Assembly (NCBI RefSeq): GCF_003144115.1
Contig: NW_020312005.1
Span: 32,362-96,361, forward strand
Direction of reading: 5' to 3'
DNA length: 64,000 nucleotides
Source of the DNA: Tilletiopsis washingtonensis
Taxonomy: Eukaryota > Basidiomycota > Exobasidiomycetes > Entylomatales
Shown here piece by piece: positions 1-64,000 of this stretch. The notes under the pieces were generated by a model. The model was not told the DNA's origin and did not search any database. It saw only the letters and a program-made list of their open reading frames with translations. The position numbers were made by a program, and so were the translations under genes. Each line of letters opens with the position of its first letter. The stretch's first letter is position 1.

Positions 1-1268
1 CCCCCCGAGCGTCGCCCTTTCTGCCGTACGTCACCCCACCCTCGACTCACCCGCCCTTGCGGTTGTCGCCCGTGCTGCCCACGCGCGCACTCAGCGACGC
101 CAGCACGCACAGCCCGCGCGGCGCCACCGCGGCGCCCGCGTCTTCGGTGCCGGGCTTGGGCTCGGGCAGGCGCCGCGGCAGCAGCGGCGCAAAGTGCTTG
201 TAGGCGAGCAGCGGGCCAAACGTGTTGATCCTGGCAAGTAATAGAAAGCAGGTCAGACTGGGCAGAGCAAGAGCGAGGCCAGCACGGTAATGGTGAGCCC
301 TAGCAGAGCAGACCAACGCTTGCAGGGCGAGAGTGGCAAGCATCGCCACGGCCGGAAGCGCCAACATCGGCAGAGCCAGGCCAACACTGGCGCAGCGGAG
401 AGCACTGGCGCAGCGCACGACGCTTGCAGAGCGCTGGCCCTTGCAGAACGCCAAGCTCGCAGAGCATCTTGCTTTGCAGAGCGCATTCTCCAATGACCAT
501 CCCTTGCGAGCGCCAGCCCCCTCTCCCCATTCTCTCGAGCCTCCCCCCCCCTTTCTCTCGCGCCATGTTTCGCCGAACGTCAACACCTGCAATCCCCCTC
601 CCCTGCGGCATGCTTCGCCGAGCGATAGAACCTGCATCTGCGTCATTCATCGCGCCATCTTTGCCGCTCACCCCGACGGCATCACTTGCCGCATCACTCG
701 CCCACTTTGCGCGGCGCCACCGGCGGCGGCCACATCGGGCACCACCGGATCGGCACGCCCACTCGGCCACTCACTTGAACTGGCGCAGCATCTCCTCGTA
801 CTCGACGTGCTGCAGTGCCTTTTCGACGGTGAGCTGCGGGGGTGGCAGGAGTGGGTTCAGACGCGACATCTGCGGCGCACTCGGCGCAGGCGCGACATCT
901 TCGGCGCACCCATGCGCCCTGCACTGCATTGCCCTCATGCGGCAGCCCCATGCGCCATGCGCTGCATCGCCCAGCCATGCGCCGTGCGCTGCACTCACCA
1001 CGCCCGCGACGTTCCACAAGCTGCGCAGCTCGCCCATCTCGCGGCACTGCTTTGCCGCCTCTTCAATGCTGCGCTCGTCCGTCACGTCGACCGCCAGCGT
1101 CGTCAGGCGCCGCGCCGCGCCGTCGTCCATGCCCTGCAGGATCGCCTCGCGCGCCGCGTCCGGCGTGCGGCTCGCACACACGACGTCGAGCGCCGACGTG
1201 GCCAGATGCGCGCGCGCGAGCGCCAGGCCGAGGCCGCGCGACGAGCCGAGGATCACGGCGAGCGACAT
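1..1268 (-). CDS. Short-chain dehydrogenase/reductase (SDR), 3' end beyond window
   Basis: This is an NAD(P)-dependent SDR oxidoreductase, probably cytosolic; its substrate is not predictable. Exons read 1268-999, 833-775 and 230-51, joined in frame. Exon 1 starts MSLAVILGSSRGLG, with the Rossmann glycine motif GSSRGLG at residues 8-14 and a NVAG (NAG-type) motif near residue 86. Exon 3 carries INTFGPLLAYKHF and SARVGSTGDNRKGG; in this SDR subgroup the latter normally runs on into the W-Y-S-Y-R-A-S-K catalytic segment, which is not present here. A GTGAGT donor just left of position 51 shows the gene continues past the window edge. Intron 2 is unusually long (about 540 nt) and both introns hold short imperfect repeats. 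Family call firm, last exon missing. Confidence 0.8.
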
Positions 1269-1771
1269 GGTGCGAAGTGCCAAGTGCGAAGGGTCAAGTG
1301 CGAAGTAGAAGAGTTCCAAGTGCGTGTGCTTGTGCTTGTGCCTGTGCTTGTGCTTGTCGTGGTGGGAAGGAAGGAGTGAGGCCGGGCGGCGGCGGCGGCG
1401 CGACTCAGACTTGTCAGCAGCGCGGCACGGGCTGCACCCTGCGACGCAAGACGCCGAGCGCCGCTTGAGGCAACGCACGGCGCCGTCACTCGATCGTGTT
1501 GCGCTTCGGCACCTCTGCTCGCTCTGCATTGCAGCTTGCTCAGCATTCGCTGGTGCGGCGCACAAGATGCTGCGCAGACACAGAGAGACGCCGCTCGCTG
1601 CGTGCGCGTCAGCGAGGGGAAGGCCAGGTGGAGGTTGGCGCGCGCGGCGGCGCGGCGTTGCTCGGCCGCACGTGCCGCGCGCGGCGGGCACACACTGCAC
1701 ACCAGCAGCCGGCAGCCGGCCTGACCGCCCGCCGCGCTTGCGTCTCTCGCCTCCACTCCACCACCGCAGCC
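1269..1771. promoter_or_regulatory. Divergent intergenic region (SDR / EDC3-like)
   Basis: This 0.5 kb gap between two divergent starts must hold both promoters. Close to the SDR start lie short degenerate repeats built on AAGTGCGAAG (1269-1320) and a GTGCTT-type hexamer repeated about five times (1325-1362). I see no clear TATA box. Confidence 0.5.
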
Positions 1772-2870
1772 ATGGCCTCGTATCTCCACCTGCGCGTCGC
1801 ACTCACCCTCGCCGACGGCGCGCCGCTCGTCGGCCACATCCGCGCCATCGACGCCGCCGCCGGCGCACTCACCGTCGAGCCGGCGTCCGGCGGCGCGCCC
1901 GTCGTCGTGCCGCGCGCCCGCATTGCCGCCCTCGAGCTGGCGCCCGAGGCCGCGCCGGCCGCAGCTCAGCCGCCGCAGCCGCAGCCGCCGGGCAAGAAGA
2001 AGAAGGCCAAGAAGGCGGCGGCGCCGGCCGCGTCCTCGCTGCCCGCGCTGCCCACGGGCAACAAGAAGGCGGCCGCCGCCTCGTCCGCCGCGCCGGCGCT
2101 GCAGGGCCGTGCCGCGCCCGTCGCCGACGAGTACGCCGACGACTTTGACTTTGACGCGGGCCTGCGCAGCTTCGACAAGCGCAAGGTGTGGGACGAGATC
2201 CGCGTGCGTCCTGCTGCTGCTGCTGAGGGCCCCCATGTGCGTTGCGCTGAGGCTGCCTGCACAGGCCGCAGACACGACGTCACCCGCCGCCCGCCTGCAC
2301 GCCCACAACCGCGCCGTGCCCGGCGGCGGCGGCAGCGCGCCGCCCGCCGCCGCCGGCGACGAGAGCGACGCAGAGGGGCTGCCGCCGCGGCGAGCACGCA
2401 CCGCGGCCGAGGGGCAGCGCAAGATGCGCCACACCGACCTCGTCCTCTCGCCGTCGCCGCCGCCCCTCGAGGAGCGCTTTGCGGCGGCGCAGCTCGCCGA
2501 GGCGCAACCACAGCCCGCCGGCTCCGACGACGGCGACACCCTGGCGCTGCTATGCGCTCTGTCTGGCATGGACCTGGCGCGCATCCCGTCGCCGTCGCCC
2601 ACGCCTCTCTTCGCCCTCAGCATCTACGTGTCCTCAGCCGCGCGCACGGCTGCACTGCGCGCAGACGCGCCGCAGGGGCGCCTCGTCTTTCACTTCTCGG
2701 GCACGCCCGCCAAGCTGCGCTTCCTCGGGCCGGACCGGGGCAAGTCGGACGCTGCGCTGCTCGAGAAGCTGCCAAAGCAGTACTCGGGCGAGATGGGCTG
2801 CAACGCGGAGCGGGCGGCGCTGCTCGTTGGCAGGCTGCGCGAGGCAGTCGAGAAGGCAGGGCGGGAATAG
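1772..2870 (+). CDS. EDC3: EDC3-like mRNA decapping enhancer (LSm + FDF), no YjeF_N domain seen
   Basis: The likely role is scaffolding of the mRNA decapping complex in P-bodies. Exons 1772-2203 and 2265-2870 give 345 aa. Residues 1-55 fit a divergent Edc3-type LSm domain, followed by a Pro/Lys/Ala linker. The FDF motif sits at residues 125-127 (DDFDFDAG) and leads into SFDKRKVWDEIRAADTT, the helix that in this family contacts the Dhh1/DDX6 helicase. Further on, KMRHTDLVL resembles the conserved RHDEMVL segment of fungal EDC3. The usual C-terminal YjeF_N dimerisation domain (about 250 aa) is not recognisable; the last 120 residues look different. LSm14/Scd6 is an alternative, but FDF context and RHTD segment favour EDC3. 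Confidence 0.7.
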
Positions 2871-2945
2871 ACAATGCATTGTGAGCCCGGCGGGATATAG
2901 GTGCCAAGCACGGCGGAGCATGGGGCAGTTGGTTGGACGCTGGGC

Positions 2946-4311
2946 TCAGCTGCGCGCCGCAGCGACGTTGACCTTGCCCAGGGCGCGGCCGTCGATGAGG
3001 TAGGCGTACGCGTCGCGCGCCTCGTCGAAGGCGAACGTGCGGTCGACGACTGGGCGGATCTTGCCTGTGCGGCGCGTCAGTTGCTGTGCTGGGCAGCCGC
3101 GACCGAACAACGCACCTGAGTCGACGAGGCGCTGCAGTTCGGGGAAGAGCGTCTTGTCGAGGTGCAGCATCGAGAATTTGCGCGGAATGCCGCCCAGGAA
3201 CTGCGCCGCCACATGTCAGCATCGCCTGCGTCGCGCGAGGCACAGCCCCACTCACCGAGGGCAGCACGCGAGCCTTGAGCTGGAAGCCGACAAGGCCGAG
3301 CACCTTGGTGCTGAAGATGCCCGTCTCCGGCACGATGCCCGTCGCGCCGACGGTGCGGTACTCGCCGTCTGGCTTCTGCAAGGGGCGCGCATTGAGCGGT
3401 GCTCGGCGATGCGAAGAAGAGGGCACGCACCAGGTACGCGGGGCTCTTGGCGTGGATCGATGCGTCGCCGATGCAGTCCCACGCGACGTCGAACGGCTCG
3501 TTCTTGTAGCGCAGCGCCAGCTCGCCGGCGACGTCGACCTCGCGGTCTGCGCATGCGTCAGTGCAGCTGTGAGCGCTGGACGCTGCGCCACTCACAGTCA
3601 ATCGTCTCGTCGACGCCGCGCTCCTTGATGAACTTGGCCTTGGCGCCGCTGGCGCTGGCGACGATGAGCGAGGCGCCCTTTGCGCGCGCCACGTCGGCCG
3701 CGAGCAGGCCGACGGCCGTGCTGCCGCCGACGATGAGCACGCGGTCGCCCTGCCTGAGCGTGGCGGCGAGCGTGAGGGCGGTGAGGCCGACGAGCGTCAC
3801 GCCGCCGAGCTCCTCGTCGCTGAGGTGCGCCGGCGCGGGCAGCACAAACTTGCGCGGCACGTTGACAAACGTCGCCAGCGCGCCGTTCTTGCCGCGCGCC
3901 AGGTCCTCGGCGGGCACGAAGCCGTACACGCGCGTGCCGGGCTTGAGCGAGTCGATGGACGCCCCGACAGCGTCGACGGTGCCGGAGAAGTCGGACGCCG
4001 GCACGCGCGGCAGCTTCTGCAGGAAGCCGGGCAGCAGCGCCGCAATCTTGCTGCGGCCGGGAGTGCGTGGGTGAGCTGCCGAGAGACGGGACAGCCACGG
4101 CAGCGTACGCTGCAGCCGACCTCGCCGCGGCTGGCCAGCGCCCTGCCCACGCGGCTGCCACTCACTAGTCGACGGGGTTCAGCGCGGCGTAGGCGACACG
4201 CACGCGCACCTCGTCGGCACCGAGCGCGGGCAGCTCGACGTCGCGCTGCTCGAGCGTCTGCGCAAGCGAGCCGGCGCGGGCGATGACGTGGGCGCGGGCC
4301 TTGGTGGCCAT
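2946..4311 (-). CDS. Medium-chain (quinone-reductase-like) NAD(P)H oxidoreductase
   Basis: A zinc-independent MDR-superfamily enzyme, likely an NAD(P)H:quinone or enone reductase of the RTN4IP1/zeta-crystallin type. Six exons (4311-4166, 4050-3596, 3546-3431, 3375-3256, 3200-3116, 3064-2946) give 346 aa, close to the family's usual length. The N-terminal GroES-like half includes YAALNPVDYK, where the Asn-Pro-x-Asp is typical of zinc-free members, and SDFSGTVDAVG. The Rossmann half has GDRVLIVGGSTAVGL (GGSTAVG at 157-163) and the closing FDEARDAYAYLIDGRALGKV. Zinc-binding cysteine clusters are absent. It ends tail-to-tail with the EDC3-like gene 75 bp away. The substrate is not predictable. 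Confidence 0.85.
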
Positions 4312-4942
4312 GGTGTGGTGTGGGGTGGGGATGTGCGGTGGTGGTGTGAGGCAGCGAAGGGCTGAGGAGGCGTGGCTATTTGAGTGCCGCCGCCTCCACC
4401 TCGCCTCGCCCGGGTCGGCGTCGCACGGGGCCGCGCCGGCGCGCACACCGCAGCACCCAGCAGCTGCAGCTTCTCGAGGTTCCCACCGCTGTCCCGCTCC
4501 CATCGCAAGCACGGAGCGCACTGCAGGAGCAAGAGCTTGCGGCCGACAGCGCAGCGCCGTGCTATCCCCGGCCCGGACGCCCGAGAAGGTTCGTGCGCCT
4601 CGCCGAGTGCCGGCGAGCGTGAGACGCGCGCAAAGCCGCGGCACTGCGCAGCGGCGCCGCGGCTCTTTGGGCGAGATCGCGAGCCGCTCGTCACCGGCGC
4701 GCGCATGCTGCTCACGGGCCGCTTTCGCGCGATGCCGCACGCCCCGCGCTGCACCCTAGCCTGTCGCGACGGCGCTCGTACACATCACAATTCAGAGCTG
4801 ACCGCTGCACGGCTCCTGCAGATGCGGGCGAGCGCTGCTGCTCCCACGTGGTGCGGCTTCGTCTTGTCCTCGGGACGCGCCGCGCGCTCGCAGGACGCGC
4901 GCGCTCGCAGCTTGCCAGCGCACCACAAGCACATCAAGCTGC
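4312..4942. promoter_or_regulatory. Divergent intergenic region (MDR / EFM3-like)
   Basis: This 0.6 kb non-coding gap separates two divergent starts and should carry both promoters. I see no TATA box, repeat or convincing small ORF. Confidence 0.4.
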
Positions 4943-6203
4943 ATGGACCACGCCTCGTCAAGCACCGCCGGCGTGCGAGCTGCGCGCCAGCAGCTGCTGC
5001 TCCAGAGCGGCGCCGCCGTGCCGCCGCGCTCGCCGGCGTTCCGCTGGCCGCCGCACGAGGCCCTGCTCGGCGCGCAGCGGCACCTCGTCGCCGACCTCGC
5101 TCTGGCGCGCCCCGAGGGCCAGACGTACGCACGGGCGCTGGCAAAGGGCCTCATTGCCAGGCTTGAGGAGGCGGTGCGCGATGCTGAGGCGCGCGGCCAC
5201 GAGGCCGAGGTGAGCGCCGAGGCCGAGGGGAGCGCCTCGGGCATCAGGCTCGCGCAGCAGCTGACTCTCGCCCAGGTCGACGGCAGCCTGCTCGAGGTGT
5301 ACGCAGAGCTCCTGAGCGGTGCTTCAGGAAGCAGGTAAGCTGTGCTGTGGTGCTCGGCCATATGCCCGCTCGCTGAGCCAGTGCAGCCTCGCGGCCACGG
5401 TGCCCCCGCCCCAGACGCGCGCCTACTACTTCCCTCGCTCCCTGCTCGGCGGGCGCACCGCTGCCGCATCAGAGGGCGCAGGCCACGCGGGCTCTCTGAT
5501 GCATGGCTGGGAGTGTGTGCGGCTCGTCGAAGACGGCACGACGATTGCGCAGGGCACCACTGGGCTGCGCACATGGGAAGCCAGGTGCGTTTTGCGAAGC
5601 TGTCAGGTGGCCCGCTGGAGGCTCACCCGTCCCCCAAGCCTGCGTCTTGGAGCGCACTTCCTAGCACGCCCGCCGCCCACAGACGCGCGCATTCTCGAGC
5701 TCGGCGCCGGCGCCGGCTTGCTCGGCGCCATAGCCGCCAGGCTCTGCCCTGCACACGTCACGCTGACCGATCTCGAAGGGCCCGTGCTGGACCGCCTGCG
5801 CTCCACCGTGGCGCTCAACGGGGCAGCAGCACAAGTCGGCGCACTGGACTGGTGCGACGTCGACGAGGAGCTGCTGCGTGCAGCTCACGCAGACGTAGTC
5901 CTCGCCGCAGACGTCGTCTTTGACCCGTCGCTCATCGCGCCGCTGGCCCACACGCTGCGTCGGGCCCTCGAGCTGGGTGCCGAGCATGCCTATGCGCTCG
6001 TCGCCGTCACGGAGCGCAACGCCTCGACGTACCAACGCTTCCTCGCTGCGCTGGCCGAGGCACAGCTGGATGTGCAGCCGCAGACGCTGCAAGAGCCCGC
6101 GCTGCCGCCAGACGCCCCGCCGTTGCCGCTCTTTCCCAGCGCGCACGAGCCGCTACGAGACGGGCCTGTGCGCCTGCTCGCTCTGCGATTGCATGCCCGA
6201 TGA
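4943..6203 (+). CDS. EFM3: FAM86/EFM3-type protein-lysine methyltransferase
   Basis: The predicted product is a seven-beta-strand SAM-dependent methyltransferase; yeast EFM3 and human EEF2KMT methylate a lysine of elongation factor 2. Exons 4943-5334, 5387-5584 and 5639-6203 give 384 aa. The helical N-terminal FAM86 region (residues 1-130) precedes TRAYYFPRSLLGG and the family stretch TGLRTWEASLRLGAHFL. SAM-binding motif I is ILELGAGAGLLGA (217-223 core), followed by VTLTDLEGPVLDRL and, after motif II, ADVVLAADVVFDPSL. Introns are 52 and 54 nt; the second uses an AAG acceptor, chosen because it restores the TWEA-SLRLG junction. Other fungal lysine methyltransferases (EFM2, EFM6) share motif I, so the exact substrate is inferred. 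Confidence 0.75.
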
Positions 6204-7085
6204 GGGTCCAGCAAACATCAAACGATTTGCTTGCCATTCGCAAGGGTGGCGTAAGGAAATCGAGTGGGGTGGAGGGGACGGCAGACCCGAGTGCCGAAGT
6301 GGACGCAGCTCGTCGTCCGAGACCCGAGCTCGCCGACATTCCTGCACTCGACTTGGCTGCCTGCGCACCACGAGCCGTGGCAGATGCAGGTGCAGGATGG
6401 ATGCCGCTGCGCTGTGCAGCTGGGCGGGGCCCCGCGCCCAGCCAGACGGCAGCATTCCAGGCAGACGTGGCGAGCACGCGCTGCGCTGCGGAAGAGAAAA
6501 TGTCGTGTGTCGTCGACGACGCGCTCGACGCATGACGGCGGATGTGTCAAGCAGGCACGAGATGGCCGCCTCCCGCCGGCGCGGTGCGTCGCAAGCCAAG
6601 CATAAAGGCGGGGATTGCCTGCTGCTGCTTCTTTGCGCTGAGCGCTGCTGCTGCATGCTGCGCCCTGAGGTCGGCGTCGGTGCGAGATCGGCTGCGAGCG
6701 CTGCCGAGCAAGAAGCATGCGCTGCAGCTGCGAGATGGAGGAGCTGCGGCTGCGGGCGTGCAGGCAGCCGACGAGTCTCCACCTCCGCGGCCGCTTCCCC
6801 GCCTTTGGCAGCGCGCGTGAGTGCGAAGCCGGATGCGCCGGGCGTATCACGAGAGCGGCGGATGCTGCGCGTTGCTCGTGCGCCGACACTGCCGCCGTGC
6901 CGCCTGTCTCGCAGCGCCGTGCCTGGTGCGTCAGCGTGCGCTGCTCCGTCTTCCGCCCCGCTGCCGGCTCAGCAGCCAGCGGAGGCGCCTCGACGTCGAC
7001 GTTTGCGCTGCCGGACAGCAGCAGCACCGACTTCGCGGCACTCGCAGCGCTGCTCCTCACCACCACCCCCATCTCCACGCCCGCC
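6204..7085. other. Non-coding interval before the monooxygenase gene
   Basis: About 0.9 kb with no supportable coding exon. A CATAAAG element lies near 6601. Long open frames here are GC-driven, low-complexity and antisense to each other. Confidence 0.4.
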
Positions 7086-9392
7086 ATGTCTGTCCCGCAC
7101 CCCGCGCCCGTCAAGCAGGCGCCCGAGTACCACAATGTCCTCATCATCGGCGGTGCGTCGCCGTGGCCGCGCTGACCGGCGGGCGTGTGCTGACGGCGCC
7201 TGCAGCCGGCGTCACCGGCCTGGCGATGGGCTGCCAGCTGCGCTCCATGCTCGGCGAGACCGACGTGCGCATCTTGTGCGTGTGCCGCGCGCGCGCCGTC
7301 GGTGCGCCAGCGCTGACTCCCGCCGCAGCGAGCGCGAGGCCGGCATCGGCGGCACGTGGTGGAGCAACACATAGTGAGCGGCGGCGACGCCAGCCACACG
7401 GCGCAGTGCTGACGCCCGGCACAGCCCCGGAGCAGGCTGCGACATCGTGCGTCGCGCGGCGCTCCGCTGCTGCGCCTCCAGGCTCACCCCTCTCCCCAGC
7501 CGATCCCGCTCTACTCGTTCTCCTTTGAGCAGCGCAAGGACTGGACGACGTTCTTTGCACTGCAGGACGAGATCCAGACGTACCTGCAGGACGTGGCGGA
7601 CAAGTACGACCTGACGCGCAAGACGCACTGCTCCACGGAGGTCTCGTCGGCGCACTGGGACGAGGCGCTGGGCCTCTGGCACGTCTACACGCGCCCCGCG
7701 CGCGGCGAGACGACGCGCGGCAACGAGGACAAGCACTGGGTGTGCAAGGTGCTCGTCAGCGGCGTCGGTGGCCTGTCGCAGCGTGAGTGGGGGGAATGGC
7801 TGTGTTGATGCAGAGCGATGCACCGCAACGCAGAACGCACCTCTAACCCCCCCCCCCCCTGCAGCGAACCCGTGCACGATCGATGGCCACGAGAAGTTCC
7901 AGGGTCCGCTCTTCCACAGCGCGCGCTGGGACCACAGCACGGAGATGAAGGGCAAGCACGTCATCGTCGCGGGCAACGGCTGCTCGGCGACGCAGTTTGT
8001 GCCCATCATCGCCAAGGAGGCCAAGTCGGTGACGCAGTTTGTGCGCTCCAAGCACTGGTACGCGCAGCGCCCGGCGAACCCCGTCGACTTCCGTCTGTGG
8101 CGCTGGTTGGTGCGCTACGTGCCCGGCTTTGTGTACCTGCAGCGCGCCGTCATCTTCACCGTGCTCGAGCTCTCGATGCTCATGATGTTCAAGCACCGCC
8201 TCGGCACACTCTACCGCAACAAGTTCGCCGCCGACTGCATCGCGTACATCAAGAAGACGGCGCCGCCCAAGTACCACGACGTCCTCGTGCCCAAGGACGG
8301 CGAGCTGCAGCCTGGCTGCAAGCGGTGCGTGCGGCATGTGTGAGGCGAGCGCGCCTCTTGCTGACGTCCTGCGCAGCCGCGTCTTCGACACGGACTACCT
8401 GCCGGCGCTGCGCCGTGACAATGTCGAGCTGGAGCGCTCGGCACTGGTCGAGATCAAGGAGAAGAGCGTCATCTGCAAGGTGCGCCGTGATGCCCGCCAT
8501 GCTCGTCGCAGTGGCTGACAACCCATGTAGGACGGCCGCGAGCTGCCGGCCGACGTCATCGTCATGGCCAACGGCTTCAACATCACCGAGATGGGCTTCC
8601 CGATGAAGGTGCGTGCTGCGCTGGCCGTGCTTGACTGCTTGCTCACGCCACTCGCAGATCTACGGCCGCAACGGGCACGACGTGCAGAGCTACTGGAAGG
8701 CGAACGGCGGCCCGCAGGTGTACCGCGGCTCGATGATGAGCGAGTTCCCCAACCTCTTCCTCTGCATGGGTCCCAACACGGGCACCGGGCACTTCTCGTA
8801 CATCTTCACTGCCGAGTGCGTCACGCGCTTCGCCATCCGCGTCATGGCGCCCATCCTCAAGGCGCCGCGCCCGACGGTCTTCGACTCCAAGGCGCCCGGC
8901 GCGCGCCGCAGCCCGTCCGTCAACATCACGCGGCAGAAGGAGATCGAGGAGCAGGTGTGGATCCAGTCGACGAGCCAGAACATGGTCTACTCGTTCAACT
9001 GGTGCGTGCAGTGCGACTCGGGCCTGCGACGGGTGCTGACCTTCGCGCAGCGGCTCGTGGTACGTCGACCCCGACTCGGGCCGCGTGGCTGCCGTCTACC
9101 CGAGCTGTGAGTGCCGTTCACGCGCCCTCTCGGCTCGCCACTGACGCGCTGCGCAGTCCAAACGATGTTCTGGCTGCGCTCGGCGATGCCGATGTACAAC
9201 GACTTTGTGTACAAGGGCATCCGCGCGCCCGGCGGCATCCTCACGCGCATCCGCCAGGGCCTCGGCATCGGCGGCACCCCCATCCCGACGCGCGAGCAGA
9301 TGGTCAAGTTCAAGCAGGGCGCCTACGTCGTCGGGCAGCCCAAGGTGCGCCAGGAGGAGGCCAAGCAGATCAAGTCCGGCCCGGGCCACTGA
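7086..9392 (+). CDS. Class B flavin monooxygenase, Baeyer-Villiger type
   Basis: An FAD- and NADPH-dependent monooxygenase, probably oxidising ketones or steroid-like substrates. Eleven exons (7086-7152, 7206-7275, 7329-7373, 7425-7446, 7500-7782, 7865-8324, 8377-8479, 8531-8608, 8658-9001, 9051-9106, 9157-9392) close to 587 aa. The FAD-binding glycine motif GAGVTG is at 22-27, followed by FEREAGIGGTWWSNTYPG typical of BVMOs. The BVMO fingerprint F-x-G-x3-H-x3-W reads FQGPLFHSARW (174-184), and a second Rossmann motif GNGCSA (199-204) binds NADPH. MANGFN matches the late ATG-like motif. The very short exons 3 and 4 (45 and 22 nt) are constrained by this conserved sequence. No signal peptide; an internal hydrophobic stretch near YLQRAVIFTVLELSMLMM may touch membrane. 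Confidence 0.88.
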
Positions 9393-9801
9393 GCGCCGGC
9401 CCGGCACAGGCGCCTGCAGCGGCAGTCGCCGATCCTCACGAGCGCCTCGAGCGCGCCGCAGCGTCGGCGGCGGCAGCGAGAGGCGCCGCAATCCCCCCTC
9501 GTGCTCCATCTCTTGTACTGTCTCGTCCTGCTCTCATCCCCTGCATTGCTATACACTCGCATCAGGCTTGGCGTTGCACAGGCACCGTCCTAGCGACAAG
9601 CTGCACATTTGTGAATTGCCACGGGCCCTGCATGGAGGGTATGTGAGGGCGGCGCGAGGAGGAGCCGGTGAGGCGAGGTATATATGAGAGATCGTCGGAA
9701 CGCTGGAATGGCGGGCCCATGTCGTGCGCCCCAGTCACGAAGCTTGGCGAATGGCTGCGGCCCTCGAGGCCTCTTGCGACTTCGGGAGCGAGAGAGATTT
9801 A
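9393..9801. terminator. Convergent 3' regions (monooxygenase / bHLH)
   Basis: A 0.4 kb gap between converging genes; both 3' UTRs and poly(A) sites must lie here. It includes a TATATA run at 9679-9684 that is not placed to serve as a promoter. No gene seen. Confidence 0.4.
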
Positions 9802-11621
9802 TTACGCAGCGACGGCTTCCTCCAGTTGCTCAATCGTGCGCTCCAGCTCCGCATTCTTGCCCTCGATCCACTTGAGCAGATCGACGGCCTGGAAGAGGAC
9901 GGCGCTTTTGCTGCCCGCGCCGCCGCCTGCACTGCCGCCTCTGCCTCTTCCTTTGCCTCTGCCTCTGCCCGGCTGCGTTCTCCTCGCCCGTGCCTTTTTC
10001 CGCTTTGCCCTGCTCACTTCGTCGTCCTCGCTCGGGCGCACGTCTTCTTCGCTGCGATCGTCGAGGCCCTCGTCTTCGATGCCCGTGCCTGCGCCGCTCG
10101 CCAGGCCCAGGCCGCGCGCGCCAAAGGCTCGGCCAGCCTCGAGCAGCACGACGAGATCCTTGAAGCTCTCGCGGATGTGGTTGCGCCGCCGTTGCTCGGA
10201 GAGAATGTGGTTGGCGCGCTTCTCGCCCTCGGAGAGCAGCTCACGCTTGGCGGCGGCAGCTGCTTCTTCTGCTGCGAGTGCTTCTGTTGCAGCAGCAGCG
10301 GCGGCGGCGGCGGCGGCGGCGGAGGAATGAGAGGAGACGTCGGCGTGCGGAGTACTGCCTCCTCGCTCCGAGTCGTCCGAGTCCTCCTTCTCCTCCACCG
10401 TGGCTTGCTGCGCCGCCACGCCCTTCTTGCCGCGCGATGCTGCCTTCTTGCCGGCCTTTTTGCGCTCACCCTTTGGCGTACGCTGCTCCTCCTCATCGAC
10501 CTGCATCTCGCCGCCGCCGCCGCCGCCTCCCACATTGCCGCTGCGTTTCCTGCCCTTCTCCCACGCCTCTTCGCCGCGTTCTTCGCCCCTCGTGCGCTGC
10601 TTGCCAGTGGGCGAGAGTGCCGCAGCAGCGGCGGCCGTGGCGTCTGCAAAGGAAGGCATGTTGGACGGCAGCGCCGGGTTGAAGTCCCAGGAAGACTCGA
10701 AGTTTTCGAGAAAGTTGGAGAGAAACGTCGCTTCGTTGGCGTCGAAGAGGGAGCTGGAGGCGCCAGCGGCGGCGCCGTGATGCGACGCAACATCGTGCAC
10801 GCCGCCGATGCCGACGGCGCTGAAGCCAGAGGGAGACGGAGCGAGGGCGGGATCGGAGCGAGAGAGGAGGTCGTCGAAGGAGAAGAGCGGCGCTTGAGAA
10901 GGGAGCGGAGGAGGAGTCGGCGCGAGGGAGAAGAACGCAGACGAGGCGAAGAGCGAGGAAGACGGGCCGGGCGACGAGACGCCTGCGCCCCCTGTGCCGC
11001 CGCCGACGCTGCTGCCTTGCGTCGAGGCGGCGCGAGAGAGTGCGTACGACATGGGCTCGTCGCTGCTGAATGGGCGCGCGGCGAGTGTCGCTGCGCTGCT
11101 GCTGCTGGCAGAGAAGATGCCGAGCGGATCGTGCGCCGGATGGGCATCGCCGGCAGGGTGGCTGCTCGAGCTCGCCGCGCCGCCGCCGCCGCCGAGCGAC
11201 GCCAGCAGGCCCTGGAACTCGCCGTCGTGCTGCAGCATGCGCAAGTCGGTGTGCTGCAGGTCGTGTGGCAGGTCGAGCGAGAAGTGAAAGTCTGTGCGAG
11301 GCGATGAGCTGCTGCTGCCGGCGCCACGAAGAGGCCAGGCGCGCGGCGCGCCGACTGACCCTCGTACGGCACGGGCATGGCCGGCAGGCCAAACGCCTCG
11401 GCGGCGCCGTGCGTGGTGAATGCGTCGGCGGCGGCATGCGGCGCGGCGGTGCGCGACGAGGAGGACGAGGAGGACTGCGAACTGCCGGGCGCGGCGGCGG
11501 CGCCGGCGGAGTGGATGAGCGCGGCGTCGAGCGAGGGCGAGGCGTGCAGCGCCATGGCGGGGCGGGGCAGAGCGAGGTGGTGGTGGTGGTGGTGGTGGTG
11601 GTGGTGGTGCGTCGCCAACAT
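9802..11621 (-). CDS. bHLH transcription factor with very long loop and poly-His N-terminus
   Basis: A nuclear E-box-binding regulator. Exons 11621-11360 and 11291-9802 give 583 aa; the intron uses a weak GTCAGT donor but restores PVPYEDFHFSLDL. The bHLH domain is C-terminal: basic region RANHILSEQRRRNHIR (446-461) keeps the His/Glu/Arg residues that contact CANNTG. Helix 1 follows (FKDLVVLLEAG), and helix 2 is SAVLFQAVDLLKWIEGKNAEL near 549-569. Between them lies an exceptional loop of about 70 residues, acidic then Arg/Gly-rich. The N-terminus has eleven consecutive His (a GGT run at 11578-11610 on the + strand); the rest is Ser/Ala/Pro-rich with acidic and poly-Ala patches. INO4/TYE7/SREBP-like families also have long loops; the orthologue is uncertain. 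Confidence 0.8.
11578..11610 (-). repeat. CAC trinucleotide microsatellite coding poly-His
   Basis: A (GGT)n tract on the + strand, read as CAC on the minus strand, encodes the poly-His tract just after the bHLH start codon. Such a repeat is prone to slippage. Confidence 0.85.
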
Positions 11622-13744
11622 CGGGGCAGTGCAAGCGGTGCCGGTGCGCCGCCGACGTCGGCGTCGGAACGCGGGGCAGAGAGCTCAAGTGCAGCGCGCC
11701 GCGCGCGGCGGCGCGGTGCCTGGCTGCACGTCACGAGAGCGCTGCCTTGCGCCCGTTTACCCCGCGCCGCCCGCCGCCCACCGATGCCGCCGCCGAGGAC
11801 GCGGGCACACGGCCTCGAAGCGCGCTCGGCGACATGCGAGAGCGAGACCGCGCAACAGGGGCGAAAGCCGGCACAGCAGAGGGCGGCACGGCGGCAAGAG
11901 AGCTCAAAGGCAGCAGCGACGCTCAGCCACACTCCGCCTCGACTCCGCTGCCCTGAGTAAGATAGTCGAGAGCAGCACCAGCAGCGACCTTGCCATGCTC
12001 AAGGCTGCCCTCGGCCTGCGCTCTGGCAACTCGCACCTCGCGGGTCTGCACGTCGCCTGCGCCCCGCGCCCCCACGTCTTGTTTGCGCCTCTGACGGCAT
12101 CCGCAGCGTCGTCGCACAGCAATGCCTGGTGCTGGCTCCCCCCGCGGTACTCCCGCGCCGCAGCAGCAGAGACATGGAGAGAAGACATGTGCCCGTCGCG
12201 CCGCCCGACTTTCAAGCACGCGCTCCCTTTCTTGCTCTCTCTTCTCCCCCGCCTCCGCATGGTGATGCTGAGGCGTGTCATGCCGCAGCGCGCATGTGTG
12301 CTTGCCATGCGGATGCGGATGGCGGCCGGCTGCGCTGATGCTGCCTGACGCTGTTTGTGCGTTGCCGTTGTGGCTCGTGCTCGCAGTAAGAGTGCGCTCC
12401 TCGTACCTTCGCTTGCCCGCCCCGTCTGCGCCGCTGCCGCACGGCGCCCGCTGCCTCTGCCGTCTCCAGCGCCGGGCTGCGGCTCCGCGCTGGCCTGAGC
12501 CGTCGATCCTCGGAGCGCCGTGCCGCTCTTCGCCGTGGCTGCCGTAGCCGCAGCCGCAGCATCCATCAGGTGCGGCACCCGACCTTGGCCAGCACCAGCC
12601 GGCAGCGCGTGCCCGGAGCAATCAGCGCCAATCCCCCCCCCCCCCTCTCGCCGCCGTGCGGCTCCGCAGCCGTTGCTGCCGCTGCTGCTTCCTGCGTCCC
12701 CGCCGTCGCGTGTTGCTGCCAGATGCAGAGGTCGGAGGGTAGCCAGCAAGAAGCGCAGGCAGTCGCCAGCAGCAGCACCCAGCGCAGCGGCAAAGCCACA
12801 GCTGCAGGCCGAGCAGGCACACGCAGTGTCGCCAGCGTCGCGTTGCCATGCCCAGTGCGGCCACGAGGGGATGAGCCCTCATGCGCCCATGCTCTCTCCC
12901 GCTTCTCCTCGTTTGCTCTCCTCCCACCGCAAGGCTGCGGCTGCGGGGCGGGCGGTGCGGGCGTTGCTTGCGGGCTTCGCGTGTGGCCCTTCTGCTGCTT
13001 CCCCCGTCGCTTGGCACACAGACAGACTGCCCTTTCCTGGAGCCTTGCTCACTCTTCTTCGCTGCCTCTCCTCCCCCCCGGGAGCTGCACCGCACGCCAC
13101 TCAGTCAAGTGGCGACTCGACAACGGGCGTCGCAAGCGGCCATGCGCTGTCTTCTTCCCGCGTAGCCCTCTGCTGCTTCCTCCGTCCCACCTCACCCAAG
13201 CCTGTCGTTTGCCGCAGTGGACGCTCACAGAGCAGTCACTGACAGCACAGGCACTTGCTTGGCAGGCTGCGAGGGAGGAACTGTCATGTACTCGTCGAGA
13301 ATGTGGAGGCTTGGTTCCGGTGTGCGATCAAGGTGATCTACCCCGCCTCCAGTCCCTCCCGCACCTCCTGCAGAAGAAGGCAAGGCCAGAACGAGAAGGG
13401 ATGCACAAGGGTAAAGCGAGGCGAATGCTCCGTCGCAGCTCGCGCTTTGCCCTCCCATTCTCATTCGGCCGACGTGCCCGACTCCTAGACGACTGAGCCC
13501 CTCTTTGCCCCGATCATCTTCACGCTCTCAGAATAGACACGTCCCCTTTGCCGTCTACGACACTCCAACTTCTCCTTCTTTGCTGACCTGCCCTTTATTT
13601 CGGTGACACGTCGCTTTCCACTTCGCCGCCCCGCGCCCCTCTTCCATCTCTCGCATTCTGCTGACTGCTCGCGTGGATGCCCCTCCTCTCTTGCCCTGCC
13701 ACGCTCGCTGCCATGCCGAGACACCGCATCCCAGTGAATCGTGC
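11622..13744. other. 2.1 kb interval without a supportable gene upstream of the bHLH gene
   Basis: This interval lies between the bHLH start and the 3' end of the discoidin-like gene, both on the minus strand. Open frames exist on both strands but are low-complexity and lack domain signals or consistent splice sites. Pyrimidine-rich stretches and a poly-C tract (about 12635) occur. It most likely holds the bHLH promoter and a long 5' leader, which would be unusual for this gene-dense genome. Confidence 0.4.
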
Positions 13745-14571
13745 CTATCCATCCCTCTCGGCTTGCGCGGAGTGCCCTGCCTGCTCCGTTGCCTCGCGCA
13801 CAGCCCACAGGCCAAGCTTGTAGATCGTCACGCGGCCCCATGCATCGCTCGAGCCGGAGAAGCGCAGCGCGATGTGCCGCGTCGCAGAACCTGGCGCTCG
13901 TGCGGCAGTGGCGCAGGCGCGCAAAGACGACGGAAAACTAGAGCAGAGCGGAGGCAAAGTATGAGATGCAAGGCCCGGCGAACACATCAGAGAGACCGTG
14001 TGCCCCCGCGAGAAAGGAAGGCAAGCCTAGGCTGAGAGCGCAGCGGCTGGACACCCAAAGTAGCTGTGCGCTCTGCCGCTTGCACGCAAAGCATGCCCGC
14101 GAGACATGGCTCACGACGCCTTCATCCCCTCCCGGTCACCTCCTTTGCGCAGCTCACATGCCTCCATCCCCTCGAGTCTAACTCACCGCAGGGTCTGTCC
14201 TCCATTCTCATCGCTTAACTGCCACTCTGCCATCCTTTCCCCTCTCAGCGCCTCCACATTCGACTCTCGTTGCCAGCCCACGTCCTCCTCCTCCCCCTCC
14301 TCTTCCTCGCTCTCCTCGGCCTGCTCCTCGTCGTCGCCCGGCTCGTCGCAACTCCACAGCTCCACGCTTCCCGGACAGTATCCGCCCTGCGCCTGCAGGG
14401 TCACCTGCCTCGCCTGCCGCCAGCGGAGCGGCGCCGCGAGACGGAGGTGCAGCGTGTGCGCCGGCCCAGCTGCGGAGGGCCATGCCGCATCGGCATCGCA
14501 CGAGACGAGCGTCTTTGCGGCGGCGCGCGACGACGAGGCCACGACGTGCGCGCCGAGCAAGACATTGTGCA

Positions 14572-14617
<46 letters not shown>

Positions 14618-15058
14618 GCAAGGAGCAGCGCGGCGCGCGTCGCCCAGAGCAGAAGCAGCCATCGCCGGCGCGACGGTGGGAGTGGCGCAGAGTGCCAAGG
14701 CAGACGGGGCGGCGAGGTGAGGCGAGAATGGCGGCGCGAGAGAGGCGTGCTGCGACGGGAGCGCAGCGAGAGCGGCAGATGCAGAGAGAGAGAAGGAGAC
14801 GGAAGCAGCCGGATGCCCGACACTGAGGATGCGACGCGCGAGAGAGGGTGGAGGAGGAGGAGAAGCAAGCGTGCCGCTCTGCCGCGAGTGCAGCCCACGC
14901 GCGTCTTCTCGCTGCTGCTGCTGCACCTGCGCCTGCGGCATGGCCTCCTCCTTGCGATCAGCCCTCGCCGTCGCCCCATCATGCTTCGCTTCAGCGACGG
15001 CTTCCTCCCGGCTGCGCAGCGGCAGCCCCGGGGCGTCGGCGGTAGAGAGTGGGTGCAC
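13745..15058 (-). CDS. NR2C2AP-like discoidin-fold protein, start uncertain
   Basis: The predicted fold is an F5/8C-like beta-sandwich of the NR2C2-associated-protein family, function poorly known. Exon 1 runs from a start upstream down to 14187 and exon 2 is 13937-13745, joined over a 249-nt intron with a CTCTAG acceptor. The junction NGGQTLR/FPSSLRA and the closing IALRFSGSSDAWGRVTIYKL match the family end (DNNSLQTF ... VTFEDATDFFGRVVIY). Upstream, TLHLRLAAPLRWRQ and VTLQAQGGYCPGSVELWS fit the central strands. The first ATG gives 354 aa but residues 1-130 are low complexity; an internal ATG near 14660 may be the true start. An acidic insert (about 20 Asp/Glu residues) and a poly-Pro run coded by a CGG repeat interrupt the domain. 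Confidence 0.6.
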
Positions 15059-15254
15059 TCACTCCGCAAACGCGCCCCGGCTTTGCCGCCCCCAAGGATC
15101 GCGCTTCCACGGCGTCGCAGCACTTGCATCGCCTCCCGTTGTCTCGCTCTCCTCCACTCCCCTCCGCTGCTGATTGGCTCGTCAGCGGGCTCTGCGGCGG
15201 TCGAGGCCCAAGTAGAGGCCACGTCAGGCGCGGCGGGCGTGGGAGCAGCGCGCT

Positions 15255-18213
15255 ATGGCGCGGCTGCTCCACTTGGCGGGCCGCCCCGTGCGGCTCAGCG
15301 CCGCCGCGCGCCTTGCTCCGCACCACCAGCACTCCACGCTCCCTGCGTCCACCTCGCCGCCCAGCGTCGCGCCGTCCATGTCTCCGTCCTCTGCGGCGCC
15401 ACAGCCCGCCACGGCGGTGCCCCTTGCGCCCGCGCCGCCGTCGCCCGACATGGCACCGCGCGCGCCCGGCACGCCCTCGTCGCTGCGCTCGCACATCTCC
15501 CTGCAGCCCACGCACTCGCAGCGCAGCCGCAGCGGCCACGCATCCGGCAGCACCAGCCACGCTGCATCGGCGCCGTCGCAGCCCCAGGGCAATGCGCACT
15601 TCGACGACGACGACGACAGCGACACCGAGTCACTCGTCACGCCGCTCCTCAGGCGCCGCATCGACGTGGGCGCCGCCGCGGCATGGGACGACTCGGAGGA
15701 TGACGCAGACTCCTCCGACGACGACGACGCAGGCGCGCCACTCGCCCTCTCGCGCCATCGCGACGCACGGCGGCGGCGGCGACGCCAGGGCGGCGTGCTC
15801 GCCAGCAGCGGCGGCGGCGCCTCGTCGGCTGCCGCAGCAGCGGCGGCGGCGCCCGAGTCGTACTTGACGACGCTGCGCCGCTCGTCGCGCGCGCGCCAAT
15901 GGCTGCGGCTGCTGACGCACTCGTCGGCCGCGCACGCCTCGCTCTCGGCGCCGCACGTCTCGGCCAATCTCTTTGCGGCGTCGCTGCATCCCGGCGTGCT
16001 GCTCTCCATGCCCCACTACTTTGCCCGCACCGGCACGCTGGCCGGCGCCGCGGGCCTGCTCGGCGTCGCCATCCTCGGCGGCGCCGGCGGCGGCCTGTGG
16101 GTCGTGCTCAGCCGCTATGTCAAGGGCAAGACGGTAGAGGCCATCACGGGCGAAAGCTTTGGCAAACATACGCGCTGGAAAGGCAACGTGGGCAGAGCAG
16201 TGGCAGGCGTGCTGCTCGCCACGTACGCCACGGGCGCCGCAGTCATTGCGTACTTCGGTGAGTAAAGCCGCGCCTCCCCCCGCAAGGCACAGAGCGGCAT
16301 GAGCTGAGGAGAAAGCAAACACAGCGCTCGCGGATCTGCTCTTGCAACTCCTCTTCCACTACTCGCCGCGAGGCATCCCACTGCATGATCGCGCCTTTGT
16401 GACGTTCGTCATTGGAGGTCTCCTCGTACGTTCCCCCCCTTTCCCCTCGCCCCCCTCTCCTCCAGCTCACACACAGCTCATGCGCCGATTTCTGCACAGA
16501 CCACACCACTCGTCATCTTTCCCCTCGCCAAGCGCACGCTCATTCGTCTCTCCACCAACCTGGCCGTTCTGCTCTATCCCGTGCTCCTCGCCATCGTTCT
16601 CGCAAAGGTCTACACACTTCCTCCCTGCTCCGAACCGACGTCTCCTCCTCCCCTCGACGTCCTGCCCAACTTCAATCCTCTCCACTCACCCTCCGTCTGG
16701 GCCCCCTTCTCTCTCCTCCCGCTCCTGACTCTCTCGAGCAGCCCGCTGCAGATCCTGGCGCACAACCGCAGCCTGAGGAGAAGAGGGCTGAGTGGAAGTA
16801 ACGTCAAGGCCTTCTTTGGAGCGCAGGCGGGACAGGTACTGTTTGTAGTGGGAGTCAGCATCGCGTTTGGCCTGGGGGCGGGGACGAAGGGAATTGGGGA
16901 ACGGTTGAGAGAAGAGATTCACCGTGAGTGCGCCCCCCCCCGGCCCCCTCTCCTTCCTTCTTCCTCTTTCTTCCGCGCTTCTCCTCTCCTTGCTAATCAC
17001 GCCTGCTCGGTGGGGGATGGCAGCCAATCTCTTCGCCTCGCTGCCGCGCGACGATCATCTTCTCAACCTCGCACGCGCCTTGTTCATCCTCGTACTGGCC
17101 TCTCATCTCGCGCTGTGTCTCGCCACGGCTCGTTCCTCCTGGGGTCGCCTTCTCTGGCTCTTCAACATGAACCCTCTACGTCGTCGACTTGCTCTGCCTG
17201 CCACTTCTGCCGGCACCTCGGCGCCCGTCTCCGCAGCAGCAGCCACGCCTGCATCTCGCACCGGCACCGGCCGCGCCGTCAGCGGGCGCAAGGCGCCGCG
17301 CGCATGGCCCAAGCTGGCGCGCAACGCCCTGGCAGGGCTCCTGCTCTGGGCCATCACCGCTGCCTCGGCCTACTTTTCCGGCGTCGGCGGCTTGCGCCGC
17401 AGCGAAAAGCAGGGCGAGGAGGCTCGCTTTTTGCGCGGCAGCGAAGTGCTGGGCCTGATGGGCGCCGCAGTGGGCTTCGTTTGGTGCGTATCTCTCAGCC
17501 CCCCTCCTGTCTCCCGCGCGCGCCTGTTCAAGACTCCCGCCGAGAGAAGCAGCTGGGCTCACCCCAACCTCCTCCTTCCTTCGCCTTGCACCGGAACACC
17601 AAAATCGGGGCAGTCCGGCGCTGGTTTGGATCATCATCTTCTTCCTGCGGCAGCCGCGCGCCATCTTGCCGCCGTTTGCGACGGCGCTGGGCCGCAGCGC
17701 CTCGGCATGGCTCATGGCGCCCCTGGGCATGCTTGCTCGTCGTCGCCCTGCCGCCGCCTCCTTCTCTGCTGCCGCCGCGGAAAGGGCTCCGCTACTAGGC
17801 GGCGCCTCTGTCCCTCCGGCGCCGAGAGCATCACTTGCGTCTCCGCAGCCGCAGCAGCAGCAGCAGCCGCACGCGCAAGAAGACGCAAGCTCGGCCAACG
17901 CTGCGCTTGCGCCTGCGCCACCGCCAGACTGGAGGCAGCAAGGCATCGCAGCACAGGCGCACAACGATGACGCCACCAGGATTCTGCTGGCGCGAAAGGA
18001 GAGACAGATGCAGAAGCGGACGCGCAGGTGAGTTTCTTTTGTCGCGACCCCTTCCCCCCTGGCACAGCATGCACGTCTGACCCTGAGCTCTCTCTCCACG
18101 CCACACACAGCCGACGCCTGTCTCAAGACATCATTGTCCTCGTGGGCATCCTGCCGCTGGGCGTGGCGCTGATTGTGCTTGGCTCCTTGGAGCTCAGTCA
18201 CGGAGGCTGGTGA
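15255..18213 (+). CDS. Amino-acid transporter of the AAAP/SLC38 (Aa_trans) superfamily
   Basis: A polytopic membrane carrier, probably importing neutral amino acids at the vacuole or plasma membrane. Exons 15255-16257, 16325-16425, 16500-16607, 16752-16923, 17024-17483, 17614-18027 and 18111-18213 give 786 aa. Residues 1-255 are a disordered Ser/Pro/acidic cytosolic tail (FDDDDDSDTESLVTPLL). The first helix region ILGGAGGGLWVVLSRY is followed by FGKHTRWKGNVGRAV, then GGLLTTPLVIFPLAKR and about nine to ten hydrophobic segments ending LPLGVALIVLGSL. The exon 3/4 intron starts GTCTAC, a poor donor, but splicing restores IVLAK/ILAHN; retention would keep the frame open and add 48 residues. A poly-Gln patch sits before the last helix. 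Confidence 0.75.
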
Positions 18214-18513
18214 TGTCTTCTCAGGCCTCTCTCGAAGCGGCGCACGCAATGGCATCCCCCCCCCCCCCTCTTTGTGCTGCGCCAGAACTACGAGGGCGGA
18301 CGCGCAGGGAGATGACACACGAGGAGAAGATGGAAGGCCACGTGCGAAGGGGTGCCGCTGGGAGTAGAAGCAGGTGCAAGAGTGCCCCGCCCTGCTTCAG
18401 CTGCGCGACGGGCAGGGCAAAGGACATCAGGATGCGCCCGCCGCTGCCGGACCCTGTTGTGCGCATCTCGCTCGGAATGCCGCGCGACATGCTGGGCGTA
18501 GAAGCGCGATGTG
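18214..18513. terminator. Convergent 3' regions
   Basis: A 0.3 kb gap between the converging transporter and hypothetical gene, with a poly-C tract near 18257. No gene seen. A GA/GGT purine-rich run follows at 18567-18612 inside the neighbouring frame. Confidence 0.35.
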
Positions 18514-19131
18514 TCAGACCGTGGGGTATCGTGACAAGGAGGGAGACACAGGAGGATCAGGAGACAGGAGGAGGAGGAGGTGGTGGTGGTGGTGGAGGAG
18601 GAGGCGGAGGTGGAACAACGGCAGAGGGCAGAGAGGGGCAGGCAGTGCAGGAGCGCAGACGCTCGTGTGTGCGTGCCTGTCTACGTCTTGCAAGCAGGTC
18701 CGGCGTCGTGGAAGAGCGCGGCGGCCAAAGGCTTGGAGGGCGGCAGTAGCTGCTGCTGGGTCAGGCTGCTGCCCGCAGCGGCCGGGGCCTTCTCCGGCCA
18801 GCGGGTCTCGCGGTGGCTTGTACTGCCTGCGCTTGCGCACGCGCCCGGCCTTGCGCTCTTCCGTCTTGCGCTGGCGCTCTCCCGTCACTGGTGAGGCGTG
18901 CTGCGGATCGGTGCAGAGAGCGAAGAGCTTGCTGAGAGACGGGTGATCTTTGTCGTCCGCCTTGAGCGTGCCGCAGAGGTTGTCGAGCAGCTGCTTGGCG
19001 GCCGGCGGCCACGAAGAAGGCTGGATGGCCTCGCCGAGCTGCTCGGCCTCAAGCTCAGCCTCGAGCTCAGCCTCGCTCTCAGACTCGTCGAGCAGCTGGG
19101 CCTCAAGCTCGGCCTCGGTGAGCTGCCTCAT
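18514..19131 (-). CDS. Hypothetical protein, acidic N-terminus
   Basis: I do not recognise this gene. The ATG at 19131 opens a frame of 205 codons beginning MRQLTEAELEAQLLDE, very rich in Glu/Leu and likely helical. It continues SSWPPAAKQLLDNLCGTLK and a basic stretch (RKRRQYKPPRDPLAG). After about residue 120 the frame becomes low-complexity and runs through a His/Leu-rich stretch made by GGT/GAG repeats, so the true 3' end probably uses a splice or another frame. Upstream in-frame codons give a longer Arg/Ala-rich extension starting at 19419. Confidence rests on the amphipathic N-terminal composition only. Confidence 0.35.
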   Translation of the reverse strand: MRQLTEAELEAQLLDESESEAELEAELEAEQLGEAIQPSSWPPAAKQLLDNLCGTLKADDKDHPSLSKLFALCTDPQHASPVTGERQRKTEERKAGRVRKRRQYKPPRDPLAGEGPGRCGQQPDPAAATAALQAFGRRALPRRRTCLQDVDRHAHTSVCAPALPAPLCPLPLFHLRLLLHHHHHLLLLLSPDPPVSPSLSRYPTV

Positions 19132-19579
19132 GGTTCGCCGTTTGGCACGCGTCTGTGCGCCGTCGCGCTCGCCCAGGCACGGCCGGCGTCCTGCCATCCG
19201 CACCGCCGCGCCTCCACATGCGTGTGCTCCCAGAGCAGGCGCCCGAGCGGAACCTCGCCGGCGGGCGCGAGAAGCAGCCGGCGCCGGCAAGCGGCGCCTC
19301 TCCGCTGAGCAGGAGTGGACCGCAAAAAAGGAAAGGGTGCTGCACCCTGCCGATGAGCTCACCAACGCACCTCCCGCGGCCGCGGATGGACGCCGCACCC
19401 GCGCGAGCAGGCAAGCCACGCGGTGCAGGAGCGATCATAGGATGTCAGCCGGACCGCGGCTCCCGCGCACGGGGCGCTGACGTGAGGGTCCTGCGCGGGT
19501 ACAAGAGACGGGCAGCACGCAGCATGCGGCACTTGCTCTCCACCCAGCACCACCCCCACCCTCTGACGCCTAGCCCACC

Positions 19580-20734
19580 ATGCTGCAGCCCGGCCTGCGC
19601 GCCCTCATCCCCACCATCGGCTTCATCTTTGCCGGCCAGACGCTCGCCGCCGTGCCGGCCGTGGCGTACAAGACGGAGAAGGTGCGTGCAGGGGCGCAGA
19701 GCCAGCGTGCAGGAAGGTGCAAGGGCGAAGCGCAGGTGCTTGCTGTGATCGACGGCGATGCGCGCGACATCTGCCAGACGCCGTGCTCGCCTGTGCGAGG
19801 GCGCCGCTTCAGGACCAGCCTTGCTGACACGCGCCGCAGTACTACGACCTCTCCGGCTCGCTCGGCTTCATCTCCGCCGTCGGATTCTCGCTGTACGGCC
19901 CGGCGCTGGTGGACAAGTACCTGCGCGGCAACACGCTGGCTGTGCTGCCGAGCATGCGCTCGTTTGCGCCGCGCCAGCTCATCGCGTCCGGCCTCGTGCT
20001 GCTCTGGGCCGCGCGCCTCGGCAGCTTCCTCTACCAGCGCATCCAGAAGAGCGGCAAGGACGAACGCTTCGACGAGATCAAGCAGAGCCCGCCCAAGTTC
20101 TTCGGCGCGTGGTGCGTGGCGTGTGCATGTGTGCGGCAGTCTAGTGCCGCGGCTCACTCTGCTCGCCAGGATGATGCAGGCCGCGTGGATTTCGCTCACC
20201 GCCATGCCCGTCTGGCTCATCAACGCCGTGCCCGCACGCATGCACCCGGCGCTCGGCGCCTGGGACGCCGTGGCGCTCGGCATCTGGGCCGCCGGCTGGG
20301 GCCTCGAGGTGGTGGCCGACCGCCAGAAGAGCGCGTGGCGCGCGCGCAAGGACGCCGGCGAGCACAATGAGGGCTTCAACCACGACGGCGTGTGGACGTG
20401 GAGCCGGCACCCCAAGTGAGTTGGTGTGAGAGGCTGCATGTCGCAGCGCCCCCTGACACCGCTCTCCAGCTACGCGGGCGAGGTGACGCTCTGGTTCGGC
20501 CAGTTCCTGCTCGCCGCCGGCGTGCTGCGCGGCGCCAGCGCTGCGGGCTTCGGCCCGTGGAGCGTCGGCCTGGCGGCCTCGTCGCCGGTGCTCGAGTACT
20601 GCCTGATCCGCTTCATCTCGGGCGTGCCGATGGTCGAGAAGAACATGGACAAGAAGCTCAAGGACGATGCCGAGTACAAGAAGTACAAGGCCACCGTGCC
20701 GTGCTTCTGGCCCTTCATCGGCCCCGTCAACTAG
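19580..20734 (+). CDS. DUF1295 / steroid 5-alpha-reductase-like membrane protein
   Basis: A polytopic membrane protein of the DUF1295 family, related to steroid and sterol reductases, likely in the ER. Exons 19580-19681, 19840-20111, 20170-20415 and 20470-20734 give 294 aa, typical for the family. Features include the hydrophobic start MLQPGLRALIPTIGFIFAGQ and LLWAARLGSFLYQRI. Later come EVVADRQKSAWRA and NHDGVWTWSRHPNYAGEVTLWFG; the last of these is the family's NADPH-site signature (S-R-H-P-N-Y-x-G-E). VEYCLIRFISGVPMVEKNMDKK near the C-terminus is also conserved. The enzymatic substrate has not been settled for this family as far as I know. Confidence 0.85.
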
Positions 20735-20824
20735 GCGTCTCGCTGCACAATACCACGTCCGCGCACACGACCCCTGTACAAAAGAAATGCATCGCAGCAG
20801 CGTCATGACCACACCATACACAGG

Positions 20825-21935
20825 CTAGGCGGGGTACTTTGCCGCCAGCGCGTCGTACTGCTCCTGGCTCAGCGGCAGCACGGAGCCGTGGCGCTGGCCG
20901 TAGGGGAAGTTGGGCGCGTCGGGCTTGCTCCACGGGCCGGTCTGGATGTCCGACGTGCCGTACACCTCGTACGAGCCCTGGCCCGAGTAGTTGTCGAGCA
21001 GCAGGTGCACGAGGCCCGGCGTGAGGTTGTCGGCGTACGACGCGGGGCCCTCGCGCACGTCGGGCGTGACGAGGCCGTGGAAGGTCCACGTGGGCGAGAG
21101 GATGTTGTTGTCGCTCGTCGTCTCCCACCACACGTTGTTTGCCGTGTTGTTCTTGATGAAGCGCGCAAAGCCGCCGTCCTCCAGCTTCTGGAACTCCTGG
21201 TCGATCATGCCCCACGGCTGCGTGGGGATGTAGTCGGCGGGCGTGCTGAACGTGACAAAGTCGCTGGTGCGCGAGTAACGGATCGTCGACGCCTTGACGA
21301 CGTCGCCCGTGTGCTCCGTGTCGCTGGAGGCGTAGAAGCGGCTGCTCCAGAACACGATGCACTCGCTCGCGCCCGGCTCGCAGTACGCCGACGGCGCCCA
21401 CACATAGCCGGCCTCGGGCGTCTCGAGCTCGGCGAGGCGCTGGGAGAAAGAGTGTGAGCCTGGTGTGCGGCACCTCGTCACGCCGGGCTACTCACGTCGG
21501 AGCTCCAGTTGACGAGGTCGTCGGACTCCCAGATGATGATGGAGCGCGAGCCGACGCGCTGGGCCTCGCCGAAGTTGGCTGTGGCGGGAGTCAGTGCTCT
21601 GCATGGCGTGACCTGCCGCCGCCCCACGCACTCTTGCCAATGTCGAGGTCCGTGGCGAGCATGTAGTACTTGCCGTCCTTGGCGGCGAGGTAGGGGTCGC
21701 GCGCGCCCTTGGTGCCCACCGTCGGGTTCAGGATCGGGTTGCCGCCGTTGAGGGCGCGGAAGGAGAGCGCGTCGTTGCCGTTGCTCAGGTACTGGTACAC
21801 CGACGGCACGTTGCCGAGGAACGACGAGATGAGGTAGCCCACCTTGCTCGAGTCGGCACGCTTCGACTCGACGGGCGCGCCGGCGACGAGCATCGCGCCG
21901 AGGGCGAGGGCGGAGGCGAGGAGAGAGGTGCGCAT
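20825..21935 (-). CDS. Secreted glycoside hydrolase, GH43-like
   Basis: A five-bladed beta-propeller hydrolase, probably acting on arabinan, xylan or related side chains outside the cell. Exons 21935-21632, 21578-21496 and 21439-20825 give 333 aa. MRTSLLASALALGAMLVAGAP is a clear signal peptide; I chose this ATG over one 11 codons upstream for that reason. Candidate catalytic residues are visible: Asp80 in GARDPYLAAKDGKYYMLATD, an Asp in GMIDQEF (209) and Glu259 in VREGPASY, matching the Asp/Asp/Glu triad of GH43. VWAPSAY (142-148) is the usual W-A-P-S motif. A TATAAG element lies 55 bp upstream. Its 3' end converges on the DUF1295 gene, 90 bp away. Confidence 0.82.
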
Positions 21936-21989
21936 GTTGACAGTGGAGTGGGTGATGGGATGGGGCAACCCAGGCGGCTGCTCGGCCAG

Positions 21990-21995
21990 CTTATA
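21990..21995 (-). promoter_or_regulatory. TATA box of the GH43 gene
   Basis: CATATAAGC on the minus strand, 55 bp before the ATG at 21935; position and orientation fit a core promoter. Confidence 0.5.
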
Positions 21996-23071
21996 TGTGT
22001 TCAGCAGGGGCCTGTCCGGCGGCCCTGAGGACGAGCATGCTTCCCCGCACCCGCCGCCATGGCCTCGTCACCAACGCGGCCCCAGATCAGATCTCGCCGG
22101 CGGAGACAGAATGCCGGCGCTTGTGCCGAACGCTCCGCCTCGGCGCTGCGGCTCCGCACCCTTGCAAAGTGCAGACAGCGACGGAGGGCAGCGACGGCAG
22201 CTCGAGGCCGACTTTGCCGGCCATGTGCGGCGCTAGGCGGCCTGGCGTGACGACAAGGCACAGCTACGGCGGGCGCCGACGGAGCTATTTGCGCGCCCTG
22301 CCGACGCTGTTGCGCAGGCAGAGCGACGTCTCTGCAGCATCTGATGATGGTGAGCACACCAAAGTGCGGTGCCCCGCAGTCCCGGCGAGGCTAACGACAC
22401 GCCCGCGCAAACAGCGTTCGCCCTAGCGCCGGCTTTCTCGGGTGCGCGCGCGTCATCGTCGGCGAGCTCGCCGGGCGTGGCGACCGGCGCACCGAGAGGA
22501 ACGCTGCGGCATCAAGAGCACCGCCGGAGACAAGTATGCTCGCTGCACCGTGGCGATGGCGTGCAGCCGACGGCCCGCTCCCAAGGGGTGCGGAGATCAG
22601 CGGTGCGCCGCCGTAGCGCGACAGGCCTCTCTTGGCACCCTGAGATCTGCGGCGGGCCGTGCCGTGCCGTGTCCCCCGGTCACCCGAGACAGCGAGCTGC
22701 GGGGGTGCAGGGGGCTGTCAGATCGACGGACGCGGCGGCATCGCCAGGGCATGGACGGAGCAGGTGGACGCGAGAGCATTCGTTTGAGCACGCCGGCGAG
22801 GCTCGAGAGCATGGCCTGGCGGAGGCAGTAAGCTAAGGCGTCACGCCCTTGCCCTTCTGCTCTGCTTCTGCGCCTGCAGTCAGCAACAAAATCTGCCACC
22901 TAGCTCGGCAGGATGAACGGTGGTCGTGGTGATGAGTATCGCTTGAGGCTCAAAGTATGTGGCAGCAGTGCCCGGGACGCCTCTGTGCGCGGGGGCATGA
23001 GCGGCTCAGCAGCGGCACGCAGCAGCCTGCAGAGAGCACGACGGGCGCCTGCGACAGCGTGGGACCAATCC
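21996..23071. other. 1.1 kb interval without a supportable gene
   Basis: This stretch lies upstream of GH43 and downstream of the aldo/keto reductase. Open frames are compositional; I see no domain or spliced model. It should contain the GH43 regulatory region. Confidence 0.35.
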
Positions 23072-24426
23072 TCATTCTCCGTACACCACATGGCGGATAG
23101 CGTCCATCTCGCCGTCCTCGAGCTCTTCGGAGCCCAGCACGGCTGCGACTGTCTGGCGCATGTGCTCCTCGTTGGTCGTGCCGCAAAGCACCGAGGTGGA
23201 GAGGCCGCCGACGCCCATGCCCTGCGCAACGAAGCGCAGCACGACCATCTGCGGCGTCCATTCCAGGCGCTCGGCCGCACTGCGCACTGCCGGCGCGCTC
23301 AGCAGGCCGCCGTTGCCGGAGAGGATCCAGAACGGCTGGTACGTGACTGCTGCGCCGCCGCTGTTGGGCGACAGCACGGGCGAGAGCGAGGCGAGCAGAG
23401 AGACGTCGTGTCCCGTCGACGCATGCCAGCGGTTCTGCAGCAGCGCAGGCCGCCGCTCTGAGCCCTGAATGCTGAGCAGCGCATCCCAGATGCGAGCATC
23501 GTAGATGTCTGCAAAGGTGTCAGCGCGCGACAGCTAGGTATACCGCACACGATACTCACTGCTGAAGCCGACGTTGCGGACCCAGCCCTCATCGCGCAGC
23601 CGCTGCATCTCGTCCCAGACCTCGAGCGTATCCTCCAGAGATCCAAGCGGCGAGTGCAGCAGCAGCGCGTCGAGCCACGGCCGTGTCAGCGGCTCATCCG
23701 CCGAGGCCGTCGCCTTGTCGCCGTCCACGGCGCTCTCGGCACGTGGACTAGACGCAGAGCTTGCGGCCGCCGCGCCGGCATCGGCGTCAGACGACGGCTC
23801 GACTGCGCGCTGCTTGCCCTTGCCGCTGGCATCGACGGGCGCCTGCGGTGCCGGTGCTGCTGCGCCCATGCCGCTGAAGTCCCAGCGCGAGCCGTGGTGC
23901 AGGGCACGCAGCGAGGCGAGGGCGCTGGCGCGCACCTGCTCGCGCACGGGCGCCTCGGGGCTGTACGGCAGCGGCTGCGAGCGGTCCTGCCCGGCGATGG
24001 GCGTGTACCTGGGCAACGGGTGTGAGCACCGGACAGGGTGCCGGGTGGTCGCGACAGCGCCTCCACGACTGCCCGTCCTTGCCAGTCCCTGCCAGTCCCT
24101 GCGGCGGTGTGTTCTCCGCCAGATCCTCTGGCAGTGTCACTGCTCTGCCGTCGCTGCCAGTCGCTGCAACACCTGCTGCCACCCATTGCCACGCCGCCAG
24201 CCGCGGCCACTTACTTGGTCTGCACCCACACCTCGTCTCGCCGCACCAGGCGCGCCCGCTCGGCGGCCAGCAGTGCCTCTCCCACAGCGTGCTCGCGGTA
24301 GTGCTTGCGCTGCGCGGCCGTGTCGATGCCGCGGAAGCCGGCGGCGAGCGCCTGCAGCACGAGGCTGCTCGTCGCGCCCTCCTTCCACGCCGTGCCGTAC
24401 ACGAGCGGCGGACAGGCGGCCAGCAT
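23072..24426 (-). CDS. Aldo/keto reductase
   Basis: An NADPH-dependent AKR-fold oxidoreductase. Exons 24426-24215, 24008-23560 and 23508-23072 give 365 aa. LVYGTAWKEGATSSLVLQALAAGFRGIDTAAQRKHY corresponds to the first barrel strands, with the catalytic Asp in GIDTA and a Tyr-type position shifted to KHY. The usual lysine strand is VWVQTKY. LDALLLHSPLG carries the His of the AKR tetrad (normally L-L-H-W/S-P), and GWVRNVGFSNI is the conserved strand after it. QMVVLRFVAQGMGVG and TTNEEHMRQTV are the cofactor-phosphate segments. An Ala/Ser-rich insert of about 55 residues (ASGKGKQRAVEPSS onwards) is atypical. The splice at AGC-A/AC-ATC restores the family's V-x-F-S-N. Substrate unknown. Confidence 0.82.
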
Positions 24427-25400
24427 GGCTGCCGGTCGCAGGGGGCGCCAGAGGAGTGTGGGACGCGTGGACTACAGAGGCAGGCAGTGGTGTGAGGCCG
24501 GCGAAGATGGCCAGGCCGGCACGCGCAGGAGAGTGACAATGGTGAGCGATGGCAGACGGGTGGTGGTGGTTGCAACGCAGGCTGCACTCGCCCGCTCGGC
24601 GCTATGTGCCTCTCGGGCGCCTGCGACATGGGAACAGCGCGTAGAGCGAGGAGGCGGCGGCGGCGACTCACAGCACGCCACAGCCGCCCGCCGTGGCGCG
24701 CGGTGGAGGCGACGCACGCGCGCGTGTGGGGCTTACGCAGCTTGGCTCTGCTCCACCATCACCGCAGCACTGCCCGCATCACCGCCGCCCACAGCTCACG
24801 CTCCACGCACCACGCTTCATCCGCCTGCACTGCAGCTCCCCTCGGCGCATCCGAGTCCGAGAGAGAGAGAGGTCTTGCTTCTCGACCGTCACGCACACGC
24901 CTGGCGGCATCTCTCGCCAGCCTCCGCCTCAGCCTCTCGTCTCCCGCCGCTCCACTGAGCTTTCTCGCTCCTCGCTCCTCGCTTCTCGCTCTTTGAGGGC
25001 TCGCTCTTCGCTCACTCCGCCAAGAGCGCTCCTCTTGCGCACGCACGTCTCTTGCACACACGCCGCTCGAGAGTGAGGCCAGCTGCCCTTTCGACCAGCG
25101 ACGTCTCGCACGCCCTGCAACGGTCAGGCCCACAGCTCGCCTTGGCGCGCGCCGAGTCTGGCTGCGCTTTTTCGAGCTTTGCTGCATTCGGTCCTGCGTC
25201 CGGGTCTGGCATCGATCAGCGAACGCTCCATCGCCTCTCTCCGCCGCACCAAGGCGAGCTTCGTCCCAAGAGCGACCTTTCGCTCTCCGCTCTTACGCCA
25301 CCTGCGCCACCTCTGCGCCACCTCAGATCATTCTGAGTCTGGTCTTCGCCGCTCGGCTTCATTCCTGCGCTAGCTAGCCCACGAGAGAGAAAGAGGAGCG
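24427..25400. promoter_or_regulatory. Divergent interval (AKR / Rab)
   Basis: About 1 kb between divergent starts, with a strongly CT-rich + strand from 24,880 to 25,380 (GA-rich on the minus strand). That is typical of a fungal promoter and 5' leader for the Rab gene. No gene seen. Confidence 0.45.
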
Positions 25401-26599
25401 ATGACGCTGCAGTGGGACTACCTGACAAAGGTGAGTTTCCGAGTCTCCAGTCTTGCTTGCGAGCCTGCGACTCCGGCCCTTGGACACGAAGCGTGTGTGC
25501 AAGCGAGAATGCGCATCGCTTGCGTCTCTTCTCTCTGCCCATCTCTTGTGCGCACGCTTCTGCGTCTTTCTTTTCTCTTCCGACGCCGCCCATCTATCCT
25601 CTCCTGCCGCGCGAGCGAGAGAGCGAGCGAGACGTACTCCGTCTCACAAAGGACGGTCGGTCGCGATGTCGAATCACCAGTTTCTCTATGTCTCTCTCTT
25701 CTGCACCCGCGTCGTACCCTCTCATCTCTCCATCGGCTTGCTCGCTCACATGCCGTGCAGTTCATCCTCGTCGGCGACTCATCCGTCGGCAAGTCATCGA
25801 TTCTCATCCGGCTCACCGAGCAGCGCTGGCTATCAGCCACGGACCCGACGATCGGCGTCGAGTTTGGCACGCACACTGTCACCCTTGCGAGTGGCGAAAG
25901 AGTCAAAAATCAGATTTGGGACACATGTGGTAGCGAATCCTTCCGTTCCGTGAGTTCTGCGCTCTCCCACGCGGACACGGCTGCGCAGAGAGAAGCAGCA
26001 AGCTGACAGCAAGGCGCAGATCACTCAATCCTACTACCGAGGCGCAGCAGGAGCGCTGATCGTCTACAACATCGCATCACGTCCTTCCTTCGAACATGTC
26101 GCCGGCTGGCTGCGCGATGTGCGAGGCCTAGCAGAAGAGGATGTCACCGTCTTGTTGGTGGGCAACATGAGCGACCTGGCCGATGAGGGCGATGGCGAAC
26201 GGAGAGCTGTGAGCAAGGAGGAGGGTCAGAAGCTGGCGGATGATGAAGGGTGCGTTCTTCTTCTCGCTTTCTCTCTCTCTCTCTCTCTCTCTGCGCCTGA
26301 CACGAGCTGATCTCCTCACCTCGCTTCCCACGCGCCACAGCTTGCTCTTCATCGAGACCTCGGCTCGCACGGGAGCCAACATCGAGTCGGCCTTTGCACT
26401 TGCAGCAGAAGAGATTCACCGCAAGTTTCAGGCATCGGCTGCGGCCTCGCCTACTGCGCCGGGAGGGATGCCCGATGCGAAAGGTGGGGGATTGATGAAG
26501 CGAGGCGGAAGAAGCGCGGTGAGACAGGTCACGCAAGGCGAGGTGCAGCTGGAGGGAACGACGACGGCGGCGGCGAAGGGCTGCTGCACCATCGTCTGA
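25401..26599 (+). CDS. Rab-family small GTPase (Rab4-like) with altered G3 and G4 motifs
   Basis: A prenylated vesicle-traffic GTPase. Exons 25401-25430, 25761-25949, 26020-26249 and 26341-26599 give 235 aa. The P-loop GDSSVGKS (15-22) and switch I DPTIGVEFG (38-46) are canonical. SYYRGAAGALIVYN and ETSARTG (155-161, G5) are also canonical. The G3 motif reads WDTCGSE (63-69) instead of WDTAGQE, so Ser68 replaces the catalytic Gln. The G4 motif reads GNMSD (121-125) instead of GNKxD. The C-terminus GCCTIV offers a CaaX-type prenylation site. The start MTLQWDYLTK resembles fungal Rab4/Ypt4. Intron 1 is long (330 nt) right after the tenth codon; intron 3 carries a (TC)n run. Confidence 0.85.
26270..26292 (+). 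repeat. (TC)n microsatellite in Rab intron 3
   Basis: About eleven TC units within the intron between 26250 and 26340, forming most of its pyrimidine tract. Confidence 0.8.
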
Positions 26600-26779
26600 G
26601 CCTCGTGAAGAGGGAGAGGCGCGCAATGCAAATCGTCACCTGCTTCCTTTGCTCCAGTCACGCCCGCTTGATCGTTCTGAGACGTGAGACGGGCCCGGGC
26701 AGGCGTAGAGGTGTCGCTCTGGACGAGGCGAGGAGCGTGCTCGAGCATGGTGCGCGGCGGCCGCGGTGGCCAGTTGCGC

Positions 26780-27120
26780 CGACGATGACGAGCTCGCCAG
26801 CGCATCAGCTTCGCTCGGCAAGTCTCGCACGGTCTTACCAGAGCGAGCTCGTGGGCGTGCGGCTTGCTGTGCGGCTCGCCGAGCAGCTGCAGTGCGCTTC
26901 GGCCACGGTCTACGTCGACAGCCAGGCTGCTCTGTTGGCGCTCAGGGGGAGGCCACAGCAGCGTTCAGCGGGAGTTGCTCGCATCGGCGGTGCACTTCAA
27001 GGTGCGTTGGGTGACGGCGCATGTTGGGGTGGCCGGGAACGAGCTCGCAGACGTGCGAGCGAAGTCCGCAGCCGCCCGCCGGAAGGACACTTCGGTGCCC
27101 AGGCCGACGGCAGCACTTGA
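26780..27120 (+). mobile_element. Degraded LINE fragment: RNase H domain
   Basis: Only the C-terminal RNase H part of a non-LTR retrotransposon is recognisable. One frame carries YQSELVGVRLAVRLAEQ and TVYVDSQAALLALRG, holding the second and third acidic catalytic residues. Around 26,950 the similarity jumps one frame and continues VRWVTAHVGVAGNELADVRAKSAA, the His/Asp end of the domain. The N-terminal T-D-G-S strand and all reverse-transcriptase and endonuclease sequence are missing. The fragment follows the Rab stop codon by about 180 bp and is close to one and a half telomere-type TTAGGG units (27138-27146). It is non-functional and probably old, given the frame break and lack of flanking repeats. 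Confidence 0.6.
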
Positions 27121-27444
27121 AACAGAAACGTGGAGAGGGTTAGGGTTTTGCACGTGCTCTATGCCTGCCGGAAGCCTGCTGTCCTCGCCACTCAGCGATA
27201 AGACTTTGAACAGATGCACTTCAGACGTGCGTGTAGCAGCAAGCGAGAGGAACAGAGAGAGACAGTGGGGCGCCGGCCAGGCAGAGGTGCACTGGCCGCA
27301 GCGGTGAATCTGGGAGAGAGGCAAGCAGGTCTGGGGGTGAGGGTAAGTGAGGGCAGCGCGAGGAAGAGAACGCCGCCGGTGAGGCGGGGTATGGGAAAGG
27401 TGTGGGTAATGTGCGATGGGATGGATGGGCGCTTTGTCGACGGC
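27121..27444. other. Short interval beyond the LINE fragment
   Basis: Contains GGGTTAGGGTTTT (27136-27148), telomere-like but a single short copy, then the 3' flank of the minus-strand secreted protein gene. No gene seen. Confidence 0.35.
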
Positions 27445-30400
27445 TCAGCAGCGCGCTTCGAGGCTGTTGCCGTCGCGGCGCACCGGGCAGTTCTTGACAG
27501 GCACGAACTTGACCGAGTCGATGAGCATCGTGGCGCTGGAGCCCGCGGTGCTGCAAGTGAAGAAGAAGTTAATCTTGCTGATCTTGCTCACGTCGCTGAT
27601 CGTCCTGGTGTAGGTGCTCCACGCCTGATTCATGTTGAAGTTCATGGTTGTCGGGCTGGACACTGCGTTTGAGTTCCACGACATTGCAAACGAACAAGCA
27701 GCGGCGCCGCCGGTGGCGGTCCCGCCGTTGTAGCTGACAATCTTGTAGGACAGCTTCACGTCGTACTTGCTGTAGCCGTCCGAGCCGTCGAGCGGGTAGC
27801 GCGCCGGCAGCACAATCTCCTGCGACATCACCGCCCCGCTGTCGGAGGAGGAAGCGGACAGCTGGGCATAGTGCAGGCCGTCGTTGGCAGTCTTGTCGGC
27901 GTTGCTCAGAGTCGTGCCGCTGGCCACCCATGGCGTGAGATCAGCGGCCTCAAATCGGCCATTACGAGCCGCGCTGAACAGCTCCTTGTGCGGCTTGAAC
28001 TGCACCTGGTCGACGAAGACAGTTGCTGTGGTAGCGTAGTCGCATTCCAGACCGATGGTGATGACCTTGATCAACCCGCCGTCCTCGCTCTCGATGGGGC
28101 CACTGAAGTCAATCCAGCCGTTGAACGCATTTCCAAAGGCGTATTCCATGATCGGGGTCCTTGTCCAGCCACCGTCTTGGGAGAAGTAGAGGTGGCACTT
28201 GCCGTTGGAGTTGCCGGTGTTTGCAAAGTCCCTTGCTCGCCACTTAAGCGAGACATCGTAGCCATAGTAGCCATCATACAGCGCCCGCGCAGGCATCACG
28301 AGTTGCTGAGAGGCTTTGCCGCCTGACTGGAGCCACAGGTACCTCTGGCCATATTGCGGCTCCTCGATGGCGACAGAGGCTTGGCCATCGAAGCTCCAGT
28401 AGGGACTGCCGCTCTCAAAGTTGCCGTTGCGCGCAACATCCGTTGGCTCGATCTTGGGCGGCGTGTACATCTTCGGCGCAAACTTCACCTGGTCGATGTT
28501 CACCGTTGCCGAGGTGCCGGACGCGCAAACTACGTCAATCGTGATAAGCTTGACAAACGCGTCGTCGTTTGTGACTTCCTTGCTGAGGGTAAGCCATGTG
28601 CTGGCCGTGTTGAAGTCGTAGATCGTGTTGTCGATCCGCGCGCCACCGTCGTTGGACATGCCAATCGAGCAGGCCCCGCCGCCGCTGATGCTTGTCACGC
28701 GCCACTGGAAGGAAACCATGTACTGGTTGTATCCGTCGTAAAGTGACCTGCGGGGCATCTCGATGCGCTGGCTAATTGACTCGCCGCCCTGGAGACTGGC
28801 GTATTGCTCGCCATAGTTTGAGTTGACCGTGCCGATGTCGCTCTGGCCTGTGAAGGTCCACTGCTCCTTGCCGCTCTCAAACCCGCCGTTCCGGGCGACG
28901 TCGGTCGGCTCGGACTTTGGCACCGGCGTGTACGCCTGCGGCACAAACTGGAAGCAAGAGGTCCAGCGTCAGGTGCGAAGTGTCGGAGAGAGGGCAGACA
29001 ACTCACCTTGACCTGGTCAATGTACACCTTGGTGGTCGGGCCTGGGTCGCACGCCGTGCCGATGATGATGAACTTGACAAAGTCGTCGTCGTTTGTGAAG
29101 GTGGCTTGGTAGTCGGTCCACACTCCCGCGCTCGCAAATCTGCGCTTATCGACCTCGGCGACGGGGAAGGTGTCGAAGTTGGCTACGAGCTGGCATCCGC
29201 CGCTCTGGCCGTCGAAGCTGGCGACCTTGTACTTGAACTTGACGACATATTGATTGTAGCCCTTGGGTGCGCCGTCAGGCAGCTGGATGGTCTGACCAAT
29301 TGCACCCCTGGATTCGCCCTTGAGGAGCGCATACTGGGCGTCGTAGAACGAGTCCGCGGTCCCGATAGTCGCCTCGTTGCCAAACTTCCACGGGTCTTGT
29401 CCCTGCTCAAACCCGCCGTTGATGCACACATCATCTGCCATTGGCGGCTTGTAGTCGTTGGTGAGGATTTCGACGGCGTCTATGTGGACCTCAGCGGAGG
29501 CGCCGGCGTACTGGCTGCAGTCGGTGAGAATCTTGATCTTCTTGATGAAGTGCTTGGGGTCGGTGGCACGGATGCCGAAGGTCCGCCACTCCGACACTTG
29601 TCCAACAATGCTCTGCAGAGCCGTGCCCTTCTCGTCGTTGTACTGCACAGTCAGGGAGCACGCTGCTGTGCCCGGCGCACTGCCCTGATTGTACGCGGCC
29701 ACGCGGAATTTGAACTTGACGTCGAACGAGTTGTAGCCAGCCACCGTTGCGCCGGCCGGGAGCTCGATGTCCTGCTCAATGGAGCCGCCTTGGCCAAAGA
29801 GCTTGGCAAACTTCTCACCCTTGAATGCGCCTGGATTGGCGTCGATCACGATGTCGGCATTGGCGTCAAACGTCCACTTCTCCTTGTTGTCTTCAAAGGA
29901 GGGGTTCTGCGCCACGCCATAGTCGGTGGTGTCCGGACCCTCCGGCAAGCCCGCCGGCACGGCGTTGATATCATCCACATGTATGGTGCCGGTGCCGCCG
30001 TCAGGGCAGTCCATGGCAATGTAGAGGAATTGAATGACGTTGTACTGGCTGACGGTCACTTTGAACTCCTTCCATTCGCTGCTGGCGCTCGGCAGGCGCA
30101 CGCTTGCCGCGTCCGCAGCCTTCTGCGCGTCGACGACGGCGGCCAGGCGGCAGCCCTTTGCGCCGGCATTGGCAATCTCGGCGATGCGATACCGGAGCGT
30201 CACGGCGTAGGCTGCGACGTGGAGGGAGTCAGCACCACCGTTGCTCCGCAAGGTAAGTGCCGGACGGGGGAGGCAGGAAAGCAGGACATGATCAACTCAC
30301 CGTTGGGCCTGTCGGTTCCGCGCGTCTGCAGGAGACCTCTTCTCGACGGCGGCGGGCCGCCCATATCCGTGTAGAGCGCCGGGCCCCCGTTCTGGTTTGT

Positions 30401-31316
30401 CGTGAGAATCGCGTAGTGCTCGCCATCCCATGCAGTGACGTCCTTCTCGCTGCGCTTAGTTTTGCCAAGGATGCTCCATGGCGCCAGGCCGTCGGGGCCT
30501 GCATTGGCGTCTTCAAAATGTCCGTTCACGATTCTGTTGTCTGTGAATGATGGGGTCAGGGGGGGATGGAAGGCGGAGGAGGGGCCAACACGTACTCGGC
30601 TCGTCGGTCGGCGGGTTAGTCTCCGTGGGCGGCGGGTCCGTGGGTGTGGTGGGGTCCGTGGGCGTGGTGGGGTCCGTGGGCGTGGTAGGGTCGGTGGGCG
30701 TGGTGGGGTCCTTTGGCGTTGTCGGCGGCGTTGTAGGGTTCGGATCCGGCGTTGTCGTCGGCGCTGCGCACTTGTGGTCCGTGCAGATGCCGGACAGGCA
30801 CTATGGCGCAAAGGGTCAGCCCCGGTTGGCATCAAAAGAAGTACGGAGGGGCACGCACGCCAGCTGGCTTGTAGCAATCGGCACCGACGGGCTGCGGCAC
30901 GGCGCACTTAGACTTGCCGCAGTACGTTGATGCGCACGACTTGCTTGTCTCGCACCGCTCGCCGAGCGTCAGCACGGCGCCAGCAACACAGCGCTTCTCT
31001 GAGCACTTGTTGGAGATGCACTGTGGGGCAGCACGCGCAGAGCGGCGGCGTTGGGGGTTCGCAAGCAATTGAGGAAAGGAATGCCAGGTTCACGTACGCC
31101 AATTGACTTGTAACACTTTAAACCCAGCTTCTTGCGCACGTCGCACTTGCCGCGACGGCAGTAGAGGTCCTTGGTCCCGCACTGGCTTGACTTGGTGCAG
31201 GGCCAGCCAAGGTGACGCTCGTTGCCGACAACGGCGCTGGCGTCAGCGGGGTCCGCAGGCGCGGGGAGCGCGGCAACCAGCGGCAGCGCCGCCAGGAGGA
31301 GGGGGAGGAAGCGCAT
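27445..31316 (-). CDS. Secreted modular protein: Cys-rich head, TP-repeat linker, six CenC-like modules
   Basis: Predicted extracellular glycan-binding protein. Exons 31316-31098, 31020-30859, 30800-30596, 30540-30301, 30211-29007 and 28947-27445 give 1177 aa. MRFLPLLLAALPLVAALP is a signal peptide. Residues 38-145 contain repeated short Cys patterns (CTKSSQC, YCRRGKC, KCSEKRC, YCGKSKC, ICTDHKC). A linker of tandem TTPTDP units (about 150-190) follows. Six galactose-binding-like modules of 140-170 aa then start near residues 196, 374, 536, 693, 846 and 1002. Each opens with N-G-x-F-E plus a Trp (for example ARNGGFESGKEQWTF) and has Q-x-I-x-L/M-P and Y-x-V-x-F/L-K/R-x-R/K. Each closes with V-x-I/V-D-x-V/I and has a conserved Cys pair. 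No catalytic domain, GPI tail or transmembrane helix is evident. CBM_4_9/CenC is my closest family. Confidence 0.85.
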
Positions 31317-31371
31317 GGAGGAGACGAGGAACTTGCTGAGGATCAAGGAGCAAGCGCATCTCATGGAGCGC

Positions 31372-31378
31372 CTTTATA
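31372..31378 (-). promoter_or_regulatory. TATA box of the modular secreted protein gene
   Basis: GTATAAAGGCGC on the minus strand; the TATAAAG lies 56 bp before the ATG at 31316, the same spacing as for the GH43 gene. Confidence 0.55.
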
Positions 31379-33215
31379 CGCAATGTGCTGCAGCGGCTCA
31401 TGCCTCAGAAGCCGGATCACGAGAGTCCACGCTGTCTGCCATGAGAGCGACCTGCAGACATGAGCACGCCAGAGCTTGCGCCCAGCCTCCATGCCTGCTG
31501 CTTCTCCTCCAAGGGGAAGCGCTGTCTGTCCAATGGATGTCTACCCACGTCCAGCCGCAACACTGTGCAGCTGCGCACCGCTCCCGCGGGGCAGTCTTGC
31601 GTCTCAGGAGCAGGCGGGGAGCGTACGGCCCTGGAGTGCGGTCCCGCTGCCCTGGGCGAGCTGCAGCTCTCGCAGCGGGACGGTCGGAGGCGTCGCCGCG
31701 TGCGGATCGTGGATCTGAGGAATGGCAAGGACCGTCCAGATGCAGCGCAACATGTGTCAGGTGTGGGACCTCGTCTGCTGCAAGGCGTCTGCAGTGCGCC
31801 AGCCATGTCAGCGTGGGAGTGGCGGTCTGCTGCCCAGTTGTCCGGCAGCGAGCCGGGGTCCGCAGCCGCAGAACAGCCCGAGGTGAAGCAAGCAGCGAGG
31901 GAACGGCGCTGGCGTCTGCCATCGGACCGCACGCAGCACGCAGCACCTCATGTGTGGCACTGGTCCTGCAGCCAGCTGTTCACGCGCCGCTCGCTGTGGC
32001 TGGCTCAGGTCCCAGTGTCAGGGTCCCGCGCCTGCGAGGGCGGACCCAAAGGGCCGGATGCTGGATGCATGCAGTGTGGCGCTGCGCCGGCTGCAGTCTG
32101 GCGGCGTCGCAGCTACCGCCCTGAGCGGCTGGTGCCCGCTGCATGCCGCTCATGCAGGCCCGCTTCCACCGCCAGAAGCCCTCCTGCGCTGTGCGAAGCG
32201 GAGCGCCTCATGGCCGTGCCTCCGCCCTGCGGCTGCGGTGCGTGTGGCACAGCGCGTGCCTTGCACCCACGCGCTGGCGCATGCCCGATGCTGCACGCCG
32301 CGTGCGCCGCTGTGTCGGAGTCTAGTTGCCATCGTCCGCGCCGTGCGCGCGCACAGGCCTGTGCCGACGCCAAGGGGCAACGCCGACCCTCTGCGCCTCT
32401 GCGTGCTGCACGGCGCATCGATCTGCGCTTCCGCGTCCGGCGCAGCGCTGCGGCCCCGCCTGCCGTGCGCCGAAGCTCCAGCGCCCAGGAGACTTACGCG
32501 TTATGTAGGGGAACAGCTGCGCGCTCGGCGTGTGGCGCGAGTCCGAGCATGGACGCACGCGACGCGCTACTCAGGACGAGAGACCCAATAGATGGCGCTT
32601 CAGCGGCTAGCGCAGGCTGAGCGGGCGGGAGGTGTGCCAAGGCTGAGTGCCGGTCTGGCAACCGCTCTGGGCGTTCGCAGCCAGTGACCAACCTTTGATC
32701 GTCGCTGCGGACTCATGAGGTCCCGTGTCGCGTCTCAAGCGCTCCAGCACGTCTGCCGACTGCTTCACACTCGCCACCGATGCGTCGGCCCGCCTGTGTA
32801 CCAAGCGACAGGCTGATACGCACATTCTGCGCGATGAGCTTTCGCCCAGCAGGGTTGACGAGACTGCGAGCGACTGTACGAGCGCACGTGGAGCGCTACA
32901 GCAGACATCACTTCAGCAAGACGCTGCACGGAGCTCACCGGCCGCGTACAGAGCTGCACGAGGCGCCTGGGGCGTAGCGGAGCCGATTCTGCGTGTTCTG
33001 CTGCTCAGGAGGCTCAAAGGCGAGCGCGAGAGGGGCTGGACGCGTTGCCGCGGCGCGCAGCCGGGACTCGGGCAGCGCGCGCGCAACGCCGCGGAGCTGC
33101 CTCCACACGGCGGCACGTGCACCGCCAGCGCGGCAGGGTTCTGGTCTTGGCGCCGCGAGCAGGAGGCTTCCTTCCTGCTCCACCTCCCACCACAACAACC
33201 CTGCGCCAGCACATC
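31379..33215. promoter_or_regulatory. 1.8 kb divergent intergenic region (CenC-module protein / GH15)
   Basis: The region separates two divergent genes for glycan-active proteins. It contains long open frames on both strands (one of 386 codons on the + strand), but these are Cys/Arg/Ala-rich and compositional, with no domain. I see no tRNA or repeat. Its size suggests a complex bidirectional regulatory region, as usual for carbon-regulated secreted enzymes. Confidence 0.45.
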
Positions 33216-35371
33216 ATGGCCTCCTCTCAGTTCGGCGGACTGCCCGTCTTCACCGCCGCTGCCATTGCGGCCGCGGCGCTCGCCGCCGGCCTCACGCTGC
33301 CGGCGCTGGTCCCTGCCGCTGCCGTCGTGCCCCGTCGCCTCGGCATCAAGGCCCGCTCGCAGCAGGGCCGCGGCGTGCTCGACGAGCACGAGCTGGCGCG
33401 CCGCAGCCTGACCTGGCTCATCCAGGCGTTCGGCACCGGCGGCAGGCACGCCGCGGACACTGCCGTGGGCGTGATGGTCGCCAGTCCGAGCAGACCCGAG
33501 GACCGCCCGGGCGGCAAGGACGAGAATGGTGCGTGCGCGATCAGAGGCTGTTCTGGATCCTCGCCGACTGACCATCCCGTCAGAGTGCTACTACTTCAAC
33601 TGGCCCAGGTGAGCAGCCTGTGCACGGCACGTTTGTGACACTGCTGATTGCCTCACCAACAGAGACACTGGACTGTGCGTGCGCGCACTCATCGGCGCCC
33701 TCGAGCGCGCCGAGCAGGGCCTCGAGATCGGAGTCGAGCAGGAGTCTGCACGCCGCCTGCACGGCATCATCAAGGAGTGCGTATCGCTTTGCAGCGCCAT
33801 CTCGCTAGGATCTCCTGCCCTGCGTCTCGCGCTTCGCCTCGCGCTCTCCGCTGACCTGCCGCAAACTTAGCACTGTGGAGCTCAACATGAAGCTGCAGCT
33901 GCTTCCGAACCGCTCAGGCACGTTTGAGACGGGCGGCATCGGCGAGCCCAAGTACATGCCAGACGGCAGCGCTTTTGAGGACAGCTGGGGCCGGCCGCAG
34001 AACGTGAGTGCCAGATCAGCAAGCAATGCTACGCTCGCTGAGACCTGTCCAGGACGGCCCTGCGCTGCGGGCGCTGTCGTACCTGCGCTACGCCAACTAC
34101 CTGCTCGCCACTCGCCCGGCCGGCTCGTCGGAGCTCGAGTTCATCTCAACGCTCTACCCGCGTGGAGGCACCCCGGACTCTGTGCGCGCGCTCGTGCGCG
34201 ACGATCTCGACTTCGTCGCCCGCGTCTGGGCAACCGACAACACCTTTGAGCTCTGGGAGGAGGTCGAGGCCTCGCCCTCGGCGGGCGGCGGACACTTCCA
34301 CGTGCTGTGTGTCCAGCGCGCGGCGCTGCTGTCGGGCGCCCGCTTCGCTGCGCGCGGCGACATCGCCGACGAGGAGCGCGCGGAGCGCTACACCGCGGCG
34401 GCGCACGCCATCGAGGAGCGCATGGAGCGCTTCTGGATCACCGACGGCAAGATTGAGCATGAGGGCGGCGAGGCAATCAAGGAGGGCCCAATGGCCATTG
34501 AGTGGGACGACGCGCGCCGGCTCGGTGCGATTAGCAAGAGCACGCTTGCGCTGCCGCACGCCACTCCCACGCTCCAGCGTCTTGGCGGGCAGCAGAAGCC
34601 GACCGAGGTCGATGTCGCGTGCGTGCTCGGCTTCATCCACGGCTGGAGCGGGCACCTCGAAGGCCAGGACAAGGACCTCTGGGCGCCGTGGGGCGAGCGC
34701 GCTGCGGCCACCCTGTACCGCTGCCTGCTGGTGTTCCGCGACGTCTATGCCATCAACCAGGGCAAGGAGCTCAAGGACGGCATTCTGTGAGTGTGCGCTT
34801 GGCGCGGTCTCTGCCGTGCTCCAGACTGACAGAACCTGTGCCAGCGTGGGCCGCTACCCCGAGGATGTGTACGACGGTGTCGTCCAGTCGATCGGCCACC
34901 CGTGGTGCGCACAGCCTCAGATCGCTGCAGTGGCCGTGCTGACACACACGCAGGTTCCTCACGACGCACGGCACGGCCGAGCTGCTCTTCATCTCGGCCG
35001 CGCACTGGGCTCGGCTGGGCCACGTCAAGATCACCGCGCTCTCCCTGCCGCTGCTGCAGATCTGCGACCCGAGCGCCAACATTGGCACGTTCCACCGCGG
35101 CAGCGACGAGTACGAGCGTGCTCTGCGCGGCCTGCGCTCCCTCGCCGAGCAGCAGCTGGCGCGCTGCCGGGAGCTCGTCTACTCCGACGGACGCATGGAC
35201 GAGCAGATCGAGCGCCAGAGCGCCGTGCAGCGCGGTGCACGCCACTTGAGGTGAGCAGTCCGTACGCAGAGCAGTGAAGCGTCACTGAGATGCGGCCCCG
35301 CCTCCAGCTGGAGCTACGCGAGCTACCTGTCGTGCTGGGACGCACGCGACGCTCGCGAGGCGCGCACGTAG
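33216..35371 (+). CDS. Glucoamylase-type glycoside hydrolase, family GH15
   Basis: Predicted exo-acting alpha-glucosidase releasing glucose from alpha-glucan ends. Eight exons (33216-33528, 33584-33608, 33663-33776, 33871-34003, 34053-34786, 34845-34904, 34954-35250, 35308-35371) give 579 aa. The substrate-binding WPRDT is at 111-115. [30 protein letters not shown] is the GH15 core; FELWEEVEA holds the candidate general acid (Glu264/265) and MDEQIERQ the candidate base (Glu543). GRYPEDVYDG and SWSYASYL near the end are also diagnostic. Residues 9-37 form one long hydrophobic stretch ending before RRLGIKAR, a signal peptide or signal anchor. No starch-binding CBM20 follows. The 25-nt exon 2 is fixed by the conserved YYFNWPRD. 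Confidence 0.88.
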
Positions 35372-35579
35372 CGTGCGCCAGCAAGTGACCCTGGATCATC
35401 GCCTCTTCAAGTTATCGTCAATCACCGAGCCCCACACTCCGTCCCCCTGCACCTCGAGCGCCACGAAGCGCCGTGGAACGACGCGCACTGGGCGCGACAT
35501 GGAGCGTCAAAGGGAGCACCCCCTGACGCACCACTCCCCCTCACATCACATACCGTGGCCATAGACTGTGACATTCTCC

Positions 35580-36428
35580 CTACACCTCGCCCTCCCACCC
35601 ATCCAAATCAATGTCCTCATCGCTGCCCACCTCGCCGCCGTCGCGCACTGCCAGTCCGGCCTTGCGCCGCGACTTTGCCTGCTTGCCTGCCATGTCGCGC
35701 TCCTTGCGCTCGCGGGCTGCGGATCTCGCTTGCTCCTGACTGGAGAGCTGGCTCGATGCAGGCGAGCTCGGCTTGGCCTTCTTGCTCTTGCGCAGCGACC
35801 CGGCGTCGCCGGGCTTGAGGAAGCCTGGCGGCAAGGTCTGCGATGGCGTGAGCAGGCAAGTCCAGCCAGCACTGGGCCCTTGCGCCCGACTCACGCTGCC
35901 GTCTTCGACCGCCAGCGCTGCGCTGCGCTTCTTCTCCTTCGACTTCCGACGCACGGGCTCGCTCTTCAGCTCCTCTACGATCTTCATGCCCTCCCGCTCT
36001 TGTTCGTCCATCTCCTCTTCCTCTGCTGCCTGCTCTGCAGCTGCGCTCTTCTTTCTCGCCCAGGAGCCGAATGTGCGGCGCGAGCCGGCGCCTGCTGGCG
36101 ACGCCGAGGTCGAAGCGAGCAGCCACGAGTCCCAGGCAGGCTCGTGCTGGATGCGTGCAGCAGACGGAGTCGCCGAGCCTGACGCGCCTGCAGACGGCAG
36201 CACCCAGTGCTCATCGTCGTCGGCCGCAAGCTGGGTCTGCTGCGCCGGCGTGCTTGCTTGCGGCGAGTCGACGGCCGGCGTGCGGCTGGGGCCAGGCGTG
36301 GCGGGAGCATCCTGCGACGCGGGCTCTGCGGCGGAGCGGCTGGCCGCTGCCGTCGCACGCTGCATGAACTTGAGGCCCTGCACGCGCCCAGAGAGCGCAT
36401 GCACGGTGGCAGAGCGGGACGAAGACAT
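35580..36428 (-). CDS. MPP6: MPP6-family nuclear exosome cofactor
   Basis: MPP6 binds the nuclear RNA exosome and assists Rrp6/Mtr4 in RNA decay. Exons 36428-35895 and 35837-35580 give 263 aa. The defining motif LSGRVQGLKFMQRA is at residues 12-25, so I took the ATG 11 codons before it rather than the one at 36593. The middle has a conserved DSWLLAS patch followed by RRTFGSWARK, and an acidic run EEEEMDEQEREG leads to basic repeats (RRKSKEKKR, KSKKAKPSS) near the C-terminus. The intron length is a multiple of three and has no stop, so unspliced mRNA would also be open. It is longer than yeast Mpp6 (about 190 aa), mainly through Ala/Ser/Pro linkers. Confidence 0.8.
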   Translation of the reverse strand: MSSSRSATVHALSGRVQGLKFMQRATAAASRSAAEPASQDAPATPGPSRTPAVDSPQASTPAQQTQLAADDDEHWVLPSAGASGSATPSAARIQHEPAWDSWLLASTSASPAGAGSRRTFGSWARKKSAAAEQAAEEEEMDEQEREGMKIVEELKSEPVRRKSKEKKRSAALAVEDGSVSRAQGPSAGWTCLLTPSQTLPPGFLKPGDAGSLRKSKKAKPSSPASSQLSSQEQARSAARERKERDMAGKQAKSRRKAGLAVRDGGEVGSDEDIDLDGWEGEV

Positions 36429-36795
36429 GCCAGCAGAGGTGTGGGGCGTGGAAGCGGGAGCGCGAGGGGGGAGGATGTGGAGGGAGGCGAAGAGCGATGC
36501 CTCACCGCTGCGCCGCCGCGCCGCCGGCGCGCGCAAAGGCAGCCGCCGCGCGCCACGCACCGCTGACCGCAGCGCCTCAGGCAGCAAGCTCACAGCTCAC
36601 ATCCCTCGCTCGATGAGCGCCACGCCGAGATGGCCAAGGCACAGCGCATCAGGGACATCAAACGCTGGTGCGCGCGTGGCATGCGCCGGCAGGCACGCAG
36701 GCGTGCTCACACACGCGCGCGGACGACGGCGGCGTCAGCTTGCCTCTCTCTGTACAGCTCAGCAGTGCGTCGTCATTTCGCCCCCCTCTGCCCTG
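36429..36795. other. Short interval between two minus-strand genes
   Basis: The MPP6 promoter and the 3' end of the small membrane protein gene lie here. No other gene seen. Confidence 0.35.
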
Positions 36796-37149
36796 TCATG
36801 TCAAGCGATCCGCATGTCGCCGCCGCGCCGGCCGCTCGTCAGGCGGCAGCCGGCCACTGGCAATGGCGGCCGCGCGCTGCCGCTCGCGCTCGTCGTACAC
36901 GCGGCGCTTCTCCGCGTTGCTGCTCTTGACGCTGAAGTAGCCGAAGCCGGCGAGGAAGACGAGGGCCGTCCATCTGCGCAGAGGGCGGCATCAGCAGACG
37001 CAAGCACGAGGCAGAGCAGCCAAGGGCGCAAGGAGGGCGCACCCGTAGAAGATGGTGCTGGGCCGCCCGAGCTGCTTGATGCTGCGCAGGCCCGCGCCGG
37101 TGCCCACGGCGCCGCCGTTTGGGCGTGGCGGCGGAGGTGGCTGCGCCAT
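36796..37149 (-). CDS. Small single-pass membrane protein (94 aa)
   Basis: I do not recognise the family with certainty. Exons 37149-37043 and 36973-36796 join in frame: a Pro-rich start (MAQPPPPPRPNGG), then LGRPSTIFYGWTALVFLAGFGYFSVKSS with one membrane span. The rest is a charged helix beginning NAEKRRVYDERERQRAAIASG and a basic tail. This layout (short N-terminus, one span, basic helix) is common among small mitochondrial inner-membrane or respiratory assembly proteins. It is divergent from the IMP2-type peptidase, 250 bp away. The mitochondrial location is inferred from the layout, not from a targeting motif. Confidence 0.65.
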
Positions 37150-37399
37150 GTGGAGGCAGCGCGGGCGCTGTGCTGCGTGCTTGAGGCTGGAGGTGGTTGA
37201 TGGAGAAGGGAGGGGACTGGGAGCGGCGGGCCTGTGCAGGTGGAGCGTGCCTGAAGCGTGGGTTTCGCTGGGCGCGCACAGACCGCGCCAACGCGTCAAA
37301 AGCAAGCGAGGAGCGCTACTCGTGCTTGCTTCCTCTCCACCACCACCGGCCCTCCACGCCCCACCCCGTCCTCCACCTGCATCTTTCTCTTTCCAGCCC

Positions 37400-38559
37400 A
37401 TGGCGTCCGCAGCCGCAGGCGCCTCGCGGCGCGCACGTCCGCCGGCGCACCTGCTCACGGCGCGCCTGCTCTGGCTGCCCGTCGTCGCCGTGCTGCTGCA
37501 GGACGCCGTCGGGCTGGCGCAGGTCACGGGCGCCAGCATGGAAGTGAGTGTGTGTGTGTGTGCAGTGCTGGGCAGAGGGATGGAGGGTGCGAGAGTGGAC
37601 GAGGAAGCGAAGCGAGGCCTGCGAGGAGCACTGGAGAAGGTGTGCTGCCGGCGAAGCGAGGCAGCGCGAGGAGCTGCCACGGTGCCGCTTGCTCGTCAGC
37701 ACCACGAGGGCCGTGCCGCCGAGTGAAGCAGGTGTATCTGGCGCTGCACGCTTCGTTCAGCGGCATCCTCCGTGACAACGCTCGAGCTGGCCCACGCGGT
37801 GCAGGAGCGCATCCCGGCCCGCCGCACTCTCCGGCGTGCACTCTGGCTGCAGCCTTCCCGTGCTGACCCCTCGCCTCATTCTCATCTGCAGCCAACGCTC
37901 AACGACGCCCCGTCACGCGCCAAGCACGGCAACGCCATCGTCGTGCTCAACCGCTTCGCCGGACGCTGGGGCGGGCCTTCGCAGTGGAAGCGCGGCGACG
38001 TCGTTTCGCTCGTGTGCGTCTTCCTTGGCAGCCACACAGCTGTGCCCGACTGCTGACCCCCGCGCTCCCTTGCAGCTCACCAGTCGAGCCAGACCTCATG
38101 CTCACCAAGCGTATCCTCGCCCTGCCCGGCGACGTGCTGCGCATTCGGCCCGACAGCACGACGCACGCCCTCGAGTCCTCCGCCTCGTCGCGCGCAAGCA
38201 AGCCGGGCCACTTGCGCAGTCTGATCCGCATCCCCGCCGGACACGCCTGGCTCGAAGGCGACGCTTCGGTTGCGGAGCATGCGCGCGACATGCAGCCTGG
38301 TGCACGACCGTGGCAAGGACTGAGCCAGAGCCGTGATTCGCGCGAGTTCGGACCGGTGAGTCTCTCTCTCTCTCGCTATGCAATACGCCCCCCTTGACAC
38401 GTCACTGACTGTGACAACGACGCATCACAGATCCCAATCGGCCTCCTCCAAGCTCGCATCGCCTTCGTCCTCTGGCCGCCTTCGCGCTTTGGCTTTCCGG
38501 CGCCGCGGGAGGAGGAGCGCTGGCGCGAACTGCCGCCGCGTCGTGCCGGCCCGCGCTAG
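37400..38559 (+). CDS. IMP2: Mitochondrial inner membrane protease, IMP2-type
   Basis: An S26-family serine protease that removes intermembrane-space sorting signals. Exons 37400-37543, 37892-38013, 38076-38355 and 38431-38559 give 224 aa. One N-terminal span (ARLLWLPVVAVLLQDAVG) precedes the Ser box GASMEPTLN, with the predicted nucleophile Ser46. The Lys box is LMLTKRILALPGD (Lys100), and AGHAWLEGDASVA is the conserved G-D-N/A-S region. PIGLLQARIAFVLWPPSRFG matches the C-terminal IMP signature. An insert of about 45 residues (HALESSASSRASK and onwards) separates boxes D and E. Intron 1 is 348 nt. SPase I-like ER signal peptidase Sec11 is excluded because it uses His instead of Lys. Confidence 0.85.
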
Positions 38560-39621
38560 ACGTCCGTCATGCACTTCAACCTCCTCAACACGGCACGCAC
38601 GACAGCATGCTCGTACGACTTCGGCTTAGACCTGCGCCTCTGCGGCACGCGCTATCGCACCTCGTCATCTTCGCAGAATCAAGCTCGTGCAGCACCACGC
38701 CGCTTCCACCGCTCTCAGCCTCCACCGCAACGCCGGCGACTGCTCACTCGCCAGCTCCAGCGCACGCTCGTCAACGGCAGACCACTCGAGCCCAATACGT
38801 CTCCCCGCTGCTCTACCTCGTCTCGACCAACAACAGCATGCTCGCATCGCTCAAGAACATGTGACGGCGCCCCAGCTGAGCTCGGCTGGGCTGCCCTCGT
38901 ATGTCTTACGGTTGAGTCTTCTGTCGTTGTTCGAGGCGAACGTCCGCGCTCGACGGAACGCTCGCTTCTCGTAGCGACAGCGACTGCGCATCTCGCACAT
39001 GCGACGGCGGCGCCCAGCTGAGCCTGGCTGGGCTCGTCCTCGCATGTGTGGTTGATGTGCTTTGTTGCGAGTGGACGAGGTGCATCTGGCCGGCCGGTGC
39101 TGCTGTCGGGGCGAAGAGATGTCCTCGAGCGCCATCGCATCGACAGCGAGAGCGACATCTTGCAGACGAGTACCTCACTATTACATGACGGACACGCAGC
39201 TGACAGCTGGCGACCGTCGCATCAGAAAAGGTACGCCTGCCTGATGTTGCTGTCGAGGCGACGAAACTGTGCCGTCGGCTTGAGCTCCGACAGCGACCAA
39301 GCGTAGCTTGCTTCGATCGTGCGACGGTGTCCAGCCGGCTGTTGAACGCCGTCGTATGAACGAAGCGTGCATCGCCGGTGTCGCTGTGAAAGCCGAAGAG
39401 GTGATTGCGTGTGCGTGGAGTCGAGCTTCGACAGGGACGCGCACACACGCAGCATTTGCACGCGACGGCGCCGCCGTGTTCGCACCCGAGCAAGCCGCGC
39501 CTCCACAGCCGAGGCGCGAGTCACAGCGCGCGTTCCTGAGGCCGTGGACAGTGCAGCGCGGCTTGGCGTCGCCTGTTGCTTCGCGCTCACCACAACACCT
39601 CAAGCACGAAGAGCTGCAAGC
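38560..39621. repeat. 1.1 kb interval with degenerate direct repeats
   Basis: Non-coding. Two copies of a roughly 60-bp unit built around CCCAGCTGAGC-TGGCTGGGCT lie at about 38859-38920 and 38995-39057. Weaker related units follow at about 39100-39160 and 39230-39300 (TGCTGTCG-GGCGA, GACAGCGA). Copies differ by many substitutions. No ORF with domain character is seen. It may include the promoter of the truncated aldolase-like gene. Confidence 0.5.
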
Positions 39622-40330
39622 ATGACGACGCCGTACATGGCTCTTCCGTCGCAGGCGGCGCTCCAGGCTGCATACGTGGGCCTGCCTCTGGCAGTGCTCC
39701 CGACGCCCAGCGTCGTCATTGACGTGAGCATCATGCGCCGCAACGCCGAGCGCATGCGTCGGGCCGTCGACCGGGCGGGCGTGCGCTTCCGCTGCCACAT
39801 CAAGACGCACAAGGCCGTCGAGGGCACGCGCGTCTGCCTCGGCGCTGAGGGCAGTGCGCCGAGCCAGCACCGCGCGATCATCGTCAGCACGCTGGCAGAA
39901 GCATGGCACGTGCTGCCGCTCGTCGAGGAGGGCGTGGTGGACGATGTACGTCGATCTCGTCGGGCGATTCCTTCTGATGCTTACGCTGCGTCCGCCAGAT
40001 CCTGTACGGCGTGCCGCTGCCGGTGTTGCGCATCGCCGAAGCGCGCAGGCTGCGCGACACGATGCGCGTCCGTGCGCCGTCCGGCAGCACGCCCGAGCTG
40101 CGCTTCATGATCGACAGTCCAGCACAGATTGAGGCGCTTGACGCAGCTGGACTGCCGGAGGACGGGCCCTGGTCCGCCTTTGTCAAGGTGGAGTGCGGCT
40201 ACAGGTGCGCTGAGGGCGCGTCCCCCTTCTCTCTCTTCTGCTCACGGCGCCCCCTGCTCACAGACGTGCAGGCCTCGACCCAGCCGCGCCAGAGACTCCC
40301 GGCGCCACGGTCCGTCCGACAGGCCAGCGC
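39622..40330 (+). pseudogene. D-threonine aldolase / D-serine dehydratase-like gene, C-terminal half missing
   Basis: The family is fold-type III PLP enzymes. Exons 39622-39945 and 39999-40204 encode about 177 aa: LPTPSVVIDVSIMRRNAERM, the PLP-lysine segment RCHIKTHKAVEG (Lys61), HRAIIVSTLAEAWH and FMIDSPAQIEALDAAG, then SAFVKVECGYR. A third exon from 40264 starts well (RRAGLDPAAPE) but loses family resemblance within about 15 residues. The second half of the barrel and the metal-binding C-terminal domain (normally another 200 aa) are absent before the opposing gene ends at 40559. A functional enzyme is unlikely unless assembly or exon reading is wrong here. Confidence 0.65.
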
Positions 40331-40558
40331 TTCTGTCAGTGGCGCAGCTGCGGCAGTCAGGGTTCTGCACGTTGCTTCGGCGCTGGTACAGCTTGCGCTG
40401 CTCCCAGCCGCAGCCGCTCAGACGCAGCGGCAGCATGCAGCAGCGCGTGCCGCTCAGCCGGCTCTGCGATCTCACTCTCATACACGTGTGCGTCGAGGCT
40501 GCGGGCGCAAGGCGCTGCCCTGCGCGAGATGTTGCATTCACGCCCCCGGCGGCGAGGC

Positions 40559-41906
40559 CTACGACTGCGGGCCGTACAGCTCCTCGGCGACCTCTCTGCA
40601 GAGGCGCAGCTTGGCGAACTGCTGCTCGTGGTCGATCGCGTTGGGGTGCACCGTCGACGAGAAGCCGCACTGGCCCGAGATGCCGAGCTGCTCGAGCCCG
40701 GCGGGCACCATCTCGGCGGCGGCGCGCATCTTGGCCACCAGCGTCGCCTTGTCCTCCATCGTGGCCACCTTGGTGCTCACGAGGCCCAGCACGACCATCT
40801 TGTGCGCCGGCAGGTGCGGCTTGAGCGCGCTAAAGTCGGCGCCCGAGCGGCGCTCGTCCTCCCACTCGAGGAAGAAGCTGCGTGCGGCACGTGTCAGCGT
40901 CACGCGCGCCTCTCAGCACCAGCGGCATCACAGGCATGCACAGTGCCGACGGATCGGCATGACAGCACTCACGCATCGACGTCGCAGTCGCCGAACAGCT
41001 CCTTGGCAATCGGGGCGTAGCCCTCGCTCGAGCCCAGCGCGAAGTACGTCGACTGGGGTGCGGAGGCGTCAGAAGGTGCTGCAAGAGAGCAAGAAACGTC
41101 GTGTCAAGCCAGTCACTTTGTAGTTGCCTTTGCAGACGTGGGTCGCTGTGGTCAGGTCGTCGGGACGCGGACTGATGCAACGGTTGATGAGGGCGACGTA
41201 GCGCGCGGGGAGCGTGTCGACGTCTTCGCCAGCGTCGCGCTGCTGCTGGCGCATCGTCGGGTCGGTGAGGTACGCGAGGTTCGTGTCGTCGAACTGGATG
41301 TAGCGGCAGCCGGCCTGGTACAGCGCATCGATCTCGGCGCGGTACACGGCCACGAGGTCGTCGTAGAAGTCGGCGAGGTCCGGGTACGCCTCGGTCGACA
41401 CCGCTTCGCGGCCGCCGCGCAGCAGCATCGTCGGCGAGGGCATGGTGATCTTGATGCGGTGCGACTCGCCGGCGGGCAGCAGGCTCTGGAGAAACTCGAA
41501 GTTGCGCACCTCGATGCCTCCCTGCGGCCAGGCGATCTTGGCCGTGACGGCGAGCGTGGGCGGCTTGTGGCCCTCCTTCTGCTCGAGGGTGTTGAACTGC
41601 TCGACGACGCCGTCGATGTGCTTGAGGAAGTCGAGGTGGAAGCTGCGCCGGGGCGTCAGGCGTGCCACGCCCGCGCTGCTGCGGCGCTGCTCACTACTGC
41701 CGGCGGAACTCGCCGTCGGTGATGCACTGCACGCCCTCGCTCACGAGGCGGCGCACATGCTTGGCGATCTCCTCGTCCTCGACGGCACGCAGGCCGGCGG
41801 CGTCGAGCTCGCCGGCAAAGTGCGCGGCGCGCGCCTTGAGCACGGCGTCGGGACGGATGAAGCTGCCGACGTGATCGACACGGAAGACGCGACGCGGAGC
41901 AGGCAT
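40559..41906 (-). CDS. Cobalamin-independent methionine-synthase-like (MetE C-domain) protein
   Basis: A UROD/MetE-like barrel related to the catalytic half of MetE; stand-alone members of this type occur in fungi and bacteria. Exons 41906-41695, 41642-41117, 41052-40973 and 40877-40559 give 378 aa. The start VFRVDHVGSFIRP and EGVQCITDGEFRRQ are typical, as is YQAGCRYIQFDDTNLAYL. Probable zinc ligands are His/Cys in ATHVCKGNYK, Glu in FFLEWEDERR and Cys in ISGQCGFSS. MVVLGLVSTKVATMED is the conserved strand before the last Cys. It lacks the N-terminal MetE half, so it is not a full methionine synthase; the methyl donor and acceptor are unknown. The GTGACT donor of intron 2 is non-standard but forced by frame. 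Confidence 0.82.
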
Positions 41907-42773
41907 GCTGAAACAGGTGATGGTGGTGGTAGCGAAGACGACCGCGCAGCCCCTTGAGCAGCGCTTAATTGCAGCAGAGCGGGGCAGGCGAGCCGGTGCG
42001 CTAGAGTGGCGCCTCCACCTCCTTCTCGTCGCCGCAGCCGCGGGGCCGGCGCGGCGCGCGCGTTCACCTGCACTTTCTGCGCGCTGGAGACGGCCCTCGG
42101 CCGCGCGAGGAGACGAGCCTCGCCGATGCTGCGGCGTGCCCGAGGCTGACGCTGACGTGGGCAACGTCCCGGACGGCCGAGATCGGGAGCGTATGGTTGC
42201 GGGCTTGCGCTCGCACGTGCTGCGGGCGACGTTTGGAGCTCAGCAGGCGCGACGCGGTGCTCCGAGCTTGCTGCGCAGAGCGAGAGCGGCAGGAGCATCG
42301 GCGCCGACGCCGGCACCGCTGCTGAGCGCTGAGGTGCAGCGGTGCCGCCCGCTGAACGCTGCTGCTGCTGGTGCATGCTGCGCCTCTCGCTCTGTGCTGG
42401 TGCGCCGGCGCGATCATGATGCTGCCAAGAAGGGGCGCGCGCATGGCGGGTGCGGCACCTGCAGCTGTGGCACTTGGGCAGTGTGAGCGCTGCTGCGGAT
42501 CTACAGTAAGGCGGGCGCGGCGGCGGCGGCGGCGGCGGAGCTCGGCGAGAGCGCAAAAGGCGCCAAGGCGGCGGTGAGGAGCAGCGCAGCACCCAGCGGT
42601 CAGCAAGCAGCGCAGGTGCAGCCGCGGCGCTTTGTGCTCGCTCTTGCCCCTCGGGCAGCGCCGCCGCGCCTGCTGCTGCCGAGAGCTGATGCTGGCATCC
42701 GGGGCGCCGGCTGGCTGGCGCATGCGATGCTCTGCACCACCATCACAAGCACCCTCCGCCGCACCGCACCAGC
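41907..42773. promoter_or_regulatory. Divergent interval (MetE-like / GPI-type protein)
   Basis: About 0.9 kb between divergent starts. It is GC-rich with CGG/GCG runs near 42516-42545. No TATA box or gene recognised. Confidence 0.4.
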
Positions 42774-44180
42774 ATGCCGCTCCTCACCGCGCTGCTCCTG
42801 CTGCGTGCGCCGGCCAACGCGTCGTCGAGCGTGGGCAGCAGTGCCGCCGCAAGCGCGTCGCGCTCCGGCTCCGCCACGGCCTCGCTCGCAAGCGCATCGG
42901 CCACGGCCACCGCCTCGGGCGCCGCAGCGACGGCCTCCAGCTCCAGCGTCGTCGTCGTCGTCGCCGCGGGCCACAACAGCGAGGGCACGCTCGTGCTCAA
43001 CGAGCAGGGCGAGTTCAACGGCTCGTGCAGCGTCATTGCCAGCAGCGTGCCCGACGCCGCCGAGGGCAGCTGCGCCGGATAGTAAGTGCTGCTGCGGAGC
43101 CGGGATGCGCGGAGCAGGGCGATGCAGGATGTTACTCGGCGAAGGATGCACCATGGGCCGCGGCTGCATGTGCTGCAGAGATTGCATGGCTCCGAGCCGC
43201 AAGGCCAAGAGGGCCAGGGGCAAAGTGGAGCGCAGAGTGCAAACCACACTGCGAGGGGTATCGCTCTCTAGCCATGCCCGAGGAGTCGATGCCGCAGACG
43301 CGCAGCAGACGCGGGTGCCTCGCTTGTAGGCGCATGCGCCTCTCGCTGTACTGCTTCGCCCGGCCGGCGAGATGCAGTGCGCTTGCAGGGCCACATGGAG
43401 CTCCGCCTAGGGCTGCTTGTGCAAGGACTCTGTCGCCCGCGTCTTGACGCTGCTCAGTGCTGCTGTCTCCTGTGTGCTTGTGCGATGGCGAGCTCGAGAT
43501 GTCCTGTCATGCGCCTGCGCAAAGACAGTCGCCAGCTCGCCTCGCTGTCCTGTGGTCGGTCGACTGCAGGGCACATACGGATGTGTCGGGCGTACTGCGT
43601 CCGCTCAGTGCTCAGATGGGACGAAGCTCTGGGCCAGCTGCCATGACTCCGCCGCCACATGGCGCTCGCAAGCCGACTCCGCACTCATGCACGTTTCGAC
43701 TGACGTGGGCTCCTGCAGCATCCAGGACGTGACGAGCTACTGCTGCGCAGCCGTCGGAGGCAACCTGACGCAGATTGCGCTGCCCGACGGGACCGGCTCG
43801 CCCGAGGGTGTGATGGGCACCGAGTGCGAAAGCTCGGCATATGTCGACAGTGAGTCTCGATTCACCTCTCGCAGGCGCGCCATCTGACATGCCCGGTCGC
43901 AGTGCTGCAGTGCTTCCAGTACACGTCGCAGAACCACTGCTCGCACACGGCGCTGGGACCGTACGGCATCTGCAATCCCGCCGCCTCGCAGAAGGACACG
44001 TCGCGCTCGCTGCAGAGCAACAGCGGCAGCACGAGCAGCGCACACAAGCTGCGCTCGCCGGGCCGCATCGAGAGCGCATTGACCCTGGCGGTGCTTGCTG
44101 GTGGCGTCGCGCTGCTGATGGTGAGTGGCGAGCGATGCCGCGGCCTGCGCATCGTCGCTGACCGAGTTTCGCAGCAATAA
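42774..44180 (+). CDS. Ser/Ala-rich secreted, probably GPI-anchored protein
   Basis: An unrecognised cell-surface protein. Proposed exons are 42774-43081, 43536-43849, 43903-44120 and 44175-44180, 281 aa. MPLLTALLLLRAPANASS is a signal peptide, followed by about 40 residues of Ser/Ala repeats and VVVVVAAGHNSEGTLVLNEQ. The C-terminal half is Cys-rich (LWASCHDSAATW, VGSCSIQDVTSYCCAAVGGN, LQCFQYTSQNHCSH, GICNPAASQK). It ends with a Ser-rich patch and the hydrophobic tail ALTLAVLAGGVALLM, typical of a GPI-attachment signal. The start of exon 2 is the least certain point: 43536 is the only nearby acceptor that keeps frame, giving a 454-nt intron. The last exon codes only Gln and stop. Confidence 0.65.
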
Positions 44181-44431
44181 CCCCGGCTCCCCGCCCGCCT
44201 CGTTCACGCCGCCACGACCCTCTCCACGCCCAGCCTGCATACTCATACCCCCCGGACTTCCACCTCACTGCTCTGCGCGCCCTCTTCCTGCCTTCGCCGC
44301 CTCTTTCACCTGTTAATTAGCACGTCTTGCATTTCACACCCGAGCTCTCTCTCCAGCGTGCGTGTATTAACGAATGGTGGTGGGATGGAGGCGCGAGCTC
44401 TAGCAGTTGCTCTGCCCGCAGCATCAGGTCT

Positions 44432-46486
44432 CTATGGCGACTTCGACTTCTCCTCGGGCTCCGGCGCCTTGCCCGCCTCGCGCCGCTTCTCGGCCTCGAC
44501 GACGTCGTGCACCACATCCTTGGCCTTGGCCATGACGCCCTTGTCGGCATCCTCGGCGGCGACGGCCTGCAGCGGCGCAAGCGAGGCGGCCGTCGGCTGT
44601 GGGTACAGCGTCAGGGCGCGCAGCAGTGGGGATGGCGGCAGGCCCAGGTAGCGGCGCAGGTCTGCAGAGACAGTCGTCAGTCTGAAGGCGGCTGCAGCGG
44701 CGTCGAACAGGCAACTCACTACTCTGCATCTGCTCCTGCTCGATTCCGCTTGCTTGCCTGAGGACAAAAGAGAGGTTAGCGCTTGCCTCAACGCTGCGGC
44801 TGAGCACGCTACGCACAGTCCGCGCTCGCTGCACGCCTGCACAAGCAGCTCAGCATCTGGCATGTCGCCGCGCTCCACAGCCTTGGCGAGCGCAGCGTCG
44901 TCCGCCTTGACGAAGGCCACGTGCGAGGAGAGACGGCGCACAAGGAAGGCTGCCGGGCCCCAGGTTGCGAGCGCGTGCATCCTGCGCAGAGGTCAGCACA
45001 TGTTCGAGCGGCTATTGAGCGCGCGTGGACTCACTTGGCAAGCTCGACGAGCCGCTCGCGCTCTAGTGTCCGCAGCGCAGCACCCTCATCAACGGCGCCC
45101 ACGGCAGGCTCGACGGCCAGCGCGGCGTGCACGTCCGACTCATGCTTCCTCAGCTCAAGCACGGCGCCAGCGCGAGCCAGCTCCTCCTTGACGCGGATTT
45201 TAGACGCTTGCGAAGGCAAGATGCAAGTCGAAGGCAGCAGACCGGGCTGAGGACGAAGCAGTGAGCACAGGTGCGCAACAGCGTGGGCGAAAGACGCACA
45301 GCGTAGATGACGACGAGCGGCAGCAGCTCCTCGAGGATCAGCAGAATGGCGAGAAAGAGCGGCAGCTTGCACATGTCCGCCGAGTGTGTCCGACTGCAGA
45401 GAGAGAGTGTCAGTACATGCCGATCGACGGGAACATGGCAAGAGCGAGGAGTTCATGGCAAGAGCGATGGGCTATACCATTGCTAGTGACGTGAGAGTCT
45501 CATGCAGCGCCCTGGCAGCCGCGAGATGAATCTAGCTCGCAATTTAAGTCGGCTTTGCGCTTGCCATCGCTGCTCAGACGCAAAAAGTGGTCTTTGGCGC
45601 AGCTTGACACAACGTAGCAGCCTCGTCGACAAAGGAGTGCAGCGACCTGGTCGTGTGAGCTGATCTCTGCAGCTTCCGTTGAGACTGCGAGCTATGACGC
45701 TCTCTGACTCGGACTTGCGCCCTTGACCTCAGAGCAGGGAAATCACAGAGCGCCGCTTCCGCTTCCAGCTCTACCGGCCTCATTGCAGTGATCCCGCTCC
45801 ACTCCCTCACTTCGCCTCCGGACTACACCGCCTCGCTCCGTTGTCGCCTCACGCAGCACTCACAGCACTCTCCCCTCAGCCCAGCTCCACTTCTCCTCTC
45901 CTTCCTTGCGAGTCAGCGCCGCCGCACGAATCTCCTTTGCACGCAGGCGATTCGTCTGCAGCTGCTTCAGGCCAGCGAGGTAGAACTTGAAGAGAAACTT
46001 CGCCTGCGCAAAGAGCGTCTTGATGCGCTCCTGGATCGTCGGCTGCACTGCTTCGGCAGTAGTGGGCGCTGATGGCGCAGAGGTCGAAGGAGTGAGAGCC
46101 GTCTGCTTCTTGGTGCTCGCTGCGCTGCTTCGAATGCTGCTGCTGCTGCCTTCTGACGACGCTGCAGCGTTGCGAGAGCGCAGCGCTGATGGCGGCGCGT
46201 CGGGCGGTGGCGGCGGCGCGGCAGCAGCGGCATCGTTCTGACTGCTGCGCGGCTGCGGCTGCGCAGAGGTATGCCTGGTTGCCACCTTGCTGCTGCGAGC
46301 CGGCGGCGGCGGCGGCGGAGCGGCCTTATCATGCGCGGCCGGCTCGTGCGGCGCCGGCGGCCGCAGTGCAGCGTGCGAGACGTGGAGGGCTCGTGGGCGC
46401 GGCAGAGGACGCGGCACCGACGGCCCGGCCACGCAGAGCGGGGCGGCCGAGTGCGAGGCGCGCAGCAGGCGAGGCAGACGCTGCAT
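44432..46486 (-). CDS. LETM1-domain mitochondrial inner-membrane protein
   Basis: LETM1/Mdm38-type proteins support mitochondrial K+/H+ (or Ca2+/H+) homeostasis and translation. Exons 46486-45864, 45393-45300, 45246-45035, 44981-44817, 44757-44720 and 44661-44432 give 453 aa. The start MQRLPRLLRASHSA, with Arg-rich and almost acid-free sequence, is a presequence, followed by a long Ala/Pro/Ser linker. IQERIKTLFAQAKFLFKFYLAGL and LTRKEGEEKW lead to RTHSADMCKLPLFLAILLI and ELLPLVVIYAPGLLPSTC. The last three are the single span and the L-P-S-T motif that define LETM1. The matrix helix region follows (WGPAAFLVRRLSSH, LRRYLGLPPSP). It is shorter than Mdm38 (573 aa), closer to LETMD1. The 38-nt exon 5 is held by frame and family order. 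Confidence 0.82.
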
Positions 46487-46560
46487 GGTGGAGCGAGCAG
46501 CGAGGGAGCGAGGAGGTGGGTGGGAGGACAAAGGCGCCTTGGACCCGCCGCGCGCCCTGA

Positions 46561-46624
46561 CCGTGGTGCTGACTAAGCGCGAACCGCACAATCTTGTGCG
46601 GTTCGCGCTTAGTCAGCACCACGG
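46561..46624. repeat. Perfect 31-bp inverted repeat with 2-nt loop (64-bp hairpin)
   Basis: Left arm 46561-46591 and right arm 46594-46624 are exact reverse complements, separated only by TC. Each arm contains GCTGACTAA / TTAGTCAGC, which is the established yeast Yap1 (AP-1-like) recognition element, here twice in inverted orientation. The hairpin sits 75 bp upstream of the LETM1 start codon. Confidence 0.95.
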
Positions 46625-46882
46625 CCCACTCGCCTTGGCGCGGGCGCGAGCGCAAGTGAGCGGGCGATGTCAACTTGACGTCGCGCAAGCTGAGCAAGAG
46701 TCAGCGCCGAAATTGAGATCTGCTTTGAGGATGCAAGCGGCAACTCACGGAGTGTCGCCATAGCACTTGCGCAGCGCCGCCACTCGCTGAGACGTGCCCT
46801 GCGGATTCGCCTTGTCGTCGACGCGTGCGCCGTCCTTGAAAGCCGCGGGCGCACTCGGCGCCGCGAGCGTGCGACCGGGCGG
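46625..46882 (-). pseudogene. Unrecognised two-exon gene remnant ending in the hairpin
   Basis: Two minus-strand exons look truly coding: 46882-46749 (RTLAAPSAPAAFKDGARVDD, then KANPQGTSQRVAALRKCYGD) and from 46689 on (PLRDVKLTSPAHLRSRPRQG, then EWAVV). The 59-nt intron between them has a standard GTGAGT donor, a CTGAC branch-like site and a CAG acceptor. The second exon runs straight into the palindrome (LTKREPHKIVRFALSQHHG) and beyond it the frame becomes low-complexity and overlaps the LETM1 exon. No convincing first exon is found; an ATG at 47147 with a GTACGC donor would keep frame but is speculative. I do not recognise the family. Confidence 0.4.
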
Positions 46883-47547
46883 CTAGCGTGCCGCGCGCGG
46901 GCGCGGCGGGTGGTACGGCGCCAGCACCAGCATCTGCCGGCAAAACCCTCGAGGCCGTCCGGGGAGCGAGACACAGAGATAGGGGCGATGCGGGGCAGCA
47001 TACGGCGCGGAGAGGTCAGGCTCGCCGCCTCGCTGTGCGTACTGACCAAAGTGATGATGCGGATGCCGCTGCGGCACGGCTCAGCTCGGCTCGGCACGGC
47101 TGCGCTGCTGGTGGATGCTGCGGCGTGCGGTGCTGCGGCCGACGCATGAGCGCTGCGGGAGCGCGGCGGGCGTGCCAGGCGCCGCTCCCGCTGCGGAGAA
47201 TTGGGAGGAGCGGCGAGCTGCGTTGCTGCGTCCGCTGCTGGCAAGGCTGCATGCTGGTGCGGCATACGGGGCGCTGCGCTGGCGGGACGATGCTGCCGAA
47301 GAAGCATGCGGCGCACCCGGCGAGCTCGGGGCGGCGGCGCGGCAGATGGCCGAGCATGGCCGAGCAGCGAGAAGGAGGGGCCGGCGGCATCTTGCACCGC
47401 GCGGCTTGGCCTTGGGGCGCGCGCGACAAGGCCGCGACGCGCGCGCCTCGCTCCTTCCTTGCCGTCTCCAGCACCCTCATCGCCGCCTGTGCCGCCGCCG
47501 CCGCTGCTGCTGCTGCTGCTGCCGTCGCCGCAGCCGCCGCCCGCAGC
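46883..47547. promoter_or_regulatory. Interval upstream of the alpha-arrestin gene
   Basis: About 0.66 kb with GCC/GCT-rich repeats near 47485-47545. It should include the arrestin promoter and any lost 5' part of the remnant gene. No other gene seen. Confidence 0.35.
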
Positions 47548-50500
47548 ATGGCGCCCGCCTCTGTCAAGCTCAGCCGTGCGTGCCCTCTGCTGCGCCAGGC
47601 GCCGCCCGCTCACCCGCTCCGCGCGCAGTCTTCGAGCCGCTCGTCTACCTGCGCGGCCAGTCGGCCACGGGCGAGGATGCGCGCGGGCGCCGCCGCCAGG
47701 TCGACTTTGAGGCCCCGCCGGCGCAGCTGCGCGGGCTGCTCGTGCTCACGCTGCCGCGCCCCAGCCGCATCAAGGAGATCAGCGTAGAGCTGCGCGGCAC
47801 GGCGCGCACCGACTGGCCCGAGGGTGCGTGTGCGGCGAGTGGGAGAGGGCCAGCGTGGGTGCATAAGGGTAGCTTGGGGTTGTAGAGGTGGTGGTCGACG
47901 CCTGCAGAAAGGCGCTGCTGAGAATGCGGTGCTTGGCCAGTGCAGAAGGGCTGCTCGGGTGCTGCGGGAGTGGCGCGCCGCTGTCTGTTGCGGCAGCATC
48001 TGTGCGCTCCGATCAGGAGGTGCAGACTCGCAGACGCAGACTGCACGCAAACCTGCGCGCCGTGCTCGCGAATGACTGCCGCTCTGCGCCCGCATCAGGC
48101 TTGTCTGCCCTGCTTGTCCTGTGCTCATCCTGCGCCCACAGGCATCGGCTCGAACCGCCTCGAGCTGGGCGAGGAGTCCGTCATCATCAGCCAGACGGTG
48201 TCGCTCTTCCACGCGCGCTCGTCGGACCTGCTGCCGCGCCGCCGCGCACAGAGCATCGGGCCGGGCATCTCCTCTGCCGACGTGCATGCACGCGGCGCCG
48301 CGGCGGAGGACGGCCGCGTCGCCGGCGCCTTTGCCACGCCGACGTTCAGCAGCACCATCGAGGGCTCGTCGGAGGAGCGCGCCGGCCTCGCGCGCGTGGC
48401 GCAGGTGGCCGCGCGTGCCGGCAGCTCGCTGCTGCCGCAGGCGCTGATCCGCGAGCTGCAGGGCGATATGCCGCACGGCAGCTCGGGCGCGTCGCTGTCG
48501 TCGGGCCGGCGCTCGGGCACGTCGACGCCCAAGAGGCCGTCGATGCGCCGCGCCGGCAGCGCAGGCAGCGGCGGACCCGTCTCCGGCTCGTCTCTCACGA
48601 CCGCCAGCTCGCACGCGAGCAGCAGCTTCTCGCCGAGCGCCAGAGGCGTCCCGTCGCCGCAGAGCTCTGCCCTCTCTGCAGCGCCTCTGCGGCCGCGCAG
48701 CCCGCTGGTCTCGCCGCCGCTGAGTGCCCAGGGCGAGCCGCCGCCGTCGTACACGCCCAACGCGCCGCCGCGCACGGCTTCGCCGAGCCCACTTAGGCCT
48801 ACCTTGCCCATCGCCGCTCCCACCTCGCCGCAGTCGAACCACGCCGCAGGCCCGCAGAGCCGCAGCATTCTGCACCCGGCAGGCCGGCAGGAGCGCAACG
48901 CCAGCAGTCCGAGCACCGAGCGCGGCGCTGTGCGCTTCGGCCAGGGCCCGCCGCCGGGTGCTGCAACGCCCGAGGCTGAGACTGCTGCACCCGCATTCCC
49001 GAGCGCTTCGATGCAGCGCAGCGGCAGCCTGCAGTCGCAGCGGTGGGGCAACGCCACGTCGGCACCCAGCACGCCGTCCGTGAACCACACATTCAACCCG
49101 TTTGCGGCGGAGAGCTCGACTTCAACCTCACGGCGCCGCAGCACGGACAGAAGCATGGAGCCCGCCGCAAACGCGCCGCTGCCCGCAGCGACGAAGCCAA
49201 AGGCCAAGAAGGGCGGCATCAAGAGCCTGCTGGGCGGCTTGCTCAAGGAGGCCGACAAGCACCGCGACGACGAGCGCGAGACGCGCGAGCGCGACAAGGA
49301 CGAGGAGGGCGGCGTGTGGCGCGAGTTTGCCAAGGGTGCGTGGCGCAGAGCTGACCTGGCCATGCTGCGACTGACATACCTCCTCAGGCACGTACACCTA
49401 CCCGATCTCTTTCCCGCTGCCGGCCGCGCTGCCGCCGACGCTGCATGCAGACTTTGGCTCGAACGTCTACCAGCTGCGCGGCCTCGTGGTGCGCTCTGGT
49501 GCGCTGACGCCGAATCTGGCGGCCGAGACGGAGGTGGTGCTGGTACACGCGCCTGACGAGGACGGACGCGAGGAGACGGAGAGCATCGTCGTCGAGCGCA
49601 CGTGGGAAGACAGCCTGGCCTACGCCGTCGTCATCTCGGGCAAGTCGTTTCCCGTCGGTGCGACCATTCCGCTCTGGCTGCGCCTCGTGCCCATCGACAA
49701 GTGCCGCGTGCATCGCGTCGTCGCTACACTCGAAGAGCGCGTGAGTCTGGAGTGAGCCCTAGCGATCGTTCCGTTGCTCAACCATTGCTGCCCAGACGGA
49801 TTACTTCGCCAAGGGCCGTCGCATCGCGCGCCACGAAGTGCCGCGTCGCTGGACGCTGCTCAAGCTCATGTCGCCAGTGGCGGGCGAGCCTCTGCTGCCC
49901 ATCACCTCCGAGTCGCCCGACGCGCTCTCTATACATCCGCTCACGCCGTACGCGCAAGCCGCGGCGCTCTCGTACGCCGAGGCAGACCGCCACGAGGGCC
50001 TAGGCAACCCGGCCTCGCTGCTCGACCCGCTCGGCCCGTGGGAGATGGCTGCGGAACTGCAGGTGCCGATGGGCACGCGCATCAACATCTCGACAAACCA
50101 CGCGCGCTCAAACATCGCCGTGCGCCACATCGTGCGCCTCTCCATCCGTGTTGAGAAGGTCGGCGCGGGGCGCACGACGGGGCCTGACGGCAAGCCGCAG
50201 CTGTTCGACATCAACATCGAGTGCCCGCTGGCGCTGACGCACTCGCAGACGGCGCATGCCTGGCTGAGCCTGCCGGACTACTGGAGCCTGCCGGCGGCGC
50301 GCGACGACGAGCTGACCGTCGTCACGGCGCCCGACGGCGCGCTGCCCCCGGATCTCGCCGGCACTCAGCGCGCCAGTGTCGCTGTGGGTGCCGAGACTGC
50401 TCCGCGCTCGTCGCCGCAGCAGCGCGTGCCGCTGCCGACGGTGCGCAAGATGAGCAACGGGCCGAGCTCGCCAGCGACCAGCGTGCCTCTCTCCGCCGCG

Positions 50501-50830
50501 CGCCATGCCGAGCTGCGGTCGGCGCGCCGCGGCGTCAACAACGTCACGGCGGCGACGCGCGACGCCGGCGGCCCCGCCGCTGCCAGTGGCTCCACGCTGC
50601 CCGCCGCGGCCCGCTCGCCGCCGCAAGCCGGCAGTCCGCAGGCCGTCGGCCGCGCCTGGCTGACGCTCAGCACGGCGCCGGAGTCGCCCGACGGCACGAC
50701 GGCCCGCATCGCCGTGCCGCGTGGCAGCGAGGCGCTGCCCAACGCTCCCGGCGCGCGCGAGGCCGAGGAGCTGCCGCCGAGCTATCCGTGGGCCACGGCC
50801 GAGGCAGACCGCACCGCCTCGATCGCCTGA
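47548..50830 (+). CDS. Alpha-arrestin with two PPxY motifs
   Basis: Adaptor of the ART/RIM8 type that recruits the Rsp5/NEDD4 ubiquitin ligase to plasma-membrane cargo. Exons 47548-47575, 47629-47823, 48142-49335, 49388-49740 and 49796-50830 give 934 aa. The arrestin N-domain starts at once (VKLSLFEPLVYLRGQ ... LVLTLPRPSRIKEISVELRG). A Ser/Pro-rich insert of about 330 residues follows, with PPSY at 275-278. Then KGTYTYPISFPLPAALPPTL opens the second half of the fold and WLRLVPIDKCRVHRV the C-domain. A second PPSY is at 917-920 near the end. Basic KPKAKKGGIKSLLGG lies before the C-half. Which cargo it serves cannot be told from sequence. Exon 1 is only 28 nt; its CTC-split codon restores a smooth first strand. 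Confidence 0.85.
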
Positions 50831-51352
50831 GAAGAGCTGCGCCGCGCCGCCGCTTCCCCTCCCACCCTATACCCGCTCGATGCTACCGGATCCCTGCAGG
50901 GGCCTGCTAATTCGGACACCCACCCACATCATCCCGGCCCGCATCCCCATCAATGTCACGCTCTCCACTTCTCTCGACGACGCGCCGTCGCTTGCCGTTG
51001 CAGACACGTCGCATTTGCGCCGCCCTCCAGACGCTGACCCACGCCCGTATCTCGGGCTTGAGGTGACAGGCTGAGTTGCCAGAGCCGATTTGGGCTGGCT
51101 CCAGGCATAAAGATATATTGGGCAGTAGGTTGCCCATGCATTTAGAGGGGGGAGCCTAGCCAGGCTGGGAAAGGTTGTGGCATGAGGGCGGTGGTGAGTG
51201 AGCGACAAGATGGCCGAGCGCTGCGCACGAGAGGCGCGCGACACGGATTTTCCGCGAGGCTGTGCAACGCCCTGCTTCGCTTCCTTGCCCTCCTCCCACT
51301 GCCCCTCATCGCCGCCCAGCCACGCCGCGCTTCACTTCCTCAAGGGTCACCC
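50831..51352. other. Interval between alpha-arrestin and TRM11
   Basis: About 0.5 kb holding the arrestin 3' end and TRM11 promoter. AAAGATATATTG at 51110-51121 is TATA-like but 240 bp from the ATG. No gene seen. Confidence 0.4.
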
Positions 51353-53406
51353 ATGCAGACGAACCGCCCGGGCACGGCGCCGGACAGCATCGGCCCGCTG
51401 TACGTGCTGCACTTCAGCTCGGAGCACGCCTCGTTCCGCCTGCCCGAGTTCGCGGCCGTATGCACGGCGCTGGGCGTGCCGTACGCCTTCGTGCCGACGC
51501 CCGACGCCCGCGAGCCGTCGCCGAAGTTCACGACAAGCGCAGAGGGCTCGCTGAGCTCGGCACCCAGCGCAGAATCGTTGCCGAGCTTTGCCGCCTGCGC
51601 AGGGCCATCCGACGTGGACCCGTCCGACGAGTGGCGGCCGCTGCAGGAGTGTGAGCGCCCGTACCAGCTCGTGCACCTGCCCGACGACGACGCCGTGCGG
51701 TTGCTCGCGACCCGCCTCGTGCTGCTCTGCGGCGCGTACGCGCACTGGACGACGGGATACAGCGCCGCACGCACCTCGGCATACCTCGCATCCGGCAACG
51801 TGCGCCGCTTCTACGCGCCGTACCAGAACCGCAGCTGGAAGGCGAGCATGGTGTCCATCAACCGGCGCATGCCCGAGGCCGAGCGACGCACGCTGATTCC
51901 GCGCGAGGCCGAGAGCATGCAGCTCGACGGGCCGATCAACCTCAGCGCGCCGGAGCTCGAGTGGACGTGGCTCGAGGACTGGTCGCGCCGGCAGCAGCTG
52001 TCGAAGCACGAGGTGCGCCACTTCGTGCGTGCCGTGCACGTCGGGCGCAAGGTCGAGCTCGGCGCGCAGACGGGGCGCGCGCTCGTCGAGTGGATGAGCC
52101 TGAAGCGGCGCGCATACATCGGCAACACGAGCATGGAGGCGGAGATGAGCCTGATTGTGGCTAACATGGCGCTGGTGAGTGGGCTGCCGAGGGCGAGCCG
52201 CAGTGGAAATGGGTCTTCCGACGCTGCGGCTCGCTCTCTGCTCGTCCGCGCCCTGCCAGGCTGGGGCTGACCTGGCCGGGCCCGTCTGTGCAGGCGCTGC
52301 CGGGCACGCTGATGTACGACCCGTTCCTCGGCACGGGCTCTCTCATCTACCCGTGCGCACACTTTGGCGCCCTCGTGTCGGGCTCGGACATCGACATCAC
52401 CATGATGCGCGGCAAGGACGGGCCGAACCACTACGACGGCGGCGTCTTTGGCGGGCGCGGCGAGGGCTGTGAGTCGCAGCACAAGCGCTTTTTGCTCTGG
52501 CCGTGCGCTGACGTCGCACAGCGGTGCGAAGCGGCATCCACGCTGCCGCAGAGCAGTACGGCGTCGCGGCGCGCCTCGTCGACATCTGGGCGGCCGACGT
52601 GACGCACTCGCCGCTGCGCACGCTGCGTGGCGGCCTCTTCGATGCCATCGTGACAGATCGTAAGTGTGCCGCCGCGACACAGGCTTCGATGTGCTGACTC
52701 GTAGCAGCGCCGTATGGCGTCCGCGCCGGCGCGAAACGCTGCGGCCGCCGTGACGTCGAAAAGCAGCGCACGGAGCCGTACCTCTTGGAGTCGGGCATCT
52801 GGTCGCACGAGTGAGTCGCGCGCCCGTCGAGCTTGACTCGTGCTGACCCTCATACAGGCGGCCAGAGTATGCGCCGCCGATGAAGCCCTATCCGCTGCGC
52901 GACCTCATCGCCGATCTGCTCGACTCGGCGGCCGGGCTGCTCGTGCCCGGCGGGCGCCTCGTCTTCTGGGTGCCGACAATGACAGCCGAGGGCGGCGAGG
53001 CAGACGGCACAGACGCGGGCGAGCAGGTCCTGTCGCTGCCGACGCACCCAGCATTCCGGCTCGTTGCGCAGTCGCTGCAAGACTTTGGCCGTTGGGGCCG
53101 CCGAGTGCGTAGCCTGCTCGAGCTACCGCCCGCCTGCCGCTCACCTGTCTCCAGCTCATCACGATGGAGCTGCTGCCCGAAGACGCGCGGTCACAGGCAT
53201 CGCAGCCCATCGGGCTGCCGCAGCCGCCCGCTGCGCACATGCGCGGCGCCGCAAAGACGAAGCCAGGGCGCCTGCGCGCCGACCAAGATCCGACCGACTT
53301 TCGCAACAAGGTGCGCTAGGCCGCACCGTGTGGCCCTTGCGCGCGTTGACCACTCTCGCAGTTCTACCGCAACATCTCAGTCACCGGCGACGCAGGCACA
53401 CCATAA
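51353..53406 (+). CDS. TRM11: tRNA (guanine10-N2)-methyltransferase catalytic subunit
   Basis: TRM11 with TRM112 methylates G10 of cytosolic tRNAs. Exons 51353-52174, 52294-52468, 52522-52659, 52708-52810, 52858-53104, 53155-53310 and 53362-53406 give 561 aa. The THUMP-type N-terminal region starts PLYVLHFSSEHASFRLPEF. HVGRKVELGAQTGRALVEWM and SLKRRAYIGNTSMEAEMSLI match the family linker. SAM motif I is YDPFLGTGSLIYPCAHFGA (from 282), and the catalytic N-methyltransferase motif IV is DPPYG (378-382), followed by GVRAGAKR. An in-frame ATG 57 codons upstream exists, but its peptide is Arg-rich and unlike the family start. The gene is convergent with HAP5. Confidence 0.9.
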
Positions 53407-53734
53407 TGATGACCAGATCAAGTGCGAGCGCCAGGCGCGTGTATGAGGAGGCATGCTTATGCACGATGGGTGTGCGGACAGCGGAGACGTACAGGACGGA
53501 CAGGACAGACGGCGGAGCTAGAGCACTCTAGGATTCCGAACGGGCCAGTGCGGACACTTGTCTGTCCGGGGCTGCCCAAGAGCTCTTTTGGCTGTGTCCG
53601 AGCTCTTTTGGCTGTGTCCAGAGCTGCAACAGCCCCGCGCCGTTCCGGCTCGGGATTTTGGAGCTTGAGGGGCTCCCGGCGGAGAACTCCGCGCGCGTTT
53701 GAACGCCCCTCTCAGGCGGCAGCGTGCCTGTCCT
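53407..53734. terminator. Convergent 3' regions (TRM11 / HAP5), with tandem 20-bp repeat
   Basis: Both 3' UTRs lie here. GAGCTCTTTTGGCTGTGTCC occurs twice head-to-tail at about 53580-53619, and GGACGGACAGGACAGAC-type short repeats at about 53490-53512. No gene seen. Confidence 0.5.
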
Positions 53735-54875
53735 TCACTCCTCGACGCCCACTCTGAGCCACTTAGCCAGTTCCTCCTCTCTCGCCTCTCTCCCCTCCAC
53801 TCCCTCTTCTTCTGCATCTGCCGTCTCGCCCACCTCGCCTGCTTCCTCCTCTCCCTCCTCCGCGTCCGCGTCCGCGGCGCCCTTGCCCCTGCTCGCGCGT
53901 GCATTCTCCGCGACGACGTCGATGAGGAAGTCGAATAGATCGCTCTTGGACAGCGCGCCTTCGACGTCGGAACGCAGCAGGGTGCGCCGCCGGGCTGCGG
54001 TGGCGTGAAGGTAGGCGCGGCAGGTGAGGTCGGCTATGAAGACTATTGAAGAGGAAGAAGGTGAAGCCAGGTCAGCGAGCGTCGGCAGTGCCATTTGAGT
54101 GCAGGCCATCTCACCCTCGCAAGCACGCGCAAAGATGATGGGCGCCTCGGCAGAGATCATCTTTTAGTCGAGCACAGCGTCAGCGCTCGCCCTCGCAGTC
54201 GGTCTCGCTTCTGAGCTGGCAGCACAGCAGGAAGAGTGGGCCGGTTGAGCAAGACTCACCTTGATCTCGTCGTCCTCCTTCATCACTTTCTGTAGAGGCG
54301 CATATGAGAGAAGAGTCAGTCGTCGCTTCCGTCGAGGAGCTGTCTCTTTGCTGGCGCTGCCCCCTCCAAGCAGAAACGTGCGCTGCCCAGCGCCAACGAG
54401 CCAAGGCAGTGATTACTGCTCAGCCATCGTCCCTCTTCTCTCCGCCAGGACCTCACTTTCGCACGCTCAGCCAAGCTGCTCACGCGTGCTCGCAGCTGAC
54501 GGCTTTCCAGGCTCTGTCGTTCTGCAGCTGTCCCAGAGCACGACGGAGTGCACGAAGACTCACCTTGATGCGCGCCAGCGGCAGTTGTCCCGGGCCCGGC
54601 TTGAACTTCTCTCCGGGCGCCGAGGCTGGCGCTACTGGCGCCGCCTCCTTCCTCTTGCCCTTGCCCTTTCCCTTGCCCTTCTTGCCCTCCTCCTCCTCCT
54701 GCGCAGCAGCAGGCGCGATCGACGGTCCAGCGGAAGAAGAGGCGCGCTCGGCGTCCTCCTCGACGCTGCGCATCTGCGCCTGCCAGAAGCGCGTGTGGAA
54801 GGTGGCCAACGTGTCGGTGGGCAGCACAAGTGGGCCCGAGGAGGGCGGCGGCGGGAGCGGCTTGCGCGAGGGCAT
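53735..54875 (-). CDS. HAP5: CCAAT-binding factor subunit HAP5 / NF-YC
   Basis: Histone-fold subunit of the HAP2/3/5 complex that binds CCAAT boxes. Exons 54875-54564, 54289-54260, 54160-54115 and 54042-53735 give 231 aa. FHTRFWQAQMRSVEED is the conserved helix before the histone fold. [20 protein letters not shown] and MISAEAPIIFARACE then match NF-YC (normally [24 protein letters not shown]). VFIADLTCRAYLHATAARRRTL and SDLFDFLIDVV complete the fold. The 30-nt and 46-nt exons are fixed by this match. Intron 2 ends in an AAAAG acceptor. The tail is strongly acidic (DADAEEGEEEAGE). The first intron is 274 nt. Lys-rich KKGKGKGKGKRK lies before the fold. Confidence 0.9.
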
Positions 54876-55097
54876 GGCGTGTGAGGTGGGAGGCGGAGGA
54901 TGAGGTGCGGAGAGGAGGTCGAGTGGAGGCTTCTAGCGTCAGGTCAGCCCCGCACTTCAGATGCAGCCGAACATTCTCGGGCGATCCGGCTGTGTCGGGC
55001 CGGCGACGGAAGCGGCGGCCGGCACAGCCGGGCTGCCAAGAAGCACCGCGCAACCCGGCTTCCTCCAACACCACCACCTCACCCGCCCGCTCCCGCC
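54876..55097. promoter_or_regulatory. Compact bidirectional promoter (HAP5 / thioesterase)
   Basis: Only 222 bp separate the two divergent ATGs, so the core promoters must overlap or abut. No TATA box is evident. Confidence 0.5.
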
Positions 55098-56093
55098 ATG
55101 CTCGCACGCGCAGGCCTGCGCCGCGCCGCACCTCTGCGGCAAGCTGTCGCTGCGGCGCGCTGTGCCAGCAGCGGCAGCCCGGTGCCGCCGCCCACCGCGT
55201 CGCCGCCGCCGCGGCAGCAGCGCGGCGGCCTCGTGCGTGCCCTGGCGCTCGGCCTCTTCGGCGCCTCGGCCTACGCGCTCGGCTCCATCTACCCGCCCTC
55301 GCTCGTCTCGCTCCTCTACCCGCAGCCGGCGCCGCCGCGCCTCGCCGCCGACTCGCCCGAGGGCAAGGCGCACACGCAGCGCATCGAGAAGGAGCTGCTG
55401 GCACTGCCCGAGGTCGCCCAGCTGCGCAGCCTCGCGTCGCCGGCCACGGGCGCCTCGGCGCTTACGCACAGCGGCAAGTCCGTCGCTTCCATTGCGCCGG
55501 GCGCCAATGCCGTCACTACGCCGCCAGCGACGTCGGCCAACCCGCAGAGCACGTCGCACTACCTCGCCTCGCGGCCCTACGCGCGCTTCCCGCCGCAGAA
55601 GGCCATGCACTCGCTCACCGCCGGCGCCCTGCGCGGGCCGGGTCTCTTTGCCGTGCCGCCGCTCGTGCTCTCCCTCACGCCGCACGGCGCCGCGGCGACG
55701 GGCGGCAGCGAGGGCGACGCGGCGGCCTTCCTGCACCTGGGCCGCAGCATGTGCGGCCACGACGGCCTCATTCACGGCGGCCTGCTCGGCACCGTCATGG
55801 ACGAGACGCTGGCGCGCACGGCCTTCTACGCGCTGCCCTCGCGCGTCGGCGTGACGGCGCGCCTTGAGCTCGACTACCGCGCGCCCGTCAAGGCGGACCA
55901 GTTTGTCGTCGTGCGCACGCGCCGCATCGAGGCAAAGGGCCGCAAGGCCATCGTCGAGGGCACCATGGAGACGCTCGACGGCAAGGTCCTCGTCAACGCA
56001 AAGGCCATCTTCGTCGAGCCCAAGTTTGCCAAGCTGCTCGACACGAGCCTTGTCGCCAAGATTATGGACACGGAGGGGGAGGCGGCCAAGTAG
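55098..56093 (+). CDS. Mitochondrial hotdog-fold acyl-CoA thioesterase-like protein
   Basis: Predicted acyl-CoA thioesterase of the PaaI/THEM4 type. A single exon of 332 codons, unusual in this intron-rich window. MLARAGLRRAAPLRQAVAAARCASS is a mitochondrial presequence, followed by one span (LVRALALGLFGASAYALGSIY). The hotdog domain covers about 185-325. GHDGLIHGGLLGTVMDE (220-236) is its signature, with HGG and the acidic pair used in catalysis. RLELDYRAPVKADQFVVVRT and GRKAIVEGTMETLDGKVLVNAKAIFVEPK complete the sheet. Fungal FMP10-like proteins share this presequence-span-hotdog layout. The substrate chain length is not predictable. Confidence 0.82.
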   Translation: MLARAGLRRAAPLRQAVAAARCASSGSPVPPPTASPPPRQQRGGLVRALALGLFGASAYALGSIYPPSLVSLLYPQPAPPRLAADSPEGKAHTQRIEKELLALPEVAQLRSLASPATGASALTHSGKSVASIAPGANAVTTPPATSANPQSTSHYLASRPYARFPPQKAMHSLTAGALRGPGLFAVPPLVLSLTPHGAAATGGSEGDAAAFLHLGRSMCGHDGLIHGGLLGTVMDETLARTAFYALPSRVGVTARLELDYRAPVKADQFVVVRTRRIEAKGRKAIVEGTMETLDGKVLVNAKAIFVEPKFAKLLDTSLVAKIMDTEGEAAK

Positions 56094-56597
56094 AGCATGC
56101 GCATAGAGGACGCCATAGACATCGTGCAAGGTAGAGCCAAATCAATACACCGTCACCTTTCACTTGTGCCACAGAGCAGTGGTGCCGCAATGGGCGCTTT
56201 GGGCAGCAGAGTGACACGTGCATGCACGAGCGACCGAGTCCAGGCATGCGCTGCAGCGCTGCACCACGCCGCGCACACGCTTCTCGACGCACACAGGCAG
56301 ACTCAGAGCGCGCAGATTGACGGATTGATGCATTCGCGACCGCCTCTCACGTCAGCTTGATGAGGACAAACATGAACACCCAGCTCATGCGCCGAGCAGG
56401 TCCTCATGGCATGCGGCGGCCAGCGGAACGCCGACGAGCGCGGCGGGACCTCCACGGTCGAGTGCCGACTCGAGCTGCGCGGCGCGCGCGCCGCGCGCGC
56501 GCGCCGCGCGCACGGCCCGGCGTCTTGCTCTGCGAACACTCGGCGATCTCGGCGATGCCAGGCGCTCCTCTCCTCCGCACCCTCACACCCCGCAATC
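56094..56597. other. Interval with a GC-alternating tract
   Basis: About 0.5 kb between the thioesterase and the FGGY kinase. It includes 56477-56511, some 35 bases of only G and C in near-perfect alternation, with an embedded 20-bp palindrome. Otherwise no gene or TATA box. Confidence 0.5.
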
Positions 56598-58733
56598 ATG
56601 GCAGCGGCATCACACGACGAGCCGCTGTACCTCGGCATCGACGTGTGAGTGCGCCGCCCACACACACCGCCGCACGTGCTCACACGCCGCAGCGGCACGG
56701 GCTCGGCACGCGCGGCCCTCTTCTCGGCCAGCGGCGCGCTGCTCGGCGCCCACGCGCGCGCCACGACGACGTTCCGCAGCCCCGCCGACGCACGCGTCTT
56801 CGAGCAGAGCACCGACGACATCTGGGCCTGCATCGCCGAGTGCTCGCGCGCCGTGCTGCGCGACGCCCACGCGGCGCCAGCGCGCGTCAAGGGCGTCGGC
56901 TTCGACGCCACGTGCAGCCTGGCCGTCGTCGACGGCGCCGGCTCGCCCGTCGCCGTGTCGCCGACGCCGCAGGGCTGGGCGCACGGCACGCAGAACGTCA
57001 TCCTCTGGGCCGACCACCGTGCCGAGCAGGAGGCGCACGAGATCAACGCGTCGCGCAGTCGCGTGCTCGACTTTGTCGGCGGCACCATGTCGGTGAGTGG
57101 CGCGCGGGCGGCCTGCTGGCGGCGCCGCCCGGCTCACGCCTCGCCAGCTCGAGATGGAGCTGCCCAAGATCCTGCACCTCGCGCGGCGCATGCCGCCGGC
57201 GCTCTTCGCCCAGTGCCACTTCTACGACCTGCCCGACTTTCTCACCTGGCGCGCCACGGGCTCGCGCGCCCGCTCGCACTGCAGCCTCGTGTGCAAGTGC
57301 GCCTACGTGCCGCCCGGCGTCGTCGCCGACGGCGGCTCGTCGGGCTGGCAGCAGGACCTGCTGCGTCAGCTCGGCCTCGGGCAGCTGGTCGACGAGGGCT
57401 ACGCGCGCCTCGGCGGCGCGCCCGACGGCGACGGCGTCATTCTCACGGCCGGCCAGCCCGTCGCGCAGGGCCTCAGCGCACGGGCGGCTGCCGAGCTCGG
57501 CCTGCTGCCCGGCACGGCCGTCGGCAGCGCGCTCATCGACGCCTACGCCGGCTGGGTCGGCACCGTCGCGGCGCCTGCGACCAACGGCCCGTCAGCGGCC
57601 GCGGCTGTGGCTGCGGGCCTCGAGGCGAGCGAGGGCCGCCTCGCTGCCATTGCCGGCACGTCGACGTGCCACGTGCTGCAGAGCACGCAGGGCATCAAGG
57701 TCAAGGGCGTGTGGGGTCCGTACAAGAATGCCGTCTTTCCCGTGAGTCGCCTGAAGCCGGTAGATGTCTCGCGCTCATCTCGCGACGCAGGGCATGTGGA
57801 TGAACGAGGGCGGCCAGAGCTCGACGGGCCAGGTGAGTGCCGCAGTGGACACCGACCTGCGCTCTGCTGACTCTCGCGCAGCTCATCGACTTTATGATTG
57901 ACTCGCACCCCGCCTCGCCGGCGCTCAAGGCCGCGTGTGCCTCGACGGGCACGTCCGTGTTCGAGGCGCTGCACGCGCAGCTCGACGCGCAGCGCCTGGC
58001 TGCGGGCGTGGCGCACGACTCGTACCTCACGACGCACCTGCACCTCTACCCCGACCTGCACGGCAACCGCTCGCCGCTGGCGGACCCCAGCATGCGCGGC
58101 CTGCTCGACGGCCTGGCGCTCGACGCCAGCGTGCACGACCTGGCGCGCGTCTACTTTGCCACGCTCGAGGCCATTGCGCTGCAGACGCGGCAGATCATCA
58201 CGGCGCTGCGGCAGGAGGGGCACCGCATCGACGCGCTGTACATGAGCGGCGGCCACACGCGCAACCTCGTCTTTATGCAGCTGCTCGCCGACGTGTGCGC
58301 CATTCCCGTGCAGCTGCCGGCGAGCAGCAGCACGAGCGTCGTGCTCGGCGCCGCCATGCTGGGCCGCTTTGCGCACGAGACGAGCGACGGCGCCGCGCTC
58401 GAGTCGCAGGCGGCCGCCGAGGCGCACGCGCACAAGCACGCCGACCGGCTGTGGCACACTATGGTGCGTGCTCGCCGCCACCCCTGGCGCGCCCTCCCTG
58501 CTGACGCGGCACACAGGTCGACATGAGCAAGCCGGGCACGTTTGTGTTCCCGTCCGGCGACGCCGCGCTGACGCGCTTGCTGGACGCCAAGTACGCCGTG
58601 CGTAGCATGCTTTCCTTCGGCAGGGCGCCGCTGACCCCAGCCTCAGATCTTCCTCGACGCCATCGCGACGCAGCGGCGCTGGCGCGCGGCGATGGACGCT
58701 GCCGTGCAGCCGCTGCCGGCTGCGGCAGCATAA
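56598..58733 (+). CDS. FGGY-family carbohydrate kinase (ribulokinase-like)
   Basis: ATP-dependent sugar kinase; the closest types I recall are fungal/human FGGY D-ribulokinases (yeast YDR109C). Seven exons (56598-56644, 56693-57092, 57148-57741, 57791-57832, 57882-58463, 58517-58597, 58647-58733) give 610 aa. The phosphate-1 motif is LGIDVGTGSARAAL. GVGFDATCSLAVVD is conserved, and LWADHRAEQEAHEIN holds the catalytic-domain residues. GSALIDAYAGWVGTV supplies the substrate-binding Asp. AAIAGTSTCHVLQS is the phosphate-2 strand and LYMSGGHTRNLVFMQLLAD the adenosine motif. GMWMNEGGQSSTGQLID is diagnostic of the FGGY/ribulokinase branch. Intron junctions nearly all fall between codons. No targeting signal, so probably cytosolic. 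Confidence 0.88.
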
Positions 58734-58980
58734 GGAGGCGCAACGAAATGCGAGAGTGTGGGTGCGGCTGGCCGGGCGTCGAGAGAGGGGTGTGCTGCGC
58801 GCGGGCGGGACAGCAAATTGCCAACCTGGAAGGGCTCTTGCTCGAGGGCATTGCCCTGACCGAGCGCTATCGTGTGGAGTGCCTGCACAGACCAAAACGG
58901 AGCATGTGCGATATCTATAGACATGCGTTGAGAGGTGGACTAGAATACAGTGTGAGGTGACAGGAGAGTCAGAAGGGTGT

Positions 58981-61669
58981 TCAGGCCGAGGTGCCGTCTG
59001 CGTGACGATCAGATTGGCGGTCGTTGAGGGCGCTTGGGTCCCAGCTGGCCACGCCGGCAGCGTGCGTCGGGGCATCCTCGAAGAGAGCGCTGCCGAAGCC
59101 AGGCGTAGCCTTAGACTTGCGCTCCTTGCGAGCCGGCGTGTCCTCAAGCGCCAACTCTTCGCTGTCGTCGAGGCGCAGCTGCTCTGGCTCCTCGGCTCGC
59201 GGGCCGAGCAGGTTGCGCCAGAAGACGTTGAGCGCCTCGGCGCTGACGCGCGAGTCGTCTGCGCCGTCCGAAGCGGCCCATGCGCGTAGACGATGCGCCA
59301 CGTACTGCAGCGACGGCATGCGACGAAAGACGCCGCGCGCTGCGTTGAGCTCCTTGCTGTAGGCACGCCAGGTCAAGCTGGCCGGCGGGGCGTACTTGCG
59401 CATGGCGGGCGTTGCAGCAGAGGCAGCGGCAGAGCGGCGAGCACTGGCAGAGGCAGAAGCGGCGGCAGCGGAAGAGGCTCGGAGCACTGCCGAGATGCGG
59501 CCGTGCTCGCGGATGAGCTTGAGCGCGGTGCGTCCGGCGATGCCGGGCACGGTGCGGTTGAAGTCGGTGCCGCAGAGAAGCGCGAGCTCGAGCATGCGCT
59601 CCCAACTCTCGGCGTCGGCCTGTGCGGCCGCAGTGCTGCTCGCGTCGAGGCTCGCCGACACGTCGCCTGCGTTTTCGTCGGCAGAGCTGGGCGTAGCTTC
59701 ATCGTCGAGGATGTCCTCGCTCTCTGCTGCTGCGGCGTCGAGCGCAAGTTCCGGAACACTTGCGCCAGTCTGCTTTACGGCAGTTGAGCTAGTAGAAGCT
59801 GCTGCTGCTGCGAGAAGACACGGCATGTCAACATTGCATCGAGAAAGCGTGGCAGGTCCCGAGTCGATCTCAGCAAAGTCTCATACTGGCAGCATTAGAT
59901 GCACCATCAAAGCGACGAGTGCAAGGCAGCATGTCGCCACGCGTGCATGCGCCGCCGTGACGCTTCCTCAGCCCTTTTCCTATATGATCGGCGGCTTGGC
60001 CTTGCGGCACAGGCCGACGACGCCATCACTGACCGCTCGGTAAATCGCGACAAGACGCGAGCACTCACCAGCAACAGGCAGCGGCATGCTCTCCGGCGGG
60101 AAGAAGGCGTGCCTGACCTTGCGGCCATCGACGACCTGCAGCTTGCCGCCCAGCGCGCCTCGAATGAGTGGCACGTCGAAGAGCAACGTATCACTGTCCT
60201 CCGACACCACCGCATCTGCGTATCCGTCGCGCACAACGCGCGCACAGAGCGCCTCGGCCTCGTGTGCGCGCAAAGCATTTCGGGCGCCCGAGCCGGTGTA
60301 GAGCACCGGGATGTGATGCAGCGCACACAGCTCGGCTGCGAAAGGCACCACTGATGGCGGGAGCTTGGCGCTGGATCGCTCGTACGAGGCGCGCAGCTGC
60401 GCTTGCGAGACGGAGAGGGAGCTGAGCAGCTCAGCGGGCGCAGCGGCCTCGGCGAGAGCTTCGAGTGGCGCGGCTGCATCGCCAGTAGCTACGCTTGCTG
60501 CGCATTTAGGCTCCTCCTCGGCGTCTGCGATGCGTTGCGCCTCCGCAGCTTGCGTCTTCGCAACTTCGACCTCCTCGCTCTCGCGCGCCGTCTCCGTCTG
60601 CGTCTCCTCGACAATCTTGACAAGCGCCCTTGCTTCTTGCCCTGCCAGCAGCGCGGCGTACACCTGCGCCTCCTGCTGCGACAGCAGAGCCTGCCGTGGC
60701 GTCTCTGCATCTCGCTCGGTTCCGGCTGCGCCCGCCGCTGCAGCAGCATCGCTCTCGCCAGAGTGTGCAGAGTACGAGGCGCGCAGATGCGCTATTTGCG
60801 CTGCCAGCGCCAAGGCGGGCGATGTTTGCGCCTCGAGGATCTCGTCCCATGCGGCGCCGCTCTCCGCAGACGGCGCAGACGTCGTTCGTATTGGCACTGG
60901 CGAGAGCAGAGATGCGCGTGCGCCACTTGACTGCCGCTCGGCGTCGAGCACGTCGTCGATGTGCCGGCCCAAAGGCAGCGAAGAACGCAGCTCGTCTAGT
61001 AATGCCGGAGAGAGCGTCACGTCTTCCTCCTCGGGCAGGCGCGGCAAGCCCGACCGCGGCTCTGGGGCAAGGAGCTCGTCGAGCAGACTCAACGATGGCG
61101 GATCGGACGCGCTCGCCTGCTCCAGCGGCACGTCCCAGCGCCTCAGCCAGCGTGCGCACTCGGCGCGCTCGTCGGCCTCCATAGCCGCAAGCCTGTCAAG
61201 CGCAAGCTGCAGCTGCGTCAGGCGGGCCTGTCGTCTTCGCTCTGCCTCTGCTCGCTGGAGGATGCGAGCACGTGCGGCGCGGCGGCGCGCATGCTCGCGT
61301 GCCTTTTGCGGCAGGCGCGCCGTCGGCAGGGGATTGTCGAAGACGAGCAGCGGGCGGATGCGGTGTGTGCGCAGCGTGGCGAGAAAGGCGGAGAGGCCAA
61401 GCAGATGGCGATGCGGCGAGGCAGACGAGGAGAAGTGTAGGCGCGTAAGGAGCAATGTGCCGTCGCTGAGTGTTGCAGAGCATCAGCATGAGCATGTCCG
61501 CCGCGGCGCAGGCGGCACGGCGTAGCACTCACACGGCGACGCGCCTGCCCGCCAGCGCGTGCCAGCCGCTGCTGCTGGGCGCCGAGAGGTCGGTGACGGC
61601 GTCGGGCGCATGTGCGCGGATGAGGGCGAAGATGCCCTTGATGCCGTGCGCGCTCGGCGAAGGGCGCAT
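58981..61669 (-). CDS. XPG/Rad2-family structure-specific nuclease
   Basis: Predicted FEN/XPG-type endonuclease acting in DNA repair or replication. Exons 61669-61533, 61465-60069 and 59807-58981 give 786 aa. XPG_N is split over exons 1-2: HGIKGIFALIRAHAPDAV ... GRRVAVDGTLLLTRL, with the catalytic Asp after the splice, and LLVFDNPLPTARLPQKA. A spacer of about 300 acidic/Ala residues follows, as in XPG/Rad2 but shorter. XPG_I contains IPVLYTGSGARNALRAHEAE and YADAVVSEDSDTLLF. The H3TH part is LALLCGTDFNRTVPGIAGRTALKLI. The second active-site insertion before LLCGTDFN is long and acidic. The closest named orthologue is unclear (Rad2, Yen1 or a fungal-specific clade). It shares a 151-bp bidirectional promoter with ADE8. 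Confidence 0.82.
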
Positions 61670-61820
61670 GGCGGGCGCAGAGGGAGCTGGTGGCGAGAGG
61701 AGGCGATGCGGCGAGAGCAACACAACGCACGAGGAGCGCCGCCGCGAAGCTGTGCTGAATTCGCGCTTCTCGCTCGCGCCTCTTCTTCCTTCCGCTCCGC
61801 TCACTCGCACTCCTCTCGCC
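61670..61820. promoter_or_regulatory. Compact bidirectional promoter (XPG-like / ADE8)
   Basis: Only 151 bp separate the start codons of the nuclease and ADE8, forcing shared regulatory DNA. Confidence 0.5.
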
Positions 61821-62586
61821 ATGACATCGCCAGCCGACCGGCGCATCGTCGTGCTCATCTCGGGCTCCGGTGCGTAGCGTCGTCAAGCGGGTACGCTCTT
61901 GCGCTCACACTGCCACAGGCTCAAACCTGCAGGCGCTGCTGGACGCCGCCGGCTCCTCTTCGCTGCCCGGCGCACGCGTCACGCAGGTGCTGTCGAACCG
62001 CAAGGCCGCGTACGGCCTTGAGCGCGCTAAGAATGCTGGCGTGCCGAGCGCCACGCTGTCTTTGAGCCCATGGCTCAAGGCGCACCCCGGCTCGTCGCGC
62101 GACGACTACGACGGCCTGCTCGCCCAGGCCGTGCTGGCCGGCGGCGAGGGCAAGTCAGAAGAGGTGCTCGCAGCCGCACGCGAGGGCGCTGCTTCCTCGT
62201 CAAGCGCACCTGCAACTGCGCTGCCCGACCTTGTCGTGCTCGCCGGCTTCATGCACATCGTCTCGTCGGCCTTCCTGGCGCCGCTGCGGCGCGCCGGCGT
62301 GCCCGTCATCAACCTGCACCCGGCGCTGCCGACGCAGTTCGACGGCGTCGACGCGATTGGGCGCGCCTGGCGTGCGTTCCAGGACGGCACGCTCAAGGAC
62401 GGCAAGACGGGCGTCATGGTGCACGAGGTCATCGAGGAGGTGGACCGCGGCGCGCCCATTGTGGTGCGCGAGGTGCCGTGCAGGGAGGGAGAGAGCCTGG
62501 AGGAGCTGGAGACGCGCATCCACCAGGTGGAGCATGAGATCATCGTCGAGGCCACACGGGAGATGCTGCAGCGCAAGCAACGGTGA
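61821..62586 (+). CDS. ADE8: Phosphoribosylglycinamide formyltransferase (GAR transformylase)
   Basis: Third step of de novo purine synthesis, transferring a formyl group from 10-formyl-THF to GAR in the cytosol. Exons 61821-61869 and 61919-62586 give 238 aa. IVVLISGSGSNLQALLDA holds the GAR phosphate loop (SGSGSNLQ, 14-21). VLSNRKAAYGLERAKNAGVP follows, and LVVLAGFMHIVSSAFL is the folate-side strand. INLHPALPTQFDGVDA carries the catalytic Asn148 and His150, and GVMVHEVIEEVDRGAPI the catalytic Asp. It is a stand-alone monofunctional enzyme as in yeasts, unlike the trifunctional animal GART. An Ala/Ser insert (about 97-116) lengthens the middle. Confidence 0.95.
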
Positions 62587-62921
62587 GGAGGCAATGTCAC
62601 CAATCACAAGGCGCTGGCGTGATATGCATTGTCAGGGCATGAGGGCTGCGGCATCTATGAGAGGGATGGACGCGACGTCTATGAGCGACAGCGGGTGCGG
62701 GAATGCGTGGGGCCATGAGCGTGGCGTAGGTATGTAGCGGGGTCACTCTAGGTGGACGGAGCCATGCGCGAGTGTGGAACATGCGCGGCGGGTGACGCAG
62801 CATGGCGGAAGCAGGGCCAACGATGGGAGCATCTGCGCGGAGGAGGGATGCGCGAGTGTGTCGCATGTACGGCTCGCAGTGGAGCGGGCGAAGATGCGAA
62901 GATGGGAGCAGCGCAGCACGC
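62587..62921. terminator. Convergent 3' regions (ADE8 / small membrane protein)
   Basis: A 0.33 kb gap with no gene. It contains a loosely repeated GGATGCGCGAGTGTG-like unit at about 62762-62776 and 62847-62861. Confidence 0.35.
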
Positions 62922-63339
62922 TCAGGTCGCCAGGACCTCGTCGGGAAGGTAGATGCCCGAGTCGTCGCGCGAAAGCAGCTGCGGGCGCGGCTTGTGGCGC
63001 GGCGGCTGCGGACAGAGCCTGCGCAGCATCAGGTCGCTGAGCATGTTCTCCTCTGCGATCTCGAGCTGGTCCATCGAGTCCCAGCTCACTGCGAGGTGCG
63101 GATGCCTCAGCTATGGCACCTCGTGCGACGAGGCAGAGCGACTCACGTTGCGTAAAGTGGATCGTCACCCAGTCCATCACGCGCGACTGCGGCGCGAAGT
63201 GCAGAGCACACAGCGGCCCCGCGACGATGAGCACGCTCAGGATGCCGAGTGTGTTGAGCACAAGACGCTGTGCGCCGTCGAGCGCGTACAGGCCGATGCG
63301 CAGCGAGGGTGCGAGGGTGGAGCGGCGGGGACGGCTCAT
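62922..63339 (-). CDS. Small membrane protein, hypothetical (119 aa)
   Basis: I do not recognise the family. Exons 63339-63147 and 63088-62922 join in frame over a 58-nt intron with a standard donor and acceptor. The protein starts MSRPRRSTLAPSLRIGLYAL (basic, possibly mitochondrial) and has one span (LGILSVLIVAGPLCALHF). VMDWVTIHFTQ and an acidic amphipathic segment (SWDSMDQLEIAEENMLSDLM) come next. The end is Pro/Arg-rich, closing with DDSGIYLPDEVLAT. The contrast between basic N-terminus and acidic middle, and the clean splice, support a real gene. Possible roles (respiratory or import accessory factor) are only guesses. Confidence 0.6.
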
Positions 63340-63749
63340 GCTGGTAGCGCAGCTGCGGATGGATGTCTGGCACGCGAGACTACGAGGAGGATGACGCGGC
63401 TGGATGAAAGCGAGCAGATGCTGTGGCTGCTGGACGTGCGAGGATGTGCTGAGGTGGTGGTGAGAGCCCAGCCTAGCCTGAGCATCGTCGCTCCACTCTG
63501 TCAAATGGTAAAGGCCGCAGTCCAGATATGGCGCGGCTTACGATAAGGGCGAGCAAGGTACGGCCTCTGGCGCGGCCGCGTCGGAGCGCAATAGACTCGG
63601 AGCCGTGCGCAGTCAGAGTTTCCTTGTCTGCTCCTCCCGCGACCACCGCGCCGCTCCTCCTTTGTCCACAGCGCCACGGCCTGCCGCGTCTGCACTTCAA
63701 AAGGCGCTCAGCGCCGCCTGTCGGCTCCTCCCGCTCCACCACCTCCACC
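63340..63749. promoter_or_regulatory. Divergent interval at the right edge
   Basis: A 0.4 kb gap between divergent starts, with a CT-rich stretch just before the next ATG. No TATA box recognised. Confidence 0.35.
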
Positions 63750-64000
63750 ATGCTGCGCTCGCCCCTCCTGCTGCGCTCCGCTCTGCGCACCTCGCACGGG
63801 CCGCCCAGCACCGCCTTCGCTCGGCAATGGCCACGGTCTGAGCTCCGTCGCGCGCTGCACGGCAATGCTCCGCTGAGACGACCAGCGCCGACCTCGCCGC
63901 TCTTCCTGCGGGCAGTCTGGCGGCCCGCTGCCAAGCCTGCCACGCCCGTCTCGGTGCCCGCCGCAGATGCCCTCGTCTCGCCCGACGGGCGCATCAGCGC
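63750..64000 (+). CDS. Mitochondrial-presequence protein, 3' end beyond window
   Basis: The frame opens with MLRSPLLLRSALRTSHG and stays open to the window edge (83 codons). The first 40 residues have Arg, Ser and Leu but almost no acidic residues, as in a mitochondrial presequence. It continues SPLFLRAVWRPAAKPATPVS and reaches VSPDGRIS at the edge. No domain is visible in the part present. The ATG follows CACCACCTCCACC, a favourable context. Confidence 0.5.
   Translation, partial: MLRSPLLLRSALRTSHGPPSTAFARQWPRSELRRALHGNAPLRRPAPTSPLFLRAVWRPAAKPATPVSVPAADALVSPDGRIS

What the first reader, a model, noticed from the sequence alone, without database searches (positions are those of the whole stretch)
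27445..31316. Secreted 1177-residue protein with six tandem CenC-like modules and a Cys-rich head
Seen: signal peptide, repeated short Cys motifs, a TTPTDP linker and six modules, each with N-G-x-F-E, a Trp, Q-x-I-x-L/M-P and its own conserved Cys pair. There is no catalytic domain. Known: CenC/CBM_4_9 modules bind glycans. Inference: a multivalent wall- or mucilage-binding protein, perhaps an adhesin or glycan shield. The combination of a toxin-like Cys-rich head with six beta-sandwiches may be lineage-specific.
Basis: partly seen in the sequence, partly recalled or inferred. Interest (0 to 1): 0.75.

Follow-up and report, generated by a model that had tools for sequence, protein, structure and literature searches.

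The report
Secreted yeast protein, six glycan-binding-like modules
A plant-associated yeast carries a small family of secreted proteins that join a cysteine-rich head to two or more fast-changing modules that look sugar-binding, probably a many-armed sticky protein for holding on to surfaces or neighbours.

Summary
Window 31316-27445 (minus strand) is a six-exon gene for a 1177-residue protein: signal peptide, 16-Cys head, Thr/Pro linker, six tandem modules. The genome is Tilletiopsis washingtonensis (Exobasidiomycetes). Paralogs carry last head unit, linker and modules in single open frames, so this is one gene. The one well-modelled module (M3, pLDDT 80) is a galactose-binding-like beta-sandwich of the CBM16/CBM22/CBM4/MAM type. 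The whole protein passes the Pfam CBM_4_9 cut-off; the three modules scanned alone (M2, M5, M6) do not.

New here: at least six head-plus-module genes, five on one contig. Between paralogs A and B the head is almost frozen (1 nonsynonymous against 19 synonymous changes) while modules change fast (dN/dS about 0.5). Head region with its introns, and 3' end with flank, are 92-95% identical; the middle is 53-77%. This looks like mosaic exchange among paralogs. The head, four C-x5-C-x4-6-C-x4-C units, recurs in proteins without these modules.

Best reading: a soluble multivalent lectin-like adhesin with a constant self-side head and diversifying glycan arms. Ligand and anchoring are untested. It is a new variant of a known kind.

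The parts
27445..31316 (-). Gene A: CDS from ATG to stop, six exons (31316-31098, 31020-30859, 30800-30596, 30540-30301, 30211-29007, 28947-27445), 1177 aa
   Evidence: paralogs B, C, D
31266..31316 (-). Signal peptide, about residues 1-17 (cleavage site inferred, no predictor run)
   Evidence: hydropathy maximum at residue 3; same start in B and C
30765..31226 (-). Cys-rich head, residues 31-139: four C-x5-C-x4-6-C-x4-C units, 16 Cys, pI 9.1; crosses introns 1 and 2
   Evidence: omega 0.01 between A and B
30596..30764 (-). Thr/Pro-rich linker, residues 140-195
29925..30540 (-). Module M1, residues 196-371 (split by intron 4; sub-threshold MAM match; dibasic RR in a loop)
29436..29924 (-). Module M2, residues 372-534
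   Evidence: alone no Pfam match at E up to 0.1
28909..29435 (-). Module M3, residues 535-690 (split by intron 5); best CBM_4_9 match; its exon-5 part (143 of 156 residues) was modelled
28447..28908 (-). Module M4, residues 691-844
27976..28446 (-). Module M5, residues 845-1001
   Evidence: alone no CBM_4_9 match at E up to 0.1
27448..27975 (-). Module M6, residues 1002-1177, with C-terminal CPVRRDGNSLEARC
   Evidence: CBM_56 and CBM_4_9 sub-threshold
30541..30595 (-). Intron 3 (55 bp), found only in gene A
   Evidence: B, C, D, E and F read through this site in one frame
30212..30300 (-). Intron 4 (89 bp), found only in gene A; no second copy found in the genome
27189..32270 (-). Stretch whose pieces (27189-29448, 29991-30212, 30636-32270) match the B locus: a segmental duplication with flanks
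   Evidence: blastn; identity profile

Best explanation
A secreted, soluble, multivalent lectin-like adhesin. Shown: signal peptide, 16-Cys head, Thr/Pro linker, six non-catalytic modules each with a conserved Cys pair; one module modelled as a galactose-binding-like beta-sandwich; membership in a paralog family of at least six genes with two to six modules; between the close paralogs A and B a nearly frozen head and fast-changing modules; mosaic similarity among A, B and C. Inferred: the basic head holds the protein on the fungal side (own wall, mucilage or other head-bearing proteins); the linker is an O-glycosylated spacer; weak glycan-binding arms give avidity for plant-surface, fungal or bacterial glycans; new arm sets arise by module gain or loss and by exchange among paralogs while the head is kept.
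For: CBM_4_9 over cut-off. Match of the module profile to the CBM4 of Lam16A (1gui, E 5.6e-4). Predicted M3 fold near CBM16, a porphyran-binding CBM, CBM22, CBM61, MAM and gingipain adhesin domains. No hydrophobic C-terminal tail. Head omega 0.01 between A and B against 0.44 in M6 and 0.51 in M1-M5 pooled, Fisher p = 1.0e-5 and 4.8e-9. Head region and 3' end 92-95% identical, middle 53-77%. The head recurs in Cys-rich proteins without modules and, it appears, before a Gly-rich tail. Six head-plus-module genes in one genome. A conserved N-terminal Cys motif, S/T-rich spacer and variable C-terminus, with a CBM_4_9 tribe at dN/dS 0.62, is published for Fusarium (PMC4494044, section 15 read).
Against: No ligand, location or expression evidence. 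M2, M5 and M6 fail the CBM_4_9 cut-off alone; of the relatives scanned, D (25.0 bits), F (18.1) and E1 (no match) also fail, P0003 passes (27.3). The fold is shared with MAM and reelin domains, which bind proteins (recalled), and Foldseek's first row is a Cry1Ac toxin. The cleft aromatics expected of a type B CBM were not tested. The three-module model is poor (pLDDT 56.7). The head is not frozen everywhere: between A and D omega is 0.39. Part of the head/module contrast in total divergence comes from gene conversion, so only dN/dS speaks of selection, and no A-B segment has omega above 1 (M3 bootstrap reaches 1.08).
Confidence: 0.45

Rival explanations
1. Matrix or mucilage cross-linker: head and modules all bind the fungus's own polysaccharides and proteins and knit the extracellular capsule; diversification is relaxed constraint in a structural protein.
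For: Basic, Cys-rich head and acidic linker and M1-M5; a related Cys-rich open frame of 2358 aa looks structural; no A-B segment has omega above 1.
Against: Structural self-binding would not obviously need module omega of about 0.5 beside a frozen head in the same gene pair.
Confidence: 0.25
2. Glycan shield or elicitor-hiding protein, working like LysM-type effectors: modules coat fungal or released plant glycans so that plant receptors do not see them.
For: Secreted, non-catalytic, multivalent, fast-evolving modules; a Fusarium CBM_4_9 tribe with elevated dN/dS is reported (PMC4494044).
Against: Tilletiopsis species are described as saprotrophic yeast-like fungi (PMC6883903, passages); at 1177 residues it is far larger than typical effectors (recalled).
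Confidence: 0.13
3. Protein-binding (MAM-like) arms, not lectins: the sandwiches mediate homotypic or partner-protein contacts.
Confidence: 0.12
4. Gene-model error: head and modules belong to separate genes.
For: Five introns were placed by hand and no RNA data are held here.
Against: B joins the last head unit, linker and M1-M3, and C the last head unit, linker and all four modules, in one frame; D joins head units 3 and 4 with part of unit 2, linker and both modules in one exon; P0001 runs from signal peptide into M6.
Confidence: 0.03

Closest known systems
CBM_4_9 / CenC-type carbohydrate-binding modules (Pfam PF02018; CBM4, CBM16 and CBM22 structures)
   Same: Whole-protein Pfam score over cut-off; same predicted fold for M3; PDB sequence match of the module profile to the CBM4 of Lam16A.
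   Different: No attached enzyme; 19 of 20 aligned modules carry a conserved Cys pair; the three modules of A scanned alone fall below the cut-off; ligand unknown.
Fusarium [SG]-P-C-[KR]-P secreted proteins (PMC4494044, section 15 read)
   Same: Signal peptide, conserved N-terminal Cys motif, S/T-rich spacer, variable C-terminus; one tribe has CBM_4_9 with dN/dS 0.62, another resembles the GLEYA adhesin domain.
   Different: There the N-terminal element is a five-residue motif said to be specific to Fusarium; here it is a 16-Cys domain. No homology is claimed.
EB-module / Dickkopf_N / DUF7107 Cys-rich repeats
   Same: Weak profile matches in the head (DUF7107 E 0.0037) and in related heads (EB 6.5e-4, DUF7107 3.9e-4, Dickkopf_N 7.9e-4).
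   Different: All below curated cut-offs; the spacing is a repeated C-x5-C-x4-6-C-x4-C unit; no PDB sequence match at E up to 1.
MAM domains and gingipain cleaved-adhesin domains
   Different: Identity 8-14% in those rows; MAM is below the Pfam cut-off.

Membership tests
CBM_4_9 (Pfam PF02018) | Profile score over the curated cut-off (whole protein) | tested here: met
   52.4 bits against 25.9; in the genome scan one place over cut-off, 26.6 bits, within M3
CBM_4_9 (Pfam PF02018) | Each single module over cut-off | tested here: not met
   Three of six modules of A scanned alone, 0 of 3 pass: M2 and M5 no CBM_4_9 match, M6 14.0 bits. M1, M3 and M4 were not scanned alone; M3 carries the best stretch
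CBM_4_9 (Pfam PF02018) | Galactose-binding-like beta-sandwich fold | tested here: met
CBM_4_9 (Pfam PF02018) | Glycan binding | not testable with these tools
   Needs protein and ligand arrays
MAM (PF00629) | Profile over cut-off | tested here: not met
   22.7 bits against 26.4 on M1
EB module / Dickkopf_N / DUF7107 (head) | Profile over cut-off | tested here: not met
   DUF7107 18.0 against 24.6 on the head; EB 20.2 against 24.3 and Dickkopf_N 20.1 against 25 on related heads
GPI-anchored fungal adhesin | C-terminal hydrophobic GPI signal | tested here: not met
   By hydropathy only, no GPI predictor: best 19-residue mean among windows starting after residue 1115 is 1.04, against 2.0 at the signal peptide; the protein ends CPVRRDGNSLEARC
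LysM-type glycan-shield effectors | LysM domain | tested here: not met
   No LysM among Pfam matches at E up to 1; may still work like one

The most novel reading that the evidence does not exclude
A constant-head, variable-arm diversification system in a basidiomycete yeast: secreted proteins whose head and 3' end are homogenised by gene conversion while tandem glycan-binding-like modules are gained, lost, exchanged and diversified among paralogs clustered on one contig, giving each strain its own repertoire of surface-binding arms, much as antigenic or allorecognition repertoires are built.
Probability: 0.17. Interest if true: 0.7.

Novelty: new variant of a known kind. Interest (0 to 1): 0.42.

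Why it matters
How leaf- and fruit-surface yeasts hold on to plants or to other microbes is poorly explained by known adhesins (recalled, not searched). This family gives concrete candidates: a frozen head attached to fast-changing, binding-type modules, in a saprotroph. If arm sets vary between strains, it would link a mosaic gene family to surface or partner specificity, and it parallels an N-terminal-motif/variable-tail family reported in Fusarium (PMC4494044).

Tried and rejected
Separate genes: rejected, because paralogs B, C and D fuse the parts in one frame.

Introner origin for the A-only intron 4: its 89 bp found only itself in the genome (that search skips very common words). Intron 3 (55 bp) was too short for that search and was not tested.

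Toxin reading of the head: no toxin family over cut-off in Pfam (LEAP-2, an antimicrobial peptide family, is a sub-threshold match, E 0.07, of one related head); dropped. Endotoxin_C (E 0.067) and the Cry, Vip and iota-toxin rows concern the modules and reflect the shared sandwich fold.

PDB sequence search with the two-row long module profile: 0 hits at E up to 0.1; with the head alone: 0 at E up to 1.

Relatives elsewhere: three protein searches gave P0001 (paralog B, this genome), P0002 (source JGI; 100% identical to D over 64% of the query) and P0003 (source ENA; 63% over 63%). Only the 7994, 7997 and 7999 candidates sharing most words were scored, and the first search was probably flooded by linker words (inference), so absence elsewhere is not shown. 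Gene A itself was not listed.

Three-module model of exon 6: pLDDT 56.7, not used for claims. Alignment A4 looked misregistered and was not used.

Literature (7 searches, open-access library): 'CBM-cenC' + fungal, 1 paper, one passage seen, a table entry; 'CBM_4_9' (matched as cbm49, so it may also catch the family CBM49) with fungal, secreted and cysteine-rich, 2 papers, of which PMC4494044 was read in passages and section 15; 'CBM_4_9' + Basidiomycota, 3 papers, listing only; Dickkopf/fungi, 303 papers, 12 listed; Tilletiopsis washingtonensis, 30 papers, 20 listed, one seen in passages; Tilletiopsis genome secretome, 3 papers, listing; 'DUF7107', none. Nothing seen describes this family.

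Full report
What is there. On the minus strand, ATG 31316 to stop 27445, five short GT-AG introns (55-89 bp) give a 3534-nt CDS and 1177 residues. The protein has a signal peptide, a head with 16 cysteines (residues 31-139, pI 9.1), a Thr/Pro linker (22 Ser/Thr and 21 Pro of 56 residues) and six modules (M1-M5 pI 4.6-5.6, M6 pI 8.3); beyond residue 30 the highest 19-residue hydropathy mean is 1.42, so neither a GPI anchor nor a membrane span is apparent (no dedicated predictor was run). Pfam gives CBM_4_9 at 52.4 bits (cut-off 25.9, two stretches), and sub-threshold MAM, CBM_56 and Endotoxin_C; no catalytic family appears at E up to 1.

Organism. The nearest database protein, P0001, is named as Tilletiopsis washingtonensis and sits on a contig of 804,390 bp. 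That is the length of the contig (C8) that holds the window. The taxonomy is Basidiomycota, Ustilaginomycotina, Exobasidiomycetes, Entylomatales. Tilletiopsis species are described as saprotrophic yeast-like fungi; [quoted passage not shown]

One gene or several. In paralog B (C8 about 112-116 kb) one open frame runs from the last head unit through the linker and M1-M3; in C (about 153.8-156.6 kb) from the last head unit through the linker and all four modules; D (C6 about 290.5-292 kb) has head units 3 and 4 with part of unit 2, linker and both modules in one exon. P0001, which is B by sequence, runs from signal peptide into M6. Introns 3 and 4 of gene A are missing from B, C, D, E and F, that is 5 of 5 other genes, so they were probably gained in A; intron 4 found no second copy in the genome.

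The family. Genome searches with exon 6, the head, an F module and the D modules found six genes with head and modules: A, B, C, E and F on C8, and D on C6, plus a module relic at C8:152473-152646. These searches score only the best candidates, so six is a lower bound. Module numbers: A 6, B 6, C 4 (the last cut by a frameshift, not mended), D 2; E and F carry at least two each by eye. In the 20 modules aligned (A 6, B 6, C 4, D 2, E 1, F 1; the second modules of E and F were left out) all 20 have the first conserved Cys and 19 have the pair; the exception is the cut C4. Each module-bearing gene found, the relic aside, has a head.

The head travels. The same four-Cys unit occurs at C11:696 kb, where a Pro/Glu-rich linker and, across a gap that I did not model, a Gly-rich tail follow; the tail weakly matches the ALK/LTK glycine-rich domain (E 0.0011, below cut-off). 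It occurs at C15:575 kb without modules, and at C2:272-279 kb in an open frame of 2358 residues with 312 Cys and 47 matches to a looser unit pattern (mean 7.2, maximum 12 in 200 shuffles). Profile matches are all below cut-off: DUF7107 and UPF0506 for this head; EB, DUF7107, Dickkopf_N and others for related ones. No PDB sequence matched the head at E up to 1.

Two speeds in one protein. Between A and B (Nei-Gojobori counts), head residues 31-139 show 1 nonsynonymous and 19 synonymous changes (omega 0.01, bootstrap 0-0.05). M6, at a somewhat lower dS (0.19 against 0.31), shows 32.5 and 20.5 (omega 0.44, bootstrap 0.24-0.79). M1-M5 singly give omega 0.33, 0.59, 0.66, 0.42 and 0.61, together 0.51. 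Fisher p is 1.0e-5 for head against M6 and 4.8e-9 for head against M1-M5. Against this: between A and the distant D the head omega is 0.39, so the freeze is a feature of the close group; no A-B segment exceeds 1, though the M3 bootstrap interval reaches 1.08. The A-D value for M1 (1.13) rests on divergent sequences and is not evidence of positive selection.

Mosaic history. In 200-bp steps A and B are 92-94% identical at 31200-30801 (head, with introns 1 and 2) and 92-95% at 27800-27201 (M6 and the 3' flank), but 53-77% from 30600 to 28001; the step 31400-31201, with the start codon and some 5' flank, is 81%, and the steps from 32200 to 31401 are 72-86%. Synonymous divergence runs 0.16 (signal peptide), 0.31 (head), 0.96 (linker), 1.13, 1.07, 0.59, 0.96, 0.51 (M1-M5) and 0.19 (M6). 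For B and C the break lies elsewhere: head, linker and M1 are 99-100% identical in protein and M2 62%. Different breakpoints in different pairs, together with shared flanks (pieces within window 27189-32270 against the B locus), point to segmental duplication followed by gene conversion or ectopic exchange. The B locus also carries a second piece of the 3' flank about 1.3 kb upstream of its start, and a module relic lies upstream of C, as expected of a decayed tandem array.

How it probably works. I favour a secreted multivalent lectin-like adhesin: a conserved basic head on the self side, a glycosylated spacer, and two to six weak glycan-binding arms whose avidity and specificity change with module number and sequence (confidence 0.45). 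The anatomy, family and evolutionary pattern are shown; anchoring, ligand and adhesion are inferred. A self-directed matrix cross-linker, a glycan shield and MAM-like protein contacts remain possible.

Comparison with what is known. The modules are CBM_4_9-type at the level of the whole protein and of the predicted fold, but the three modules of A that I scanned alone fail the cut-off. The nearest published parallel that I found is the Fusarium [SG]-P-C-[KR]-P family: signal peptide, fixed N-terminal Cys motif, S/T-rich spacer and variable C-termini, including a CBM_4_9 tribe with dN/dS 0.62 (PMC4494044, section 15 read). The design is similar; no homology of the N-terminal parts is claimed. 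I therefore call this a new variant of a known kind. Whether it is confined to this lineage is open, because the protein searches scored only about 8,000 candidates each.

Noticed in passing
G000:C2:272-279 kb (L043:2220-9290 +): An open frame of 2358 residues with 312 Cys and 47 four-Cys units by a loose pattern (shuffles: mean 7.2), related to the head; an exon with a signal peptide appears to precede it. Possibly a giant secreted Cys-rich repeat protein.
   Followed up: partly
G000:C11:696 kb (L041:1592-3150 +): The same head and a Pro/Glu linker, apparently joined (junction not modelled) to a Gly-rich tail with a sub-threshold match to the ALK/LTK glycine-rich domain.
   Followed up: partly
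window 30595-30541 and 30300-30212: Two introns present in gene A but absent from the other five head-plus-module genes: likely intron gains.
   Followed up: partly
window about 26.9-27.2 kb, + strand: RNase H-like fragment (PF00075, E 5e-5, just below cut-off), probably a retroelement remnant, close to the end of the duplicated segment.
   Followed up: partly
window about 25.7-26.0 kb, + strand: Ras-family small GTPase exon (PF00071, E 4.7e-18) beyond the 3' end of gene A.
   Followed up: partly
G000:C8:152473-152646 and end of gene C (L013): A module relic upstream of gene C, and a frameshift near the end of C: signs of decay in the array. Not mended.
   Followed up: partly
L012:909 onwards and L012:6228-6357: A piece of the 3' flank lies on both sides of gene B in the same orientation, suggesting a former tandem array.
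   Followed up: no
Module M1 of A, B, C and E (A residues 262-263; C-terminus 1167-1168): Dibasic RR in an M1 loop of four genes (not in D) and again near the C-terminus of A and B (RRDGNSLEAR): possible Kex2-type processing sites.
   Followed up: no
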